Assembly: GCA_949825065.1 (NCBI GenBank)
Contig: OX463847.1
Span: 40,954,831-41,018,830, forward strand
Source of the DNA: Odontocerum albicorne
Taxonomy: Eukaryota; Arthropoda; Insecta; Trichoptera; Odontoceridae
Reading direction: 5' to 3'
Length of the DNA: 64,000 nt
Each line of letters opens with the position of its first letter. Positions within the stretch are counted from its first letter, which is position 1. The notes below the pieces were generated by a model. That model saw nothing but the letters and a program-made list of their open reading frames with translations, did no database searches and was not told the DNA's origin. Below, piece after piece: positions 1 through 64,000 of this stretch. A program made the translations under genes and the position numbers.

Positions 1-279
1 GAGGTCCGAGCATGGCTTTCTCATGAGCATGGCTTAGTCCTATGAAATATCAATTGATCCTCATTGGCAGTCCTCAAACTCTCAGCAAATTCAAAATATT
101 TTACACTATCAAAAAATCCAGAAAACTCAATTAACTTTTTAGTTCTTTAAAATATCACACACCGTTTGTTCACCAACTTTAAACTCATTTATTAATGACT
201 TCAACGACAACCATTTTTTCATTTTTCGTAATTATTTCAAGTGTTTGTTTTTTTTTTTCAATGCTGAAAAATTTTTCCT

Positions 280-675
280 CAATCCTGAGCATCATGGTCT
301 TCTGCTATATCTGGAACTTGATGCACTCCTGACTCCATTCTTCCTAGTTCTGGACATGTTGGATGCAGCGCTTAAAAAATATCCTGTTAACTCTTTTATT
401 TAGTCTGTCCATCTTACCTTACCATAATTTCCTCTCACCTGTTTTCCCTCAACTGCCCCCGTGATCACCAACTTCTCTAGATTTTCGTTATTCTTTCTGG
501 TATTGTGACCAGAGCATTTTAAAATTATTTTTCTCCATGTTGTTAAAAGTTTTTCATTAATCTCTAATTCTTAGATGATAGTGATATTGGTGTGTCTTGC
601 GGTCCATGGAATATGGAACATTTGCCTCCAACACCACATCTTGAGGGCATATATCAAGATTCCGTACTTGGATAT
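280..675 (-). pseudogene. non-LTR retrotransposon reverse-transcriptase C-terminus, decayed
   Basis: Read on the minus strand in shifting frames, this stretch resembles the C-terminal region after the reverse transcriptase domain of insect LINEs. The segment nearest 675 reads as FEMWCWRRML-type sequence (here AFKMWCWRQMFHIPWT). Further on come EKLVITGAVEGK and RWTD-stop-IKELTG, followed by a degraded R-R-K-x-G-V-R-S end. Nonsense codons and frameshifts break it. Only the 3' part of the parent element is present, as expected for a 5'-truncated LINE insertion. The same domain type recurs at about 17.8 and 37.5 kb. The family assignment rests on motif recall, not alignment. Confidence 0.6.
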
Positions 676-1615
676 ATTCCTTTACTCCTTGATATTGAAT
701 GTTTGATATGATAATAAAATCAAGAAAATCCTACGATAAGTTGATAAAATTTATTTTTTTACAGAACCAGTATAAATTTGTCTGCGAGTGCATTAGTTCA
801 GCTGCACAAGCCATGGGTCTCCTTCCCTCAGAGCAACCCGAGCCTCCTCAAGAGAACTAGTCACCGAACCCTGCTGGACGGGCCATATGTGCAACGAATC
901 ATTTTCGGTTTACAAACTGGCAATATTATTTGGTTTACAAAGCTTTATACCATTCTACAGTTGTTATTTTTAATTCTATAGTTAAATAAATCAGCATTTT
1001 TTATGTTTATTTTAAATTTTGTTAATAAATCAGGAACTAAAATCATAAGTATCAGAGGCAGCGGATCTTAAAAAAAACTTCGCAGGGTTTATTAACTATC
1101 CTTGTTGAACTCAACATCCAGCGTTATTATTTGATCATAATAATCTTCATATCTGTCCAAATATCAGAGGCAGCATTGCCGGTGCCAATGACCTGGTGGA
1201 TAGTAGACTTATTGATTATTTACCTGGTTTTGATCTTAGTTTCAGACCCTTAGTCTACCTGAATTTATTTCATGGTGTTTATGAAATAAATTACACTTTT
1301 ATATACACTAAGCTTAAAATTTTGCCTAAAAAGCTATTCACCAAAAAGAATAAAGTTTTTTTTCACTTCATATATCAGTTAAATATTAAAAGCTTTTGGA
1401 GCATTTGCGTTAACAAATAGTGCCATTTTGTTTATAATACACTCTTGTTGTAAAATTTATTTTAAACGTAACTTTAAAAATAACTATTGTATATCTGGAT
1501 TACAATTTATTATAAGTTAACTGATGTATTTTATATCTATAGCATTGCTTCTTTTATTTAATTTTTATGGAAGATTTTAAAATTATTTTACTTAATTGTT
1601 TTTAAATTTTTTGTT
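676..1615. other. A+T-rich non-coding DNA, nothing recognised
   Basis: I see no conserved coding frame, RNA gene or terminal-repeat pair here. The short open frames have no recognisable motifs. Confidence 0.5.
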
Positions 1616-1798
1616 GCGAATCTCAAACCTGATGCGGTATTTTGGTTGGAATATACTTTTACATCGTGTTTTTGTCGCGAATCTCAAACCTGATGCGGTA
1701 TTTTGGTTGGAATATACTTTTACATCGTGTTTTTGTCGCGAATCTCAAACCTGATGCGGTATTTTGGTTGGAATATACTTTTATATCATGTTTTTTTT
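1616..1798. repeat. tandem repeat, 61-bp unit, 3 copies
   Basis: The unit begins GCGAATCTCAAACCTGATGC and repeats at a strict 61-bp period. The first two copies are nearly identical and the third decays at its 3' end into a T-run. It makes a short repetitive open frame that I take to be non-coding. Confidence 0.95.
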
Positions 1799-2220
1799 TT
1801 ATTGTTACAAAAAAAAAACTAATTTTTTATTTATTTTTTCCACATCTGTGTAAAGAAGTGTTTTATATTTAATTAATTAATTGTTTTATTTTCTCTTAGA
1901 ATATGAAATATTTTCTTTTTCTGTTTGGCTTTATACAGCAATTCTGTGCTGTAGCAAGTCAAGTAAGGTTTATTAAACCGTTTAATATTTATATGTGTGC
2001 AATAAAAACTCAATGAAATTATTTGAAGGAACAAAATTATTCTAGATTTTTTTAAGCAATTTTTTTGTGATACAGTATAAATGTTATATTTTCAACTTAG
2101 CTATAATTTTTTTTATTACGTTTTTTAATAATATCACATTTGGCCATACAATTTATGTATACTAAACACGTATAGGTTCAAATTTGAATAATTTTTATTT
2201 AAAGTGAAACCCTTCTAAGA
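1799..2220. other. A+T-rich non-coding DNA, nothing recognised
   Basis: Homopolymeric T and A runs with no recognisable feature. Confidence 0.4.
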
Positions 2221-2410
2221 CGTTTTTCGAGGGACCAGTCAATTAAAACTTCTGAAGTGGAAAATTTCTTAGGAGTATCGCATTTGAAGAAATGTTTGAT
2301 TTTAAAATATGTCGCAGGGCAAACAAGTTATTTCTTAGATGGAAAAACATCTCCAATGGGAGCCTAGTGAGAGGGTTTCTCTGTTTATTGGAAAGACTGC
2401 AATAAAAAGC
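2205..2410. repeat. degenerate dispersed repeat, possibly pogo/Tigger-derived
   Basis: The segment starts GTGAAACCCTTCTAAGACG, which resembles the terminal style of pogo/Tigger elements. Its distal part (AATGGGAGCC then GAGGGTTTCTCTGTTTATT) aligns loosely with 6075-6150 (AATGGGAACA then GCGGGTTTTTCTTTATTTT). The two stretches are probably old copies of one element. No target duplication was found. Confidence 0.3.
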
Positions 2411-5400
2411 GGATATTGCGTACATTTTTTGTGAGTTTAAAGTAATTCACATCAAGAATTCTTATGAAGAACAACACAAACGTAACACACTGAAGTGTTT
2501 TATTAATATAGAGTGACATATTAAATAATTGTTCTTTTAGTCGTAAGTAAATATTTATTGTAGCGTCCCTATTCTGTGATTTTTCCCTTTCGAATGCCTG
2601 AAGAAATTTAAAAAAAAAAACAATTTGAATTATAGAGATTGTAAATTTCTCAATCATAATAAACAAATTTCTCAATCATAATAAACTAATTGAATCACTG
2701 AAATTGTGATTTTCCGAACCATAATAAACATGCTGCATTTTACTGTTTTTTAATAACTTTTGATACTCATTCATAATAAATAGAACAATTTTTATACATC
2801 TTAAAACATTTATTGAGTAATTTAACTAAATTTCAACACTACTTAATAATTATGTGAAACAGAAACCTTGAAGAATGTTTATTTCCAGAACTCAATAAAT
2901 TCCAAAAGTGTAAATCTGCATATCGATGACCTTACGTTAATACTTTGCATCTGCTATTTTATCTTCAAATGAGCTAAATAGATGATTAGTTTTTAATCTG
3001 TCAATAATAGTGGGTTCGATTCTCGAATTAGAGCGTCCATTAGTAGAGTCTGCTCTATAAACCCACTATATAAATTGTATTTATACTATTGATATTCAGA
3101 AGGAAAAAAAAAACATTTTAAATCAGGTACAAGGTGTCAACCTAAGTTTATCGGTATATTAATTAGACGTGATTGATAAAAATTTCATATTAAAATGACA
3201 GTCGCTAAAAACGGTTCAGTTAAAATTATCGGAAAGAAAATAAGAAAGACACGTTTATAAATAAATTGAGGTTGAGAAAAATATTTCTTTTTAAATAATT
3301 TTAAAAAAAATATTTTCGTAGCATTTTGAAGTTGATTGAATTTTCTTAAAAGTCATCTTCGGTCGACATTATCGAACAAAACATTTACATGCATTTTCAC
3401 GAAAGAATAAAATGATTACCTCTAATATGAGTATGTTCATCCACGAATAAATTCTGCCTGCCATAATATTTTGTAAAATATCTTAGTTTGTCACAAATAC
3501 GAGTAGATTATGTATTAATTGTAGTTGTAACATTCCACTGTGTGTCATAGGCTAGTAGGGTTTCTAAAAATCCGTCAGTCACACCTTCCGAGCCTCGAAA
3601 CAAAGGTATTTATTTATATTGTATTTAATATATAATCACTTTATTACATGGCCGTCACTGTGTTTTTATCAAATAAAACTACGATTGCTGTGCTAAAAGC
3701 ATCCAGTATTTATAAGTATTCTACATTTCTGTAAAAATTGTTATTTTAATAATCTTTATGGCAACATTTGAAGGCTGATCGTGAGGAATCTATTGTATTG
3801 TATTAAAATTTCATTGTATTCAATACAATAGAAATATTTTATTTAAACTAACCAGAAAATATGTTCTAAAGCCTTTCTTTATCTGAGAAAATAAAACTTG
3901 GACTTTGTTTTCTCGGTATAATTTCTAGCCTAGGTCATAATTCATCCTTTGTGAATTTGTCACGTTTAATTACCTCTGTTCTAGGGAATGAAAAATAATA
4001 CTAAGCAGGGAATTTAAATTCCTCATTCCTCACCTTCAAACTTTGTTAAGAGTTCATTGTTAAAATAACTTGTATTTATAATTTTGTGTGTGTGTGTATA
4101 TTTATATTGTTTAATCATAAAACAACCAGTATTTTAAACATGGATCATAATATAAAATTAAGTGAAACTGCAATAAATAATGAATTTTTATTTTTTTTAA
4201 AAAAAGTATTTTTATTCGTTTTTCATATAACCCGTGTTTTTTTGTTGTATTTTTTCACATCTTATAGTGCAGATACCACCATTAGTATCAGTTTCTCAGT
4301 TTTTTTAGGATAAATTATACATTTGTATTAATTTTTCAAATCCTTGTAATTTTAATATTTATTTCAAGTATGGTGTGAAAATGTATAACGTAAATAAGTA
4401 TAATTTCATGAAATTGTAATTATTTGAATAGTTTATGGTATTCTTACACCTGATTCTCTTTTCTAGCATTTGCAACACTTCTCACACATCTGTTTTATCT
4501 TTCAAACATCAATATTAAATTGAGTAAGTTCTACCAAATTTCTGCTGCTTTTACTATACTTCAAATGTGAATTTGAATCAATTTTGATAGAAGTTTTAAT
4601 AAACTCGTACCTTCAAAGTATTTTGTAATCTAAATTGTTGTGAGAATATTTATTACACCAATTAAATAACTTTAACCCTTGGGCTCATATTTTGGGACGG
4701 TTAGACAGTGAATCTTATTGAAATCATATTATAAATGTCATACTATTTAGTCTATGTCATACATTTGATCTTACCTGCTTAGATAAAAATATGAAAAACT
4801 AATTAATATACGAGGACTCTTTATTTTTGACAGTTAGCATAATTGTGGCCATAAGATTACATATATTTAGAATATCTTAAACTAGTTAAAATTTTGTTCA
4901 ATTCAAAATATTTATTGTAAGGCATTATATACAATGTTTTCTTGATCTCGTGCCTTGCTTAAGTTTTGCTTTTATGCCCTTTTTCATTAAAAATGTACTG
5001 TTATACTGGAACTAAATAGGTGTCTAACAAATTATCGAAGGGATTTTGAGATAAAAACAGCACTTCGTAAATTACGAGATTAAAATTTTATATTCTCTAT
5101 CAAAAATGATAATAATCCAAATAGAAGGTAATGTAAAACCAGTTATAAAATATCAATATAAGTTTTGGATTTCCTAGTAAATTGAATTTTAATTAAATAT
5201 CCTTCAAATAACATGGGAACCCTATTGTAATTTATTGCAGTTCATATTTATATTTATTGTGACTGAAATCTGCCTTCTTCTGACAAAACATGTTTTATAG
5301 TACTTAGAGGTATAGATTTTAAGATGAATAATCTCATATAAGGTAATAGAAAATCTATTCATTAGATTTAAGTGAGTGATACTTTGTCTAGGATCATTAT

Positions 5401-5513
5401 ATAGTATTATTGACTTGTACTATCTTATCTAGTCTCCATTATTTGTAATTAGCCTAATAATTTCTATATAGATTTGCTTGATTTTATTATTTTACTCGAA
5501 ATCACCTGTTCAA
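2411..5513. other. A+T-rich intergenic DNA
   Basis: A long stretch with no supported gene. Two small items stand out: a duplicated 24-bp segment at about 2645-2690 (AATTTCTCAATCATAATAAAC), and a tRNA-like pair of pol III boxes at about 2968-3022 (listed separately). The rest shows no coding conservation or terminal repeats that I could detect. Confidence 0.4.
2965..3050 (+). repeat. tRNA-like SINE head (weak)
   Basis: An A-box-like TGAGCTAAATAGATG is followed about 40 bp later by a good B box, GGGTTCGATTC (3012-3022). The spacing fits a tRNA-derived pol III promoter. The acceptor stem is not preserved, so this is more likely a SINE head than a tRNA gene. Confidence 0.3.
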
Positions 5514-5783
5514 CACGTTCAGTGCTAAAAATTCCTATAGGCATTCATATAAACTTGAGTTGGGTGCTCAAAACGTCTATCACTGTTCTATTCCAAATTT
5601 CTTTGGATGAATCCTTAAACAAGCGAGTCTGGAGTGGCCTAATGGGACTGATAGGGTTTGTAAGGATATGTATAAAAATTATTAAAATCTGCTCTCACCT
5701 TTTTACCATTTGTTAAGAATTGTAAATATGGGCAAATTTTTAAGCACCACCGTGATTTTAAAAGTAATTTAGCGGTCAATGTG
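5514..5783. mobile_element. piggyBac-like MITE, old copy
   Basis: The left end CACGTTCAGTGC and the right end (CACATTGACC read inward on the minus strand) match the element at 35249-35462. The shared interior includes TAGGCATTCATATAAACTT, GGGTGCTCAAAA and TTTGTAAGG. The flanks TCAA and CTAA look like decayed TTAA target sites. No transposase is encoded. The partner copies with intact TTAA sites support the assignment. Confidence 0.6.
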
Positions 5784-6803
5784 CTAATTTAGAACTTTCA
5801 TAAAATAAATATTGCATAGTTGGCCCGTAATGAGACAGCAAATTTTTAAAAAGTACTACATTGAAATGTTACAAAATTCAGTTGATTGTAATTATTCTGT
5901 TAGTAAATTAATATTATACTAATAAATAAATGTTGGTTAGCATCAAATAATGTCTCCATGCCAAGGAATGCATCACAACACTTTAAAGATGTTTTTCAAG
6001 AAAAACTGATTCAAGTAGAAAACTTCTTAAGAGAGAAGTATTTGAGGCAAAAGTGTTGTTGAGATTTTCATAGGGTATAATTTAGGCGAGAAAACTTCTT
6101 TAATGGGAACATTTTAAGCGGGTTTTTCTTTATTTTGAAAAGTTACACACACTGTCAATATTGATAACCACCGCCCATAAAATGTGTTCACGAAACTGGT
6201 AAGAATGAGGCTGTAGCCATTCAAAGAGATAAATCATTGTCTTTACTAAAAACAGTCATGTCGAGCGTGAAACAAAAAGATGAACAAATTTTTTGTGTTT
6301 TTATTTCATTTACATGTATGTATGTTTGTAGATGTACTTTTAGTTAATATATCTGGTCATAATTCATTGAATGAACAAAAAACTTGATAATATTTTTTTA
6401 ATAATTACATGTGGATATCGAATGAATTACTTAAGTCCAAAGATTCCTAATTATAAAATATTTTTCAAACTCATGTTCTCCAATTAATTGATTCATGTGG
6501 TAACCCCCTAAAATGTATCCAAATTGGTGATTCATGTATAATAACTAAGCCGGGAGACAATATTTTTTTTCTCCATTGATCTACCATTGATTAGATGATG
6601 CGATTGAAATTTTAAAAATAGATACAGTGCAATATGTTTATATATTTTTACAATTTCAATATATAATATTTAAACAAAATCCAAGTCATATATTCTTGTA
6701 AGTTTAGATTCTGAAAACTTTTTGTAATATCTATTTCATTGTAACTTCATAATTTGTCATTCCTTTTTTTTTAGTTAAGAATGTGAAACAAGACCGTTTA
6801 ATA
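5784..6803. other. A+T-rich non-coding DNA with a degenerate repeat
   Basis: The stretch 5990-6150 is an old relative of 2205-2410. Nothing else is recognised. Confidence 0.35.
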
Positions 6804-7071
6804 AATAATTTTTCAACATGTAGATCGCAACCTCTTTGGAGAGTCGTGAAATATTAGTGGGGGTTGCGAAAATAAAAATAATTTACATGATCAAAAGGAA
6901 AATAACACATTTTTTTGCGAAAAACGAACTCATTTGTTTTTATAATATTACATTCTAAAGTTCATGTCACTGTTATACAATGTATAAGTGATTGCAGGGA
7001 CATTGTGAAGTATTAATTTTATTTTATCTTTTGGGGGGGGGTCACAAGGCCAAATACGTTGAAAAACAATG
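6804..7071. mobile_element. hAT-like non-autonomous element
   Basis: Flanked by near-identical 8-bp sequences, GTTTAATA (6796-6803) and GTTTAGTA (7072-7079), as expected for a hAT target duplication with one change. The ends read AATAATTTTTCAAC and, inward from the right, CATTGTTTTTCAACG. A GGGGG and GTCACAAGG tract precedes the right end, in the style of hAT termini. There is no transposase frame in the 268 bp. Confidence 0.7.
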
Positions 7072-7326
7072 GTTTAGTATATTATTATTAAATTTGTAAA
7101 ATATTTTAGTTGCAGGAGCAATAAATTTCTTATTTATAATAAAAACAAAACAAGTCAATTAACAAAATTCTCGTGTATTTGTGTGATCCAGTTTATCAAC
7201 ATTTATGATCAAGGAAGTATATTTATACTAATTCTAGTTTTTAATGTCATTTTCAAAACTAAACTTTTTTAATTATCATTCCTAATTCATAATATATGTA
7301 CAGAAAATTATTTCAAATATTGATTA

Positions 7327-7985
7327 CAGTAGAGTCCTGCTTATACAGCTGGTAAGGTCGGAAGTCTTTTTCCATCTGTAAATGCATTTATGTAAAATAT
7401 TAGTGTATATGAGAGTAAAATTATTAAAAAAAAAAGGTTTTTTTTGTGACCATGGTTTCTTGTTTGAATTCGATAATATGTATTTATGTGATTTAAATTC
7501 TATAAATATAATAAACAAAAATAAAGTATGATTCCGATTATCGTGTTTTGAAGTTCTGTGATGGTAGTAGAATCTTCAACATTACAAAGCTTTGCAATAC
7601 ATTATATAACTTTGGCTCGATAAGCCACTCTGACTTTCTAATGTCCAGCGATGGTTTTGGATAATTTGTAAAATTATAGTCTCTTGAGTTACCCTTACTC
7701 AAAGTTATAAAAGGCTTTTAATGAGCTTACTAAATTGCCTTTAACTTTGTAATTCTCCACTCTCCTGTGACAAAAGACGTCCAACCTATTCTCACTTCGG
7801 TGTAACATCAGCATAGAAGTTCCTAAAGTTATATATTTGTTAAAATATATTTTATGTTTAAAAAAATCTGTGTATTGATCAGATTGAGTCCGAACTGGAA
7901 AAAATTGATATTAGGAAAGATGGTGATTGGTGTATCAAAAAGTAAAAATAAAAATGTTATTTTAGCAAAAAGTGGGGTCCTACTG
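7327..7985. mobile_element. pogo/Tigger-like non-autonomous element
   Basis: TA dinucleotides flank inverted ends CAGTAGAGTCCTGC (left) and CAGTAGGACCCCAC (right, read inward). TA duplication with a CAG start is typical of pogo-type Tc1/mariner elements. The 659-bp interior is A+T-rich. Its only long frame (minus strand, 64 codons) has no recognisable motif. Confidence 0.7.
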
Positions 7986-8289
7986 TAATTTATAAAATGT
8001 ACATAAATTATCCGAAATTTTGTATTGTACCCGAAGCTAAAATTTTGCTTAGTTAAACAATATTCAGTTTACATTTATTATTTAAACATATTTCGTTTCT
8101 CATCACAGTGTGGCACTTTTATTGCTTTTACTAAGAAATCATGCATTTTTATGAGTGAGTGATTGTGAAGAATTAATAATTTATTTTCATGTGATTTTTA
8201 AATAAAATTGGCAAAATCAAAACAATGTATTTTATTTTACTAAACCACCACCACATATAGAAATAATTTGAATTCAATCTATATTAAAC

Positions 8290-8785
8290 ACTTCCTTCTA
8301 CCTGGCACTGTCCCAACTCATTGCCTAGGTAGGCTATCGGCTCTTCTCGTTCTCAGGCTGTATGTTCTTCGGTTCTGGGTGTCGCTTTCATCTAGGCTGT
8401 TTCCCTGCAGGATTTTGGAACATTGAGTTATCAAGTTCTTTGGTCTTCTTCTGAACGGCTGTCGAGGAAGATCCACAGACATTGCCTGATTTACCGTATG
8501 GTCTGGTGGTCTCCGTCTTATGTGCCCGTACCATCTAAGCTGTCGCTCTTCCAGCTTACTGTTTGTCAGTGACCCCCAAGCTACCACGAATGCGTGAGCT
8601 CTTAATTCTATATTTTAGTGATACTCTTGCCGACCACCTAAGCATTTGCATTTCTGCTGTTTCAAGTTGCCTAGAGTAGGAGCTGTATATAGTCCAGCAT
8701 TCTGAGCCATACATAATCGCGGGTCTAACGATAGTCTGGTATATCTTTCCTTTTAATTTTATAGGCATTTTTGGGCCAAACTATA
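8290..8785 (-). pseudogene. RTE-type LINE reverse transcriptase C-terminus
   Basis: The minus-strand frame from 8768 reads MPIKLKGKIYQTIVRPAIMY, GSECW, then AEMQMLRW. After a frameshift near 8580 it continues RGSL/LEERQLRWYGHIRRRP with DHTV. This is the region downstream of the catalytic YxDD in RTE-like endonuclease-reverse transcriptases (consensus style LKGKFYRTVVRPAMLYGxECW and EMRMLRWM). Two overlapping frames are needed, so it is a dead 5'-truncated copy. Unlike the copies at 37.5 and 57 kb, its conserved Trp in GSECW is intact. Confidence 0.85.
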
Positions 8786-8844
8786 TTAAACACTTTATAA
8801 CTAAAAGATGCCTGTGTTAATTGTATTGTATCATATTTCCATTG

Positions 8845-8950
8845 TATACAGTGCAACCTAGCGGGCTTATTGACATGTACCAATTTCTCTCAAACAATCA
8901 GACATATATTGAAAAATGTGAAAGAACTCTGACTGAAGTGACCTTATAGT
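8845..8950 (-). repeat. SINE 3' tail fragment
   Basis: On the minus strand this reads GAGAGAAATTGGTACATGTC, then AATAAGCCCGCTAGGTTGCA. It matches the tails of the SINEs at 18.4, 25.2, 25.9 and 41.5 kb and the 3' ends of the LINEs at 45.8 and 48.9 kb. The tRNA-like head is missing. Confidence 0.65.
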
Positions 8951-9646
8951 ACTGATAAAACAATTATTTGGTACCATCAGTAATTGAATTTAAAATTTCC
9001 AGGATGGAAGAAAAGTGTTCTAGCAATTAGGTCATCAATGTTGTCTGACAACTATCCGTAATGGATGGGTCAAAATGTTTATATTTACAGAAAAATTACT
9101 CGTATATATTAATATTTGGTACTATTATTTCATATGAAAAGTAAATATACTTGTAAATAAACATGCTCACAATATTAACTGTTTTGACACAACAAAGATC
9201 ATGAAATGCAGCTATGAATTGTGGACTCTGAACAATTATGTACAAAATACTTCAAGATAGTAAGTCATACTCTTGTCAGGAAAATTTGAATAACTCTTAT
9301 ACATCATATAGGGAAGATAGTGAATAAGATATTGGTATTCACATATACAATGGGATAAAAAGCTCTTGAATTTCTGTCCGTATACTACATGTAAAATCCC
9401 CAGATAATGTCATTCTTGAAAGGTTTTCCAAAATACACAAACTGCCGGGAGTCATCCTACGATACAGGCAATATTTCTGGAGCTTTAAGGATATAACTCA
9501 ATAGTCGTTAATGAGAAGGGTATTCGAAATAATTGTATAAGTTTAGATGCATAGTAATTTTCATTTAACACATCAACTGCTGAATAATTTATTTTAATAA
9601 CAGCGGTGTTAAAAAATTGAACCGTATTTAAAATTCTAATAACATA
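8951..9646. other. non-coding DNA, nothing recognised
   Basis: No supported feature; the sequence ends at the TA target site of the mariner. Confidence 0.4.
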
Positions 9647-10591
9647 CGAGGCGTATCCAGAAAGTAAGTATACTGAGGCTCTCATGACCGGATGGATTTT
9701 ATTTTCGACATGTTGGCTACACTTTCGTATAGCCTGACCCTTCCCCTCCGCAACAAGACCGGTTCGAGGTCAGTACGTTGAGAAGTGTCGAAGCGACAAC
9801 ACGTTTCGTGAAAAATGTCAAACCAATCTCCCGCCAAGTGCGAAATTTTGTAAAAAGGTAAGAGTTTTTGAGGCGCTGCAAACTCCATGGAGATGAATTT
9901 CTTCGCTCCATCGTTACTGGAGATAAAACTTGGGATGCACACTACACGCCTGAAACCAAAAGGCAGTCTCAACAGTGGCGTCCCACCTCTTCACCCTCCG
10001 CCAAAAAGTTCAAAACCACAATTTCAGCCAAGAAAATCATGGCATCCGTGTTTTGGGACTGTCAAGGCATAATTTTAATTGAATATATGCCTCAAGGGGA
10101 GACCATCAACTCTGCAAGATACTGTGAGACCCTAAAAAAATTGCGGAGGGCGATTCAGAACAAGAGGAGAGGCATGCTGACAAAAGGAGTCTGCCTGCTG
10201 CACGACAATGCCAGACCACACACGGCCAACGCCACGAAGGAACTGCTCGCCTCGTTTAAATGGGATGTCCTGAACCATCCCGCGCATTCCCCTGACCTAG
10301 CACCTTCACATTATTATCTCTTTACCTCCCTGAAGCTGCACATGGGTGGAAAAAGGTTTTCAACCGACGAGGAGGTAAATGAGGAGGTGGACGGAGGGGT
10401 TGGCGGGAAACTACTTTGAGGAAGGCATCAAAAAGTTGATACCCCGCTTCACCACCTGCATTGAGAGGAATGGCGACTATGTCGAAAAATAGCTTACATA
10501 TGTACTACGGTAACCACGTAATTTTTTTGTTTAAATAAAAAAAATTGTAACCTACAAAAATTCAGTACACTTAGTTTCTGAATATGCCTCG
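9647..10591 (+). mobile_element. mariner transposon, defective, complete ends
   Basis: Inverted ends CGAGGCGTATCCAGAAAGTA (left) and CGAGGCATATTCAGAAACTA (right, read inward) are bounded by TA at 9645-9646 and 10592-10593. At 945 bp it is shorter than a typical mariner of about 1.3 kb. The DNA-binding N-terminal third of the transposase is gone. The remainder is described under the pseudogene entry. Intact ends mean it could in principle still be moved by a matching transposase supplied elsewhere. Confidence 0.95.
9868..10491 (+). pseudogene. mariner transposase, D,D34D type, inactive
   Basis: The frame keeps most of the catalytic half of a mariner transposase. It has SIVTGDKTW (first Asp), HYTPETKRQSQQW, LLHDNARPHTA (second Asp), then HSPDLAPS followed 34 residues after the second Asp by SHYYLF where the family has SDYHLF. 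The third catalytic Asp is therefore His, which should abolish transposition. A frameshift near 10390 shifts the C-terminus (GNYFEEGIKKLIPRF and CIERNGDYVEK) out of frame, ending at the TAG at 10489-10491. The N-terminal helix-turn-helix half is deleted. The overlapping minus-strand open frames at 9.7-9.97 kb are shadows. Confidence 0.93.
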
Positions 10592-11793
10592 TAGTAAAAA
10601 GGCGATATAATTCATTATCATATGCCCTTACAAACCGTATAGTACTAATATGTTTTAAGAATTTCGCAGTTCTTCGTATCAGTTGTACAAGGTCTTCCGG
10701 AGTATTGTACTGCCTGGTATTATGATGCTGATATTTAGAAAAAGTTGCAGTTTTCATCTTTAGGGCTTGTTTGTAATCAGTATGTAGGCTATCTCATGTC
10801 TTATCCCACAAATAAGCTTTGGCTGAACATTTCATCAAGCTTCTTGAACTCTCTCTCACTTGAACTTAAAATACTCGGCAAATAAGAGTTATCTCGCCCA
10901 ATTAATCAAAGAGGCAATATAAATCTATAAACATCCAAACAATTTAAAGATACAAAGGATTTCATCTCAAATCAACACGGTACCCCATAGTCAAATCAAA
11001 GTGAAAACAGAAGGAAAATGAATAATAACTTCAACCTAAAATGGCAATGGGTGCTGTAAGCACCTAGGAAAAGTTTATATGAACTGTATAGGCGTTTTCA
11101 ACATAGAATGGGTTTAAATTAATTATGATTCATATTTATCTGTTCAAGACTTATGATCTCTGGTACATTGGGATGAGCAGAATGTGCAGTTCTCTATTAC
11201 ACTAAGCTCATAACCAATTTAATTATTAAATTTGTTATACCATAGGATAATAAAATAAAATAATTAAAAACAAAGATTTTTCGAACATTCATATTATATT
11301 TATGAGTTAAGTTGGTCTGTCATTACAATCCAAAATATCATAAGCATTTAATCCTTTCGACCCCAACCCTTTTTAATTTAATAAACATAAATAATGTTTA
11401 AATAATGAGTATAAATTTGTACTAATCAGGTGAAAAATCTATTAAATAAGTATGTTATTCTCCACAAAATTACACTTATTCACTTTTTGTATTACATAAA
11501 ATATAAAAAAAGGCATAAAAAACTGAATTCAGAGTAGAATTTAAACTGTTTGAGAACAGAGTCAATAATGAATGTACATTTCAGTGTGTAGTTGATTTGA
11601 TAAATTTATATACCTGTTTTTGACAGTTGGAATGAATGACTAATTAAGTTAAAAGTGCACATTTAACTATGTCACCGACGGATCAAGTCGACAGGCCTTT
11701 TAGTACAGCAAAAGTCCATCGTTAAATCGGTGTATTGGGGCTATAAGGGTTAAATGAGAGCAATTTAAAAACTTAACATTTGACTCCACAGTA
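10592..11793. other. intergenic DNA downstream of the methyltransferase gene
   Basis: Probably holds the 3' UTR and poly(A) site of the minus-strand gene; I cannot pick a single convincing AATAAA. The stretch 10640-10800 resembles 38960-39130 (shared TTGCAGTTTTCATCTT and TCTTCG-type segments), a dispersed repeat with a CTGANGATG-hairpin-GAAAC motif that is badly decayed here. Confidence 0.4.
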
Positions 11794-12622
11794 TTATAAT
11801 GGTTTTCTATATTTTGCTTGTATCCAAACTCGATACATAGTCAATTTCTTCCCTCTATTTACTTGTAACCTTCTATCAATCAAATTCTGTTCCTCGACAA
11901 AACCTTGTGACGTGAAAAGGTCTTTTATTTCTCCTTGAGTGAAGAAATAAACTCTAGTTCCATCGCCACGAGCATAAAAGTTTTCTCCTAAACACCGACC
12001 ATGTTTTAAACGCAACTGCGCTAGATCATATCTTCCATAGTCTCTCAAAAGAATGAGTCCACCTTTTCTCAAAGCTTTATAAGCTTTTTGAATAACTCCG
12101 ACCATCTTTTCAGGATCTATAGCTGATAAAACAAATATTATAACTATTATATCGATAGATTCATCTTCAAAAGGGACATCCCAATTTTCTGCAGTCGCAT
12201 CTAAAACAAATGCGTGACATCTTTCTTCGTCGTATAATTCATTTTCTTTTAAAATTGATACAGCCACAGGTGAAAAATCGCAACAATATATAAACAGATT
12301 AGGATCTTTGCTGTATTGAAGTATTGGGAATATTGTATTTCCAACTCCGCAACCTATTTCGAAGATGGTTCTTGTTTTACAGATCCTTTTATTTCGTTTT
12401 ACATTTTCGTTACTCATGGAAGGTGATGATTCATTTCCAGAACGCAAATTCAACTCAGTGTCATTTTTGAGACTTAATTCTTTGAGTCTGTTATTAATAT
12501 CAGAAGGATCGTCAGAAGATGATTGACTCGGTGTTAGTGGGTACACTCGTTCTGGAGCATTTTTATAATCCGGTGCTAGTTCTGGAAATTCAGTAAATAG
12601 CCAATGCCGGTCCTTGAAAAAT
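11794..12622 (-). other. METTL2: coding exon 3 of METTL2/8 (catalytic domain)
   Basis: A strong polypyrimidine tract and CAG (to 12623) precede the exon. It encodes [17 protein letters not shown], a Ser/Asp/Asn-rich linker of about 60 residues, and then the whole Rossmann-type methyltransferase core with SAM motif EIGCGVGNT, acidic CCDFS, post-I motif and the C-terminal [16 protein letters not shown]. The stop TAA is at 11796-11794. The upstream MLFFF seen in a naive open frame is intron sequence. Confidence 0.96.
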
Positions 12623-15600
12623 CTGAAAAAAAAAAGCAAAAAGTTACTAACCGATCAAGAACTAGTTATGGTTCGGAGCAGCTACAACTATGTTCAATCT
12701 TAGAAACAAATAAACAAAAATTCATATAAATAAAAATAACAGAGGTGTATATTTTTATATACATAATGCTATTTTTATTATATTAAAGTAAAAGAAAGTA
12801 CAATATATTTTACTAATTGATATTTTTTGGGCGGATCTCTAAAGGTTAAAAAGTTGATATCAAGGTATTTAGACCAAATCTTGATTTAACAAATCTATGC
12901 CCAAAGTAGGGAATTGTGGAAGTAAAAAAGGAAGGCCTTTTCTAATCTGGTTGTGAAACAATAGATAGAAAATGACCTGAATATTTGAAGACACAAATTG
13001 AGCATCATTTTAAAATATATATTTGTTTTTTGAATATCTAAAAGGGATTTGATGAAAATTAAAAGAAAAAAAAAAAGAAAATATTAAAATACCACATACA
13101 CTGTTCTTTTAATATCAAAACTAGCCATCCTCGATAAAATTCAATTTTCTTTCTTAGCATGTCTTTTCGATCTAGTGACAGCTAGATCCTTTGAATACCA
13201 ATGTATCACTCTACATACTCGTATCATCTTTTGGGGATATTCTTGGCTAAGTCAGGTGTGCTTTATCCATATCAATTTTTAAGAAAAACTAAAGTATTGT
13301 TTATTTCAAAATATTTCTCATCTTTAACTCCTATACAATGCCCATCTTATCCCTATTTCTCACCTTTAACTCCTATACAATGCCCATCTTATCTCTATTT
13401 CTCATCTTTAACTCCTATACAATGCCCATCTTATCCCTATTTCTCACTTTTAACTCCTATACAATGCCCATCTTATCCCTATTTCTCACCTTTAAACTCC
13501 TATACAATGCCCATCTTATCTCTATTTCTCATCTTTAAATCCTATACAAGCCCATCTTATCCCTATTTTTCTTGAAATTCATTGTTTACTTTTATTTTTA
13601 TTACTTTTACTCAAATATTACTTTAATTTACTTGGACTAAGATATGGTCATGGATACTCATAATAATTTTGAAACAAAAGTTGGTTGATTAGAAAAAATA
13701 ACTTAAAGTAACAAATCCACAGAATGTATTTATGTACAAGAAAGTGTCAAATAAATAAAGAAAACTAGTTATATTTAAATTGGTCAATCTATATACTATC
13801 AGCACAATAATAAAAGGACAATTTTTATTGTGCTATTTAAAGAGCACACCCTTTTCAAGACATACCATGTTTCATCAATACATTTTTATACTCGTTATGA
13901 ACATAATTGACAGTATTTTGATTCTCATCCTGGACATTCTTTTTACATAATCCCAATCCTTCAATTCATACTTAAGATCTCAGTTCAGATTATGGTCTCC
14001 TCTAGAATTTGCCATCTACCTTAGTTCTAAGACCTAATTTCCTATTTGGAGTACTAATTTGTATCTGAAGATGTCTTCCCATCTCCATCTTAGCCTTCAC
14101 ATTTAGATCGGTAATTGGTAATTTGTGACACATTATGTAATCTCCAAAAATATAGAATAACATTTAATTTTACCTATTGGTATGAATATTGTAAAATGCA
14201 TCCCAATATTTGTCAGCATTGTCTTCAAATTGATTGATCTCATCATCTGTGAAAACTACTTCTGAATTTCCAAAAACTTTCATACGGGCTTGCTCTTCTT
14301 GCTCCGAATCCCACTCTACATTATCCCTGAAAAAATATGAAATATTTATTACAACGAGAAAGAAAATAGTTGGATAAGTAATATAAACAGGTTTGCCAGA
14401 TCTTCAAATGGTAAAAGAATGAGCAAAGAAAGAAAGATTCACAAAGAAGATTTAAAAAAAACAATATAATGATAAAGTGTCCATGATAAAATTACCATTT
14501 TTTTCCTGGTTATTCCGGGGATGTAGGACCTTTTTCTTTTGAAGAGTCCCAACCCCTACTCCTTGTCGAGTACAATCATTTTATTTGAAAATTCTAAACC
14601 CGTTTTACATAAATGTGTGCATTGACTGTTTCATTATAGCTGGGTTTGCTGATACTTGATCTCTAAAAGTCTCATACGATAAACCCATGTTTATTTTGGT
14701 ATGATGGCTCGTATTGTTTTAACTTTCAGCTGTGATTTTTTTTCGTTCCAAATGTAGTTCATGCAAGAAAACACTCTTGCAACAAAAGTGTTGCTTGAGG
14801 GGAGGACCTCACAAGACTAACAACTGCACACAGTGCACTGTACTATATGTATAGTGTTTAATTTATCTTTTAATATAATAATTCTAATCATTTGTATTTT
14901 TTTTTGTTGTAATATTCACAAGTAGACATTAGTTTTAAGGAAGAAATACTGAATCAGAGACAAAATAAGCTGGGACACAAGTCTTGTTTCAGCACTGTCA
15001 CTATAAATCAGGGACGAATAGTCACCTTAGTCCATGAAGTTGGAGACCATTAAGAAAAACACAGAAGTATGATTATATTAAATCAAGAATTTCTAAAGTG
15101 GTCGATATCGACCCCCTGGGGTCGATTTGATTTTTCTAGGGATGGATAGTTTCAATAAAAAAATTTAGGGGTCGACGACAGCAAAAATAGACCCCCTTAC
15201 TACTGCTATTTGTTTGTTACTTCAACATATCTATGATACCAATAGGTACCTAATTAAGAATATTTGTACTTATTTTAAATTTACATATTTATTTCATAAA
15301 TGTCAAAAATTAAAAGAACTCTGCTCGTATTTTTTTGCTCTAATTTTCGTCAGCGCAGATTTCAGTATTAAATGTTGCGCAAGATAATGCAATGCATAAT
15401 CCGTAGTCTTTTCATATTTTTCAATCCTTAATTACAAGTGATTAAAATGAAAAATTTGATATCTAGTGAAATATTTAATATCGAGTACTGTAAAAACTTA
15501 TTAATTTCAGTAAGTAAAGTAAATGACTAGGGGGTCGACGGTTTTAAAAGTTTATGGTAAAGGGGTCTGCGGCCGAAAAAATTTTGGGAACTCTTGCATT

Positions 15601-16464
15601 AAATGTTAGGAAAACAGGTGTGAATGAATAATAGGTTAATATATGCCATCAACGTCTATCATCCAATAATTGAAGATTACTGAGACTTTCAACAACATGC
15701 AGAAAAAGAATCATACATACAATACTTGAGGCATGTTGATAGAAAAAATTGTGAAAAGTTTTGAGAAGTTGGGGATGAGAAAGAGGAAAGTGAAGAAATG
15801 AGATGGACAGATCAAATAAAAGAGTTAACAGAATCCTCTTCAAGTGCTGCAATCAACATGGCCAAGTGCCGGGGGGTATGGAGAAAGGTAATTCAATACA
15901 TAGCAGAGGGGCATGACTATCTATCTAACACTCAGAAAACTATCAAAGCCACATCCTCATAAGTATATGGCTTGGTAGTATTAATTTCATAACAAATTAA
16001 TATGTGTCACCAAAAATCTCATTTGCAAATTTAAAGAAGACAAAGTTAGTGAGATATAAAAAATACTAGCAGAATCTGGTCATCTATTTTATTCTAAACC
16101 ATCTATTTTTTTAAACATATATCAAGTATCTTGAATAAAAAATCCTAGATAGTTTATTATACCTTAAATTAAGAATCTGGCTACCCCGTTATATAACTAA
16201 TGATAATTCACAAACCAGGCATTGAATTCGAAAACACGACTTTTATCGACTAAATATCTGGAACCAAATTGAGGCTTTTTCCGATATCTAGTGTGACAGT
16301 TCTTTTTGAGGTTATGTAAGATGGAAGGAGAGAGAATTCTTGTTTTAAAATGACGAAAAGTCGTCAAAATCCTACCATGCACTGTGTTGGAAAACATCTG
16401 ATCCGTCTAATAAAAATCTGTTTCCAAACTGTGGCCTTTTTGAATCTTCCGTATTTTCAGCCAT
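11794..16464 (-). CDS. METTL2: tRNA N3-methylcytidine methyltransferase, METTL2/METTL8 family (gene span)
   Basis: A class I SAM-dependent methyltransferase that makes m3C at position 32 in the anticodon loop of certain tRNAs, by family knowledge. Three coding exons splice with GT-AG borders: first exon 16464-16376 or 16397-16216, then 14326-14174, then 12622-11794. The products are 356 or 387 residues, against about 378 for human METTL2. Signatures: PQFG-R-L-D-VF-AW followed by [33 protein letters not shown] motif [10 protein letters not shown] (about residues 199-208 of the long form); [54 protein letters not shown]. All expected core motifs are intact. A Ser/Asp-rich linker precedes the SAM motif. 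Alternative first exons suggest cytosolic and mitochondrial forms. Confidence 0.95.
12623..14173 (-). other. intron 2 of METTL2/8
   Basis: A+T-rich, with GTAAAA donor and T-rich acceptor tract. It contains the 42-bp tandem array at 13319-13570. The stretch 13900-14100 shows no recognisable gene. Confidence 0.85.
13319..13570. repeat. tandem repeat, 42-bp unit, 6 copies
   Basis: Unit CTTTAACTCCTATACAATGC then CCATCTTATCCCTATTTCT, strict 42-bp period, six copies with few changes. Because 42 is divisible by 3, two plus-strand frames stay open (one reads [11 protein letters not shown] repeatedly). These are artefacts of the array lying in the intron of a minus-strand gene. Confidence 0.95.
14174..14326 (-). 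other. METTL2: coding exon 2 of METTL2/8
   Basis: Acceptor TTTTTCAG ends at 14327. The exon completes the Trp codon and reads [20 protein letters not shown], then a [20 protein letters not shown] segment with IHTN, ending in AG before donor GTAAAA (GT at 14173-14172). The AG joins the A of exon 3 to make Arg. DNVEW and KYWDxFYxIH are diagnostic of METTL2/8 proteins. It has no in-frame stop but is too short to stand out as an open frame. Confidence 0.93.
15084..15596. mobile_element. hAT-like non-autonomous element
   Basis: 8-bp flanks TATTAAAT (15076-15083) and CATTAAAT (15597-15604) agree at 7 of 8 bases. The ends are CAAGAATTTCTAAAG and, inward from the right, CAAGAGTTCCCAAAATTTT, each followed by a GACCCC-containing segment, a common hAT terminal style. 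No transposase is encoded in the 513 bp. It is inserted in intron 1 of METTL2/8. Confidence 0.78.
15650..15960 (+). pseudogene. LINE reverse-transcriptase C-terminal fragment
   Basis: Plus-strand translation gives [20 protein letters not shown], then [13 protein letters not shown] and AEGHDY. It resembles the RWxDxIK-A-RDRxxWR end of RTE/CR1-like retrotransposon proteins. Upstream sequence is frameshifted. It lies antisense within the methyltransferase intron. Confidence 0.6.
16216..16397 (-). other. METTL2: alternative coding exon 1b of METTL2/8 (presequence-like N-terminus)
   Basis: The frame from ATG 16397 runs 60 codons plus TG to a second donor (GT at 16215-16214). Residues 41-61 read [20 protein letters not shown] plus Trp, matching exon 1a's [20 protein letters not shown] plus Trp at 12 of 21 positions. 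The two are a diverged tandem duplication. Residues 1-50 contain no Asp/Glu and 11 Arg/Lys with many Ser/Thr/Phe/Ile/Leu, like a mitochondrial targeting sequence. A TAG lies four codons upstream of this ATG in frame and no other in-frame ATG precedes the donor, so the start is fixed unless it is non-AUG. The ATG sits inside exon 1a in another frame. Transcript evidence is lacking. Confidence 0.78.
16376..16464 (-). other. METTL2: coding exon 1a of METTL2/8 (METTL2-like N-terminus)
   Basis: ATG at 16464-16462 opens [20 protein letters not shown], then GSDVFQHSA and the first two bases (TG) of a Trp codon, followed by the donor GTAGGA (GT at 16375-16374). Joined to exon 2 it gives AWDNVEW, the arrangement seen at the start of animal METTL2 proteins (PQFG-R-L-D-VF-AWDNVEW). 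If the donor is not used, translation ends at once at TGG TAG. The start context is TCAATGG, with T at -3, so it may be leaky. The exon is too short for most ORF finders (29 codons plus 2 nt). Confidence 0.88.
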
Positions 16465-16640
16465 TGATGTACACACGCGGAAATCAACAAAATCAAATGT
16501 CAGATGACGTCATGACAGAAATCTTAGATTGTAAAGGGTGTTGTTCCATTGTATTTTTGGGCTAGTTTATAAAGTGTCGTATCGCTGATTAGTTGACATA
16601 AGTTAAAATCGATCGTATTTAAAGCAGTACCTCTATATTT
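16465..16640 (-). promoter_or_regulatory. probable METTL2/8 promoter and 5' UTR with a CRE-like site
   Basis: A consensus CRE palindrome TGACGTCA lies at 16505-16512, 40 bp upstream of the exon 1a ATG. A TTTATAAAC sequence lies farther upstream near 16565-16575. CREB/ATF sites near starts are common in housekeeping promoters; binding here is inference. No transcription start can be fixed from sequence. A start downstream of 16464 would favour exon 1b. Confidence 0.4.
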
Positions 16641-17269
16641 TAGGTGGCATGATATTTCTATTTTAAACGTATATTTTTTTCTACATTTCACCATTTAACA
16701 TATCTGTTGGTATGCAGAGAACAGATCTCAACACTTAACAATTCATACACCATATTCTTTGCATCGTCCACATCCATATCTTATCATACATTTTTTTCTG
16801 TTTCTCAAACTTCTTACCTTCCCTTCAGTTAAAAGTAAGCCCACTAAATCCTTTTATTCTCTCCTCGACTTATAATTATAGGTGAAGTTGCTTTTGTTTA
16901 TGTATTTATCTAACAACTTTCATGCAAATATATCAGGTAAATGTATTGCTTAGCAATTTTTTTATTCGTAACCAAAGCAAATTGAACAAAAGTTTTGTTC
17001 AAATAAAAGTCAAATAAGAAATATTGTATCGATGATACATCTCAAATATGAAAGGTATTAGAATAAAACTATTTGGGAGTAAGAAATGTCGAATATTTTG
17101 AGATAAACTATGTTTTTTAAAGTTTTTCTCAACTATAGATATGTTAAGAATGGAATACGCCTGATTGAATTAGAAAGATCGTTCCTAAGTCGAGCATAAT
17201 TAATCCTAGAAAATTATGTTTGTGAGATTATTTGGACAGATTTTAGTGGATGCACATTCTAGCTATCAG
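16641..17269. other. intergenic A+T-rich DNA, nothing recognised
   Basis: Separates the methyltransferase 5' end from the repeat-rich region. No supported feature. Confidence 0.4.
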
Positions 17270-17463
17270 CAACGTTTCCTCTAAGGTGTGCGCGTGTGCG
17301 GCCGCATATCTATTAAAAATTGTCCGCACACATGTTTCCATCTTCCGCACACATCCCAAAGAAAGGAATTTGTAACCATATTTTGTTTCGCGCAATTATG
17401 TATTTTATTTGATATTTTATGCCGTGGGCCGAACACACAATGAAAAAAATAGGGGGAACGTTG
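17270..17463. mobile_element. hAT-like MITE (tentative)
   Basis: Ends CAACGTTTCCTCTAA and, inward from the right, CAACGTTCCCCCTAT, with flanks GCTATCAG and GTCATCAG (6 of 8 alike). The interior has a GTGTGCGCGTGTGCGGCCGC tract that is G+C-rich for this window. 194 bp with no coding frame of note. Confidence 0.5.
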
Positions 17464-17689
17464 GTCATCAGCCGTACTTGCTGTAAGTTTACTGTTTTAA
17501 ATATGTTTTTTAAGAAAAGATAAATGTTTTGCAAAGGAGTTAGAATTAGGAAAATTATAGGACGATGCAAAAAAAAGAGAAATATGTTGATTTATTCAAT
17601 GATATTAACCATACACTGAAATATATTAATTCATTCAATGATATTAACATAGATGGATGCAATTCAAGATTAAATTGTGTACTTAGAAT

Positions 17690-17770
17690 CTTTGTAGCCT
17701 ATTGGTAGATCATTTGTCTACACTTCAAAGATTTCGGATTAGATTTTCGATGGTAATAAAAAGATTAATA
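17690..17770 (+). repeat. tRNA-derived SINE head (weak)
   Basis: TTTGTAGCCTATTGGTAGAT resembles an A box. About 40 bp later CGGATTAGATTTTCG resembles a decayed B box. The A-rich sequence after it matches the layout of other SINE copies. Too diverged for certainty. Confidence 0.35.
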
Positions 17771-17809
17771 AATTTGTTTTCTCATACAGGAAAAAAAAAT
17801 CTCATGGCA

Positions 17810-18215
17810 ATAAACACCCCAGCTTCTGTTATACTTTTCTTCGTCTAAGTTCTTCTCCTCTTTAGGTCTGGTAATCATCATGGTCAATTCAGAAAAATAA
17901 TATGGTACTATTCTCGTAGGTTCTTCAACGTTCTACATCTTCCCAACGTTCGTCTACACTAATTGTTTTCTTGCAATATCAGTTATGTTAAAAAAATGTC
18001 CTCGCATTGTTCATTCTAAATATTCTTTATTTTTTCTTCCTGAAGGTGGATTACATTCTTTATCTTCATTAATCCGTTTTAAAATTTTATTATTGCCGAC
18101 TTTATCAACCCATGAGATTTTCAGCATTCTTTAGTGGTGCCACAGTTCAAAAGATTCTTGTTCCTTTGTGGTAGCTTGAGTAAGTATATATGCTTCAATA
18201 CCCTAAAGAAGTATT
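17810..18215 (-). pseudogene. LINE reverse-transcriptase C-terminal region, decayed
   Basis: Minus-strand translation gives FELWHH-RMLKISWVDKVG, then NNKILKRINEDKE, NKEYLE and TMRGHF, with stops. This matches the FEMWIYRRMLKIPWTDRV/VLKRM/EYLGHIMRG pattern of insect LINE C-termini and is the same family as 37510-37940. Confidence 0.65.
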
Positions 18216-18245
18216 ATGAATATGAAGCACTGGAAAATACTCATA

Positions 18246-18386
18246 CAGTACCCGGCGGAAAGTAATACGTATCGTTTGTATCACAATGCGCTAACCGTAT
18301 CGTGACTACGACACCGGAATGTTAGCGCATCGTGCGACAGTGATGACGCTCTACGAACGATGTGTATTACTTACCGCTGGGTACTG
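18246..18386. mobile_element. palindromic Tc1/pogo-type MITE, copy 1
   Basis: Flanked by TA on both sides, ends CAGTACCCGGCGGAAAGTAA and, inward from the right, CAGTACCCAGCGGTAAGTAA. Most of the 141 bp is self-complementary, and it carries inner hairpins built on GCTAAC and GTTAGC. It is related to copies at 18988-19144 and 32559-32803. Confidence 0.88.
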
Positions 18387-18423
18387 TACGTAATTTGATA
18401 CTATATTGTATTAAGCTGTCGTT

Positions 18424-18612
18424 GTGTACAGTACAACCTAACAGGTTTATTGCCATATGTCAATAATTTATAACCAAGAAGAAATGTGTAAAAGAAGCCT
18501 TGAAGGGAAATCAGAGTGATGCCATTTAAAAAAAAATGTCTAACAAAAGGGATTCAAACCCGCAAACCCCGGGTCGAAAGACAGGTGTTTTACCAACTAT
18601 ACCATAGAGTTC
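18424..18612 (-). repeat. tRNA-derived SINE, full length
   Basis: On the minus strand the head reads TGGTATAGTTGGTAAAAC (A box), then CTGTCTTTCGACCCGGGG and GGGTTTGAATCCC (B box). A central A-rich segment follows, then a tail with ATATGGCAATAAACC and AGGTTGTACTGTA. Head and tail are both present at about 190 bp. The tail matches the 3' ends of the LINEs at 45.8 and 48.9 kb, implying mobilisation by that LINE. Confidence 0.85.
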
Positions 18613-18987
18613 GTTGATATTGAAATTCTTGTTGTAGAGGAGGCCCTGCATTTTGAAGAATCAACTTTGTGCCATCTCATATCTTGAGACTAAACTTGAA
18701 AAATAATTGCGACGAGTATATATCCTTGTCAAATTTTTGTTTCAGACTTTCTATATCGGGTGTGAACTCGTAATTTATTTTAAATGCAGCTTTTTGATGC
18801 CTGTAAAGATAATTGATAATTCGCTTTCGTCATTCAAGATTTTAGGAGTTGCATCTTACTATATCGAATGTTTTTTTTTATAAATCAAAGTAAGATCTCA
18901 TTTTGTTCATATGGCGAATTTTTGGTCTTCTAAAAAGTGCTCAAAATGACGTTAAACATTTAAACAAGAATACTTGATAACAAGTTA

Positions 18988-19144
18988 CAGTACCCGTTGG
19001 TAAGTAATACACATCGTTTGTAGAGCATCGTCTCTATCGCACGATGTGCTAACCGCATCGTGACTACGATACCGGACTGTTAGCGCATCGTGCGACAGAG
19101 ACGACGCTCTACAAACGACGTGTATTACTTACCGGCGGGTACTG
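18988..19144. mobile_element. palindromic Tc1/pogo-type MITE, copy 2
   Basis: TA-flanked, ends CAGTACCCGTTGGTAAGTAA and, inward from the right, CAGTACCCGCCGGTAAGTAA. The 157-bp body is nearly palindromic (CATCGTCTCTATCGCACGAT pairs with the distal ATCGTGCGACAGAGACGACG). It encodes nothing and lies about 600 bp from copy 1. Confidence 0.9.
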
Positions 19145-19620
19145 TAATAACATTATCATAAGTACTCATATGTTAAGGATCTTTAACATGAGTCATCTCT
19201 TTGGTCAGTTTATGATAGTAACTATGTAATATATCCCAACCGACCATAAAATACAAATTCCATAGCTTAGTACTAGAACACATATCTTTCACTCATGAGT
19301 TTCAATTAAGATTCCGATGGTGACACCATAGATCAAAATTGATCATACTCTTGACCATTCTCAGTCTTTATTTAAAATATCAATTTGTCGTTGCAGAGGA
19401 ATGGTCACATCTTTTATTCATGATAATAATCACCATCTTCCGTTGCGCTACCATTCAGTTCGGTTCTAGACAATTCTTTAACAAAACCTTATTTTGAGGG
19501 GGTATCTTTCCATCTCAATTTTAGCCTACCAACACGTCGTCACTCTTCAGGAGTCCTTTGAGAGAATAAAAATATGAATGCAAAAGAAAATAAGAGCGTT
19601 GCTGATTTTATGATTTTTTG

Positions 19621-20130
19621 TAAATCGTAAGACTTTGGATAGGTAAGAATGTATTGCTTCATTGATTGATCAATAAGAATGGTCAGAGGAGTAGTTGTCC
19701 CTTTGTAAATCGTAAGACTTTGGATAGGTAAGAATGTATTGCTTCATTGATTGATCAATAAGAATGGTCAGAGGAGTAGTTGTCCCTTTGTAAATCGTAA
19801 GACTTTGGATAGGTAAGAATGTATTGCTTCATTGATTGATCAAGAAGAATGGTCAGAGGAGTAGTTGTCCCTTTGTAAATCGTAAGACTTTGGATAGGTA
19901 AGAATGTATTGCTTCATTGATTGATCAATAAGAATGGTCAGAGGAGTAGTTGTCCCTTTGTAAATCGTAAGACTTTGGATAGGTAAGAATGTATTGCTTC
20001 ATTGATTGATCAATAAGAATGGTCAGAGGAGTAGTTGTCCCTTTGTAAATCGTAAGACTTTGGATAGGTAAGAATGTATTGCTTCATTGATCGATCAATA
20101 AGAATGGTCAGAGGAGTAGTTGTCCCTTTG
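19621..20130. repeat. tandem repeat, 85-bp unit, 6 copies
   Basis: The unit begins TAAATCGTAAGACTTTGGAT and contains GAATGTATTGCTTCATTGAT. The period is exactly 85 bp for six copies with only one or two substitutions between units, implying recent expansion or homogenisation. Confidence 0.97.
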
Positions 20131-20142
20131 GAGAAGTTCTTT

Positions 20143-20240
20143 CTTCGTCACTATGTAACGTCACGCAATAGAAGTTTCGTCACCATGTAACGTAACGCAA
20201 TAGAAGTTTCGTCACTATGTAACGTCACGCAATAAAAGTT
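20143..20240. repeat. tandem repeat, 32-bp unit, 3 copies
   Basis: Unit CGTCACTATGTAACGTCACG then CAATAGAAGTTT, three copies directly after the 85-bp array. Confidence 0.9.
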
Positions 20241-20435
20241 TCTAATATTCCAACGTAGCACTTTTCAAACGTTTTCACTGGCGATTCTCTTGGAACCGTG
20301 TTAAATTACCCCCTTACCTTCTACCTTAATATGGTGTTTCACTTGCCACCCCCTCCGCCTGCTGGTAAATAGATCGCTTGTTTTTTAGTAGGTATCATGA
20401 AGACATTTTCTAGTTTACACTATTTGAAGTAATTT

Positions 20436-20486
20436 TTTTAGTTCGTGGACCCCCTAGAACCCTAGTTTGAGAACCGCTTTTCTAGT
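20436..20486. mobile_element. solitary hAT-like terminus
   Basis: Read on the minus strand, CGGTTCTCAAACTAGGGTTC followed by a GGGGGTCCACG tract has the classic look of a hAT end. I could not find the opposite terminus or target duplication; the arrays just upstream may be internal to the element. Confidence 0.4.
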
Positions 20487-20742
20487 AGGATCAATATTTG
20501 GATGAATAGTGAAAGATTTGACTGAGATTAGGAATGCTATTATTTGAATTGGTTTTTTAGATTATGGAAGAACCGCGAAGGATATTGAGAGGCTTGCAGC
20601 GATAGGAAAGAAAATCAACGGGTCACTAGAATATATATACTCGATCCAAACGATTATGCACGGAGAGATCTCGAAAACAATTAGCTATCACCGGAGTACC
20701 TATGTCGAGCGGAATTTCGGGAAATTGCAATAAAATATAATA

Positions 20743-21134
20743 TTGGGTGTTGACATAAGCCGTGTCCGTTTTTTCCAAATGAAGAGAACAAGAGGACACA
20801 ACAAAAAAATTCAACAAATTAGTCAGTAATGTTTTCTCCTTGATTATTTTACAACAAATTAGTCAATAATGTATTCTCCTTCATTATTTACAACTTCTTG
20901 CCAACGTTCTACAAGTTTTTCAATGCCTGTGCGTTAAAAACCATCCGGTCTTGACTCGAGGAATTCGTCCAGCCATGTCTGCAATTCGACTTCATTATTG
21001 AAGGAAACGCCGCGCAAATTGTTCGAAAGCGACTGGAAAAGGTGGAAACCGACGGCGCGAGGTCTGGAGAATATGGAGGGTGTGGCAGGACCAGGACAGA
21101 AAAAAAAACGGACACAACTTATGTTAACACCCAA
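20743..21134 (-). mobile_element. mariner deletion derivative with intact ends
   Basis: TA at 20741-20742 and 21135-21136 flank inverted ends TTGGGTGTTGACATAAGCCG and TTGGGTGTTAACATAAGTTG. On the minus strand the right half keeps the transposase C-terminus: HPPYSPDLAPS, then after a frameshift HLFQSLSNNLRGVSFNNEV and LQTWLDEFLESRPDGF. The catalytic core is mostly deleted (392 bp in all). A 35-bp direct duplication (ACAACAAATTAGTCA-TAATG) lies near 20815-20880. Its ends differ from those of the 9.6-kb mariner, so it belongs to another lineage. Confidence 0.88.
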
Positions 21135-21248
21135 TACAATGTAATGCAATGAAATGCTACACAATACAATGTTCTTAATTAACACATAGAAGTATCTAAA
21201 GTTATTGAAATATCTGAAGACGGATATCCCAAGGATCTTAGTATTATA

Positions 21249-21375
21249 TTGTACATTCCATGTAAGCAATACATTCCATGTAAGCAATACATTCCATGTA
21301 AGCAATAAAGCAATACATTCCATGTAAGCAATACATTCCATGTAAGCAATTATACATTCCATGTAAGCAATAAAG
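21249..21375. repeat. tandem repeat, 18-bp unit
   Basis: Unit ACATTCCATGTAAGCAAT repeated about six times with small interruptions (AAAGCAAT). On the minus strand it yields the repetitive frame MECIAYMECIA, which I regard as spurious. Confidence 0.93.
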
Positions 21376-22380
21376 CAGTAATATCATACATCAAAATGTC
21401 GGATAAGATCATAATTGAATTGTATTAGTGCTTAAATCCGGAACCATAAAGGCAATGGTTATTCCTCAAATACTCGTATCAAACGTGAATTCATGATTTT
21501 TTTTGTTAAAATAATGGCAGACAATCGAAATTCGTTGTCCGCTTTTTACTTTAAAGGACAGAGTATTTTTTTTAATAGGATGCTCGGCTTCCAATGATGA
21601 TCAAAAATACATCCCAGTCTGTTTTTTTTAATTTAAAGTTATTCACATAATTCTGATTCAATTAAAGAAAATTATAAAATAAAAAATGCTTGCAAAAAAT
21701 ATATAAATGGATTTTTAGGTGATATAGGAATATATCAAAAGTTATGATAAAAAAGATACACTTCAATAATCATATTAAAAACATATTTCCCTCCTATCAT
21801 GCTTGGTCGACTAAATATGAATTTATATTTTAAGTCAACTAACTTATTAAATGTGTCAATTATCATTGTATATACTCTCGTTACTGAAAAGAATATTAAA
21901 AAAAATCTTGAAATATATGAGCTTTTCAAGGAACAAAAAAATAACAAATCTGCATATGATGCATAAAAATTAAGAATTCTGCATTTGAACGTAACAGCTT
22001 ATATATTGTAAGAACCCATCACTATTTCTCAATGTGCAATGACACTCTCTTAGATTTAGCAATGCCCTAAAAAAAGAGCAATTCTTTCAACATGTATTTG
22101 AGGTTTAAAATAGTAAATGTCTTCCACTCTGCAAGTAATGTATTATAACTCGTATGCCTTAAAAGCTTAAAAATAAAATTTTAATATAATTTAATATTAT
22201 ACAACCTGAAAGAGATATATTTATTTCAATATTTGTGAGTGGATGTAGAGAAAGTCGCTAATCCATCAACAAAATTAATATCAGTGTATTTTAAAACAAT
22301 TAAAACATGTTAACATAATTGTAAAAGTCCTGAAACTGTATATTATATATTTTCATAAACTGCTGAAAGAAATATTCAGG
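21376..22380. other. A+T-rich non-coding DNA, nothing recognised
   Basis: No supported gene or terminal-repeat pair. Confidence 0.4.
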
Positions 22381-22389
22381 AATGTTTCA

Positions 22390-22912
22390 GGGAATGCGTC
22401 ACGTCACAACTTCCCACTTAATTTCCGCGGTGCAGTCAACAAGTTAGTTGCAATTTTCGGCGCCAGATCTCACTCTGCGTATTGAGTTGATAAGCGCCAA
22501 ACAAAACAAAAATAACATTTAATGTCTGATAAAAGTCGATCGACTAGCTCTAAATATAGACAAAAACTAGCTAAATCCAGGCTTCCTGAACGAACGAGCT
22601 TCGATATTTATCTACGTCGTAAATAAATAAATGATTAAATTTATATTTGATACAATTTAAAACGAAATAATAATGTTGAGAAACGATCATTTAGATGCGC
22701 GCGCGGGCAGGGGGGAATTTTAGGACCCCTTGCAATCAGTATAACACGGTTGGAGTCCAGCAAAGGGGCGTTCTTTAAACCTAAGGACGGGAAATTAGAA
22801 ATTTTCACTTGTAGTTTATAGTAATAATGGTTTTGAATCGTGTAACGCAGTCTGAATAAGTGCCTTCGTTGTATTAATGTGTTTGTATCAACATTGTCAA
22901 AGGTAAGCTTCT
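22390..22912 (+). promoter_or_regulatory. G+C-richer island, possible promoter and first exon
   Basis: Local G+C and CpG content rise (CGTCACGTCAC, CCGCGG, CGGCGCC, GATGCGCGCGCGGGC). A TCAGT initiator-like motif lies near 22737, and AAAG before GTAAGC at about 22909-22912 is a good splice donor. This would suit the untranslated first exon of a plus-strand gene lying beyond this region, but no coding exon was found downstream. Confidence 0.28.
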
Positions 22913-23867
22913 AATTTTATTTTCTTTAATTTATATGTCTGGTGCATAGCTGTCTGGCTAAAAAAACTCACTGAAAAGTTCTTTTATTTTGTCCATTTTA
23001 TGTCTAATTATGTTTACAGATTATTTTTCACGACTTTTTTGTTTGTTTTTGCTGTATTTTTGTTTGGATAAGTATGTATTTACACATTTTGGGCGGCTCC
23101 CGTGAAATCGATGTCTAGTAAAGTGTCTCGCACGTGTTTAGCGGCGTGGTTGGGATCAATAATTGAATCGCACTGTCTGCAATATTTTTAGCGAATATAC
23201 TTTATTATCTGTTGCGGATTTCGAATTCAGTTATAAATACAATTTATTACAAAGTTATTTCGTGAATTGTAAGTAATGACTTTTGATTTAAGGAAGATAA
23301 TATAGTTGAATTAACGTAAAAAAATCGAGTATCGTAAAAATACCGAGATTGTGTAAGAAATCTACAGGTGCTTCGTGATTTCTTATCAGCTGAAAGAAAG
23401 AGGCTTTTTTATTACAGGAACGGTCCGATATTTGCTAAGATTTAAAAGCAGATTATTGATTATTAAAGCTACCGTTTTTTAAGAGTTTTCGATTACATGT
23501 GTTTTTAATAAAATAACTGTTGTTTCATCATTTGGGAAAGTAAATGTATTTATTGCAAATATTTTTTTTAATTCGTTATTCATTTCGTCAGTAATATTTA
23601 TTGACTGGTTTTACTGATGCGATCAGCATTTATTGTGATCATTAGTGCCAAAATGAAACATTCTTTATTTACTAAGTTAAAAAAAATCCTGAAACGTTTC
23701 AAATAAAAATGAAATAATATTTCAACACAGTAGAAAAATGCAATAGAACAGAGTTCAATGCCCCGCCATTTTAACGTGTGGAAACAGCAAATTTTAAATG
23801 AAGGACGAATTAACTTTATTTCAATGCAAATTATACATAAATCATTACATAAAAAATATTTTATATA
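22913..23867. other. non-coding DNA, nothing recognised
   Basis: Follows the candidate donor; no coding exon or repeat was identified. Confidence 0.35.
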
Positions 23868-24006
23868 CAGCCATGACCTACGAGACTTAGTTGGTAAGAT
23901 GTCTGTCTTTCAACCTGGGTGTTACTGGTTTGATTTCTATCGGAACCCAATTTATTTTCAAAACGGTTCCAGTCTGGTTAGTTGTACTGTATACAACGAA
24001 GATATT
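23868..24006 (+). repeat. tRNA-derived SINE, internally short
   Basis: A-box region GACTTAGTTGGTAAGATG, anticodon-like CTGTCTTTCAACCTGGG, B-box region CTGGTTTGATTTCTATCGG, then ACGGTTCCAGTCTGGTTAG and the final GTACTGTATACAACG of the tail. The hairpin part of the tail is deleted. Confidence 0.75.
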
Positions 24007-24189
24007 ATACATTAAAAAAACATTTTTTTTACTCAAAGCTTTACTTTGAACCAAACATTTCAACAATAAAAAAAGACGATAAAATAATGCATTATTTCTG
24101 CAAACGGAATACGAACCCATGACCTTTTTATTTCGAAAAGTTGTTGCACTTTTGTTATTCATTACATAAAATATTTATAGTTAGTATAC

Positions 24190-24315
24190 AACAATCTCCT
24201 TAGCCTAGTTGATAAAACGTCTGTCTTCCAACCCGAGGAAGCGCGTTCGATTTCTGTTGTTGACCAGATTTTTAAGAAGCGTTCCAGTCTTCTTTTCACT
24301 TAAGCTTGTTTAAAA
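24190..24315 (+). repeat. tRNA-derived SINE, head and body
   Basis: Head CTTAGCCTAGTTGATAAAAC, GTCTGTCTTCCAACCCGAGG, GCGTTCGATTTCTG, then body GCGTTCCAGTCT. Same family as 23868-24006 and 41585-41765; the LINE-like tail is not evident. Confidence 0.7.
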
Positions 24316-24442
24316 ATATTTTTTGTTGATTTGAAGAGATTACTACATAATAATAACTCTGCCTGGCTTTAGTTTATACAACGTTAGTGTAATGCAATAC
24401 AACAGTAAAATGGTATCTCTGGTCACATGCACCTGAATCATT

Positions 24443-24777
24443 GAACCAATAACGTGAATAATTTCATCCTTCAGATCAGGATTGATCGGGGGTCATTCTT
24501 ATAGACCTGGGTTTTCACGTAACCTCAGAAAAATATAGTCCAATGATATCAGATCACATGATCTTGGTGGTCAATTAACATCGCCGTTTCCGGAGATTAC
24601 AATACATAAAATAATTCAACAATTTGAACGCGTTGTTGTATTGTATACATCTCCATTTTTATAAATGTCATACATTACACTTCTCAAATGTTACAAGACC
24701 CAGGCAAGTTCGCGACGCCATCTGTGTTTTATCCAAAAATTTAAAAAAATCGCTCGATTTGAAAGACCCTTTATGAA
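24443..24777 (-). mobile_element. mariner/Tc1 deletion derivative, copy A (3' truncated)
   Basis: The right end, inward GGGTCTTTCAAATCGAGCG, matches the ends at 30.1 and 59.1 kb. On the minus strand the N-terminal transposase remnant ends in ELFYVL and is joined after a short junction to the C-terminal GDVN region, the same fusion as in copies B and C. The left part beyond CCAATAACGTG is missing. Confidence 0.8.
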
Positions 24778-25020
24778 GTTTCTAAATTTTATTATGAATC
24801 AAGCTTTTATGAAACATTAAATAAACAATTTAGGCTCATTCAAATTTTACTTTTAGAAATATTCGACTTTAAAAAGTGCGATCACTTATCATTAAATTTT
24901 TTCTCTTTGCGCTGACTGTGAATCTGGGTTTTTATGTGTATGTTTGAGAGTGCGCGTTTATATTTTTGCCAATTTTAGTACACATTTATTGAGTTTGTAA
25001 TCTTATGAACTGCTTGTTTG

Positions 25021-25150
25021 TTGTCATTATTTTTGTATTTTATTTAATGTATAAGGGCGTGAGCTAAAAAAAAATCTCACGTCATCGCTACAGAGTTCAC
25101 CTTTTATTGGTGGGGACGTATCTCAATTGGGAGGATGTTATGAGGTGCAC
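25021..25150 (+). repeat. unknown dispersed repeat (R family), partial
   Basis: Contains TTTATTGGTGGGGACGTATC, TCAATTGGGAGGATG and TTATGAGGTGCACTCAGAC. It aligns with 28262-28372 (opposite strand) and the two units at 39.9-40.5 kb. The class is unknown to me. Confidence 0.5.
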
Positions 25151-25157
25151 TCAGACT

Positions 25158-25295
25158 ATTTGATAGTTTTTTTTTAAACCTGACGAGTTTACTGCCATGT
25201 GGCAATCTCTTCCAACAACCAAAAAGATGTTTTTATAGGCTCTAAGTGTTAACCAGACTGGAGTCCTATTGAAAAAATCTGGGTTCCAGCATATA
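25158..25295 (-). repeat. SINE body and tail
   Basis: Minus strand: CTCCAGTCTGGTTAACACTT, AGAGCC, then GGTTGTTGGAAGAGATTGCC, ACATGGCAGTAAACTCGTC and AGGTT, ending in an A-rich run. The tRNA-like head is missing or 5'-truncated. Confidence 0.75.
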
Positions 25296-25924
25296 CCAAT
25301 ATCAAGTATATATTTTTCTATTATCTTAAAATACATGCGCTTTTTTAGGATTATACGTACTCGTACATACTACGACGCTATCATTAACCTAAATTTATTT
25401 CATTTTTATCAGAAAATAACTTAATTGGTTTAATATGAGAAATCATCCTTAACTATCCCGCGATTTTTTTATATCTGGCCGAATATACTCAGTGCCTCTA
25501 TGAATACGTACTGGCGCTACGTGCAATCGGATATAAATTTTAACATTTATGGTCCATTGCTCTTTTTTTATTCTTTTTTACGTCGTACCTTACTTTCCAC
25601 ATTGTCAGACTTGGACCAACTACCAGCTACCAATTAACCCTCATACTCGATGACCTTAAAAAGTGACTTGAAATACTTTAATGACGAAGCATGTACTTAT
25701 CAAATTTTCATCGCTTTTTCCTTTCCCATATTTTTTTCTTTTTTCCCCGACCTTTGATGACATACTTTTGTATATGCACGTATGTATCTTTCATAAATAA
25801 GAAACAAACACTACTCATAAACTTTTGTAACATTTTTTTTGTTGGTCGACCTAAATTATCAAGTGGAAATAAAGTTAGATTTTGCTTCGTACAATAAATA
25901 TGTATTATATTATATTTAACTTTC

Positions 25925-26055
25925 GTTCCATCAAGTACAACCTGGTGGACTTATTGCAGTGTAGCGATCTCTTCCAAACTAAAGAGAAAGATGAAAAGGC
26001 CTTAAGTGAAACACAAACTAAAATCTTTTTAAAAAAATAGGGGTTCAACGAGAAT
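25925..26055 (-). repeat. SINE body and tail
   Basis: Minus strand: TTGTGTTTCACTTAAGGCC, then TTTGGAAGAGATCGC, GCAATAAGTCCACCAGGTTG and TACTTG. Same tail as the other SINE copies. Confidence 0.75.
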
Positions 26056-26267
26056 CTATCTTCCTAGTAAACCTTTCAATTTATTTTTTATACAGTATTT
26101 TTTTATTACGAATACTTGTATATCATACAATATATCTTTGATTCCTCACACCCCCAATATCGAGCCTGCTTGATTAAGCTACCCCGTTTCGTACCTTTAG
26201 AATAGCGGGATCTTGAATATATATAGGTAGACATACCCACCCTCTTGCGTCAGTGAATTCAATTTTC

Positions 26268-26336
26268 TCTGCTACGTCAGGTTTCAGCTGTGATATCACC
26301 TACGTCATCAAATTTGACGTCATTTTGACGTCATCT
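26268..26336. promoter_or_regulatory. cluster of CRE-like TGACGT sites
   Basis: Within about 70 bp lie CTACGTCAG, CTACGTCATC, TTGACGTCAT and TTGACGTCATC, two of which are full TGACGTCA palindromes. A TATATATAGG box sits about 50 bp upstream of the cluster (near 26218). This looks like a CREB/ATF-responsive promoter or an LTR/MITE fragment; no gene starts next to it that I can identify. Confidence 0.35.
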
Positions 26337-26469
26337 ACCAGGCTTTTTAAAGCTTTGAAATTTTACAGTCAATGGAATGTCACCTGAATACAGTAACGGC
26401 TGTAAGGCTCATAGAACCTTTGTAATAAATGTGTAAGGCAGTTATTGGAGTTATAATAATATTTACTTA

Positions 26470-26585
26470 AGCTAATTTATCTTCTTCTTCTTAAGATGTC
26501 ACCTTCTTTCAAAAGTTGATAAGCGTCATGGCAATCTTTACTTTGGTGACTGCATCCTGAAACCATTCGAATATAATAGAATATA
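26470..26585 (-). pseudogene. LINE 3' end
   Basis: Minus strand reads WFQDAVTKVKIAMTLINF, stop, then GAAGAAGAAG. It matches the LFRAAxxKVKIAMMIxNL end of the LINE family whose RT remnant is at 37.5 kb. Confidence 0.65.
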
Positions 26586-26689
26586 AAATTAGTTTAACTA
26601 CAATCAAACCATGAAAAAGCAGAAATTTGACCATCACGATGAAAATGCACCTCGTTAAATATCTAGTCTTCACAACATTCATATAATGC

Positions 26690-26910
26690 GCGGAGACTTG
26701 TGGCCATGGAGAGAGTTTGGAGAGGTTTGCGATTGTTGAAGACATAGAAGAACGACGCACAAGAGGAAGAATGCGTGGAACTGACCAAGTGAGATATACA
26801 ACTTGACTGCCCTTAACAACTGCCTTTCAAGCCATGTAGTGCAGGGATGGATGGAGAGGAGTCTTCGAAGGATATCATGGAAGTCCCGATGCTTATTTAT
26901 GAGCTATACG
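26690..26910 (+). pseudogene. LINE reverse-transcriptase C-terminal fragment
   Basis: Plus strand: YGHGESLERFAIVEDIEERR, TRGRMRGTDQVRYTT, then further on GWRGVFEGYHG. It resembles the GHV-R-x-LEKLV-GK-RGRQR-x-RWRG layout of LINE C-termini, with stops. Confidence 0.5.
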
Positions 26911-27814
26911 CCAGGATGGACACACAAACCATTCCTGCAAATCTTGCCAAAATATTTATTTATTTAATTAATGACACAACAGTGTCTTTTATGATATATA
27001 TATACAAATGAACATATGACAAGTTATACAAGTACTTTAAATTATTGACAAAAAATACAGAACTTTGCCTTAAACTAACATGGAGATACAAAAAGCAGTA
27101 GTAATAATAAATTACAAAGTCATTGTTTAAAATGATTTAATATTAATATGTATATTTAAGTTCAATATACGAGTATGTATGTACGAGTATATCGTAAAAT
27201 ATTACCAAATTTTACCAAGTAGACTTACGTAATTGTCGAAGACTTGTTTTATAGTGGTAAAGAAGCGACTTTGTTTTCGACCATTTATTTTACCTTAGTT
27301 ATAACTATTTTAAAATAATACATATGACCGAAGTCATAGGTATCTTTATACTCCAAAATTCTAGGCGATAAAATGCCTGTGTCATTCATTGGAGGGGAGT
27401 AACACAGTGCAGGGCTCGTGCCGCGATCTTCCACACGGAAGTCCATTTCGATAACGCGTCGCCATGCACCGTGATTTGGAACCTCGATTATACTCGTATT
27501 TACTTAATCGTTGATAGCGCCGAGCTATCCTAGTTTAATATAAAAATGTTTTACTTTCAGTCCCCATATTTTAACTTAGTTTATTATTATATTTACCCTT
27601 AGTGATTGCCTAATATAAATTATCGGAGCGTTTTGGAGTAACTGGATTTTTCTAACTTATACTTCTATAGCGCTATAAGCGATCAAAGTTTATCTATTGA
27701 AGATAAATTGAAGTAAGTAGACACACTTTGAGAGTATTTTACTTAATGAATTATAATGCAACCATTGGGTAGCACCGTGTCTAGTTTGATAAATATTTCT
27801 TAATGTTAATGTTG
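26911..27814. other. A+T-rich DNA, nothing recognised
   Basis: The segment from 26940 begins with a TATTTATTTATTTAATTAAT run that may be a LINE or SINE 3' tail on the minus strand. The rest is unassigned. Confidence 0.35.
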
Positions 27815-28035
27815 TCGAGTTCAGGAGGGTTCTTCTCCAGCATTACTTTAATCTCAGGACTTGACTGGGAGACGGGTTCTTGTTCTGGATTACAATCCTA
27901 GGATTCGTCTGCACCAATCACTTGATCCCTCCACTCATCTCTGTCACCCGCCAGTCTCTTCATCTCCTGGTAGTTGCCACAGCGCACATCCCGGATCACC
28001 CGGTCCATGTAGCTATATCTAGGGCGGCCTCTTTA
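27815..28035 (-). pseudogene. LINE reverse-transcriptase C-terminus
   Basis: Minus strand: RGRPRYSYMDRVIRDVRCGN, YQEMKRLAGDRDEWRDQVIG, then stop. The GRPR-x-D-x-DRxxWR layout is typical of non-LTR elements. The 3' flank near 27820-27870 (GAGTTCAGGAGGGTTCTTCT on the plus strand) recurs at 63150-63200, so the family has at least two copies here. Confidence 0.75.
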
Positions 28036-28261
28036 GTTATTGCTCTCAATCATTCCCTCGACGATGGTAAGGAGCAGGTCTGGGTGCCTGATAATTACTG
28101 GAGACGGGTTATTCCAATTAAATAAATAAATATAGGCTATTGATAACAACATAGTATGTACATATGTTTTATATGTTAAATAGATTCCGAAAGCGCGTAT
28201 ATGTTACACGTATATCTCAAGATAAATAGCAGAAAATATCTTTAAGAGAGAAGCTATTAAA

Positions 28262-28372
28262 ATATCTGGGTTCATCTCATAACGTACCCCCGTCTGAGAT
28301 ACACCCCACCAATATAGGGCGAGTCCGGCCGCGAGGACATAAGTTTTTAGAGTCCAGACCCTTGTACGTGTA
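28262..28372 (-). repeat. unknown dispersed repeat (R family), partial
   Basis: Minus strand: ATGTCCTCGCGGCCGGACTC, GCCCTATATTGGTGGGGTGT, ATCTCAGACGGGGGTACG, matching the units at 39.9-40.5 kb. Markedly G+C-richer than its surroundings. Confidence 0.6.
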
Positions 28373-29699
28373 GATTAAGAAAAAAACACAAATTTTATGA
28401 ATTGACAGAATTTTTTTTTAAATCATTTACATTATGTCTTAATTTTATTTTTGTTATTCAATTGATTTTTCATTTGATTGATTGTGTTTGAGTATTTTTT
28501 TCTATCAGCATTGCCCGATGTACTCGTACAATACAACAATTTATTTTCTTGTTTAATTAGTTTTACATTTTTGTTGCCTTTCAGAAATAATTTCTATTCT
28601 TCTAAAAAAATCATGTATGGTTGATTGTATTCCCCTATTTTTTTCCAACTATTGTTAATTTTGGTAGTTTCATGCGCCATGTATAATATATTCTGAATTG
28701 TGTTGATTTCTTCAAGTTATTGATATTTTATCGTATATATTATATATAGTAAATGTTGCTATGATTTGTAAAGGACACTTTAGTATCGTATACCTTTTCA
28801 ATAAATATGAAGGTGTAGTTTCTAAGTTACGTGTTATGGCCTTTTGCAACGAAAACACTTTTAGAATTTCAAATGTGTAATTTTATTTGCATATTGGTTG
28901 AATTACATTGAAGTATAATATTAACAGTATTATAGAAATAATAATAACGATGATGTTAACATCGTATTGGCTTTTTGAATAATGATTGCTGCATCTGATA
29001 TGACGTCCTATTTAAAGCAAAGATAACCATATGCGCGACCCTTCGATAGATTAAAAAATAATTTTTCGGGTATGTTATCGATGCCCTTAAGGTCAAATCG
29101 ATATCAGGCGATTTATCTCGTTCGCAGTTTACTTCCATTTAGTGATACCAAATCTTCGGATAGATAACCGCCAACAAGATAATAAATTTAAACATAATAC
29201 ATTGAGTTAAGTTTGACATACATGTGATAACACTAATATTTAGAGGTTCTAGATTACATAGTATATATATGGTTAGCTTAACATTGGTTTGCATGATAAC
29301 TTATAATATTTATTGGAAGTGGATAAGAGTATACGATAAGATTAGCATATTAACATTGGCAGGGATACATTACATACGGCTATAAAAATATCATAGCTAA
29401 AATACTCCGTACACAATAATTCGTATATTATTTTTTGATACATCCACGGACTAAAATAATATGTTCTACTAAAAATAAACTAAATTATTAAAATATAACC
29501 ATGTTTGTGTGAAACAAAAACAACGAAGGAGAAAATATTGCACAAAAGGCCTCGATTCGAAAAAAGTGTATTTCTGCAGGCGGGATAGTGAATGTGGCAG
29601 TTTGCCGAACAAAAAAATGTAGTTGATTTGAATCCCTTCTTAAGAAATATTTATCCCAGCGTGATTTGAGGCGATAAATTTAACGCGAATATTATATTT
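28373..29699. other. A+T-rich intergenic DNA, nothing recognised
   Basis: No supported feature. Confidence 0.4.
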
Positions 29700-29719
29700 A
29701 ATTGATCTGCAATACGAAT

Positions 29720-29832
29720 GACAATCTAATCCAGATGATAATTTCACCGATGATTTAACAGATGATGGGAACACACTAGCCGACTTGGGGGTAGCAAGTT
29801 CGATTCCAGTTGGCACTTGAAAAAATAACACG
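29720..29832 (+). repeat. tRNA-derived SINE head (weak)
   Basis: A good B box, AAGTTCGATTCCAG, follows ACTAGCCGACTTGGGGGTAG and is itself followed by TTGGCACTTGAAAAA, the same order as in the clearer SINE at 41.6 kb. The A box is degraded. Confidence 0.4.
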
Positions 29833-30118
29833 CACTAGACGTATGCTAGTATTATTATCTTTTAAAATACGACAATATTCCCAGCATGCACAATTAAGAA
29901 TTTATTTTTGATAAAAAGTATTGAGTAATGTGGTATAAAAACAATATTGTTTCCCAACCACGCTTTTCAAAATGTCCGCATAACTAATTCTGATATATTG
30001 AAAGGTACCATTCGAATGAATTAATAAATGTTTATATAATATATATTATATGAATGAGCTGCAGTCTCGGACATATAGGTCTTCTGAGCCTTGGCCTGTT
30101 GTGTGCTTGTATAGATAG

Positions 30119-30671
30119 GGTTTTTCAAATTGAGCGGTTTTTTTTTAATTCCATTTGTTTTAATTCTTGAATAAAACACACAATTTGCTTGGATTTCAAT
30201 TTTTTTTATTGGTCATTGAAGTATAATGTATGACATTTAAACACATAAAACAATAACCGCCTAATGTCCACCTCTTGCAGCTCCACAGATGCCCACTCTT
30301 TTGTCAAAATTTTCGATGACATTTTGGCATAATTGCGGTTCTAACTCGCCAATAACGTGAATAATTTCGTCCTTCAGCTCAGCAATTGATTGGGGGTCAT
30401 TCTTATAGACCTGGATTTTCACGTAATCCCAGAGAAAATAGTCCAACGGTGTCAGATTATATGATCTTGGTGGCCAATTAACATCACCGTTTCCTGAGAT
30501 TACAATACATAAAATAATTCAACAATTTAAACGTGTTGTTGTATTGTATACGACTCCATTTTTATAAATGTCATACATTACACTTCTCAAATATCACAAG
30601 ACCCATGCAAGTTCGCGACGCCATCAGTGTTTTATCCAAGAATTAAAAAAAAAGGTTCAATTTGAAAGACC
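30119..30671 (-). mobile_element. mariner/Tc1 deletion derivative, copy B (complete)
   Basis: Inverted ends GGGTTTTTCAAATTGAGC (left) and GGGTCTTTCAAATTGAACC (right, inward) with TA on each side. On the minus strand the first about 18 transposase residues (MESYTIQQ, IVELFY) are fused directly to the C-terminal part: NWPPRS, LTP-DYFLWDYVKIQVYK, SIAELKDEIIHVIGELEPQL, FDKRVGICGAARGGH. The central catalytic region is deleted. Copies A and C share the junction, so this deleted form itself amplified. Confidence 0.88.
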
Positions 30672-31379
30672 CTATACATGTGAAGTTTAAGTCTGAACAA
30701 GTTAGAGCGTGTATATAGTAGATATATACTACGCCTATCGTGTGGTCAGGCGATGAACAATAACAATTTCATACCTCTAACCTCAGTATATGCCAACTAG
30801 AGTTGATATAAGAAGTGTTGTTTCGTTATGCGCTGAAAGCTAAAATTACGCGATTATCAAGTTTCTTTCAAAAGCCTGACGGAAAATAAAAGAACCTATA
30901 GATGCTGAGCATCTTAAATTTCTGTATTCATGTGCACTGTACATTTTATTATCGAAATCAACCGAATATAAATAAAAAAAATAATGAGAAAGAAGTCTTT
31001 CCTAAGACCGATTAAATTTTACCGGCCTGAAGTCGACCCTGTGTCATCGAAAAGTTTACTGAGGCAGTGGGCGGTATTGTGCGCCGTTACACCTACGTTA
31101 TTTGTCATTTGAAAATAAAATTATTTTTATATTATGAATGAACGTTGTATGTGTTCTTTTAGTTTTATGTTACCTTTACGATAATTTGGTCATTTGAACT
31201 AAAATTGACGAAGAAAAAAACATTAATGATTTGGGATAACGATTTTATGATATGGCGCCCTTCAAACGCAGAGGAACAAAAGATTAACAATCATAATAAT
31301 AGTAAAAATATAATTTATATAGCGTAGTTTAGAGAGCAGACTCTTTTGAAGGGCGCTCTAACTCGGGAATCGTTGCCTC
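30672..31379. other. intergenic DNA, nothing recognised
   Basis: No supported feature. G+C rises toward the LTR-like repeats at 31.4 kb. Confidence 0.4.
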
Positions 31380-31493
31380 TGTGGCGGTCGTCGCACACTC
31401 AGTCGCACACTCGGAACACTGTGGGCGTCCATGCACACGGTCAATGACCGATGAAGCGACCTTTGTATTCCTCGACAAATCTAAATAAACAAA
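31380..31493 (+). repeat. 5' fragment of LTR-like repeat
   Basis: TGTGGCGGTCGTCGCACACT, CAGTCGCACACTCGGAACAC, TCAATGACCGATGAAGCGAC and TCCTCGACAAATCTAAATAA match the first 115 bp of 31612-31995 almost base for base. Confidence 0.85.
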
Positions 31494-31611
31494 TTATCCA
31501 TGTACCTTTAAATTCGACAAAGGGAAACGGAAAACCAGTCTAGGCGCTAGATGCTTCGGTATCCAACGTTCGCGTAGGTACGCAACTTACGCTTCACTAG
31601 AAGGGGAGCAC

Positions 31612-31995
31612 TGTGGCGGTCGTTGCACACTCAGTCGCACACTCGGAACACTGTGGGCGTCCATGAACACGTTCAATGACCGATGAAGCGACCTTTGCAT
31701 TCCTCGACAAATCTAAATAAACAAGTCCAAAGTTCACACGCCGGCCATTCAACCCATAGCCAGGAGTGGACCGCATTCCATACTAGAGCGAGAACGCACC
31801 ACGCTTGTCTCGCCAGTTCCGTATTTGAATGATACCTACATACAACATTAATCGTTTTTACATTCGCAGGAACGAGACGTAGGCATATCGCGAGCGCATT
31901 CCCGCGCACATTCTAAAATGATATAAATACCTACGTTACTAATAAAAACTCTCTCTTTCCGCATTGCGATCCAAAACGTGTTTTATTTATCAACA
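31612..31995 (+). repeat. LTR-like repeat, full length
   Basis: Begins TGTGGCGG and ends ATCAACA (TG...CA), with a TATA-like GATATAAATACC followed by an AATAAAAACTC polyadenylation-like site about 25 bp later. G+C-rich, promoter-like. A full relative lies inverted at 37958-38331 and a diverged one at 40640-40885. The sequence after the CA (ATCATCATCTC, AAGGAC) is also shared by the 38-kb copy, and no primer-binding site is recognisable, so it may be a TRIM or another element rather than a solo LTR. Confidence 0.5.
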
Positions 31996-32558
31996 AATCA
32001 TCATCATCTCTTCCCTTAAGGACTAGCTCCTAAACCTCTATTAATGACAAAAAAATTACAACAAAAAATAAACCAATTCCGAGTTCAGATAGGAAGGTGA
32101 TGACTGTGGTTATTAAAATAGGAACTTCTCCACATCTGCATGTGTTTAAAAAACATATTAGGTAAGAAAACAGTAGAAGGCTTACCAAGGAAATATGAAC
32201 TACAAAGAAAACTTTGTAGATCTTCCGTTATGTGATAGTAACTGTTATGTCGAAATTCGGGAGTTTGATGGTGATTATGGGAAATAGCCACTTTCTTCAG
32301 CATTTTATTACATGACGGTTACAATGATTACGTGTTAGTATATCACGGAGATCATTTAAATGGGTAAAGTGCTTTAGTGACCTCGTTCCTCGCCCATAAG
32401 AATGTATCTAACTAATTTGGGCCTTATGGACCCTTAATATACTCATTTTTGTGAAAGAGAATCTTCACCTCTTTCCAATTGAGAGTGTTGGAGCAGGAGC
32501 AAAAGGTAAATGTGGTCAGATAACATACATTTCGTTTCAGATAAATATACTGCAACTA
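31996..32558. other. intergenic DNA, nothing recognised
   Basis: Holds the short segment shared with the 38-kb LTR-like copy (31996-32030). At 32110-32250 it holds a stretch (GTTTAAAAAACATATT and ACTTTGTAGATCTTCCGTTA) similar to 53165-53270 (CTTTGTAGAACTTCCGATA), an unclassified repeat. Confidence 0.4.
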
Positions 32559-32803
32559 CAGTAACCGACGGTAAGTAATACACATCGGACTTAAGAAAGA
32601 GACTGTCGGACATGTCGGCTAACTTCGGCTTTGTAGAGCGTGGTCTCTGTCATTCATACCACACCTTCGAATGCTTGACAACGACTGACAAATCGCGACG
32701 GAATACATGTATGAATGACACGCTCTACAACGCCAGAGTTAGCCGATTATGGCCGATGGTATCTTTCTTAAGCCCGACGTGTATTACTTACCGCCGGGTA
32801 CTG
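32559..32803. mobile_element. palindromic Tc1/pogo-type MITE, copy 3
   Basis: TA-flanked, ends CAGTAACCGACGGTAAGTAA and, inward from the right, CAGTACCCGGCGGTAAGTAA. At 245 bp it is longer than copies 1 and 2, with extra subterminal inverted segments (ACTTAAGAAAGA with TCTTTCTTAAG). The plus-strand open frame across it is a by-product. Confidence 0.9.
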
Positions 32804-33084
32804 TACTTTTGTAGCGCTTCACTTATCTGCAGGGGATAAGAAGCGAGTCCAGTAATAAATGAAGACAGTGATAAAATATTCAGTATAAAGAAATCTCTAT
32901 TGATGAACATGCATTCTGGTGATAAGACAGGTGACCCTTAGGTTCACTTTATGGAGTGGAAAGTAAGATATGTGTCACATAACATAACATATTAGGCTTT
33001 AGATTTGGCTGTAGTGTATGTAATAACAAAGCATATATATAGTACAAATGTGGAAGGTGTGGCAGAAGAATACTAGAGAAAGTA

Positions 33085-33260
33085 TGGTTGTATCAAGTGA
33101 ATGTTTTGAAAGGAGACGTAGAAAGTCAGATAAATCGTACGAGTTGTATGGGAAGGTATAAGGATGTGGAAGAGGCTAAGGATGTGTACCCAGATAGGAA
33201 CGTCTGGCACTGTGTCGTCTCTGCCTATCCCATCAGGGAGATGGCGTAATTGTATGTACG
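33085..33260 (+). pseudogene. LINE C-terminal fragment
   Basis: Plus strand: DVEEAKDVYPDRNVWHCVVS, then AYPIREMA and stop. It resembles the EEA-DRxxWR-VSAYPIR end of arthropod LINE proteins. Upstream frames are disrupted. Confidence 0.55.
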
Positions 33261-33305
33261 AACACAATTTATAGATTTTTTAGTTATACCTTTGTCCCTA
33301 TATAC

Positions 33306-33807
33306 CAGTGCTCCGCAACCGGTATGCCGTGACACACTGGTGTGCCGTGAGCCGGATACAGGGGTGCCGCGGTCAAATTCAATGTATTTGACATTTTACA
33401 ATTTTTCATTATGTATTTAATACACAATGACAAATTATTTTTCATAATATTGTCTGTTTTTTCAAAATGTAGTATAGAATAATTATTATAACTAAATAAT
33501 TTTTCAATGGTCCCCCAGCGCCTGGTGCCAACTGTTGAAAACTGCGTAGTGTGCTTTGTACACACCATGGCCGCACCAAATTAGTCAGACAAAGAAAAAT
33601 GATCCTTATGCGTGTCGCTGAAGACGCATGCGCATGCGTTATACGTAAAAATAAATATGTTATAGTTTTATGTACTATATGTATACTTTTCAAATAAAAA
33701 ACAAAAATTTATAGAAAAATTTGTGTATCAATTTAGCTTTTGGTGTGCCGCGGAATTCTAGGAAGAATTTTGGTGTGTCGTAGGTGAGAAAAGGTTGCGG
33801 TGCACTG
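33306..33807. mobile_element. hAT-like non-autonomous element with perfect target duplication
   Basis: A perfect 8-bp duplication CTATATAC (33298-33305 and 33808-33815) flanks inverted ends CAGTGCTCCGCAACCGG and CAGTGCACCGCAACCTTTT. Just inside lie GTGTGCCGTGAGCC and, inverted, ACACACCAAAATTC segments. The 502 bp has no transposase; two overlapping minus-strand open frames lack recognisable motifs. The perfect duplication suggests a fairly recent insertion. Confidence 0.93.
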
Positions 33808-33815
33808 CTATATAC

Positions 33816-34938
33816 CATTGTCCACTGTTAAAAATTCAACTATCATACTAAATCCTTGTATGCTCCGTGTATCAACATAGTATGAATAGATCATGAAACT
33901 GTCAATTCAATTTTCCAAGAAGTTGACTGTCGTTCAAATAGTAAAGGAAAGAATCATACTTACGACAAATCTTACAAATGCTAAAAAGGAAAACGAAATC
34001 GGAAGATGAAATTTAGTGAAGCATGTTATTCAAACAAAAGCTAGATTGAAATGTAACTGGTCTAGATAAACGGAGGATCGTTGAATGCTCAAATGACACC
34101 CTGATGCGCAGTAGAACCAGCGTAATGATCTCCAAAAAGATGGATAGGTGACAGAGGGTGGTGATGGATGCTGTGTTAGGGACTACACCACCATCCCAGC
34201 AGCCTAAAAGCCAAGCTCATTTGTACGTGGTGCGACTGTTAGTGAATCGACGATTCCCTGACGATGAGTATCGATAGCTAACATCTTTCCACATAAAAGG
34301 ATAATGAAATAACTCCTTCCAGGCCAGCTTAGGCTCTGTGCACAGCTTTGTCGTTTCAGTTCTTCTATGCCATAGGATACCCATCGTAGAGCTGTCATGT
34401 ATCTACTGCCAGCGCATGCTAATCTTATCTATACATTCACCGTTCCGCTTATCTTAGAACCTATAAATATTATTATCTGTAATATTCACCAAAACCAATG
34501 TTAGCTTATAGATGTTCAAATAAATATTATAAGTTATGTAAACCCATGTCACCCTTATCGCTACTAACCAATATTAGCATTATTACTCGATGTATTATAT
34601 TTAAGTTGTTTACCATCTCGCCGGCGCTTATCTCCCCAAATTCAATAAAGATTTAATATCACTAAATGGGAGAAAGTTGCGACGATTGACCTTAACGGCA
34701 AACATAACATTCCTTCATAATCTAACGAAGGTATAGCTATCTTTGCTATAAATAGGACGCCATATTTGAGGCGACATCATTATTCCTAAAGCCACTACTA
34801 TGTAAAGACCATAGATATTACTATTTATAATACTGTTAATATTATACTTCAAATGTAATTCAACCTTTATACAAATAAAACTACACAGTTGAAATTCTAA
34901 AAGTGTTTTTGTTGCAAAAGGCCATAACAGAGCTACAG
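33816..34938. other. intergenic DNA, nothing recognised
   Basis: Moderate G+C at 34080-34420 but no coding frame with recognisable motifs. Confidence 0.4.
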
Positions 34939-35248
34939 CTCAAGTTGAATTGGGAACGTGACTGATCCAAGTTAACGCTCAAGTTGAATTGGGAACGTGA
35001 CTGATCCAAGTTAACGCTCAAGTTGAATTGGGAACGTGACTGATCCAAGTTAACGCTCAAGTTGAATTGGGAACGTGACTGATCCAAGTTAACGCTCAAG
35101 TTGAATTGGGAACGTGACTGATCCAAGTTAACTCTCAAGTTGAATTGGGAACGTGACTGATCCAAGTTAACGCTCAAGTTGAATTGGGAACGTGACTGAT
35201 CCAAGTTAACGCTCAAGTTGAATTGGGAACGTGACTGATCCAAGTTAA
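34939..35248. repeat. tandem repeat, 39-bp unit, 8 copies
   Basis: Unit CTCAAGTTGAATTGGGAACG then TGACTGATCCAAGTTAACG, eight near-identical copies. Being a multiple of three, it keeps a minus-strand frame open that reads NLDQSRSQFNLSV again and again. I see no start, signal or flanking exon to make that a real protein. Each unit contains a TTAA, and the last TTAA abuts the piggyBac-like element. Confidence 0.96.
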
Positions 35249-35462
35249 CACGTTCAGAAAACACATATAGGTATTCATATAAACTTTTGGTGGGTGCTCA
35301 AAATGTACTATATATCGTCGTTATACTATATTCTTAATTTATTTGGGTGAATAAAAAAACAAGTTAGCCCAGATTGGCAATACGGTACTGTTAATGTTTG
35401 TAAGGGTTATATAGTAATGAATTATTAGTAATTACATAATTAATTCTTCAGTAATCAATGTG
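35249..35462. mobile_element. piggyBac-like MITE
   Basis: TTAA at 35245-35248 and 35463-35466; ends CACGTTCAGAAAACAC and, inward from the right, CACATTGATTACTG. The interior matches 5514-5783 (TATAGGTATTCATATAAACT, GGGTGCTCAAAATG, GTTTGTAAGG). No coding capacity. Its left TTAA is the one inside the final 39-bp repeat unit. Confidence 0.78.
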
Positions 35463-35720
35463 TTAATTAATTACTCGCAACCGACAAATGAAAGATGCCT
35501 TTTTCGAATGGGACTTAATTGTCATCCGGAGGTAAAATACCCTCCTGTTCGGATCTCTGGGGAGGGTGTCAAACCGAGCGAATCATAACAAGAGGCACAC
35601 TACGAGGCGTACAATAAAACACTTCACATTTGACACTTGAATGAATGCGACTGATTTAAAAGATAATATGAGTGAAGTGCCAAACCAGCCTTTATAACGA
35701 ATATGTTGAAAATAGATATT

Positions 35721-36749
35721 GAAGCTCAAAGTCTATGGGTTGTTATAAATCAAATGTTGTGTAATTAATGGAGTTCAAAGTCCATGGGTTATTATAAATC
35801 AAATGTTGTGTAATTAATGGAGCTCAAAGTCTATGGGTTGTTATAAATCAAATGTTGTGTAATTAATGGAGTTCAAAGTCCATGGGTTATTATAAATCAA
35901 ATGTTGTGTAATTAATGGAGCTCAAAGTCTATGGGTTGTTATAAATCAAATGTTGTGTAATTAATGGAGTTCAAAGTCCATGGGTTATTATAAATCAAAT
36001 GTTGTGTAATTAATGGAGCTCAAAGTCTATGGGTTGTTATAAATCAAATGTTGTGTAATTAATGGAGTTCAAAGTCCATGGGTTATTATAAATCAAATGT
36101 TGTGTAATTAATGGAGCTCAAAGTCTATGGGTTGTTATAAATCAAATGTTGTGTAATTAATGGAGTTCAAAGTCCATGGGTTATTATAAATCAAATGTTG
36201 TGTAATTAATGGAGCTCAAAGTCTATGGGTTGTTATAAATCAAATGTTGTGTAATTAATGGAGTTCAAAGTCCATGGGTTATTATAAATCAAATGTTGTG
36301 TAATTAATGGAGTTCAAAGTCCATGGGTTATTATAAATCAAATGTTGTGTAATTAATGGAGTTCAAAGTCCATGGGTTATTATAAATCAAATGTTGTGTA
36401 ATTAATGGAGCTCAAAGTCTATGGGTTGTTATAAATCAAATGTTGTGTAATTAATGGAGTTCAAAGTCCATGGGTTATTATAAATCAAATGTTGTGTAAT
36501 TAATGGAGCTCAAAGTCTATGGGTTGTTATAAATCAAATGTTGTGTAATTAATGGAGTTCAAAGTCCATGGGTTATTATAAATCAAATGTTGTGTAATTA
36601 ATGGAGTTCAAAGTCCATGGGTTATTATAAATCAAATGTTGTGTAATTAATGGAGCTCAAAGTCCATGGGTTATTATAAATCAAATGTTGTGTAATTAAT
36701 GGAGCTCAAAGTCCATGGGTTATTATAAATCAAATGTTGTGTAATTAAT
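35721..36749. repeat. 49-bp satellite, 21 units, dimeric higher-order structure
   Basis: 21 exact-length units. Type A has GCTCAAAGTCTATGGGTTGT; type B has GTTCAAAGTCCATGGGTTAT. The order is ABABABABABAB BB ABAB B, then two hybrid units (A-like GCTC with B-like remainder). Diagnostic sites sit in the first half; the second half (AAATCAAATGTTGTGTAATT) is invariant. The homogeneity indicates recent amplification of a 98-bp dimer with later unequal exchange. Confidence 0.97.
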
Positions 36750-37509
36750 GTTTTTTATTCATTGAACAGATACATTCTAAAACTACTACAATAAAAAAAA
36801 TGAATCTAATATTATGACAAGATTATTTGATGATTAAAGTTTTTTTGTTTGATAGGCAAATTTGACATAAAAGTACATATATCACGAAAGTCGCTTTGCC
36901 AAAAAAAATGATAGATGGCAGCAGTATAGTAGTACCATTTAGGATTTTGAAGTAAAGGCACTTCTGGCTTATAAAGAAACGTTGTGTGGCTCAAATTTTA
37001 ACACTAACTAATTTTTTTGTTTTGTTAGATAGGCTGGTCTGGCTTTATGCCACTCATATATTGTAAGTGTTTGTGTGTTGCTATAATATTCATAAGTCGA
37101 TAAATCCTATTTTATGCTGATGATGATTTTATAATTCGCCAGCATTTATGGCATAATCAAACAGAGTCAGATAAAGGCACGCAATTATTTCTATATTTAG
37201 CTTCGGGATTCAATAAACTCGTTACGCCTTATCGCAAGGCCATATTGTCCCACATTCATACTAACTACAAATACTCGTATAACGTGCACAGAAGACAAAT
37301 ATCCTATCCTTAGCAGGACGGTCCTATATCAAGGACTCAGTCCTTCATCTTGAATAAATTAACGTAAAAGGAATTTATTCACGATATTATAATTTGCGTA
37401 ACATATGCCTTTGGGGATTTATTTTATTTATTCTTTTTTTTTTCATTCACATATTTAGGAAAGATATTGAAGTTGTAAAATATACACTTACATACCATCA
37501 CCCTATTTC
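36750..37509. other. A+T-rich DNA, nothing recognised
   Basis: No supported feature between the satellite and the LINE remnant. Confidence 0.4.
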
Positions 37510-37940
37510 CTTGTTGTGATAGGCACATTAATCAAATGCTACGTTTGGTCAGTGTTATTGCATGGAGTAGAATCATAGACCCTCAAAGTAAGTAGTATGA
37601 ACCGACTGGAAGCATTCGAAATGTGTATACACCGGAGAATGCTACGGATACCCTGGACGGATATGGTCAGCAACACAAGGGTTCTTCAAAGAGCCAAATT
37701 TAATAGAGATTTGCTGACTAATATTAAAATTCGAAACGTGTCCTACTTGGGGCATATACTTAGAGGAGCAAAGTACAAATTACTGCACCTGATCATCCAA
37801 GGCAAAATAAAAGGCCGAAGAGGTGTTGGCAGGAGGCAAATCTCCTGGCTCCGCAATATACGTGATTGGACGATCTTTTTCGGGCTGCCGGGGACAAAGA
37901 TAGATATCTTCTTAACTCTTTTAGCAGAATGTCCTTGAAG
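37510..37940 (+). pseudogene. LINE reverse-transcriptase C-terminal region
   Basis: Plus strand: CYVWSVLLHGVES, stop (TAG for the conserved Trp), TLKVSSMNRLEAFEMCIHRR, MLRIPWTDMVSNTRVLQRA, SYLGHILRGAKYKLL, IIQGKIKGRRGVGRRQISWL. This is the segment after the RT palm in a widespread insect LINE family. One nonsense codon in an otherwise open frame of about 130 codons suggests moderate age. It continues into a region interrupted by the LTR-like repeat; related 3' sequence resumes at about 38332. Confidence 0.85.
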
Positions 37941-37957
37941 GACGAGATGATGATAGT

Positions 37958-38331
37958 TGTTGGTAAATAAATAAAACACGTTAGATCGCAATGCGGAAAG
38001 AGAGAGTGTTTATTTTTATAGTAGCGTAGGTATTTATATGTTTTTGAAATGTGCACGGGAGTGCGCTCGCGATATGCTTCCGTCTCGCTTCTGTGAATGC
38101 AGAAATCGATTAATATCGTATGTGGGTGATATTTTATTTACGAAACTGGCGAGACAGCGTGGTGCGTTCTCTCTCTAGTATGGAATGCGGCGCGATGCTC
38201 GGCCGGCGTCAATGGTTGGCATGTGACCTTTGGACTGTTTAATATAATTTATCGAGGAATCCGAAGGTCGTTTCATTGGTCATTGACCGTATGTATGCGA
38301 CAATATCATACGACGACCGTGAATCCCCACA
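37958..38331 (-). repeat. LTR-like repeat, inverted copy
   Basis: Minus strand: TGTGGGGATTCACGGTCGTC, GGTCAATGACCAATGAAACG, then TATAAATACCTACGC, GCATTGCGATC and ...ACCAACA. Related along its whole length to 31612-31995. Compared with the LINE 3' end at 42 kb it lies within an insertion between GGGACAAAGATAGATA and CTCAAGTGATATTCAACG. Confidence 0.55.
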
Positions 38332-38392
38332 CTCTCAAGTGATATTCAACGTTGGGGGGACCTGACATGACACTGAGAAGAAGAAGATATGC
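38332..38392 (+). repeat. LINE 3' end continuation
   Basis: CTCAAGTGATATTCAACGTT, GGGGGGACCTGACATGACAC and GAAGAAGAAG match the minus-strand sequence of 41970-42030, so the LINE 3' end continues on the far side of the LTR-like insertion. Confidence 0.65.
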
Positions 38393-39884
38393 ACATATAT
38401 TTACATATTAAATCGTTAGGAACAAACATTTTTTTTTGTTTTTTTTTTGTAAGAGGCAAAAATATTTTTATTCAGCCTCGCTATGAGGAAATGGATACGA
38501 AAAAAACCGTGCTTATATTTCCTGGGAATTCCTCATTTCTATAATTTGATAAATGTTTCAACGCTCAAAGCTATTAGAGATAATCACATTCCAAGTTTGA
38601 CACCATAACTCGGTATGAAGCAACCATTTAACCAACGAAATAATAATAAAATTTGAGTGGAAATTGATACTCTCAGCCCAGTTCGCTGGCGATAAATCAA
38701 AGATAAAATTCCGGAAAAGTGTTCTCGGCCATCTGGTGCCAGCAAACCGACAAAGTTGGGTGGAGGACAGTGATGGGAGGAATCGAAGGGAAGAAATAGA
38801 AATGTTATAATCGAATACAAAAGTATCCAACTTACAAAATATCTAAACGAGTATTTTTTCCTTATTCTGTCATACATTGTTTATTCCAAACAATCTACGC
38901 AACGTTCTAGAATGATTTTAAACATGAAATAGGTACACGTATGCATAACTATGTTTTGATACTTTCGCGGTTTTTCGTATTAAGTTGCATAAGGTTTTTT
39001 TGGAGTATGTACCGCGTGGTTTGGCTTATGATACAGACGTTTCGAAAACAATACAGTTTTCATCTTCTGGACTCTTTTGCAGTCAACTTAGCTATTCATG
39101 ACTTATTTGTAGACTACTGTGCGCCACTGGTACAAAGAACTGTAACATATGGATAATTCAGCTCACGTTCAGAGGCGTAGATCGGTGAAAAGATAGCAGG
39201 GTGAAGAGTATCCTCTTAGGCAGGTACTAGATGATCGCAAGTAAAACACAGCAGGCAGGGTGAACTGAGAAGTGATTTATTTTGGTCTTTTGCACTTCTT
39301 ATGTGCGGTCAATCGCTCATCGCAAGAAGAAGAAGAAGATACGAGTTCTTTTACTTTTATTAAATTTTTGAAACCATGTGCATTTTACTGCACCTTTGTT
39401 CTTTTGTCAGTGATTTGAGGGAATACCTTTTCCACTGTTGTGTCATATGTGTGTGCAGTGTTATTTATATGTGTATACTTATGTTAAGTATTTGTGTGTT
39501 AATTTGTGGGGAATTTTTAGGCTCGATGAGTAAATTTACTAGCAGGTTTTAGTTTCCGTAATAGCTAAAAAAAAGAATACAAGTTCAATAAATAAACGAT
39601 TCCATTATTTCTATCGATTAATCCCATCACTTACGTATAAATGATGACGCTTATTAAATAAATGCTTGCAAATATATAATACCATGCCATAAAACAGCCG
39701 AAGCAGGTATATCATATTACAAATATTTAATTTTAATCTACAATACAAACAGTTACATAAAACAAATAAATTTTAAATAAAGATGTCTTCACAGAGCCGA
39801 TGGAATAAATAACGTTTTCCAATATTCACTGAACAACTTATTGGATTAAGATTTAAATAATTTTACTGTGATTTACTGTGAAAC
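38393..39884. other. intergenic DNA with one decayed dispersed repeat
   Basis: 38960-39130 resembles 10640-10800 and contains, on the minus strand, AGAAGATGAAAACTGTATTG then TTTTCGAAACGTC, a hairpin between GAAGATG and GAAAC. No gene is recognised; a minus-strand open frame pair at 38558-38877 lacks known motifs. Confidence 0.4.
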
Positions 39885-40220
39885 CGTTAACCTGAGGTGC
39901 TGACAGTTAACCTAAGGTGGTATACGAGTATGTGGGTTTACTTTTTATTTTGTTTCTGCCATATATTTTGTTTTTTTTTTTTAATCTAGATATATGGGGG
40001 TGTGGGCTGAAATCCCCCCGATGTCCTTGCGGTCGGGCTCGCCCTACATTAGTGGGGTTTATCTCGGCCGGGGGAATGTTTGTGGGATGAGCCCGGACCT
40101 TTTAATGTATTCTATCTTAAATGTGTTTTCTGCAATTTGTTTTGAGATGTATGTGCGATACTTGGATGAGTTTATTAAATACTATATATGTACACATTGT
40201 GTTGCTGTCAAGGAACCTTT
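39885..40220 (+). repeat. R-family repeat, unit 1 of a direct duplication
   Basis: Begins CTGAGGTGCTGACAGTTAAC; core TGTCCTTGCGGTCGGGCTCG, CCCTACATTAGTGGGGTTTA, TCTCGGCCGGGGGAATG, GATGAGCCCGGACCTTTT; ends GTTGCTGTCAAGGAACC. The next unit repeats this order at about 82% identity by eye. Confidence 0.7.
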
Positions 40221-40231
40221 ATTTGTTTGTT

Positions 40232-40522
40232 TGAATTAATCTGAGGTGGTATTTGTGGATTTGTTTATTTTTCTGCCATCTATTTATTTTCGTTTTTTTT
40301 ATTTTCTTCTACATGTGCAAGTGTGTGGGTTGAAAAACGTCTGGTGTCCCCGTGACTGCCCTATATTGGTGGGGTGTATCTTGGCCGTAGATATGTTGTT
40401 AGATGAGCCCAGACCTTTTGTTAGCTTCCGTCTTTAATGTATTCTCTGCAATTTATGTGTTTTTGGAGTGTTATTTAAATATATTATGTACATACTATGT
40501 TGCTATCAATAAACCTATAGCG
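40232..40522 (+). repeat. R-family repeat, unit 2 of a direct duplication
   Basis: CTGAGGTGGTATTTGTGGAT, TGTCCCCGTGACTGCCCTAT, ATTGGTGGGGTGTATCTTGG, GATGAGCCCAGACCTTTT, ending GTTGCTATCAATAAACCTAT. The AATAAA-containing end suggests the 3' end of a transcribed repeat. Class unknown. Confidence 0.7.
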
Positions 40523-40639
40523 GGTTGCTTATCTTTATAAGTCGTGATGATTTTGATTTGTATTTATTTAAATATAAATACTCAAGAATGCGGATGAAAG
40601 CGAAAGTGGACAGCGGGCAATCAATAATAAGTCTTGACA

Positions 40640-40885
40640 GTTGAATGAATGATAATAATATTTATTTCTCGGCGCGTGGGTAATTTATACAAATGAGTGA
40701 ACCAGTTCGCGATACATATTCTCTCTTACTCTAGCGCGTGCATTGGCGGGTAGATATTTATTTGTATTCGGAGACGGCTAGACAGGTCGCAAATACTATA
40801 AAATAGTAAACATTGTTGTTGTTCCTGGCGTGTGACAATCTGTAAATACTTCATCGGTCATTGACCCTGTATGTTTACTATTTTA
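40640..40885 (-). repeat. diverged LTR-like repeat
   Basis: Minus strand shares GGTCAATGACCGATGAAG, TCACACGCC, ATCGCGA and a TATAAATTACC box in the same order as 31612-31995, with little similarity between these blocks. Confidence 0.45.
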
Positions 40886-41036
40886 ACAATAATTAATTTA
40901 ATTTAATTATGTTTTACAATTCACTTATTTATTTTGACAATTATTTATTTATTTAGGTAGGTATCCTACAAACCCATATTTGTTTATTATTTATTTAAAC
41001 TGCGATTGCGTAACATCTCTTCAGTATATTATTTAT

Positions 41037-41190
41037 AGTTAAGGCATTAACACTGTGGAAGTTTAAAGAAATTGTAATTTGTTTAATCCAACACTGTTTA
41101 TTCCATTTTAAATGGTAGTAATTAATCCTACCGGTTTCAAGGTTTTCACCTCATCATCAGAGGAGCACTAAAGAGACTCTTGTGTATGGT
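41037..41190 (-). repeat. Penelope-like or foldback repeat arm with hammerhead-like motif
   Basis: A single arm of the repeat that forms the palindrome at 63790-63998 (shared TTAAGGCATTAAC, GTTTATTCCA, CCTACCGGTTTCAAGG, TTTTCACCTCATC). On the minus strand it contains CTGATGA, a hairpin AGGT-GAAA-ACCT, then TGAAAC (41160-41133). Similar motifs are known from the terminal repeats of Penelope-like retroelements; I see no reverse transcriptase nearby to prove the class. Confidence 0.5.
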
Positions 41191-41344
41191 TATAGCATTA
41201 TTTAAAGTATAATAAACAATGTTTGACTAAACAAATTGCGATCTCTTCAATAATCAAGTAATCGAAAATCTTTGATTTAATTATGATAATACAAAATATT
41301 TTCATCAACATACAAAATATTGTGTCCAATCTATAGCTTAAAAA

Positions 41345-41567
41345 ATACGATATACTCGTATAATGCAACAATTCTATTGGCAATTTATGTCAATATCTTA
41401 CAACCAACTAGAAAGATAGAGGCTCAAAGTGAAAACCAGTTTGGATCCCTTTTAAAAAAAATCGGCCCCCAAAGAGCATTGAATCTGCAACCCCCACTCT
41501 CAAAGACAAGTGACTTCCCAACTAGACTATGGAAGAGGTTGCATTATAAAGAATATTTTTCAATGGC
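41345..41567 (-). repeat. tRNA-derived SINE, full length
   Basis: Minus strand head TCCATAGTCTAGTTGGGAAG, CACTTGTCTTTGAGAG, GGGGTTGCAGATTCAATGC. Body: ATCCAAACTGGTTTTCACTT, GAGCC. Tail: GTTGGTTGTAAGATATTGAC, ATTGCCAATAGAATTG. It lies head-to-head with the next SINE. Confidence 0.78.
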
Positions 41568-41584
41568 ATAATGTATACGAAGAC

Positions 41585-41768
41585 CTCCGTTGCTTAGTTG
41601 ATAAGACTCCTGTCTTCAAATCTGTAGGTTACGGGTTCGTATCCAGTTGGTACTTTAACTTTAAAAATCTTCCAGTGTAGTTTTTACTCGACTCTTTTTT
41701 GGTTGGTTGAAATATATTGTCACGTGGCAATAAAACTGCTAAGTTTTTTATTGCATACAACGAAAGGT
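41585..41768 (+). repeat. tRNA-derived SINE, full length
   Basis: Head TCCGTTGCTTAGTTGATAAG (A box), ACTCCTGTCTTCAAATCTG, ACGGGTTCGTATCCAG (B box). Body: AAAAATCTTCCAGTGTAG. Tail: TTTGGTTGGTTGAAATATAT, TGTCACGTGGCAATAAAACT, ending TTGCATACAACG. The best-preserved head-plus-tail copy on this strand. Confidence 0.85.
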
Positions 41769-41959
41769 AATATAACAATTTTTATATATTTAATGGTTTA
41801 TTATTTATTTATTCATTCATTTACGGTCGATCAAAATAATTAACAAACCATCATGCCGTTTAACTTTTAAGGTAAGCAAAGAGGACAGAACGCCAGACAT
41901 TCCTGTCTCAACACACATCCTTCATCTCCTTCACACCCATATACCATCTTATGCAGCTT

Positions 41960-42170
41960 CTATGATTATCTTACTTCTTCTTCTTCCCAGTGTCATGTCA
42001 GGTCCCCCCAACGTTAAATATCACCTGAGAGTAGACATATTTGTCTCCGGCAGCCCGAAAAAGATCCCCAACGCTCCTTATCTATGTCGAGCCGGGAGAT
42101 TCTTAGCACCCCTGACCCATTTAAGGGTCGCCCGGTACTCGGGGCCGTGGCTTGATTTCTCTCCATAGTA
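41960..42170 (-). pseudogene. LINE 3' end
   Basis: Minus strand: KWVRGAKNL then DKERWGSF, a decayed RDRxRWxS end, followed by a 3' UTR with TGACATGACACTGGGAAGAA. It matches 37.88-37.9 kb (GGGCTGCCGG and GACAAA) and 38332-38392, showing the uninterrupted form of that LINE 3' end. Confidence 0.65.
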
Positions 42171-42480
42171 ATTTCCTGGGGAGGGATATCCAGAGTGGTT
42201 TCACCTTGCCTTCTCTGGATGATTTTCTGTTGGGGTTACCTTCCCTTAACTGTGTGGATCCAGTTTTATGGCGCTGGAAACTGGGCATTCGTCCACTCTC
42301 TATCTGCTATGACACTGGTGGAAATGTCAGTGGTCACATTGCCCGGGGTTCGCGGGGCCTGAGAGACCACTCGTGGACGCTAGAGTGTTGGACTTGGTAG
42401 TAGTGTTACTGGTGACATTGCAACGTGGCGCATTACGACATTTTGTAGAAGTATACTTTCCAGCCAAGCATACTCCATCG
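42171..42480. other. G+C-richer unclassified DNA
   Basis: Moderately G+C-rich (GGTTACCTTCCCTTAACTGT, GCCCGGGGTTCGCGGGGCC). Probably more of a retrotransposon body; no frame is convincing. Confidence 0.3.
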
Positions 42481-42526
42481 TAGTCCTACTACCCATTTGA
42501 GCCCCAATGGGTAGTAGGACTACTTA
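42481..42526. repeat. 18-bp perfect inverted repeat
   Basis: GTAGTCCTACTACCCATT and AATGGGTAGTAGGACTAC around the spacer TGAGCCCC. A strong hairpin at the edge of the LINE fragment. Confidence 0.9.
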
Positions 42527-43070
42527 CTTCTTACATGTCCCTTTTTCAAAATATCATTCACTTGATGCAAAAATACTTTTATTGGCCTTCCTCTACCACG
42601 TCTTCTATTTACATTTACACTGTTTATTTGTTTTGTTAGTCTTTTGTTATTCATTCGTTCCACGTGTCCTAACTATCTCAGAGTGCACATCTTCTTAAGT
42701 TTAAAAAATCCATCATGTTTGATTTTTGTAGTCATATTTTTCACTTGATTCAACCATACTTGATCTTCCTATATCACAGCTTCCAGTTTCAGTACGTATT
42801 TGTTTTGTTACTCTTTCTTCATTACTTCCACATGTTCGAACAATTTCACAGTTTTCTTCTTTATATTAATTCACACATCAGTATTAAGTTTACACTCATC
42901 CCTAATCACATTCCGTCTTATTCTGACATACCTTGTCACTCCACGTATTCTTCTAAGTGCACGAATTTCAACAGCATGTATCCGACTTTTTTTAGTTTTT
43001 TCATTGTCCACGTTTTACTTCCATGCATCGAAGTCGGTACTAAAGTACTAAGTTGTGGATTATCATCTAG
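42527..43070 (-). pseudogene. RTE-type LINE reverse-transcriptase C-terminus
   Basis: Minus strand, with frameshifts: MHGSKTWTMKKLKK, IHAVEIRALRRIRGVTRYVR, IRRNVIRDE, and near the end RRRGRGRPIKVFLHQVNDIL. This matches YGSETWTMKKxxxxxIDAxEMRFLRRVxGVTRxDRIRN of RTE-like elements. The plus-strand open frames here are shadows. Confidence 0.78.
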
Positions 43071-43333
43071 ACTAGACAGATTTCAATACTGTCCTGTTTG
43101 AGTGTATATGTTTCAGCACCCCATTGACTTTGTTTCCTACCTTCAATATCATTTGAAACCGTTCAGTATCCCTCGTAATTCTTCAACGATCTGAAAAAAA
43201 TACTACCTTATTATAGTAATTCTTCGACTTGTTCTAACCTTATAAATCAAACCTTTCTTACAAAATGAATTAAATCTAATCTGATATTGATTTTTTTGCA
43301 AGAGAACTTTCCAATACCCCTAATATTTAACAA

Positions 43334-43647
43334 CTAGTTGCAGCCCGTGAAATATTCACGGAATCAAAACAAATTCTACATTTATGAAAATATATATTCA
43401 TAAATATAGAATTTGTTTATATATATCATTTATATATTACATCGTCCCCTTTTACACCGGTTCAAAAATTGTTAGCTAGGTATTTAAAATTCGTTCAATA
43501 TCACGGACCCACCGAGATTCAAATTTCGAATTACTTTCGGAATGAATCCAAGTATTCCTCTCTCGCTCTCTTGTATTCAAAATTCAATTCTCGTATTCTT
43601 TCTTTGGCGTCAACCATCGTATGCGTTTTGGCCTATTTATAATATGA
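43334..43647 (-). mobile_element. Helitron-like non-autonomous element, copy 1
   Basis: Minus strand begins TCATATTATAAATAGGCC after an A. It ends with hairpin CCGTGAATATTTCACGG, then GCTGCAACTAG followed by T. A TC start, a 3' hairpin about 10 bp before CTAG, and insertion between A and T are Helitron hallmarks. 314 bp with no coding frame; a second copy is at 48413-48715. Confidence 0.78.
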
Positions 43648-44844
43648 TGTTTGTAAGCTGCAGTTATTAACACGTTCCGTGCCGCAGTACATTTTGAGAG
43701 CGCCACTAAACAAATTATAGTTTATATTATGTTTACATATATAGGCTTCATAAATAATGATTTATTTTTAAAAATAAACTGATTTTAGGTGATATTGTGA
43801 GCGTAGTTCACTGGTGACCTACGCGGCGTCGTACGGTAATACATGTATATACAACATAAACTTTTGTAGTCGAAACAAACTGTAGCATGCCTAATTTATG
43901 ACTTATTATATTTTTTATTTATTTATGTAATATGCTATAGTGTTAAAAAATAAAGCGCTCTTGAGACAACATTTTATTTCAGAAGAGCACTATACAAGTA
44001 ATCTAATTTGTTTTTGTAATTACACACATTGGCCTGGTCAGTGGCAGTATGAAAAAGCATTATTCAATCGGAAACATTTTCTACGGTTTTTAACAAGAAA
44101 AAAATAACATAACGAAGCCCTTCAAGTAAATCAATTAAAAAATATATTTTCATAAATCAGAATATGATAATCAGATTTTTTTTTCGGAACATATAAACAT
44201 ATTTTGATACTGTCCGTTTCGATTATATTTGAGTTAGTGTCTCATTGACTTTGTTTCCTAAAAAAACATTAACATTTTTACAAAACATAATTGATAATAT
44301 TAAGATAAATACGTCATTCATAATATTAAATGTTTTATACATGTTATAGTACTAAATAATGTATCAAACTACATAATATATAACATATAAACAGAGAAAC
44401 GTTAGTCTCTTGCGTATACCGATTTATAAAATGAGCAAAAGTTATTCGATAAAAATATAAGTTATCATGCTGTCTGTTCGTATACCCATCTATTCAATGC
44501 TGTACATTCTTCGGTTGACCAAACAATGTTGTGTTGGAAACGACCCGGGAATCCAGAAGAGATAACAGTGGATGGACTTATCTGCCGGATGCTGTTATCG
44601 TATCTCCGAGGGAGATGCAACCTCCGTTAGTACACTCCACATGAGTTTGATAATAGATGTTCACTGAGTATAGTCATTTGTAGGAGCAAACAGAAAAGAT
44701 AATTTTACATTCATATCAATTGCAAATGTAATGGTTTAAGATCCCTACAAAGTGTCTTTAATAATTGTACAAAAAGATTAGGTCAACATATTTTTGCATA
44801 AAAGGAAAAATAAGTAAAATAAAAAACTTATTTTATATTTTTGT
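43648..44844. other. A+T-rich DNA; possible piggyBac-like end at 43671
   Basis: TTAACACGTTCCGTGCCG at 43667 looks like the left end of a piggyBac-like MITE (compare CACGTTTACTGCG at 52405), but no matching right end with TTAA is clear. The rest is unassigned. Confidence 0.3.
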
Positions 44845-44940
44845 GTTCACCACAGGTTTATTTTAGGTTCGCAACTAGTTTCGAAGACCACCGTCTTCAT
44901 CGTCAGGTGAAGATAAATTAAGTTGTTAAAATATATTCTG
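44845..44940 (-). repeat. repeat end with hammerhead-like motif
   Basis: Minus strand: TTCACCTGACGATGAAGACG, GTGGTCTTCGAAACTAG and, farther on, CCTGTGGTGAACAC. CTGACGA and GAAAC flank a 6-bp perfect stem GAAGAC/GTCTTC, and TTCAC can pair with the distal GTGAA. It lies about 90 bp from the palindrome at 45028-45265. Confidence 0.45.
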
Positions 44941-45027
44941 TACTAGTGTAAATAATATAATATAAGAGAGATGAGGTAGGGGGAGAGAAGTGCTGAGATA
45001 TTTGATACAATGGTGAATGGGGCAGGG

Positions 45028-45265
45028 AAAAAATATGTGAAAGTGAATCTTTAAGACAGGGGGGGATTTTAAATTGGAAACATATTAAGGAGAGGGCTAT
45101 TATGAAAATTGGTTTGGTTATTAATGTTATTAATGATATTTAAACTTTAAGTTTAAATATCATTAATAACCAAACCAATTTTCATAATAGCCCTCTGCTT
45201 AATATGTTTCCAATTTAAAATCCCCCCTATCTTAAAGATTCACATTCACTTTCACATATTTTTTT
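45028..45265. repeat. long palindrome (foldback), arms about 115 bp
   Basis: The left arm (AAATATGTGAAAGTGAATCT, GGAAACATATTAAGGAGAGG, GGCTATTATGAAAATTGG) is followed by its near-perfect reverse complement, with the centre at AAACTTTAAGTTT and no spacer. One arm has a 9-bp duplication (TTATTAATG). Either a foldback element or an assembly or amplification artefact. Confidence 0.92.
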
Positions 45266-45489
45266 CACACATATACGACTATATTCGTCAATGCTTATGG
45301 TGGCATGACCTTTGATATGCTCATGGGCCTGATCTACTCTTACGTGGTTTGCTGCTTAACTCTTCCGGTCCGGATCTGTCTTAGTATTTTGAAGCGATTC
45401 CGCCAGAAATCGCTTAATTTTTCCAGTTACAAAGTTATTAAACGCTTTCAATATACCACATCGCTATTAAAATGGTTATCAGCTAACGT

Positions 45490-45612
45490 TGATCATATCG
45501 GAATCAGATGGACGACGTGTTCTAGTTTAAAAGATGATTGACTTCCACCCGGAGACGTCTGGTTCGAATCTTGATGTTGCCAGAAAAAAAAAAGGTTCCT
45601 GTCTGGTAAAAT
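45490..45612 (+). repeat. tRNA-derived SINE head
   Basis: GTTCTAGTTTAAAAGATGAT (decayed A box), GACTTCCACCCGGAGACG, CTGGTTCGAATCTTG (B box), then GTTGCCAGAAAAAAAAAAGG and TTCCTGTCTGGT. The body start matches the family; the tail is not seen. Confidence 0.55.
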
Positions 45613-45720
45613 AAGTTGTATGATAACAATACGCTCGAAAGTAGACGTATTGTTATTTCTTCACGTGCTGGGTGGTGTTATCAGCACGCCTGCAAGTCGT
45701 CGTAAGCACTAAGGCTCGAT

Positions 45721-46350
45721 GAATATATTTATTTATTTATTTATTTAACACTTTTATTGCAATACAACCTGGCGTGCTTATTGCCAGGCGGCAATCTCTT
45801 CCAACCAACCAGACAAAAGTAAATGAAGCAAGTTACGTGGTCGCATAAATCATTCAAATGACTATCCATCCCCACGAAATCCATAAATATATACGTGAGA
45901 ACATGCCCACGAACCCCACAAAGACGGACAATCACCCGAACATTATTTTTCATATAAAGTGAGATATCATCAATCAAAAGGAAAGGAAAGGATGGTGGAG
46001 AGGAAAGAAAAAGAAAAATCAGGAATGAAACATGTTATTTTACTGACAAGAAATTAAGAGTTTTTTCAGTCACTTCTTAAAGCATGCCAAGGACGGAGCG
46101 AGTCTTATATTGGTTTGTAACTGATTCCAGAGTCTTATTGTATGGACAGTAAAGGACGACGTAAAGAAAGAGGAGCGGTGAACTGGAAAGGCCAATAAAC
46201 AATCTCTGTTTGAGCGTAGCGCTAATCCATGATTGGAAAGACGCTGAAAATTTTCGGCGAGATAAGAGGGTGTGGCGGGACAGTTAAGGATATTATACAA
46301 TAGAGACAGTTCTTAAATTTGGCGTCTATTTCTAACATTCAACCAGTTCA
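45721..46350 (-). mobile_element. LINE 3' end, copy 1 (RT C-terminus plus 3' UTR)
   Basis: The minus-strand frame (46300 down to 46070) reads CPATPSYLAENFQRLSNHGL, ALRSNRDCLLAFPVHRSSFF, SFTVHTIRLWNQLQ, LAPSLACFKK. This is the R-x-FTV-x-RLWNxLP-x-FKxxL end of a non-LTR reverse-transcriptase protein. A 3' UTR of about 300 bp follows, ending GGTTGGAAGAGATTGCCGCC, TGGCAATAAGCACGCCAGG, then TTAAATAAATAAATAAATA. The terminal 50 bp are shared with the SINE tails. ATTGCC-GCCT-GGCAAT forms a perfect hairpin. Confidence 0.88.
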
Positions 46351-47943
46351 ATGCCTTCTGGTATGAAGTATGATAATATAGTACATACAAGATAACATTG
46401 ACTCCTGGCTATACTTTTTCGTCTGAATCACTAATTCAGGCGTGCTGAAGGGCACCATACGAATAAAAAATACATCAAGAATCTATCACGAAGAGGATGT
46501 TTTTTCGCATTCCAGCTTGACCATGATGCGGAACCAAAAATTAAATAAAATCGTGACGTTCGAGTTTCTTCTTGCTCGTTTAAATTATTCAACGAGGAGC
46601 GGTGGTTTTAGGTATTCCAATTAAGTTGCATCCGGAGATATTCTATGTTCAGCCGGGATTTGAACAATTCGGATTAAAGCTTTTAGAGAACATTATTAAG
46701 GAGTCTTTCGATTTATACTGGGATGGATTTTACAAGTGTTGAATTTCGTGTTTTTTTTATTCAGGCCTGACACAAACATTTCTTTAGTTCTTTTGGGTAT
46801 ATTTCGAACTTTAACAATTTATACAAAATACGATTAAAATGATGACTGTAAATGAATACTGTAATACCATATGTTATAATAAAGCTATAAATATCTAAAC
46901 ACTAACGTAACTCGTACAATAAGCAGTCAAAATAAATACTTACTACTACACACAACAAGCCAAGTGTCAAAATGTTCAGGGCCGTATACCGCACAAGAAA
47001 AAAATCACTGCTCGTTATTAGTGAATATTCTAGAATATGAACATTCATGTGCTGCTGTTGTTCTTGCACTTTTATATGCGTGACTATGAAGTGTAATTGC
47101 AAGAAGGCAACTGATGTATATCGAAATGTCTCTTTGACTTGATGCAATAAATAAAAACTTGTATTTAAAGTTTTTTAAATTTTATATTAATTCTTACCAA
47201 CTCCAGTTATTAAATGTTAACAAGCACTAGAGAAGGGCATACAATTACTAGTAAATATTGATTTATTATTTTTAAACCAAAAAATATTCCACATTTCCTG
47301 ATTACTAACATGAAAGTGTTAATTCATCAGTAATAGCTAACATTCACTTTGGAATCCACTTCTACTGTGCCATATGTAATAAAAACTATGAAAATAAAAA
47401 AAATCAGGTGGAGCTAAAACCAGCCGTCTGAAACATTGCACACTGTGCGAGGAGAATTTTCAGTTTAGCTGAAAATATTTTCACCCCCCGAGGGAAATAA
47501 CCACGTAAAAGATGTTGGGGCTAACTTCATCGGTCTGTTTTTGCCAAGAGTGCTAATTATCACATCCCTTTAACACCGGATATTTTCTAGTTTTACATTG
47601 GGGTGCCCTTTGGCGAATTTATTTTATCAGACGGGTTAGGGATGATTTTATTTTAAGGTCAACTTCGAAAGATATTTTTTTAACCCTTGTAAAAATGTTT
47701 CTTTCTCGTATTTTTATATATTATTTAAAAAAAACTGTTGACATTTGATAAACAAAAATATATAAACAGGGCGGCTGGTACTTGCGATATACTATATTGA
47801 AATGTAATCGAGAACGTGCGAGTCGTTAAAATTGTTACTTTTTTTATATTGTATTTACCAATTTATTTTATTTTGTCTATTATTTGCTATATAGGAAGGT
47901 TTTGGGACTTTTTAATATTTTTAGGTTTTTTTCGAGAATTTTA
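46351..47943. other. intergenic DNA, nothing recognised
   Basis: No supported gene. 47400-47560 is a little richer in G+C, without a recognisable frame. Confidence 0.4.
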
Positions 47944-48038
47944 AGTTTTATAAGGGATTTTTAGTTTTATAGGGGATTTTTAGTTTTATAAGGGATTTTC
48001 AGTTTTCTAAGGGATTTTTAGTTTTATAAGGGATTTTT
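47944..48038. repeat. tandem repeat, 19-bp unit, 5 copies
   Basis: Unit AGTTTTATAAGGGATTTTT repeated five times with minor changes. Confidence 0.92.
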
Positions 48039-48412
48039 TAACGTTCTTGGACTTTTTCGATACTGACAATTGAATCGAATATTAAATATGTTATATTTTA
48101 AGATATTTCTTGGAATTGAGATGTTCTTAAGTATTTTGATATATTTAGACATTCTCTTTAACGTAAAATGTATAATTAGGTCGATTTATTGCGTTAATGA
48201 AATTTCGTCCAATCAACCAGAAAAAAAACTATTAAAGTATTATGTTTCCAGTGATGGGTGAAAGATTTACACATTTATGCTCTATACAATTAAAATAAGA
48301 TGAAAAATAAATAATCGCCAATTTCAAAGAAGACACGAATTAGTTGACAATTAAAATATAACATTTTTTTCTTTGGCGAGAATATATGAAGGGATATAAG
48401 AATAATGGATAA

Positions 48413-48715
48413 CTTGTTGCAGTCCGTGAAATATTCACGGAAATAAAACAAATTCTACATTTATGAAAATATGTAATCATAAATATAGAATTTGTTTATA
48501 TATACCATTTATACATCGTCCCCTTTTACACCGGTTTCAAAATTGTTAGCTAGGTATTTAAAATTCGTTCAGTTATCATGGACCCACCAAGATTCAAATT
48601 ACTTTCGCAGAGAATCTAAGTATTCCTCTCTCGCTCTCTTGTATTCAAAATTCAATTCACGTATTCTTTCTTTGACGACAACCATCGTATGGGTTTTGGC
48701 CTATTTAAATTGTGA
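48413..48715 (-). mobile_element. Helitron-like non-autonomous element, copy 2
   Basis: Minus strand begins TCACAATTTAAATAGGCC after an A and ends with hairpin CCGTGAATATTTCACGG, ACTGCAACAAG, then T. The CTAG of copy 1 is CAAG here. Colinear with 43334-43647 over its whole length with small indels. Confidence 0.75.
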
Positions 48716-48744
48716 TGAGGGGTCTTGGAAACACTATCATCATC

Positions 48745-48850
48745 ACTGATAGGATATGTAATGTTTTTTTTGAGTAGTCACTTGAAACACGTTAATGATG
48801 GAGCGAGTCTCATGTTAGTTGGCAGCTGGTTCCAGAGCCTAATATCATAT
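48745..48850 (-). pseudogene. LINE C-terminal fragment, third copy
   Basis: AGTCACTTGAAACACGTTAA, TGATGGAGCGAGTCTCATG and GCTGGTTCCAGAGCC on the plus strand match 46062-46140, so the frame encoding RLWNQLQ...LACFKK is present again in shorter form. Confidence 0.65.
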
Positions 48851-48873
48851 TATGTAATCACTTTTATGTCATT

Positions 48874-49490
48874 TTATTTATTTAACACTATTATTGCAAA
48901 TATAATCTGGCGGGTTTATTACCCGGCGGCAATCTCTTCCAACCAACCAGACAAAAGTAAATGAAGCAAGTTACGTGGTCGCATAAATCATTCAAATGAC
49001 TATCCATCCCCATGAAATCCATAAACACGTACGTGAGCATATGTCCACAAACTCACAAAGACGGACAATCACCCGAACAATCCTTTACTTATAAAGTGAT
49101 ATATCATCAATCAAAAGAAAAGGAAGGGATGGTGGAGAGGAAAGGAAAAGAAAATCAGGAATGAAACACGTTATTTTACTGACTAGAAATTAAGAGTTTT
49201 TCCAGTCGCTTCTTAAAGCATGCCAAGGACGGAACGAGTCTTATATTGGTTTGAAACTGATTCCAGAGTCTCACTGCATGGACAGTAAAGGACGACATAA
49301 AATAAGAGGAGTGGTGAACTGAAAAGACCAATAAACAATCTCTATTTGAGCGTAGCGCTAATCCATGATTGGAAAGACGCTGAAAATTTTCGGCGAGATA
49401 AGAGGGGGTGGCGGGGCAGTTAAGGATAGTATGCAATAGATACAGTATGTGAATTTGGCGTCTATGTCTAACATTAAACTAGTTCAATTA
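48874..49490 (-). mobile_element. LINE 3' end, copy 2 (RT C-terminus plus 3' UTR)
   Basis: The minus-strand frame from 49436 to 49176 reads CPATPSYLAENFQRLSNHGL, LRSNRDCLLVFSVHHSSYFM, VRLWNQFQTNIRL, LACFKKRLEKLLISSQ. The 3' UTR is about 90% like copy 1 and ends with the same tail (GGTTGGAAGAGATTGCCGCC, then GGGTAATAAACCCGCC) and a TTAAATAAATAAA end. Both copies are 5'-truncated at a similar place. Confidence 0.88.
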
Positions 49491-49601
49491 TCGATTCCGT
49501 CGAGATTTTTTAAGTAGGGATATATTTATAAATTTGAACATTATCGACATTTTGTAATACGAGTATTTTCGGACTATTTCGATAGATTTGGACAGTTTTT
49601 T

Positions 49602-49778
49602 TTTCGAAGTTAACATATCATGACAATTATTTTCGAAGTTAACGTATCACGACAATTATTTTCGAAGTTAATGTAACATGACAATTATTTTCGAAGTTAA
49701 CGTATCACGACAATTATTTTCGAAGTTAACGTATCATGACAATTATTTTCGAAGTTAACATATCATGACAATTATTCT
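49602..49778. repeat. tandem repeat, 29-bp unit, 6 copies
   Basis: Unit TTTCGAAGTTAACGTATCAT then GACAATTAT, six copies. Confidence 0.94.
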
Positions 49779-51170
49779 GCCTTCAAAACTTTAATAGAGT
49801 TCTCGGCTGAAGCACAATTTCTTGTTTCTATTGAACCCTCTATCACCTTTTTCTACGTGGTATACAGAACCAGTAACCGTGTTTATTAAATTCTTAATTT
49901 TTCATTAACTGAAAAAAAAAAGACTTTTTTCAAGTTCCAAAAACGTGACTATTAACGATACAATTCGATATGCTTTCTGACATGTTGTTAATGGGAGAAA
50001 CATTTGCATGTTTTAGTTTATAATGTGCAAACTGTTGTACTTTACAAGCACACAATTTTCACACGTGAAACCCAAAGTTCCGATGAGAAGGAGATCAATG
50101 CTCTAAGACGATCGACAGGTTTAATTTACTGTACCTGTTTTTATTAGATATATAAAAATGTATAGTTCACATTTTATAAAATACAGAAAAAAACATAAAT
50201 TTAGATATAAAACCAGTCCAGAATTAAATTCCCTAGATATCGAATCTAGGACGAGCGCTTGCTTAGCGTGAATATTAACCATTAGATTGCGACTGCCGAC
50301 TTATTAACGATATATGTGGTGGTGTAGGCTAGAAATCTATTTTCCAATCAGGGAGTTGCAGGTTTGATTTCCGTTGGAACTCAGGAGGGGTGTCAATTAA
50401 GGCCTATTTTTTTTATAATGTAGTAACTTTGTGATATAGTGTTTTTTACGGACTATATTCATGGAATAGAAGACTGTGAAAATAGAAAATGTCGTCGGTA
50501 AATGGATGGAACCATGAAATAGGAAGTTCATACCAGACTCCGGAGTTGGGGGTTCGTCACGCAAGCCTCAAGTAAATGGGAAATGGGAGAATTATAATAG
50601 TGTTGGACAAGCCCATGTTTGATGTAAGCTCAAAGGGAAATTTAATAAAGCAATCATTTTACCCGTTTAAGTGTCCATGCAATGATACCCTTCCTCTGTA
50701 TGACCCTCCTCCACTACCTCTACTGTTATTGACACTAAAGGGTTGAGGTAGAGGATGGACAGTGCAGCGCAAGGGGGGATTTTTTGCAGATTGTGTTTGT
50801 ACTGAACAGGGACAGTTTTAGGCTGAAAGTGTCTTAAATAAATAAATATAAAAGATTAACAAATTGTATTGTAAAACGCAAAATACATCAATCTTAATTT
50901 TTGTTATTATTCGTTGATGTTATTATTTTCACAATTACGTCCATTAAGTTCATATTACCACAAAAATAAATCTTGAAATTCCTATCAATTTCCATTTGAT
51001 CAATTGAAATTTGTAGTACCTTACTTAAATGGTTAAAAGTATCAATTTGCAAGAATGTTTTGAAAAAAAATGCTAATATTTAGATCATAAATGTCCCAAA
51101 AGAAAAAAAAAACATTTTATAGAGGTTTATTTAAAATTAAAGGAAATTCTAAAAATTCTCTACTACAAAT
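49779..51170. other. intergenic DNA with two tRNA-like SINE heads
   Basis: Around 50228-50300 (minus strand) AATCTAATGGTTAATATTC, GCGCTCGTCCTAGATTCGAT and ATCTAGGG suggest a tRNA-like head. Around 50318-50395 (plus strand) GTAGGCTAGAAATCTATTTT, GCAGGTTTGATTTCCG does too. Neither folds into a credible intact tRNA. The rest is unassigned. Confidence 0.35.
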
Positions 51171-51410
51171 ATGGCGTTTTGGTAAAGAGATACAAGTCAT
51201 CAATTACTTATTTGTCAGTTTGAAGTTTTGCAACACTTGTATTCCTGAAATACAGACGTCAGGTAAACTTTGAATACATAAATTATGTATGTATTCAAAG
51301 TTTACCTTTAAAATTTGCCTGAGATCTGTATTTCAGGAATACAAGTGTTGCAAAACTTCAAACTGACAAATAAGTAATTGATGACTTTTAACTCTTTACC
51401 AAAATGCCAT
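51171..51410. repeat. long palindrome (foldback), arms about 115 bp
   Basis: ATGGCGTTTTGGTAAAGAG, TACTTATTTGTCAGTTTGAA, TTTTGCAACACTTGTATTCC is followed by its reverse complement around the centre TTTGAATACATA-AATTATG-TATGTATTCAAA. Arms differ by a few substitutions and one indel near the middle, so it is not a trivial read artefact. Confidence 0.92.
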
Positions 51411-52404
51411 AGAAATTCGCTTTAACTTGATGATCTGGTTTTCATTTAACTTGACGATATTTTCATATTATTTTTATCAGCCTACAAAAATAAAGTCAAA
51501 TTAATGAAAATAACTTTACAAAATATAAATTAAATGGGATTTTACTCGGGCAGCTTTTCAAAATAATTCAATATCTACTGTAGCTTACTAGTCAAGTCTA
51601 TATCTTGCCTTTTTCATCCATTTGTATAGTGTAGTTTTGTGAAGAAAGCCCTTGCAAAAGACCAAACTAATATATTGTACCATCTTAAAAGTATTTACTT
51701 AAATACAAGCTTTTTGAAGGTACCTTTATTTTCAGACTTCTAATACTTGTCTAGAGGATGATGTTTCAGTGTGATGTCAGGAAACCTGTACATAAACCCG
51801 ATTAATATATTGCTAGCACGTTTAGCTACAGCAAAGTAGTTTATTCTCTCAAACCCAGACGATCTCATTATCACATGCCTTCTAGAAAGATATACCTGGC
51901 ATTGTTAGATATTGGTGTCTTGCTGTCCTGTATTATAATTATCTTGTACACAGTACAAGTTGGTAGTCTTATTGCTATAAAAAGTCTTTTATAAAATAAC
52001 TGACTCGTACCCTCTCTTAAAAATATATCGTTGATTCAGTTAAACAAAGTTTCGAAGACTCAATATAGTTAAAAAATAATTGTAAAGAACTCTAAAATTA
52101 ATTAACCTTTAACAATTGCCCATTTAGTTCAACACTAAAATCGGCTCTGATAAATTGAAAGCGCCAAACCCGCAGGACATGGGCGTAACGTAATATGGCT
52201 GAGAGGGCTACTGGCGGCACTTTTATTTTGTTGACACCGATGTCATATTGATTCTGGCCAGTGCTGGAATCAGATAGAAAACTATTAGAAAAGAAAAATA
52301 ATAATATCATAATACTGGAAAAAAAAACCAAGTTTGAACCAAGAGTGGTGTTGACCTGGTCATATTGTAATTCCGTTCGGTTTTATTAGTAAAGTTCCCT
52401 TTAA
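51411..52404. other. A+T-rich DNA, nothing recognised
   Basis: 52180-52270 has a slightly G+C-richer stretch without a recognisable frame. A decayed SINE-tail-like ACAAGTTGGTAGTCTTATTG occurs near 51955. Confidence 0.35.
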
Positions 52405-52673
52405 CACGTTTACTGCGTATAAAATATTAAATGTCATACAGAGATGCTGAAAATTCGCCAATTTTTGAAAACCCATAACTTTGTTAAAAATCAAATTCTA
52501 CTTTCTATTGAAACATCATATACAAGTGTATTCCTTCCTGTCTTCAAAACACATGAAACCGGCGACGAATCCTTATCGGGAGACGTTTATGAGTGCACTA
52601 AACATTCAAGGATTCCCGTGTCCATACAAAATATTTGTATGGACACAGGGCCGTGTTCGACGCAGTGAACGTG
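52405..52673. mobile_element. piggyBac-like MITE with internal hairpin
   Basis: TTAA at 52401-52404 and 52674-52677; ends CACGTTTACTGCGT and, inward from the right, CACGTTCACTGCGTC. A 13-bp stem GTGTCCATACAAA / TTTGTATGGACAC sits near the right end (about 52620-52648). No coding capacity; the two overlapping plus-strand frames are by-products. Confidence 0.8.
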
Positions 52674-52734
52674 TTAAATGGTATCTTTATAAATTGATTT
52701 ATTTATTTATTTACTCAAGAGAGAAATTTGATGG

Positions 52735-52905
52735 CATACGAGGTTTGTTAAAAAAATAACGAGAATTTTCATTAATGTTAAAAAGTATTTATTTGATCAT
52801 TAAATATTAATATTGTATCCTTCAAAGTAGTCCCCATAGAATAAAATACACTTTTACCAACATTTTTTCAAATCCGCAAAACATTTGTGGGACACACTTT
52901 TTGGG
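52735..52905 (-). pseudogene. mariner/Tc1 transposase C-terminus with one terminal repeat
   Basis: Minus strand: FADLKKCW, stop, KCILFYGDYFEGYNINI, stop, corresponding to the FxDWKKRWxKCIxxxGDYFEGDxI end of a mariner-type transposase. The flank ACGAGGTTTGTTAAAAAAAT at 52738 resembles a terminal inverted repeat. The other end was not found. Confidence 0.65.
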
Positions 52906-52909
52906 TGAC

Positions 52910-52995
52910 GCACAAATCCGCTGAGACGCCTTTGCTCACCCATCGGCTTGCTCAAATCCGCTGGGACGCCTTTGCTCACCCAGCGGTTTTGCCTT
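52910..52995. repeat. 42-bp direct duplication
   Basis: CAAATCCGCTGAGACGCCTT, TGCTCACCCATCGG is followed by a near-identical second copy. Confidence 0.85.
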
Positions 52996-53565
52996 GATCT
53001 CCTCTATCGCTGCTATCGAGGGCATTATCTGGTGTATAAGGCTGCGGCATCACGTATTATTTAATAATAAATATTTAATAATAATATTTAATAAATATTT
53101 AATAATAATAATAATAAGTTGAGCGTAAGGATGGAGGAAGCATAAATTAGAAACTTCCTCGCAACTGTATATGTTTAGAAAAACATGTTTGTTGAGAAAC
53201 CGCATAAAATTTAACAAGATAAGACGAGCTACAAAGAAACCTCTTTGTAGAACTTCCGATATGAGATAGTAACATATTCGGATTTAGGTGGAGTGTAGTG
53301 TTTATGTGTATTGTTTATATATAGTCATAAATTTTGATTAGAGGCGCCAAAAAAATGTCTTCAACTATTTCTTAAGTCTAGACACACCACTCATATATCT
53401 ACTAACACTTTGAAGCAGACAAAATGTTAACTGAAATGACACAATGAATTCTATGTTTTTATGATTATACATTTCATTGATAAAACAATAAAAACATCGA
53501 TCCGATATAATTATTCGTATTATTAAATATTATATCAAATCGTTGAATATTACACAACAATAATA
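52996..53565. other. A+T-rich DNA with TAA/AAT microsatellite
   Basis: (AATAATATT)n-like sequence at 53055-53118. The segment 53165-53280 resembles 32110-32250. Nothing else. Confidence 0.4.
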
Positions 53566-53782
53566 TCTGTTGTAATAACAAAGTAAACAATATCTGTTGT
53601 AATAACACAATAAAGAATGTCTGTTGTAATAACAAAATAAAGAATATCGGTTGTAATAACAAAATAAAGAATATCGGTTGTAATAACAAAATAAAGAATA
53701 TCGGTTGTAATAACAAAATAAACAAAATCTGTTGTAATAACAAAATAAACAATATCTGTTGTAATAACAAAATAAACACGTT
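53566..53782. repeat. tandem repeat, 27-bp unit, about 8 copies
   Basis: Unit AATATCGGTTGTAATAACAA then AATAAAG. The 9-codon period keeps a minus-strand frame open that reads LLQQILFIL repeatedly; this is a by-product of the array. Confidence 0.93.
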
Positions 53783-54247
53783 AAAATGATGAAACACTAC
53801 GAGTATAAGCGGCTAAAAACAATAAATAAATAGACTGTAATATAAATATAATGGAATATAATGCGCAGCTTCATGAATAGCCTAATAACCAAAAGTCTAA
53901 TAAACATAAAAAGAAACAAATCACGTCTGGCAGTCAAGTAGCGCCCGAGCGTGTTGGTTATTATAACCGATTGGTAGCACAGAATGGATTTATTTATTCT
54001 TATGGTACTCTTCAATAAATCCGAATTGATGTTTAAGATATATTGAAGAACGTGACCGGGAGTAAATATTGTATTCTGTCCCAGTAATTGAGCCTTTGAA
54101 TTGAAAAAAAAACACTGGAGAAGGCAAGTAACTTATACAAATACTACCGCACGTGGATAGCCAACAACACTCGTATACGTCTAGAATTCGTATACGGCGC
54201 GTGAATATTGTTACCAAATGAAATATTTAGTCCTCTTTCCATTATAC

Positions 54248-54325
54248 GAGTATTTTTGGATACCACTGGGAATTGAACCCAAGCCCCATGGTGGAAGAGT
54301 TTTATCAACTATGCCATGGAGACCA
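54248..54325 (-). repeat. tRNA-like SINE head
   Basis: Minus strand: GGTCTCCATGGCATAGTTGA, TAAAAC, CTTCCACCATGGGGCTTGGG and TTCAATTCCCAGTGG. Good A and B boxes (TGGCATAGTTGA, GGTTCAATTCC), but the arms do not give a clean cloverleaf. Confidence 0.6.
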
Positions 54326-54383
54326 TTAGGCAGGGGGATTAGTCCAATGAAGCTTATTTAGAAATAAGTTATATAATTAAACA

Positions 54384-54460
54384 GTCGGCGCCGTAGTCCA
54401 ATAGTTTCAGCATGCACGCTTACCACCCAGAACGTCTCAGGTTCGATGCCTAGACTGTTT
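54384..54460 (+). repeat. tRNA-like sequence, probably SINE head
   Basis: GGCGCCGTAGTCCAATAGTT, TCAGCATGCACGCTTACCAC, CCAGAACGTCTCAGGTTCGA, TGCCTAGACTG. It resembles a nuclear tRNA (AGCATGC-CGC-TACCAC loop, GGTTCGATGCC), but the acceptor ends do not pair well. More likely a tRNA-derived repeat than a functional gene. Confidence 0.5.
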
Positions 54461-55707
54461 TTTATCGAATGCTCTTTTTATCTGAATTCATTTTTGTCAT
54501 GGCGCTTAATAGCTGCATTATTAAAAAAAAATATGCTCTGTTTTGAGGTTACTGACGTTACAAAATAGCGCTGTATTTGTTTTTATTTCTAATATTCCTT
54601 TTTAGTTCAACCCTGCTTATATATGCAACTTTGAATATCAAAGGAAGCCTAAATGAAAAATCAAATCCGCCAATTCATTTCACCCCTCGATTGTCCCACC
54701 TCCCTTTAGTGTAAAGCGACTGTATGAAAACGGTTGGTAATTAATTTAGACGTCATGCCCTGAATCTACTAATAACTGAAAAAGTGACAGCGAGTTCACT
54801 GCAGGTAATATATTTTCACTATTTGTATTTATTGTGTAAAAAATCATCTTAAATCATAAAACATTAAATTAAGCATCCTTTTCGCTTCATATAATATTTC
54901 AAGAATCGGTGCCTTGATACTCAGTCATATACAAAAACCGTCCAACCCACACTTTTTTAACTCTGGTAAGTAGTCTAAGTCATATGAAAATCCATGCAAT
55001 GCCCATATTGACTGCCCAATCTGTGATGTCTTGTTATGCAAAAGTTGTACAAAAAATAAGAACATGTAACATGACAAGTTGATTTAGTTCCGGACTATTG
55101 AGATTCGAGTTGACAATCTTGAATAATGTTGTGAGAAACATTTTCTTCACTCTGACAAGATTCTAATAATCATAACATCTTCACTCTGACAAGATCATAA
55201 TATTCATAACATCCATAAATCCAAAATGAGAGTTATAAACGATTTTAAGCTGTGTTATATTCAGTACATTTGTAATCGATCTAAATATAATATTTATATA
55301 CATTTTCAATTAACTGAACATGTGAACATTGTTATTTAAATGTACATTCTAAGTGTTTGTTCAATTTAAACCCAGTATTCTTAAACAATATTATTATTGA
55401 CATTTCAACATGAAAAAAATCACAATATTCATTTCATAAAATTCCTAGAAAGCTTTTAACTTTTTTGTCCACTTTTCTGGTTTCTGGTACTTGATTCTAA
55501 TAAATACATGTTAAAAATACTTCAAAAGGGAATCCAACTTAGAATTTGTATATTTATATAACCGACCCTTGCCTTATATTTTAATTCGTGGGTGTCGTCT
55601 GTCAGATTGTTGCTTAAACAGGGGTTTTCAATTTATATTTTTTAAGTTCGCATTAAAAATCAGTATTTGAAAATTTATTGATCTAAGTCATTATCAAAAT
55701 ATTTCAA
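54461..55707. other. A+T-rich DNA, nothing recognised
   Basis: No supported gene. A short duplication (TCTTCACTCTGACAAGAT) occurs at about 55144-55194. Confidence 0.4.
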
Positions 55708-55800
55708 ATAAACTATTAAGGTTATAATGCCAATATAAATAAACTATTAAGGTTATAATGTCAATATAAATAAACTATTAAGGTTATAATGTCAATATAA
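55708..55800. repeat. tandem repeat, 31-bp unit, 3 copies
   Basis: Unit AATAAACTATTAAGGTTATA then ATGTCAATATA. Confidence 0.93.
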
Positions 55801-55895
55801 ATAAAAATTTAAACACTGTTTAATTACTTGAAAATGTATATTTAAATCAGGACTGTAGAGTCGAAGTTCGAGTAAAGAGTCGGAGCCGTGCAGAC

Positions 55896-56558
55896 CAAAG
55901 ATTCCCAAAGTGGTCTGTATGAACCACCAAGGGTCGATTTCCACTTGCAGGGGGTCTATGTCAGCGAGAAAAGAAAATGGGGGTGCACGAGATGTAAATG
56001 GGGGTCCACGTGAGCGGACCCCATTTAAGCAGATCATCGTCAATATTTAGGGTTTCCGTAAATGTCTTATTACACCTAACACAGATTGTGTGTACATAAT
56101 ACTTATATAAGACATAGAAAATACTTTTATAAAGAAATCGAATGCAAATCATTGAACGTGGAGATTGAAGACTATACCTCACTAATTTGAAGCCAAATAT
56201 TGAACCATTGCTATAAGAGCATCAGGTCCACCCCTCTCATTAACAGTATTATTTGTGTATTAATTTTATGTAAGAATTTTACTAGGTTTTGATTTGTTTC
56301 GTTCCAAAGCCAAATATTTACTTGCATTTTCTGTCCTTTCAATAAAGGTGTGAATAAAAATTGTACATGTCTTTCTGTTTTTACAAGTGTCCACTCTACA
56401 AATAAACCTTATCAAGGTGAACAGCACTGTGTCAGCTGTCAAAAACACATTTGAAGTTAATAAGTTTAGGAAAATTCAATATTAGGCAGGCAGGGGGTCT
56501 ACGGAAAACAAAAAAATCGGCAAGTGGTCTACGGGGCGAAAAAGTTTGGGAAACTATG
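55896..56558. mobile_element. hAT-like non-autonomous element
   Basis: Flanks GTGCAGAC (55888-55895) and GTGTAGAC (56559-56566) agree at 7 of 8 bases. Ends CAAAGATTCCCAAAG and, inward from the right, CATAGTTTCCCAAAC, each followed by a GGTCTAC/GGTCTGT segment. 663 bp with no transposase frame. Confidence 0.82.
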
Positions 56559-56823
56559 GTGTAGACGGTTGGTTTTTTTCTGTAGTCGGGTTCAGAGTTG
56601 GAGTCGGGGGAGGCTAATCTAAAATCGACGACGACTTTAAAAAAATTAAAAGTTATCGGCTATATAAATTACATTATCAAATTATGAAATATGTACCATC
56701 TAGTACAACTAGCGTGTTATATAATGAGAAGTCTCCGTAGACACTTTTTCCAAAAAAATACATTTAAGTAACACGCTACGTAATAAATATAATATATGGT
56801 TAGCAATATATGAAGGTTTAAAA

Positions 56824-57519
56824 ATGAATATATCGAAAACCAAATATATGATGAACAGCTTTGCTACTCCAAAACCAATAAACGTAGATGGAAAGCCGCT
56901 AGAACTTGCCCAGGAATATGTGTATCTAGGCCAACTTATTTCCTTTGTAGGTGGCATATCGGAGGAAATAGCACGAAGGACAAAACTAGCGTGGAGCTCA
57001 TTTGGATGTTTGAACAACATCTTCAAAAGCAATCTCCCAATATCCTTGAAGCGAAGGGTCTTCAACCAGTGTATTCTCCCAGTACATACGTATGGCTGCG
57101 AGACATGAACGCTCACAGTAAATAACACACAAAAGCTCCAGACCGCACAAAGAGGCATGGAGAGATGCATGCTGGGATATACTAAAAGAGACCGTAAACG
57201 AAATACCTGGATTCGAAATATAACAAAGGTAGAAGGCGTTATAAAGGTGTGCAAAAGAATGAAGTGGCAATGGGCAGGACACGTTGCCAGAATGTCAGAT
57301 TCCCAATGGACATCCGAAATAATCCAATGGTACCCAAGAGACATAAAGAGGCCCAGAAGAAGACCGAAGGTACGCTGGATAGATGAAATCAGGAAGCATG
57401 GCATTATCACATGGCATCAACGAGCAAAAATTCCGAACTATTTGGAGTCAACTTGGGGAGACCTTCATCCAGCAGTGGATCGACCCTGGTTGTCAATGAT
57501 GATGATGATGATGATATGA
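56824..57519 (+). pseudogene. RTE-like LINE reverse transcriptase, 3' third, one nonsense codon
   Basis: One frame runs from 56824 to the TGA ending at 57519 with a single internal stop at 57106-57108 (TGA for the conserved Trp of YGCETW). Motifs: MNISKTKYM, EYVYLGQLISF, EIARRTKLAWSSFG, RRVFNQCILPVHTYGCET, TLTVNNTQKLQTAQRGMERC, MLGYTKRDRKRNTWIRNITK, MKWQWAGHVARM, RPRRRPKVRWIDEI. This is thumb and C-terminal sequence of a RTE-type endonuclease-reverse transcriptase. It ends in a (GAT)n microsatellite just before the stop, a common RTE 3' feature. The best-preserved LINE piece in the window and probably the youngest. Confidence 0.9.
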
Positions 57520-58041
57520 ACTAGTATAAAAGTAGTCGGGAGTCGAAGGGACACATTTAAAATTTCAGGAGTTGGAGTCGAATTGTTTTGCTGACTCGAT
57601 TTTAAATTCAACTAGTTTCAAATAATACGTGACTCATCTTTACAAACTACTAAATGAGTCGCATATGACTTGAAACTAGTTAGGTTTAAACACATATTTT
57701 CATGTTTTTTATTTTTTTTTATTAAACAAAGTAAATTATTGTACAAACATTTGTCCAGGCTATACCTATATACAAATTTATTACTTAACTAATCTTACAT
57801 TATATGTTATAATTTATGAACTTACTTAATCTTATTTTCCTACATATCATTTTATTTTATTTATTCAATCTTAATACATGATTTCTTAGAAATAATTAAC
57901 ACCTACATACTACTTATAACTAGATAACAATTCTTACACTAATTATTTAGCAAAAACAAGTCCACTCGTTCAGGCTACTTGTATTCCATCACATTCACTC
58001 AGACCTTGGTCGTCCCAGCTACTCGTAATACGGTAGGTGGA
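57520..58041. other. A+T-rich DNA, nothing recognised
   Basis: GGAGTCGAAGGG/GGAGTTGGAGTCG motifs flank the LINE here and at 56590-56610, so the LINE probably inserted into a GAGTCG-rich repeat (also seen at 55855-55890). Confidence 0.4.
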
Positions 58042-58335
58042 CTAGTCAAGCAACAGATAATGCTCCGGGAGCTTGTGCTTATAACGGAAGGGTAGGTCGG
58101 ATTTACTCTCATAAGCCCCCAGGGCAGCGGCTAAGGGATTGCTGTGATTTTGTTGACTTTTATAGAACTTCACGGTCCAAGCGAGGATGTGGTGTTGTAG
58201 GGTTTCTTCTCGCTGTTCGGCGTGAAGTCGGGTAAGGTTTGTTCTGGGATGGGTGTTAAAATATATCTTGAATGCCTTGTTCTGCACTCTCTGGAGTTTC
58301 AGGTGATCCGTGCATATTTTCATGTTTATGAAACA
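58042..58335 (-). pseudogene. Jockey-type LINE ORF2 C-terminus
   Basis: Minus strand: LKLQRVQNKAFKIYFNTHPR, TRLHAEQREETLQHHILAW, TVKFYKSQQNHSNPLAAALG, DLPFRYKHKLPEHYLLLD. The LQxxQNKxLRxI, ELH, FY, NPL and R-K-R-P order is that of jockey-clade reverse-transcriptase C-termini. An open frame of 93 codons, 5'-truncated. Confidence 0.82.
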
Positions 58336-59061
58336 GTGTTTAAATTTTTTATTATATTTTAATAAACATGAATTTCTAGTGTTTTCACAATCTAAATAGC
58401 TTAAGTTATAATTACTTATTCATATGGTATCCTTCAACACCTCTGAAAGGGTCATTCGGACACATTGAAGAGTATGGCAGCCTGACGTCTATCCGTATTT
58501 TTAAATCTCGTACAACTTGTTGCTTTCAATAAGCGCACATTGGAAATAAATCAACCCCGTAGCTCCTATGACAATTGGTATGTTCAATCAGTTGCTGCCT
58601 TTCATTTTTACTGCATTTATATAACGCTGTTTATTTTATTCCTAAGTCAATCATTTAAAGTTGCCAAAGAGATAAATCGTTACACGTTTCTAACTATTTC
58701 TTCATAAATATTAATTATTTTGTCAAATATGATAACGGATCGCACTCCGTCGGTTCGCAACCCCTGTTATAAATAAGATCCCAGTGAACCACCCACAGGG
58801 GTACGACAACAAGGAAATCTAATTTCAGGTGAGTTCCTTTGAGGTAAATAAGCCGAACTGAAAACATATATGTGTTACTCTCAGCAGTCTGATTAACATT
58901 TCAAATGGCTTATTTTTAATACGGAAAACATAATATAATTGAATAGGTCATGTTTGAAAAGTTTACGGAATCTGTTGATTTCAGAATCTTTTTTGAAGAA
59001 CAATTTAAGGACTTGGGGGGAATAACATAGGATTCCACTTTCTTGCCACGTTATTATACAA
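58336..59061. other. intergenic DNA, nothing recognised
   Basis: No supported feature. Confidence 0.4.
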
Positions 59062-59065
59062 TAAA

Positions 59066-59560
59066 GGGTCTTTCAAATTAAGTGTTTTTTTTTAATTCTT
59101 AGATAAAGCACAGATGGCGTCACAAACTTGCTAGGGTCTTGTGACATTTGAGAAGTGTAATGTATGACATTTATAAAAATGGAGTCGTACACAATGCAAC
59201 AACGCGTTCAAATTGTTGAATTATTTTATGTATTGTAAATCTCCGGAAACGGTGATGTTAATTGGCCACCAAGATCATGTGATCTGACACCTTAAACTAT
59301 ATTCTCTGGGGTTACGTGAAAAGCCAGGTCTATAAGAATGACCTCCAATCAATTCCTAAGCAGAAGGACGAAATTATTCGCGTTATTGGTGAGTTAGAAC
59401 CGCAATTGCGCCAAAATGTCATCAAAAAATTTGACAAAAGAGTGGACATATGTGGAGCTGCAAGAGGTGGACATTTGGCGGATATTGTTTTTTGTGTTTA
59501 AATATCATACATTATACTGCAATGACCAATAAAAAGTTTTTGAAATCAAAGCAAATTGTG
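59066..59560 (+). mobile_element. mariner/Tc1 deletion derivative, copy C (3' truncated)
   Basis: Left end GGGTCTTTCAAATTAAGTG; then a remnant start ATGGAGTCGTACACAATGCA giving MESYTMQQRVQIVELFY, the deletion junction, and VNWPPRSCDLTP, SQVYKNDLQSIPKQKDEIIR, VIGELEPQLRQNVIKKFDKR, VDICGAARGGHLADIVFCV to a stop. The C-terminal 80 residues are intact except for one frame break near 59292. The right terminal repeat is lost after AAGCAAATTGTGTG. Confidence 0.85.
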
Positions 59561-59729
59561 TGTTAAATACATTGTTAATGATTTATTATCCCTTCTCCCT
59601 GACCCCATCCCAACTCACTGTCTGCGAAGACTGTTCAGCGTTGTATTTTTTTCTTATAAAGTGGTTTAAGGCCTGGAGTTCAAACAGTCTAGCAAGTTGC
59701 CAGTACTTTCACAAAATTTCAAATGCGAC

Positions 59730-60575
59730 AAAAATATACTTTGGCGTCACTCGATCGGAGTAGCCAATCGATCCGAAGATGAACCGATGTAAGGTTGAGT
59801 CAAACTATCCTTTGACGTCACTAGATCGGAGTAGTCAATCGATCCGAAGATGAACCGATGTAAGGTTGAGTCAAACTATCCTTTGACGTCACTAGATCGG
59901 AGTAGTCAATCGATCCGAAGATGAACCGATGTAAGGTTGAGTCAAACTATCCTTTGACGTCACTAGATCGGAGTAGTCAATCGATCCGAAGATGAACCGA
60001 TGTAAGGTTGAGTCAAACTATCCTTTGACGTCACTAGATCGGAGTAGCCAATCGGTCCGAACATGAACCGATGTAAGGTTGAGTCAAACTATCCTTTGAC
60101 GCCACTAGATCGGAGTAGCCAATCGGTCCGAACATGAACCGATGTAAGGTTGAGTCAAACTATCCTTTGACGCCACTAGATCGGAGTAGCCAATCGGTTC
60201 GAACATGAACCGATGTAAGGTTGAGTCAAACTATCCTTTGACGCCACTAGATCGGAGTAGTCAATCGATCCGAACATGAACCGATGTAAGGTTGAGTCAA
60301 ACTATCCTTTGACGTCACTAGATCGGAGAAGTCAATCGATCCGAACATGAACCGATGTAAGGTTGAGTCAAACTATCCTTTGACGCCACTAGATCGGAGT
60401 AGCCAATCGGTCCGAACATGAACCGATGTAAAGTTGAGTCAAACTATCCTTTGACGCCACTAGATTGGAGTAGCCAATCGGTCCGAACATGAACCGATGT
60501 AAGGTTGAGTCAAACTATCCTTTGACGCCACTAGATCGGAGTAGTCAATCAATCCGAAGATGAACCGATGTAAAT
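59730..60575. repeat. 71-bp satellite, about 12 units
   Basis: Unit TCAAACTATCCTTTGACGTC, ACTAGATCGGAGTAGTCAAT, CGATCCGAAGATGAACCGAT, GTAAGGTTGAG. Two subtypes (GACGTCACTAG with ATCGATCCGAAGATG, and GACGCCACTAG with ATCGGTCCGAACATG) occur in blocks with some recombinants. The first subtype contains a CRE palindrome TGACGTCA in each unit. Confidence 0.97.
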
Positions 60576-60589
60576 CTGAGTGGAGTTGC

Positions 60590-61060
60590 ATTTGGAAATT
60601 ACTGACTCTATTATCATCGCAGTACCACAGAATGTGCTCTGCGGATTGATCCAAATTGACATGAAAATTACAACAGGGGGGAAGGGGCAAGATCGAAGCT
60701 AAAAAGTTTGACATTAAAGCTCCCATGGCAAGAGATAAATTGGGAAGTCTAATAGTTGTAGTGTACCCACGGGGAGCCGAGGCGCGCTCTGATACAAGGA
60801 AAGAATTTCAATATCTGTCTACCCACGGAGGAGAACGACCAACGATGTCGACAACTGGACCTCTAGGCAGGCTTTAAAAATTGCGTGAGGGGTCATCCCT
60901 TGCAAGGGGTGAAGCCGGACGTCACCTATACTCGCGATCTGATCCTTACCGAGAAGGATAATCGCGGCACGACGCTGGACCTCCAAATCCAACGGACCGA
61001 GTATCGTTAAGACCGAGAGTGCTTCCGCCGAGCATGTCCTTTGGGAAGTACAAAGTTACT
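60590..61060. pseudogene. remnants of non-LTR elements, both strands
   Basis: Minus strand 60726-60590: MSNFLASILPLPPCCNFHVN then AEHILWYC, a CCxx...H...C zinc-knuckle-like segment as at the C-terminus of I/R1-type reverse transcriptases. Plus strand 60895-61000: GVKPDVTYTRDLILTEKDNR and TLDLQIQ, weakly like the KPD...D restriction-like endonuclease of R2-type elements, then SAEHVLWE. G+C-richer than its surroundings. Assignments are tentative. Confidence 0.4.
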
Positions 61061-61534
61061 AGTTTTTATTTTAAATCATAAAAAGAATAGACAAAAAAGT
61101 TAAAATAAATATATTTTCTTAAAATTCTAAAATTTAATTTTAATTTTATTTAATGTGATAAAAAAGCAATACAATTTAGGTTAAAACACAAATAAACCAA
61201 ACTTCTTTAAAACATAAAAATAAAGTTTAAAATATAACACACAATAACAATTGCATTAATAATAAAATTTAAAAAAAGACATCAAATCTGGAACATAATA
61301 ATAAAACAGAAAAATATTGATGTGTAAAACACATGAAAAAAATATGATAATATAGTATGCGTAGACAAAATACGAGTATATACCAAAATGACAGTTCAAA
61401 AAAGCTAAATATTAAGAAACGACAGGAAAGAAAGATTTAAGGACAAACAATTAAGAAATTAAAAAATGAAATATTAAAATAATTATAAATAATAAATTAA
61501 AGATAAGAAATTAAGTTAGCTTATAGTAGTAATA
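61061..61534. other. very A-rich non-coding DNA
   Basis: Almost entirely A and T, with no features. Confidence 0.5.
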
Positions 61535-62075
61535 TAAAGATTAGATTATTTCTTTAGTTCTAAAGTAATACATTTGTGTATGAATATAGCCTTTGGCAAA
61601 TGTGTGTATCATATAATATAACATATTCCTTTATCAAATAAATAATATATAAATTAGATTAGTTCTTTAGTTCTAAAGTAATACATTTGTGTATGAATAT
61701 AGCCTTTGGCAAATGTATGTATCATATAATATATTCCTTTATCAAATAAATAATATAGAAATTAGATTAGTTCTTTAGTTCTAAAGCATTACATTTGTGT
61801 ATGAATATAGCCTTTGGCAATTGTGTGTATACTATAATACATTCCTTTATCAAATAAATAATATAGAAATTAGATTAGTTCTTAAGTTCTAAAGTAATAC
61901 ATTTGTGTATGAATACACCCTTTGGCAAATGTATGTATCATATAATATGTTCCTTTATAAAATAAATAATATATAAATTAGATTAGTTATTTAGTTCTAA
62001 AGCATTACATTTGTGTATGAATATAGCCTTTGGCAATTGTGTGTATAATATATTCCTTTATCAAATAAATAAATA
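61535..62075. repeat. tandem repeat, about 105-113-bp unit, 5 copies
   Basis: Unit TTAGATTAGTTCTTTAGTTC, TAAAGTAATACATTTGTGTA, TGAATATAGCCTTTGGCAAA, then ATTCCTTTATCAAATAAAT. Five copies with indels of a few bases. Confidence 0.95.
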
Positions 62076-62360
62076 AAAATCAATAACGAAATAATCAAAT
62101 GCAAAGCAGAAGCAAGATATTACTGAAACAACAATATTCCATTTCAACATAATCGAAAGGGTCCAGAATAAATTTCTGAGACATATTAATTTTCGTCTCG
62201 GCATGCCATCTGACATGCTCGGCTCTTATTGAAGAAATCCCTCTTATTGAATATCACCAGACTTCTTAAACTCTATGATAGAAGGAATATATATATGATT
62301 TGAAGTACCTTTATTATGTTATTCACAATATCGTTGTAATTGATGTCCACATACCTGCTA

Positions 62361-63130
62361 GAAACACATGGAACCTTTTATTATTCAAATATGTCAATAG
62401 CAATTTGCTAACAACAGTTGTGCCATACGTTGAAATTCATCAATCGCGAGAACGCAAAAATTGGCTAGCTTCAGTTTGGTTTGTCGGATATTTTAAACAC
62501 ATGGAACCTTTTATAATTCAAATGCGTCAATAGCAATTTGCTAACAACAGTTGCAAGTTGAAATTCATCAATCGCGAGAACGCAAGAATTGGCTAGCTTC
62601 AGTTTGGTTTGTCGGATATTTTAAACACATGGAACCTTTTATAATTCAAATGCGTCAATAACAATTTGCTAACAACAGTTGTAAGTTGAAATTCATCAAT
62701 CGCGAGAACGCAAGAATTGGCTAGCTTCAGTTTGGTTTGTCGGATATTTTAAACACATGGAACCTTTTATGATTCAAATGCGTCAATAGCAATTTGCTAA
62801 CAACAGTTACAAGTTGAAATTCATCAATCGCGAGAACGCAAGAATTGGCTAGCTTCAGTTTGGTTTGTCGGATATTTTAAACACATGGAACCTTTTATAC
62901 TCGTAATTCAAATGTGTCAATAGCAATTTGCTAATAACAGTTGTAAGTTGAAATCCATCAATCGCGAGAACGCAAGAATTGGATAGCTTCAGTTTGGTTT
63001 GTCGGATATTTTAAACACATGGAACCTTTTATAATTCAAATGCGTCAATGGCAATTTGCTAACAACAGTTGTAAGTTGAAATTCATCAATCGCGAGAACG
63101 CAAGAATTGGCTAGCTTCAATCTGGTTTGG
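62361..63130. repeat. tandem repeat, about 128-bp unit, 6 copies
   Basis: Unit AAACACATGGAACCTTTTAT, AATTCAAATGCGTCAATAGC, AATTTGCTAACAACAGTTG, CATCAATCGCGAGAACGCAA, GCTTCAGTTTGGTTTGTCGG. The copy at about 62880 carries a 6-bp insertion CTCGTA (62900-62905) absent from all others. Confidence 0.96.
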
Positions 63131-63144
63131 CAGATATTTAAAAT

Positions 63145-63215
63145 TAAGACGTTGTTGACTTCAGGAGGATCCTTTTCCGGCATTTCCTCAATTTTTAGTC
63201 TTGACTGTTGAGATG
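63145..63215 (-). repeat. LINE-related segment shared with 27.8 kb
   Basis: Plus strand TTGACTTCAGGAGGATCCTT and TTCCGGCATTTCCTCAATTT match 27815-27870. On the minus strand it reads MPEKDPPEVNN, comparable with VMLEKNPPELDN there. Confidence 0.5.
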
Positions 63216-63756
63216 CATGGCCGTGCGGTGACGCACTGAACTTTCGTACGATGGCACAGTCATGGTTTCCGCCTATTATTCGGGGTTATAAGAATACCTA
63301 TAACTAAGGGATATAATATATACCGTTGTGCTCCGATCGTTACACTTCAGATGCGCCATCGGACCCAGTACACTTGCGTGGCCGGTGAGTTTGCTGGTGT
63401 GCAACAACACACTCACTAAAAGAGGAGAAAAGGAAATAAGAAATAAACGAAATCTCAAAGGCACAACTTCGCTTTCCAACTGAAATGACGTTAAGAATGA
63501 TGACGATCTTGACTAAAAGAGTGGTGAATCCATTTTAACTTTAATATTTGTTTGTATATGATTCTGCTCTCTAATTTCATTGCCATTATGAGAGTTTTAA
63601 TATTTTCAAGTATTGTATTGTTGATTTAATACAACTATTTTTTTTTAAATTTTAAAAATTATAAATATTGCAAATTTTGATATTAGAAAACAGCGATAAA
63701 ACATTGAATTTCCCAAATTCATGCTAATTGACATAATCAATATTTCTTGTTTCTAG
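63216..63756. other. intergenic DNA, nothing recognised
   Basis: No supported feature. Confidence 0.4.
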
Positions 63757-64000
63757 TTAAGGCATTAACGTTGTGGAGGTTTAAAGACATTGTAATTTAT
63801 TTTTAACAAACACTGTTTATTCCACTTTTTTATGACGGTATAACCCTACCGGTTTCAAGGCTTTCACCTCATCTTCAGGGGAGCGCAAACAAGACTTGTT
63901 TGCGCTCCCCTGAAGATGAGGTGAAAGCCTTGAAACCGGTAGGGTTATACCGTCATAAAAAAGTGGAATAAACAGTGTTTGTTAAAAATAAATTACAAAA
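63757..64000. repeat. perfect 104-bp-arm palindrome of a Penelope-like or foldback repeat
   Basis: 63790-63893 and 63895-63998 are exact reverse complements around the single base A at 63894. The left side extends to 63757 with homology to 41037-41190 (TTAAGGCATTAAC, TGTGGAGGTTTAAAG). Each arm carries CTGAAGATGAGGTGAAAGCC then TTGAAACCGG, a decayed hammerhead-like core. The window ends two bases beyond the second arm. Confidence 0.95.

Follow-up and report, generated by a model that had tools for sequence, protein, structure and literature searches.

A Mettl2 first exon with two competing 5′ splice sites as a putative source of cytosolic and mitochondrial tRNA methyltransferases in the trichopteran Odontocerum albicorne

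Main finding

In a 64-kb stretch of the Odontocerum albicorne genome (hereafter, the window), we identified a Mettl2 gene whose first exon appears to contain two competing 5′ splice sites, so arranged that a cytosolic and a mitochondrial enzyme could be produced from one gene. Based on sequence comparisons, we estimate the probability of this reading at roughly 0.8. According to the proposed mechanism, use of the donor at 16375 would give a short acidic cytosolic enzyme of 356 aa. When the donor at 16215 is used, the cytosolic open reading frame would terminate immediately, and initiation at the following AUG (16397, in the +1 frame) would give a protein of 387 aa, whose basic presequence would probably lead to mitochondrial import. 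The imported form would then methylate C32 of mt-tRNA-Thr/Ser(UCN), which is the job of METTL8 in humans. For this species, we infer the use of both sites, initiation at the second AUG, the import and the substrates.

Gene structure and homologous ends of the first exon

The gene includes the following features (positions are those of the window).

16376..16464, minus strand: coding part of exon 1a (ATG at 16464, last exon base 16376), encoding the METTL2-type N-terminus of the predicted cytosolic form
16374..16375, minus strand: proximal 5′ splice site, ATG/GTAGGA (score 2.8, 98th percentile)
16216..16397, minus strand: exon 1b reading frame (ATG at 16397, last exon base 16216), encoding a putative basic presequence and the second copy of the segment
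16376..16397, minus strand: stretch readable in two frames, as the end of 1a (..DVFQHSAW) and as the start of 1b (MFSNTVHG..)
16214..16215, minus strand: distal 5′ splice site, CTG/GTTTGT (score -0.08, 90th percentile)
14174..14326, minus strand: exon 2, common to both forms, which completes the Trp codon with its G and continues with DNVEW
11794..12622, minus strand: exon 3, common to both forms, encoding the SAM-binding methyltransferase domain through the stop codon

The bases just before exon 2 (14326-14174) are TTTTTTCAG. Exons 1a, 2 and 3 together encode the 356-aa METTL2-type protein, in which a domain search identified the PF08242 methyltransferase domain (E 2.2e-15), and the frame opened by ATG 16397 continues through exons 2 and 3 to give the 387-aa protein. 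Compared with the proximal donor (16375), the distal donor (16215) keeps a further 160 nt in the mRNA. The assignment to the METTL2/Trm140-type family is based on full-length homology, the RPQFGxR..NAWDNVEW segment, and the SAM domain. METTL2 or Mettl2 is the name given to many of the best 120 of 3,064 homologues, and the identity to lepidopteran proteins is about 60%. The window protein is nearer to METTL2 than to METTL6, and it does not belong with the latter. By homology, then, this gene is the insect Mettl2 tRNA m3C32 methyltransferase, with its activity, which for this type would be m3C32 formation on tRNA-Thr/Arg, predicted on the same basis. Rfam and tRNA scans of the window (the latter with the bacterial code) gave no matches.

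The original prediction for this locus described two exon ends on the minus strand, each with a Trp codon split as TG/G, whose donors (16375 and 16215) both connect to exon 2 in an identical phase and give AWDNVEW. The coordinates and the translation agree with this description in full, as does the count of identical residues between the 1a and 1b ends (12 of the 21 preceding the Trp). The local BLOSUM62 score of the two ends is 69, while the best of 2,000 residue shuffles reached 41; when exon 1a was compared with all frames of the 64 kb (open pieces of at least 10 residues), the runner-up to 1b scored 35. A chance likeness of the two ends is ruled out by these values. The segment common to 1a and 1b can be written as KxPxFGxRxL..VFxxNAW, with the 1b copy being diverged. 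Its residues G, R, L, N and W do not vary across 40 homologues that include both types (the window is outside the 40). Both forms therefore appear to require the segment, and this requirement would account for its duplication in place of the mere addition of a presequence. The two ends had been interpreted as tandem-duplicated alternative first exons. The duplication of homologous ends stands, but the structure is better described as one exon with two donors, since 1b is not free-standing.

Start codons and donor sites

The sole ATG of the 1b frame (16397) sits inside exon 1a in the +1 frame, with GTG and TTG codons downstream in the same frame, and 67 nt separate it from ATG 16464. When the 16375 donor is skipped and the mRNA is spliced at 16215, the exon 1a reading frame ends with AW-stop. 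Because the start codon of 1b falls within 1a in another frame and the exon 1a frame is closed in this way, the choice of splice site alone is not sufficient to swap the N-termini, as had been proposed, although the two donors and the alternation of an acidic and a basic N-terminus are both found. For the mitochondrial form, the distal donor must be combined with leaky scanning or with transcription from a later start. The base at position -3 is T for ATG 16464 and C for ATG 16397; T or C at this position makes a weak initiation context. Donor scores were calculated with a consensus matrix, and their percentiles are given among the 3,231 minus-strand GTs of the window; on the same scale, the exon 2 donor scores 0.49.

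Distribution of the two N-terminal types

We classified the N-termini of 124 homologues, comprising the best 120 of 3,064 from a protein search and four from searches with the N-terminal region, a set that is not a fair sample. The two N-terminal region searches gave two and nine candidates, respectively; the first returned one protein that was already listed, and the second added the four. By eye, P0121 was reassigned to 1a and P0122 to the fused models. Altogether, there are 91 proteins of the 1a type, 28 of the 1b type, three fused gene models in which 1a precedes 1b (Colias, Anopheles farauti, and Sarcophaga), and two proteins without the region. Among the listed homologues, the 1b type is present in Lepidoptera, Coleoptera (Tenebrio), Diptera, Hymenoptera (Microplitis), and Orthoptera (Schistocerca). 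Two of the 28 proteins of the 1b type (P0073 and P0110) have no species assigned. Microplitis is the only named hymenopteran with 1b among the matches listed, and the same matches (the best 120 of 3,064 plus four) include no 1b-type protein from Hemiptera, Thysanoptera, Blattodea, Odonata, Trichoptera, or Crustacea.

Two species are represented by isoform pairs in which X1 is of the 1b type and X2 of the 1a type, namely Papilio machaon (P0003 and P0029) and Anticarsia gemmatalis (P0026 and P0049). Both X1 and X2 of Arctopsyche are of the 1a type. The conservation of both exons in related arthropods had been suggested as a check of the original prediction, and both N-terminal types do recur across insect orders. 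A species-specific duplication is rejected on account of the 1b-type N-termini in several orders and the existence of two segment classes.

Two further observations concern individual species. The protein P0116 from the crustacean Oratosquilla oratoria is listed as isoform X2 and is of the 1a type; the respective X1, if it carries 1b, would push the duplication back to Pancrustacea. Haematobia irritans has two near-identical METTL2 proteins of the 1b type (P0123 and P0124) encoded in contigs of different length, which are perhaps haplotypes or the result of a recent gene duplication.

Segment classes and age of the duplication

The fourth residue before the Trp (position -4) is His in 87 of 91 segments of class 1a and Phe in 25 of 28 segments of class 1b. 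Human METTL8 presumably has His and not Phe at this position, and thus its N-terminus need not descend from 1b. All but two of the 119 segments score nearer to their own class, the exceptions (P0083 and P0103) both being 1b. On a tree of the 104 distinct segments there is a single change between the classes, compared to a minimum of 20 over 200 label shuffles; with a segment only 23 residues long, this tree was used for the contrast between 1a and 1b alone. The nearest sequences to the window 1b segment are those of Gryllus and Schistocerca 1b. Given the two classes and the single change on the tree, the segment duplication is most simply placed before the split of Orthoptera and Holometabola. 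The window 1a segment has Ser at position -3 (QHSAW), where Asn is found in all 119 others (91 of 1a and 28 of 1b); this Ser may reflect a genuine substitution, a polymorphism, or an error in the sequence.

Properties of the 1b presequence

A 50-residue basic presequence without acidic residues had been described for 1b, and indeed its first 50 residues contain no Asp or Glu and 11 Lys or Arg. Among the 115 stop-free stretches of 50 codons in the window that start with Met, 12 have no Asp or Glu, and only one of the 115 also has at least 11 Lys or Arg. This one must be 1b itself, since 1b satisfies both conditions and belongs to the scanned set. The net charge is at least +5 in all 29 1b heads (the window included, counted through the RKKP motif) and zero or lower in 83 of 92 1a heads (the window included, counted up to FG). 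Acidic residues are absent from 14 of the 29 1b heads, and the remaining 15 have at least one, mainly in Lepidoptera and Diptera. Matrix presequences are usually basic and acid-poor. As judged by charge and acidic-residue counts, a basic presequence is present on one form only, which is the feature expected of a METTL8-like protein. AlphaFold models Papilio X1 with a mean pLDDT of 76.5, but residues 1-47 are below pLDDT 50 and the duplicated segment is not placeable.

Overlapping reading frames in other insects

In the window, the +1 overlap fit of the 1a/1b pair spans 8 codons. For the homologues, each 1b head was compared with 88 1a tails to see whether a DNA exists that encodes the tail and, when read in the +1 frame and through W/GT, also the head. 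In the +1 frame, 18 of the 28 1b heads can be fitted over 8 to 11 codons, whereas the +2 frame fits no head among the 28. In 200 shuffles, no equally good fit arose for 17 of these 18 heads; the exception is P0024, whose match was not altered by shuffling, which makes the shuffle uninformative there. The overlap reaches 11 codons in each of the two same-species pairs (Papilio machaon and Anticarsia gemmatalis). The ten heads that failed include both Orthoptera, as well as two that start with MLG and are too short for the test. For the window and the 18 heads that fit, the overlap places the two donors 109 to 169 nt apart. Automatic gene models usually choose the longest open reading frame. Since many of the 1b heads come from such models, the overlap demonstrates the contiguity of 1a and 1b in modelled transcripts and not the use of the AUG. 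One protein of the 1b type (P0110, 351 aa) has a source contig of 1,122 bases, too short to contain introns as well and thus in keeping with a cDNA.

Related genes in the genome

The 1.287-Gb assembly (1,241 contigs) was searched in six frames, exon by exon, with the 1b protein as the query, and seven candidates were scored. At E values up to 1, the search produced six matches, of which four correspond to this locus (exons 1a, 1b, 2 and 3) and two to the contig C814, the stronger of these two being METTL6-type. In total, the genome search yielded one METTL2/8-type locus and one METTL6-type locus. The presence of a separate METTL8-like gene, together with neutral decay of exon 1b, was one of the observations that, according to the original prediction, would speak against it. 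No such gene was found in the six-frame, exon-by-exon search, whose six matches are confined to the METTL2 and METTL6-type loci, and we reject a second METTL8-like gene on this basis; likewise, the search revealed no METTL8 orthologue distinct from METTL2.

The METTL6-type exon (L003/L010, contig C814, 24268-24705) is identical to human METTL6 in 77 of 161 alignment columns and to the window METTL2 in 51 of 143. The 39-kb contig C814 also has a weak match (E 0.13) to a last exon about 2.4 kb downstream of this exon. A search of the genome for the PF08242 family gave six matches, including the METTL2 and METTL6-type loci. Of the other four, three were inspected by eye and are unlike this family; the fourth is L005.

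The window additionally contains an open frame of 185 aa at 9862-10419 on the plus strand, with the motif HDNARPHTA, which we take to resemble a mariner-type transposase; fragments similar to this frame are also found next to the METTL6-type exon of L003. Arrays of tandem repeats (periods 42, 49, 71, and 128-390) are located at 13312-13568, 35726-36750, 59731-60573, and 62362-63143, the first of them within the intron that separates exon 2 from exon 3.

Alternative explanations

The 1b form may be served by its own downstream transcription start (an alternative promoter) and not by leaky scanning, an option that we regard as possible but doubtful. A start within the 67 nt between ATG 16464 and ATG 16397 would expose the latter as the first AUG, and otherwise the frame ending with AW-stop would behave as an upstream open reading frame. 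However, ATG 16464, with T at -3, has a weak context that would permit leaky scanning, and a promoter for 1b only would need to start within the exon 1a coding sequence. It is unlikely that the long isoform is bound for a non-matrix site such as the nucleolus, with the basic run as a nuclear or nucleolar signal, given that the 1b heads are basic and acid-poor (no acidic residue in 14 of 29), as matrix presequences usually are. In favor of such a destination, human METTL8 without its first 20 residues is described in the cytoplasm, the nucleus, and likely nucleolar foci (PMC8752778).

The splicing of 1a and 1b in tandem into one longer protein is predicted for three of the 124 homologues (the fused models above), whereas 1b occurs without 1a in 28 of the 124, and we consider this explanation very unlikely. 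Six AG sites are located at least 40 nt past the 1a donor in the window; five of them lead to a stop and the sixth removes most of the 1b motif, so tandem inclusion of both segments in this species is rejected for lack of a suitable AG among the six. Scarcely credible is the view of exon 1b as a decaying functionless duplicate reached by noise splicing. The weaker donor, the weak start context and the out-of-frame start of 1b are what decay might produce, but across orders the 1b class retains an open frame, a basic head, and a signature of its own (Phe at -4 in 25 of 28), and the window 1b is closest to that of Orthoptera.

We thus retain the two competing 5′ splice sites of the Mettl2 first exon as the preferred reading. 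With less confidence, we also lean toward a broader proposal of an ancient dual-coding first exon, in which the last codons of insect METTL2 1a would also be the +1 start of a mitochondrial presequence, followed by the duplicated segment and the distal donor. Mitochondrial m3C32 would then have been supplied in this way since before the split of Orthoptera and Holometabola, and in vertebrates via a gene duplication (METTL8).

Comparison with known systems and implications

By the title of Huang et al. 2022 in NAR, alternative splicing of METTL8 is said to matter for mitochondrial tRNA m3C, and in this respect the human gene resembles ours, as a spliced m3C methyltransferase. In humans, the mitochondrial m3C32 enzyme is METTL8, which has an N-terminal targeting sequence that METTL2A/B and METTL6 are reported to lack (PMC8752778, PMC8980813). 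The cytosolic human METTL2A/B and the mitochondrial METTL8 belong to the same enzyme family as the window protein, and the mitochondrial form is likewise marked by an N-terminal targeting sequence; in contrast, they are products of separate genes, while here a single gene carries two copies of a first-exon segment. METTL8 is reported to have originated among vertebrates (PMC8980813). For this reason, the label "METTL8-like" of the original prediction is kept here for function and abandoned for ancestry. A human METTL8 mRNA isoform without the targeting sequence is mentioned in one report (PMC8752778). That isoform loses the targeting sequence, whereas in the insect gene two homologous copies of a segment would alternate.

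Human LysRS is an example of a synthetase provided to the cytosol and mitochondria by one gene, and we know of no duplicated exon segment with overlapping frames in such dual synthetase genes. The aminoacyl-tRNA synthetases of the cytosol and of mitochondria are reported to originate in some cases from a single gene, by way of splicing, transcription, or initiation (PMC10817482), so that, as proposed here, one gene serves both translation compartments. In fungi, one alternatively spliced gene, SKI7/HBS1, does the work of two paralogues found elsewhere (PMC3597508). It differs from the present case in the proteins involved and in the use of 3′ and not 5′ splice sites; furthermore, the spliced gene is reported there as the ancestor of the paralogues, while no such ancestry is established for the METTL2 gene.

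We found no description of the insect METTL2 arrangement in the literature searched, as judged by titles and the starts of abstracts, with most subscription papers and all preprints outside the scope, although the protein databases already list the two isoforms as X1 and X2. The principle of one gene serving two compartments by splicing is known; the duplicated, dual-frame form and the role of an insect counterpart of METTL8 appear undescribed in this literature.

The reported vertebrate origin of METTL8 (PMC8980813) raises the question of which enzyme, if any, modifies the mitochondrial tRNAs of other animals, and for insects the METTL2 locus offers a definite and testable answer. The locus also illustrates a route to a mitochondrial form when an N-terminal motif must stay in place: the motif is duplicated, and a new start codon is laid over the old frame. 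A job that in vertebrates is divided between separate genes is probably done by one insect gene.
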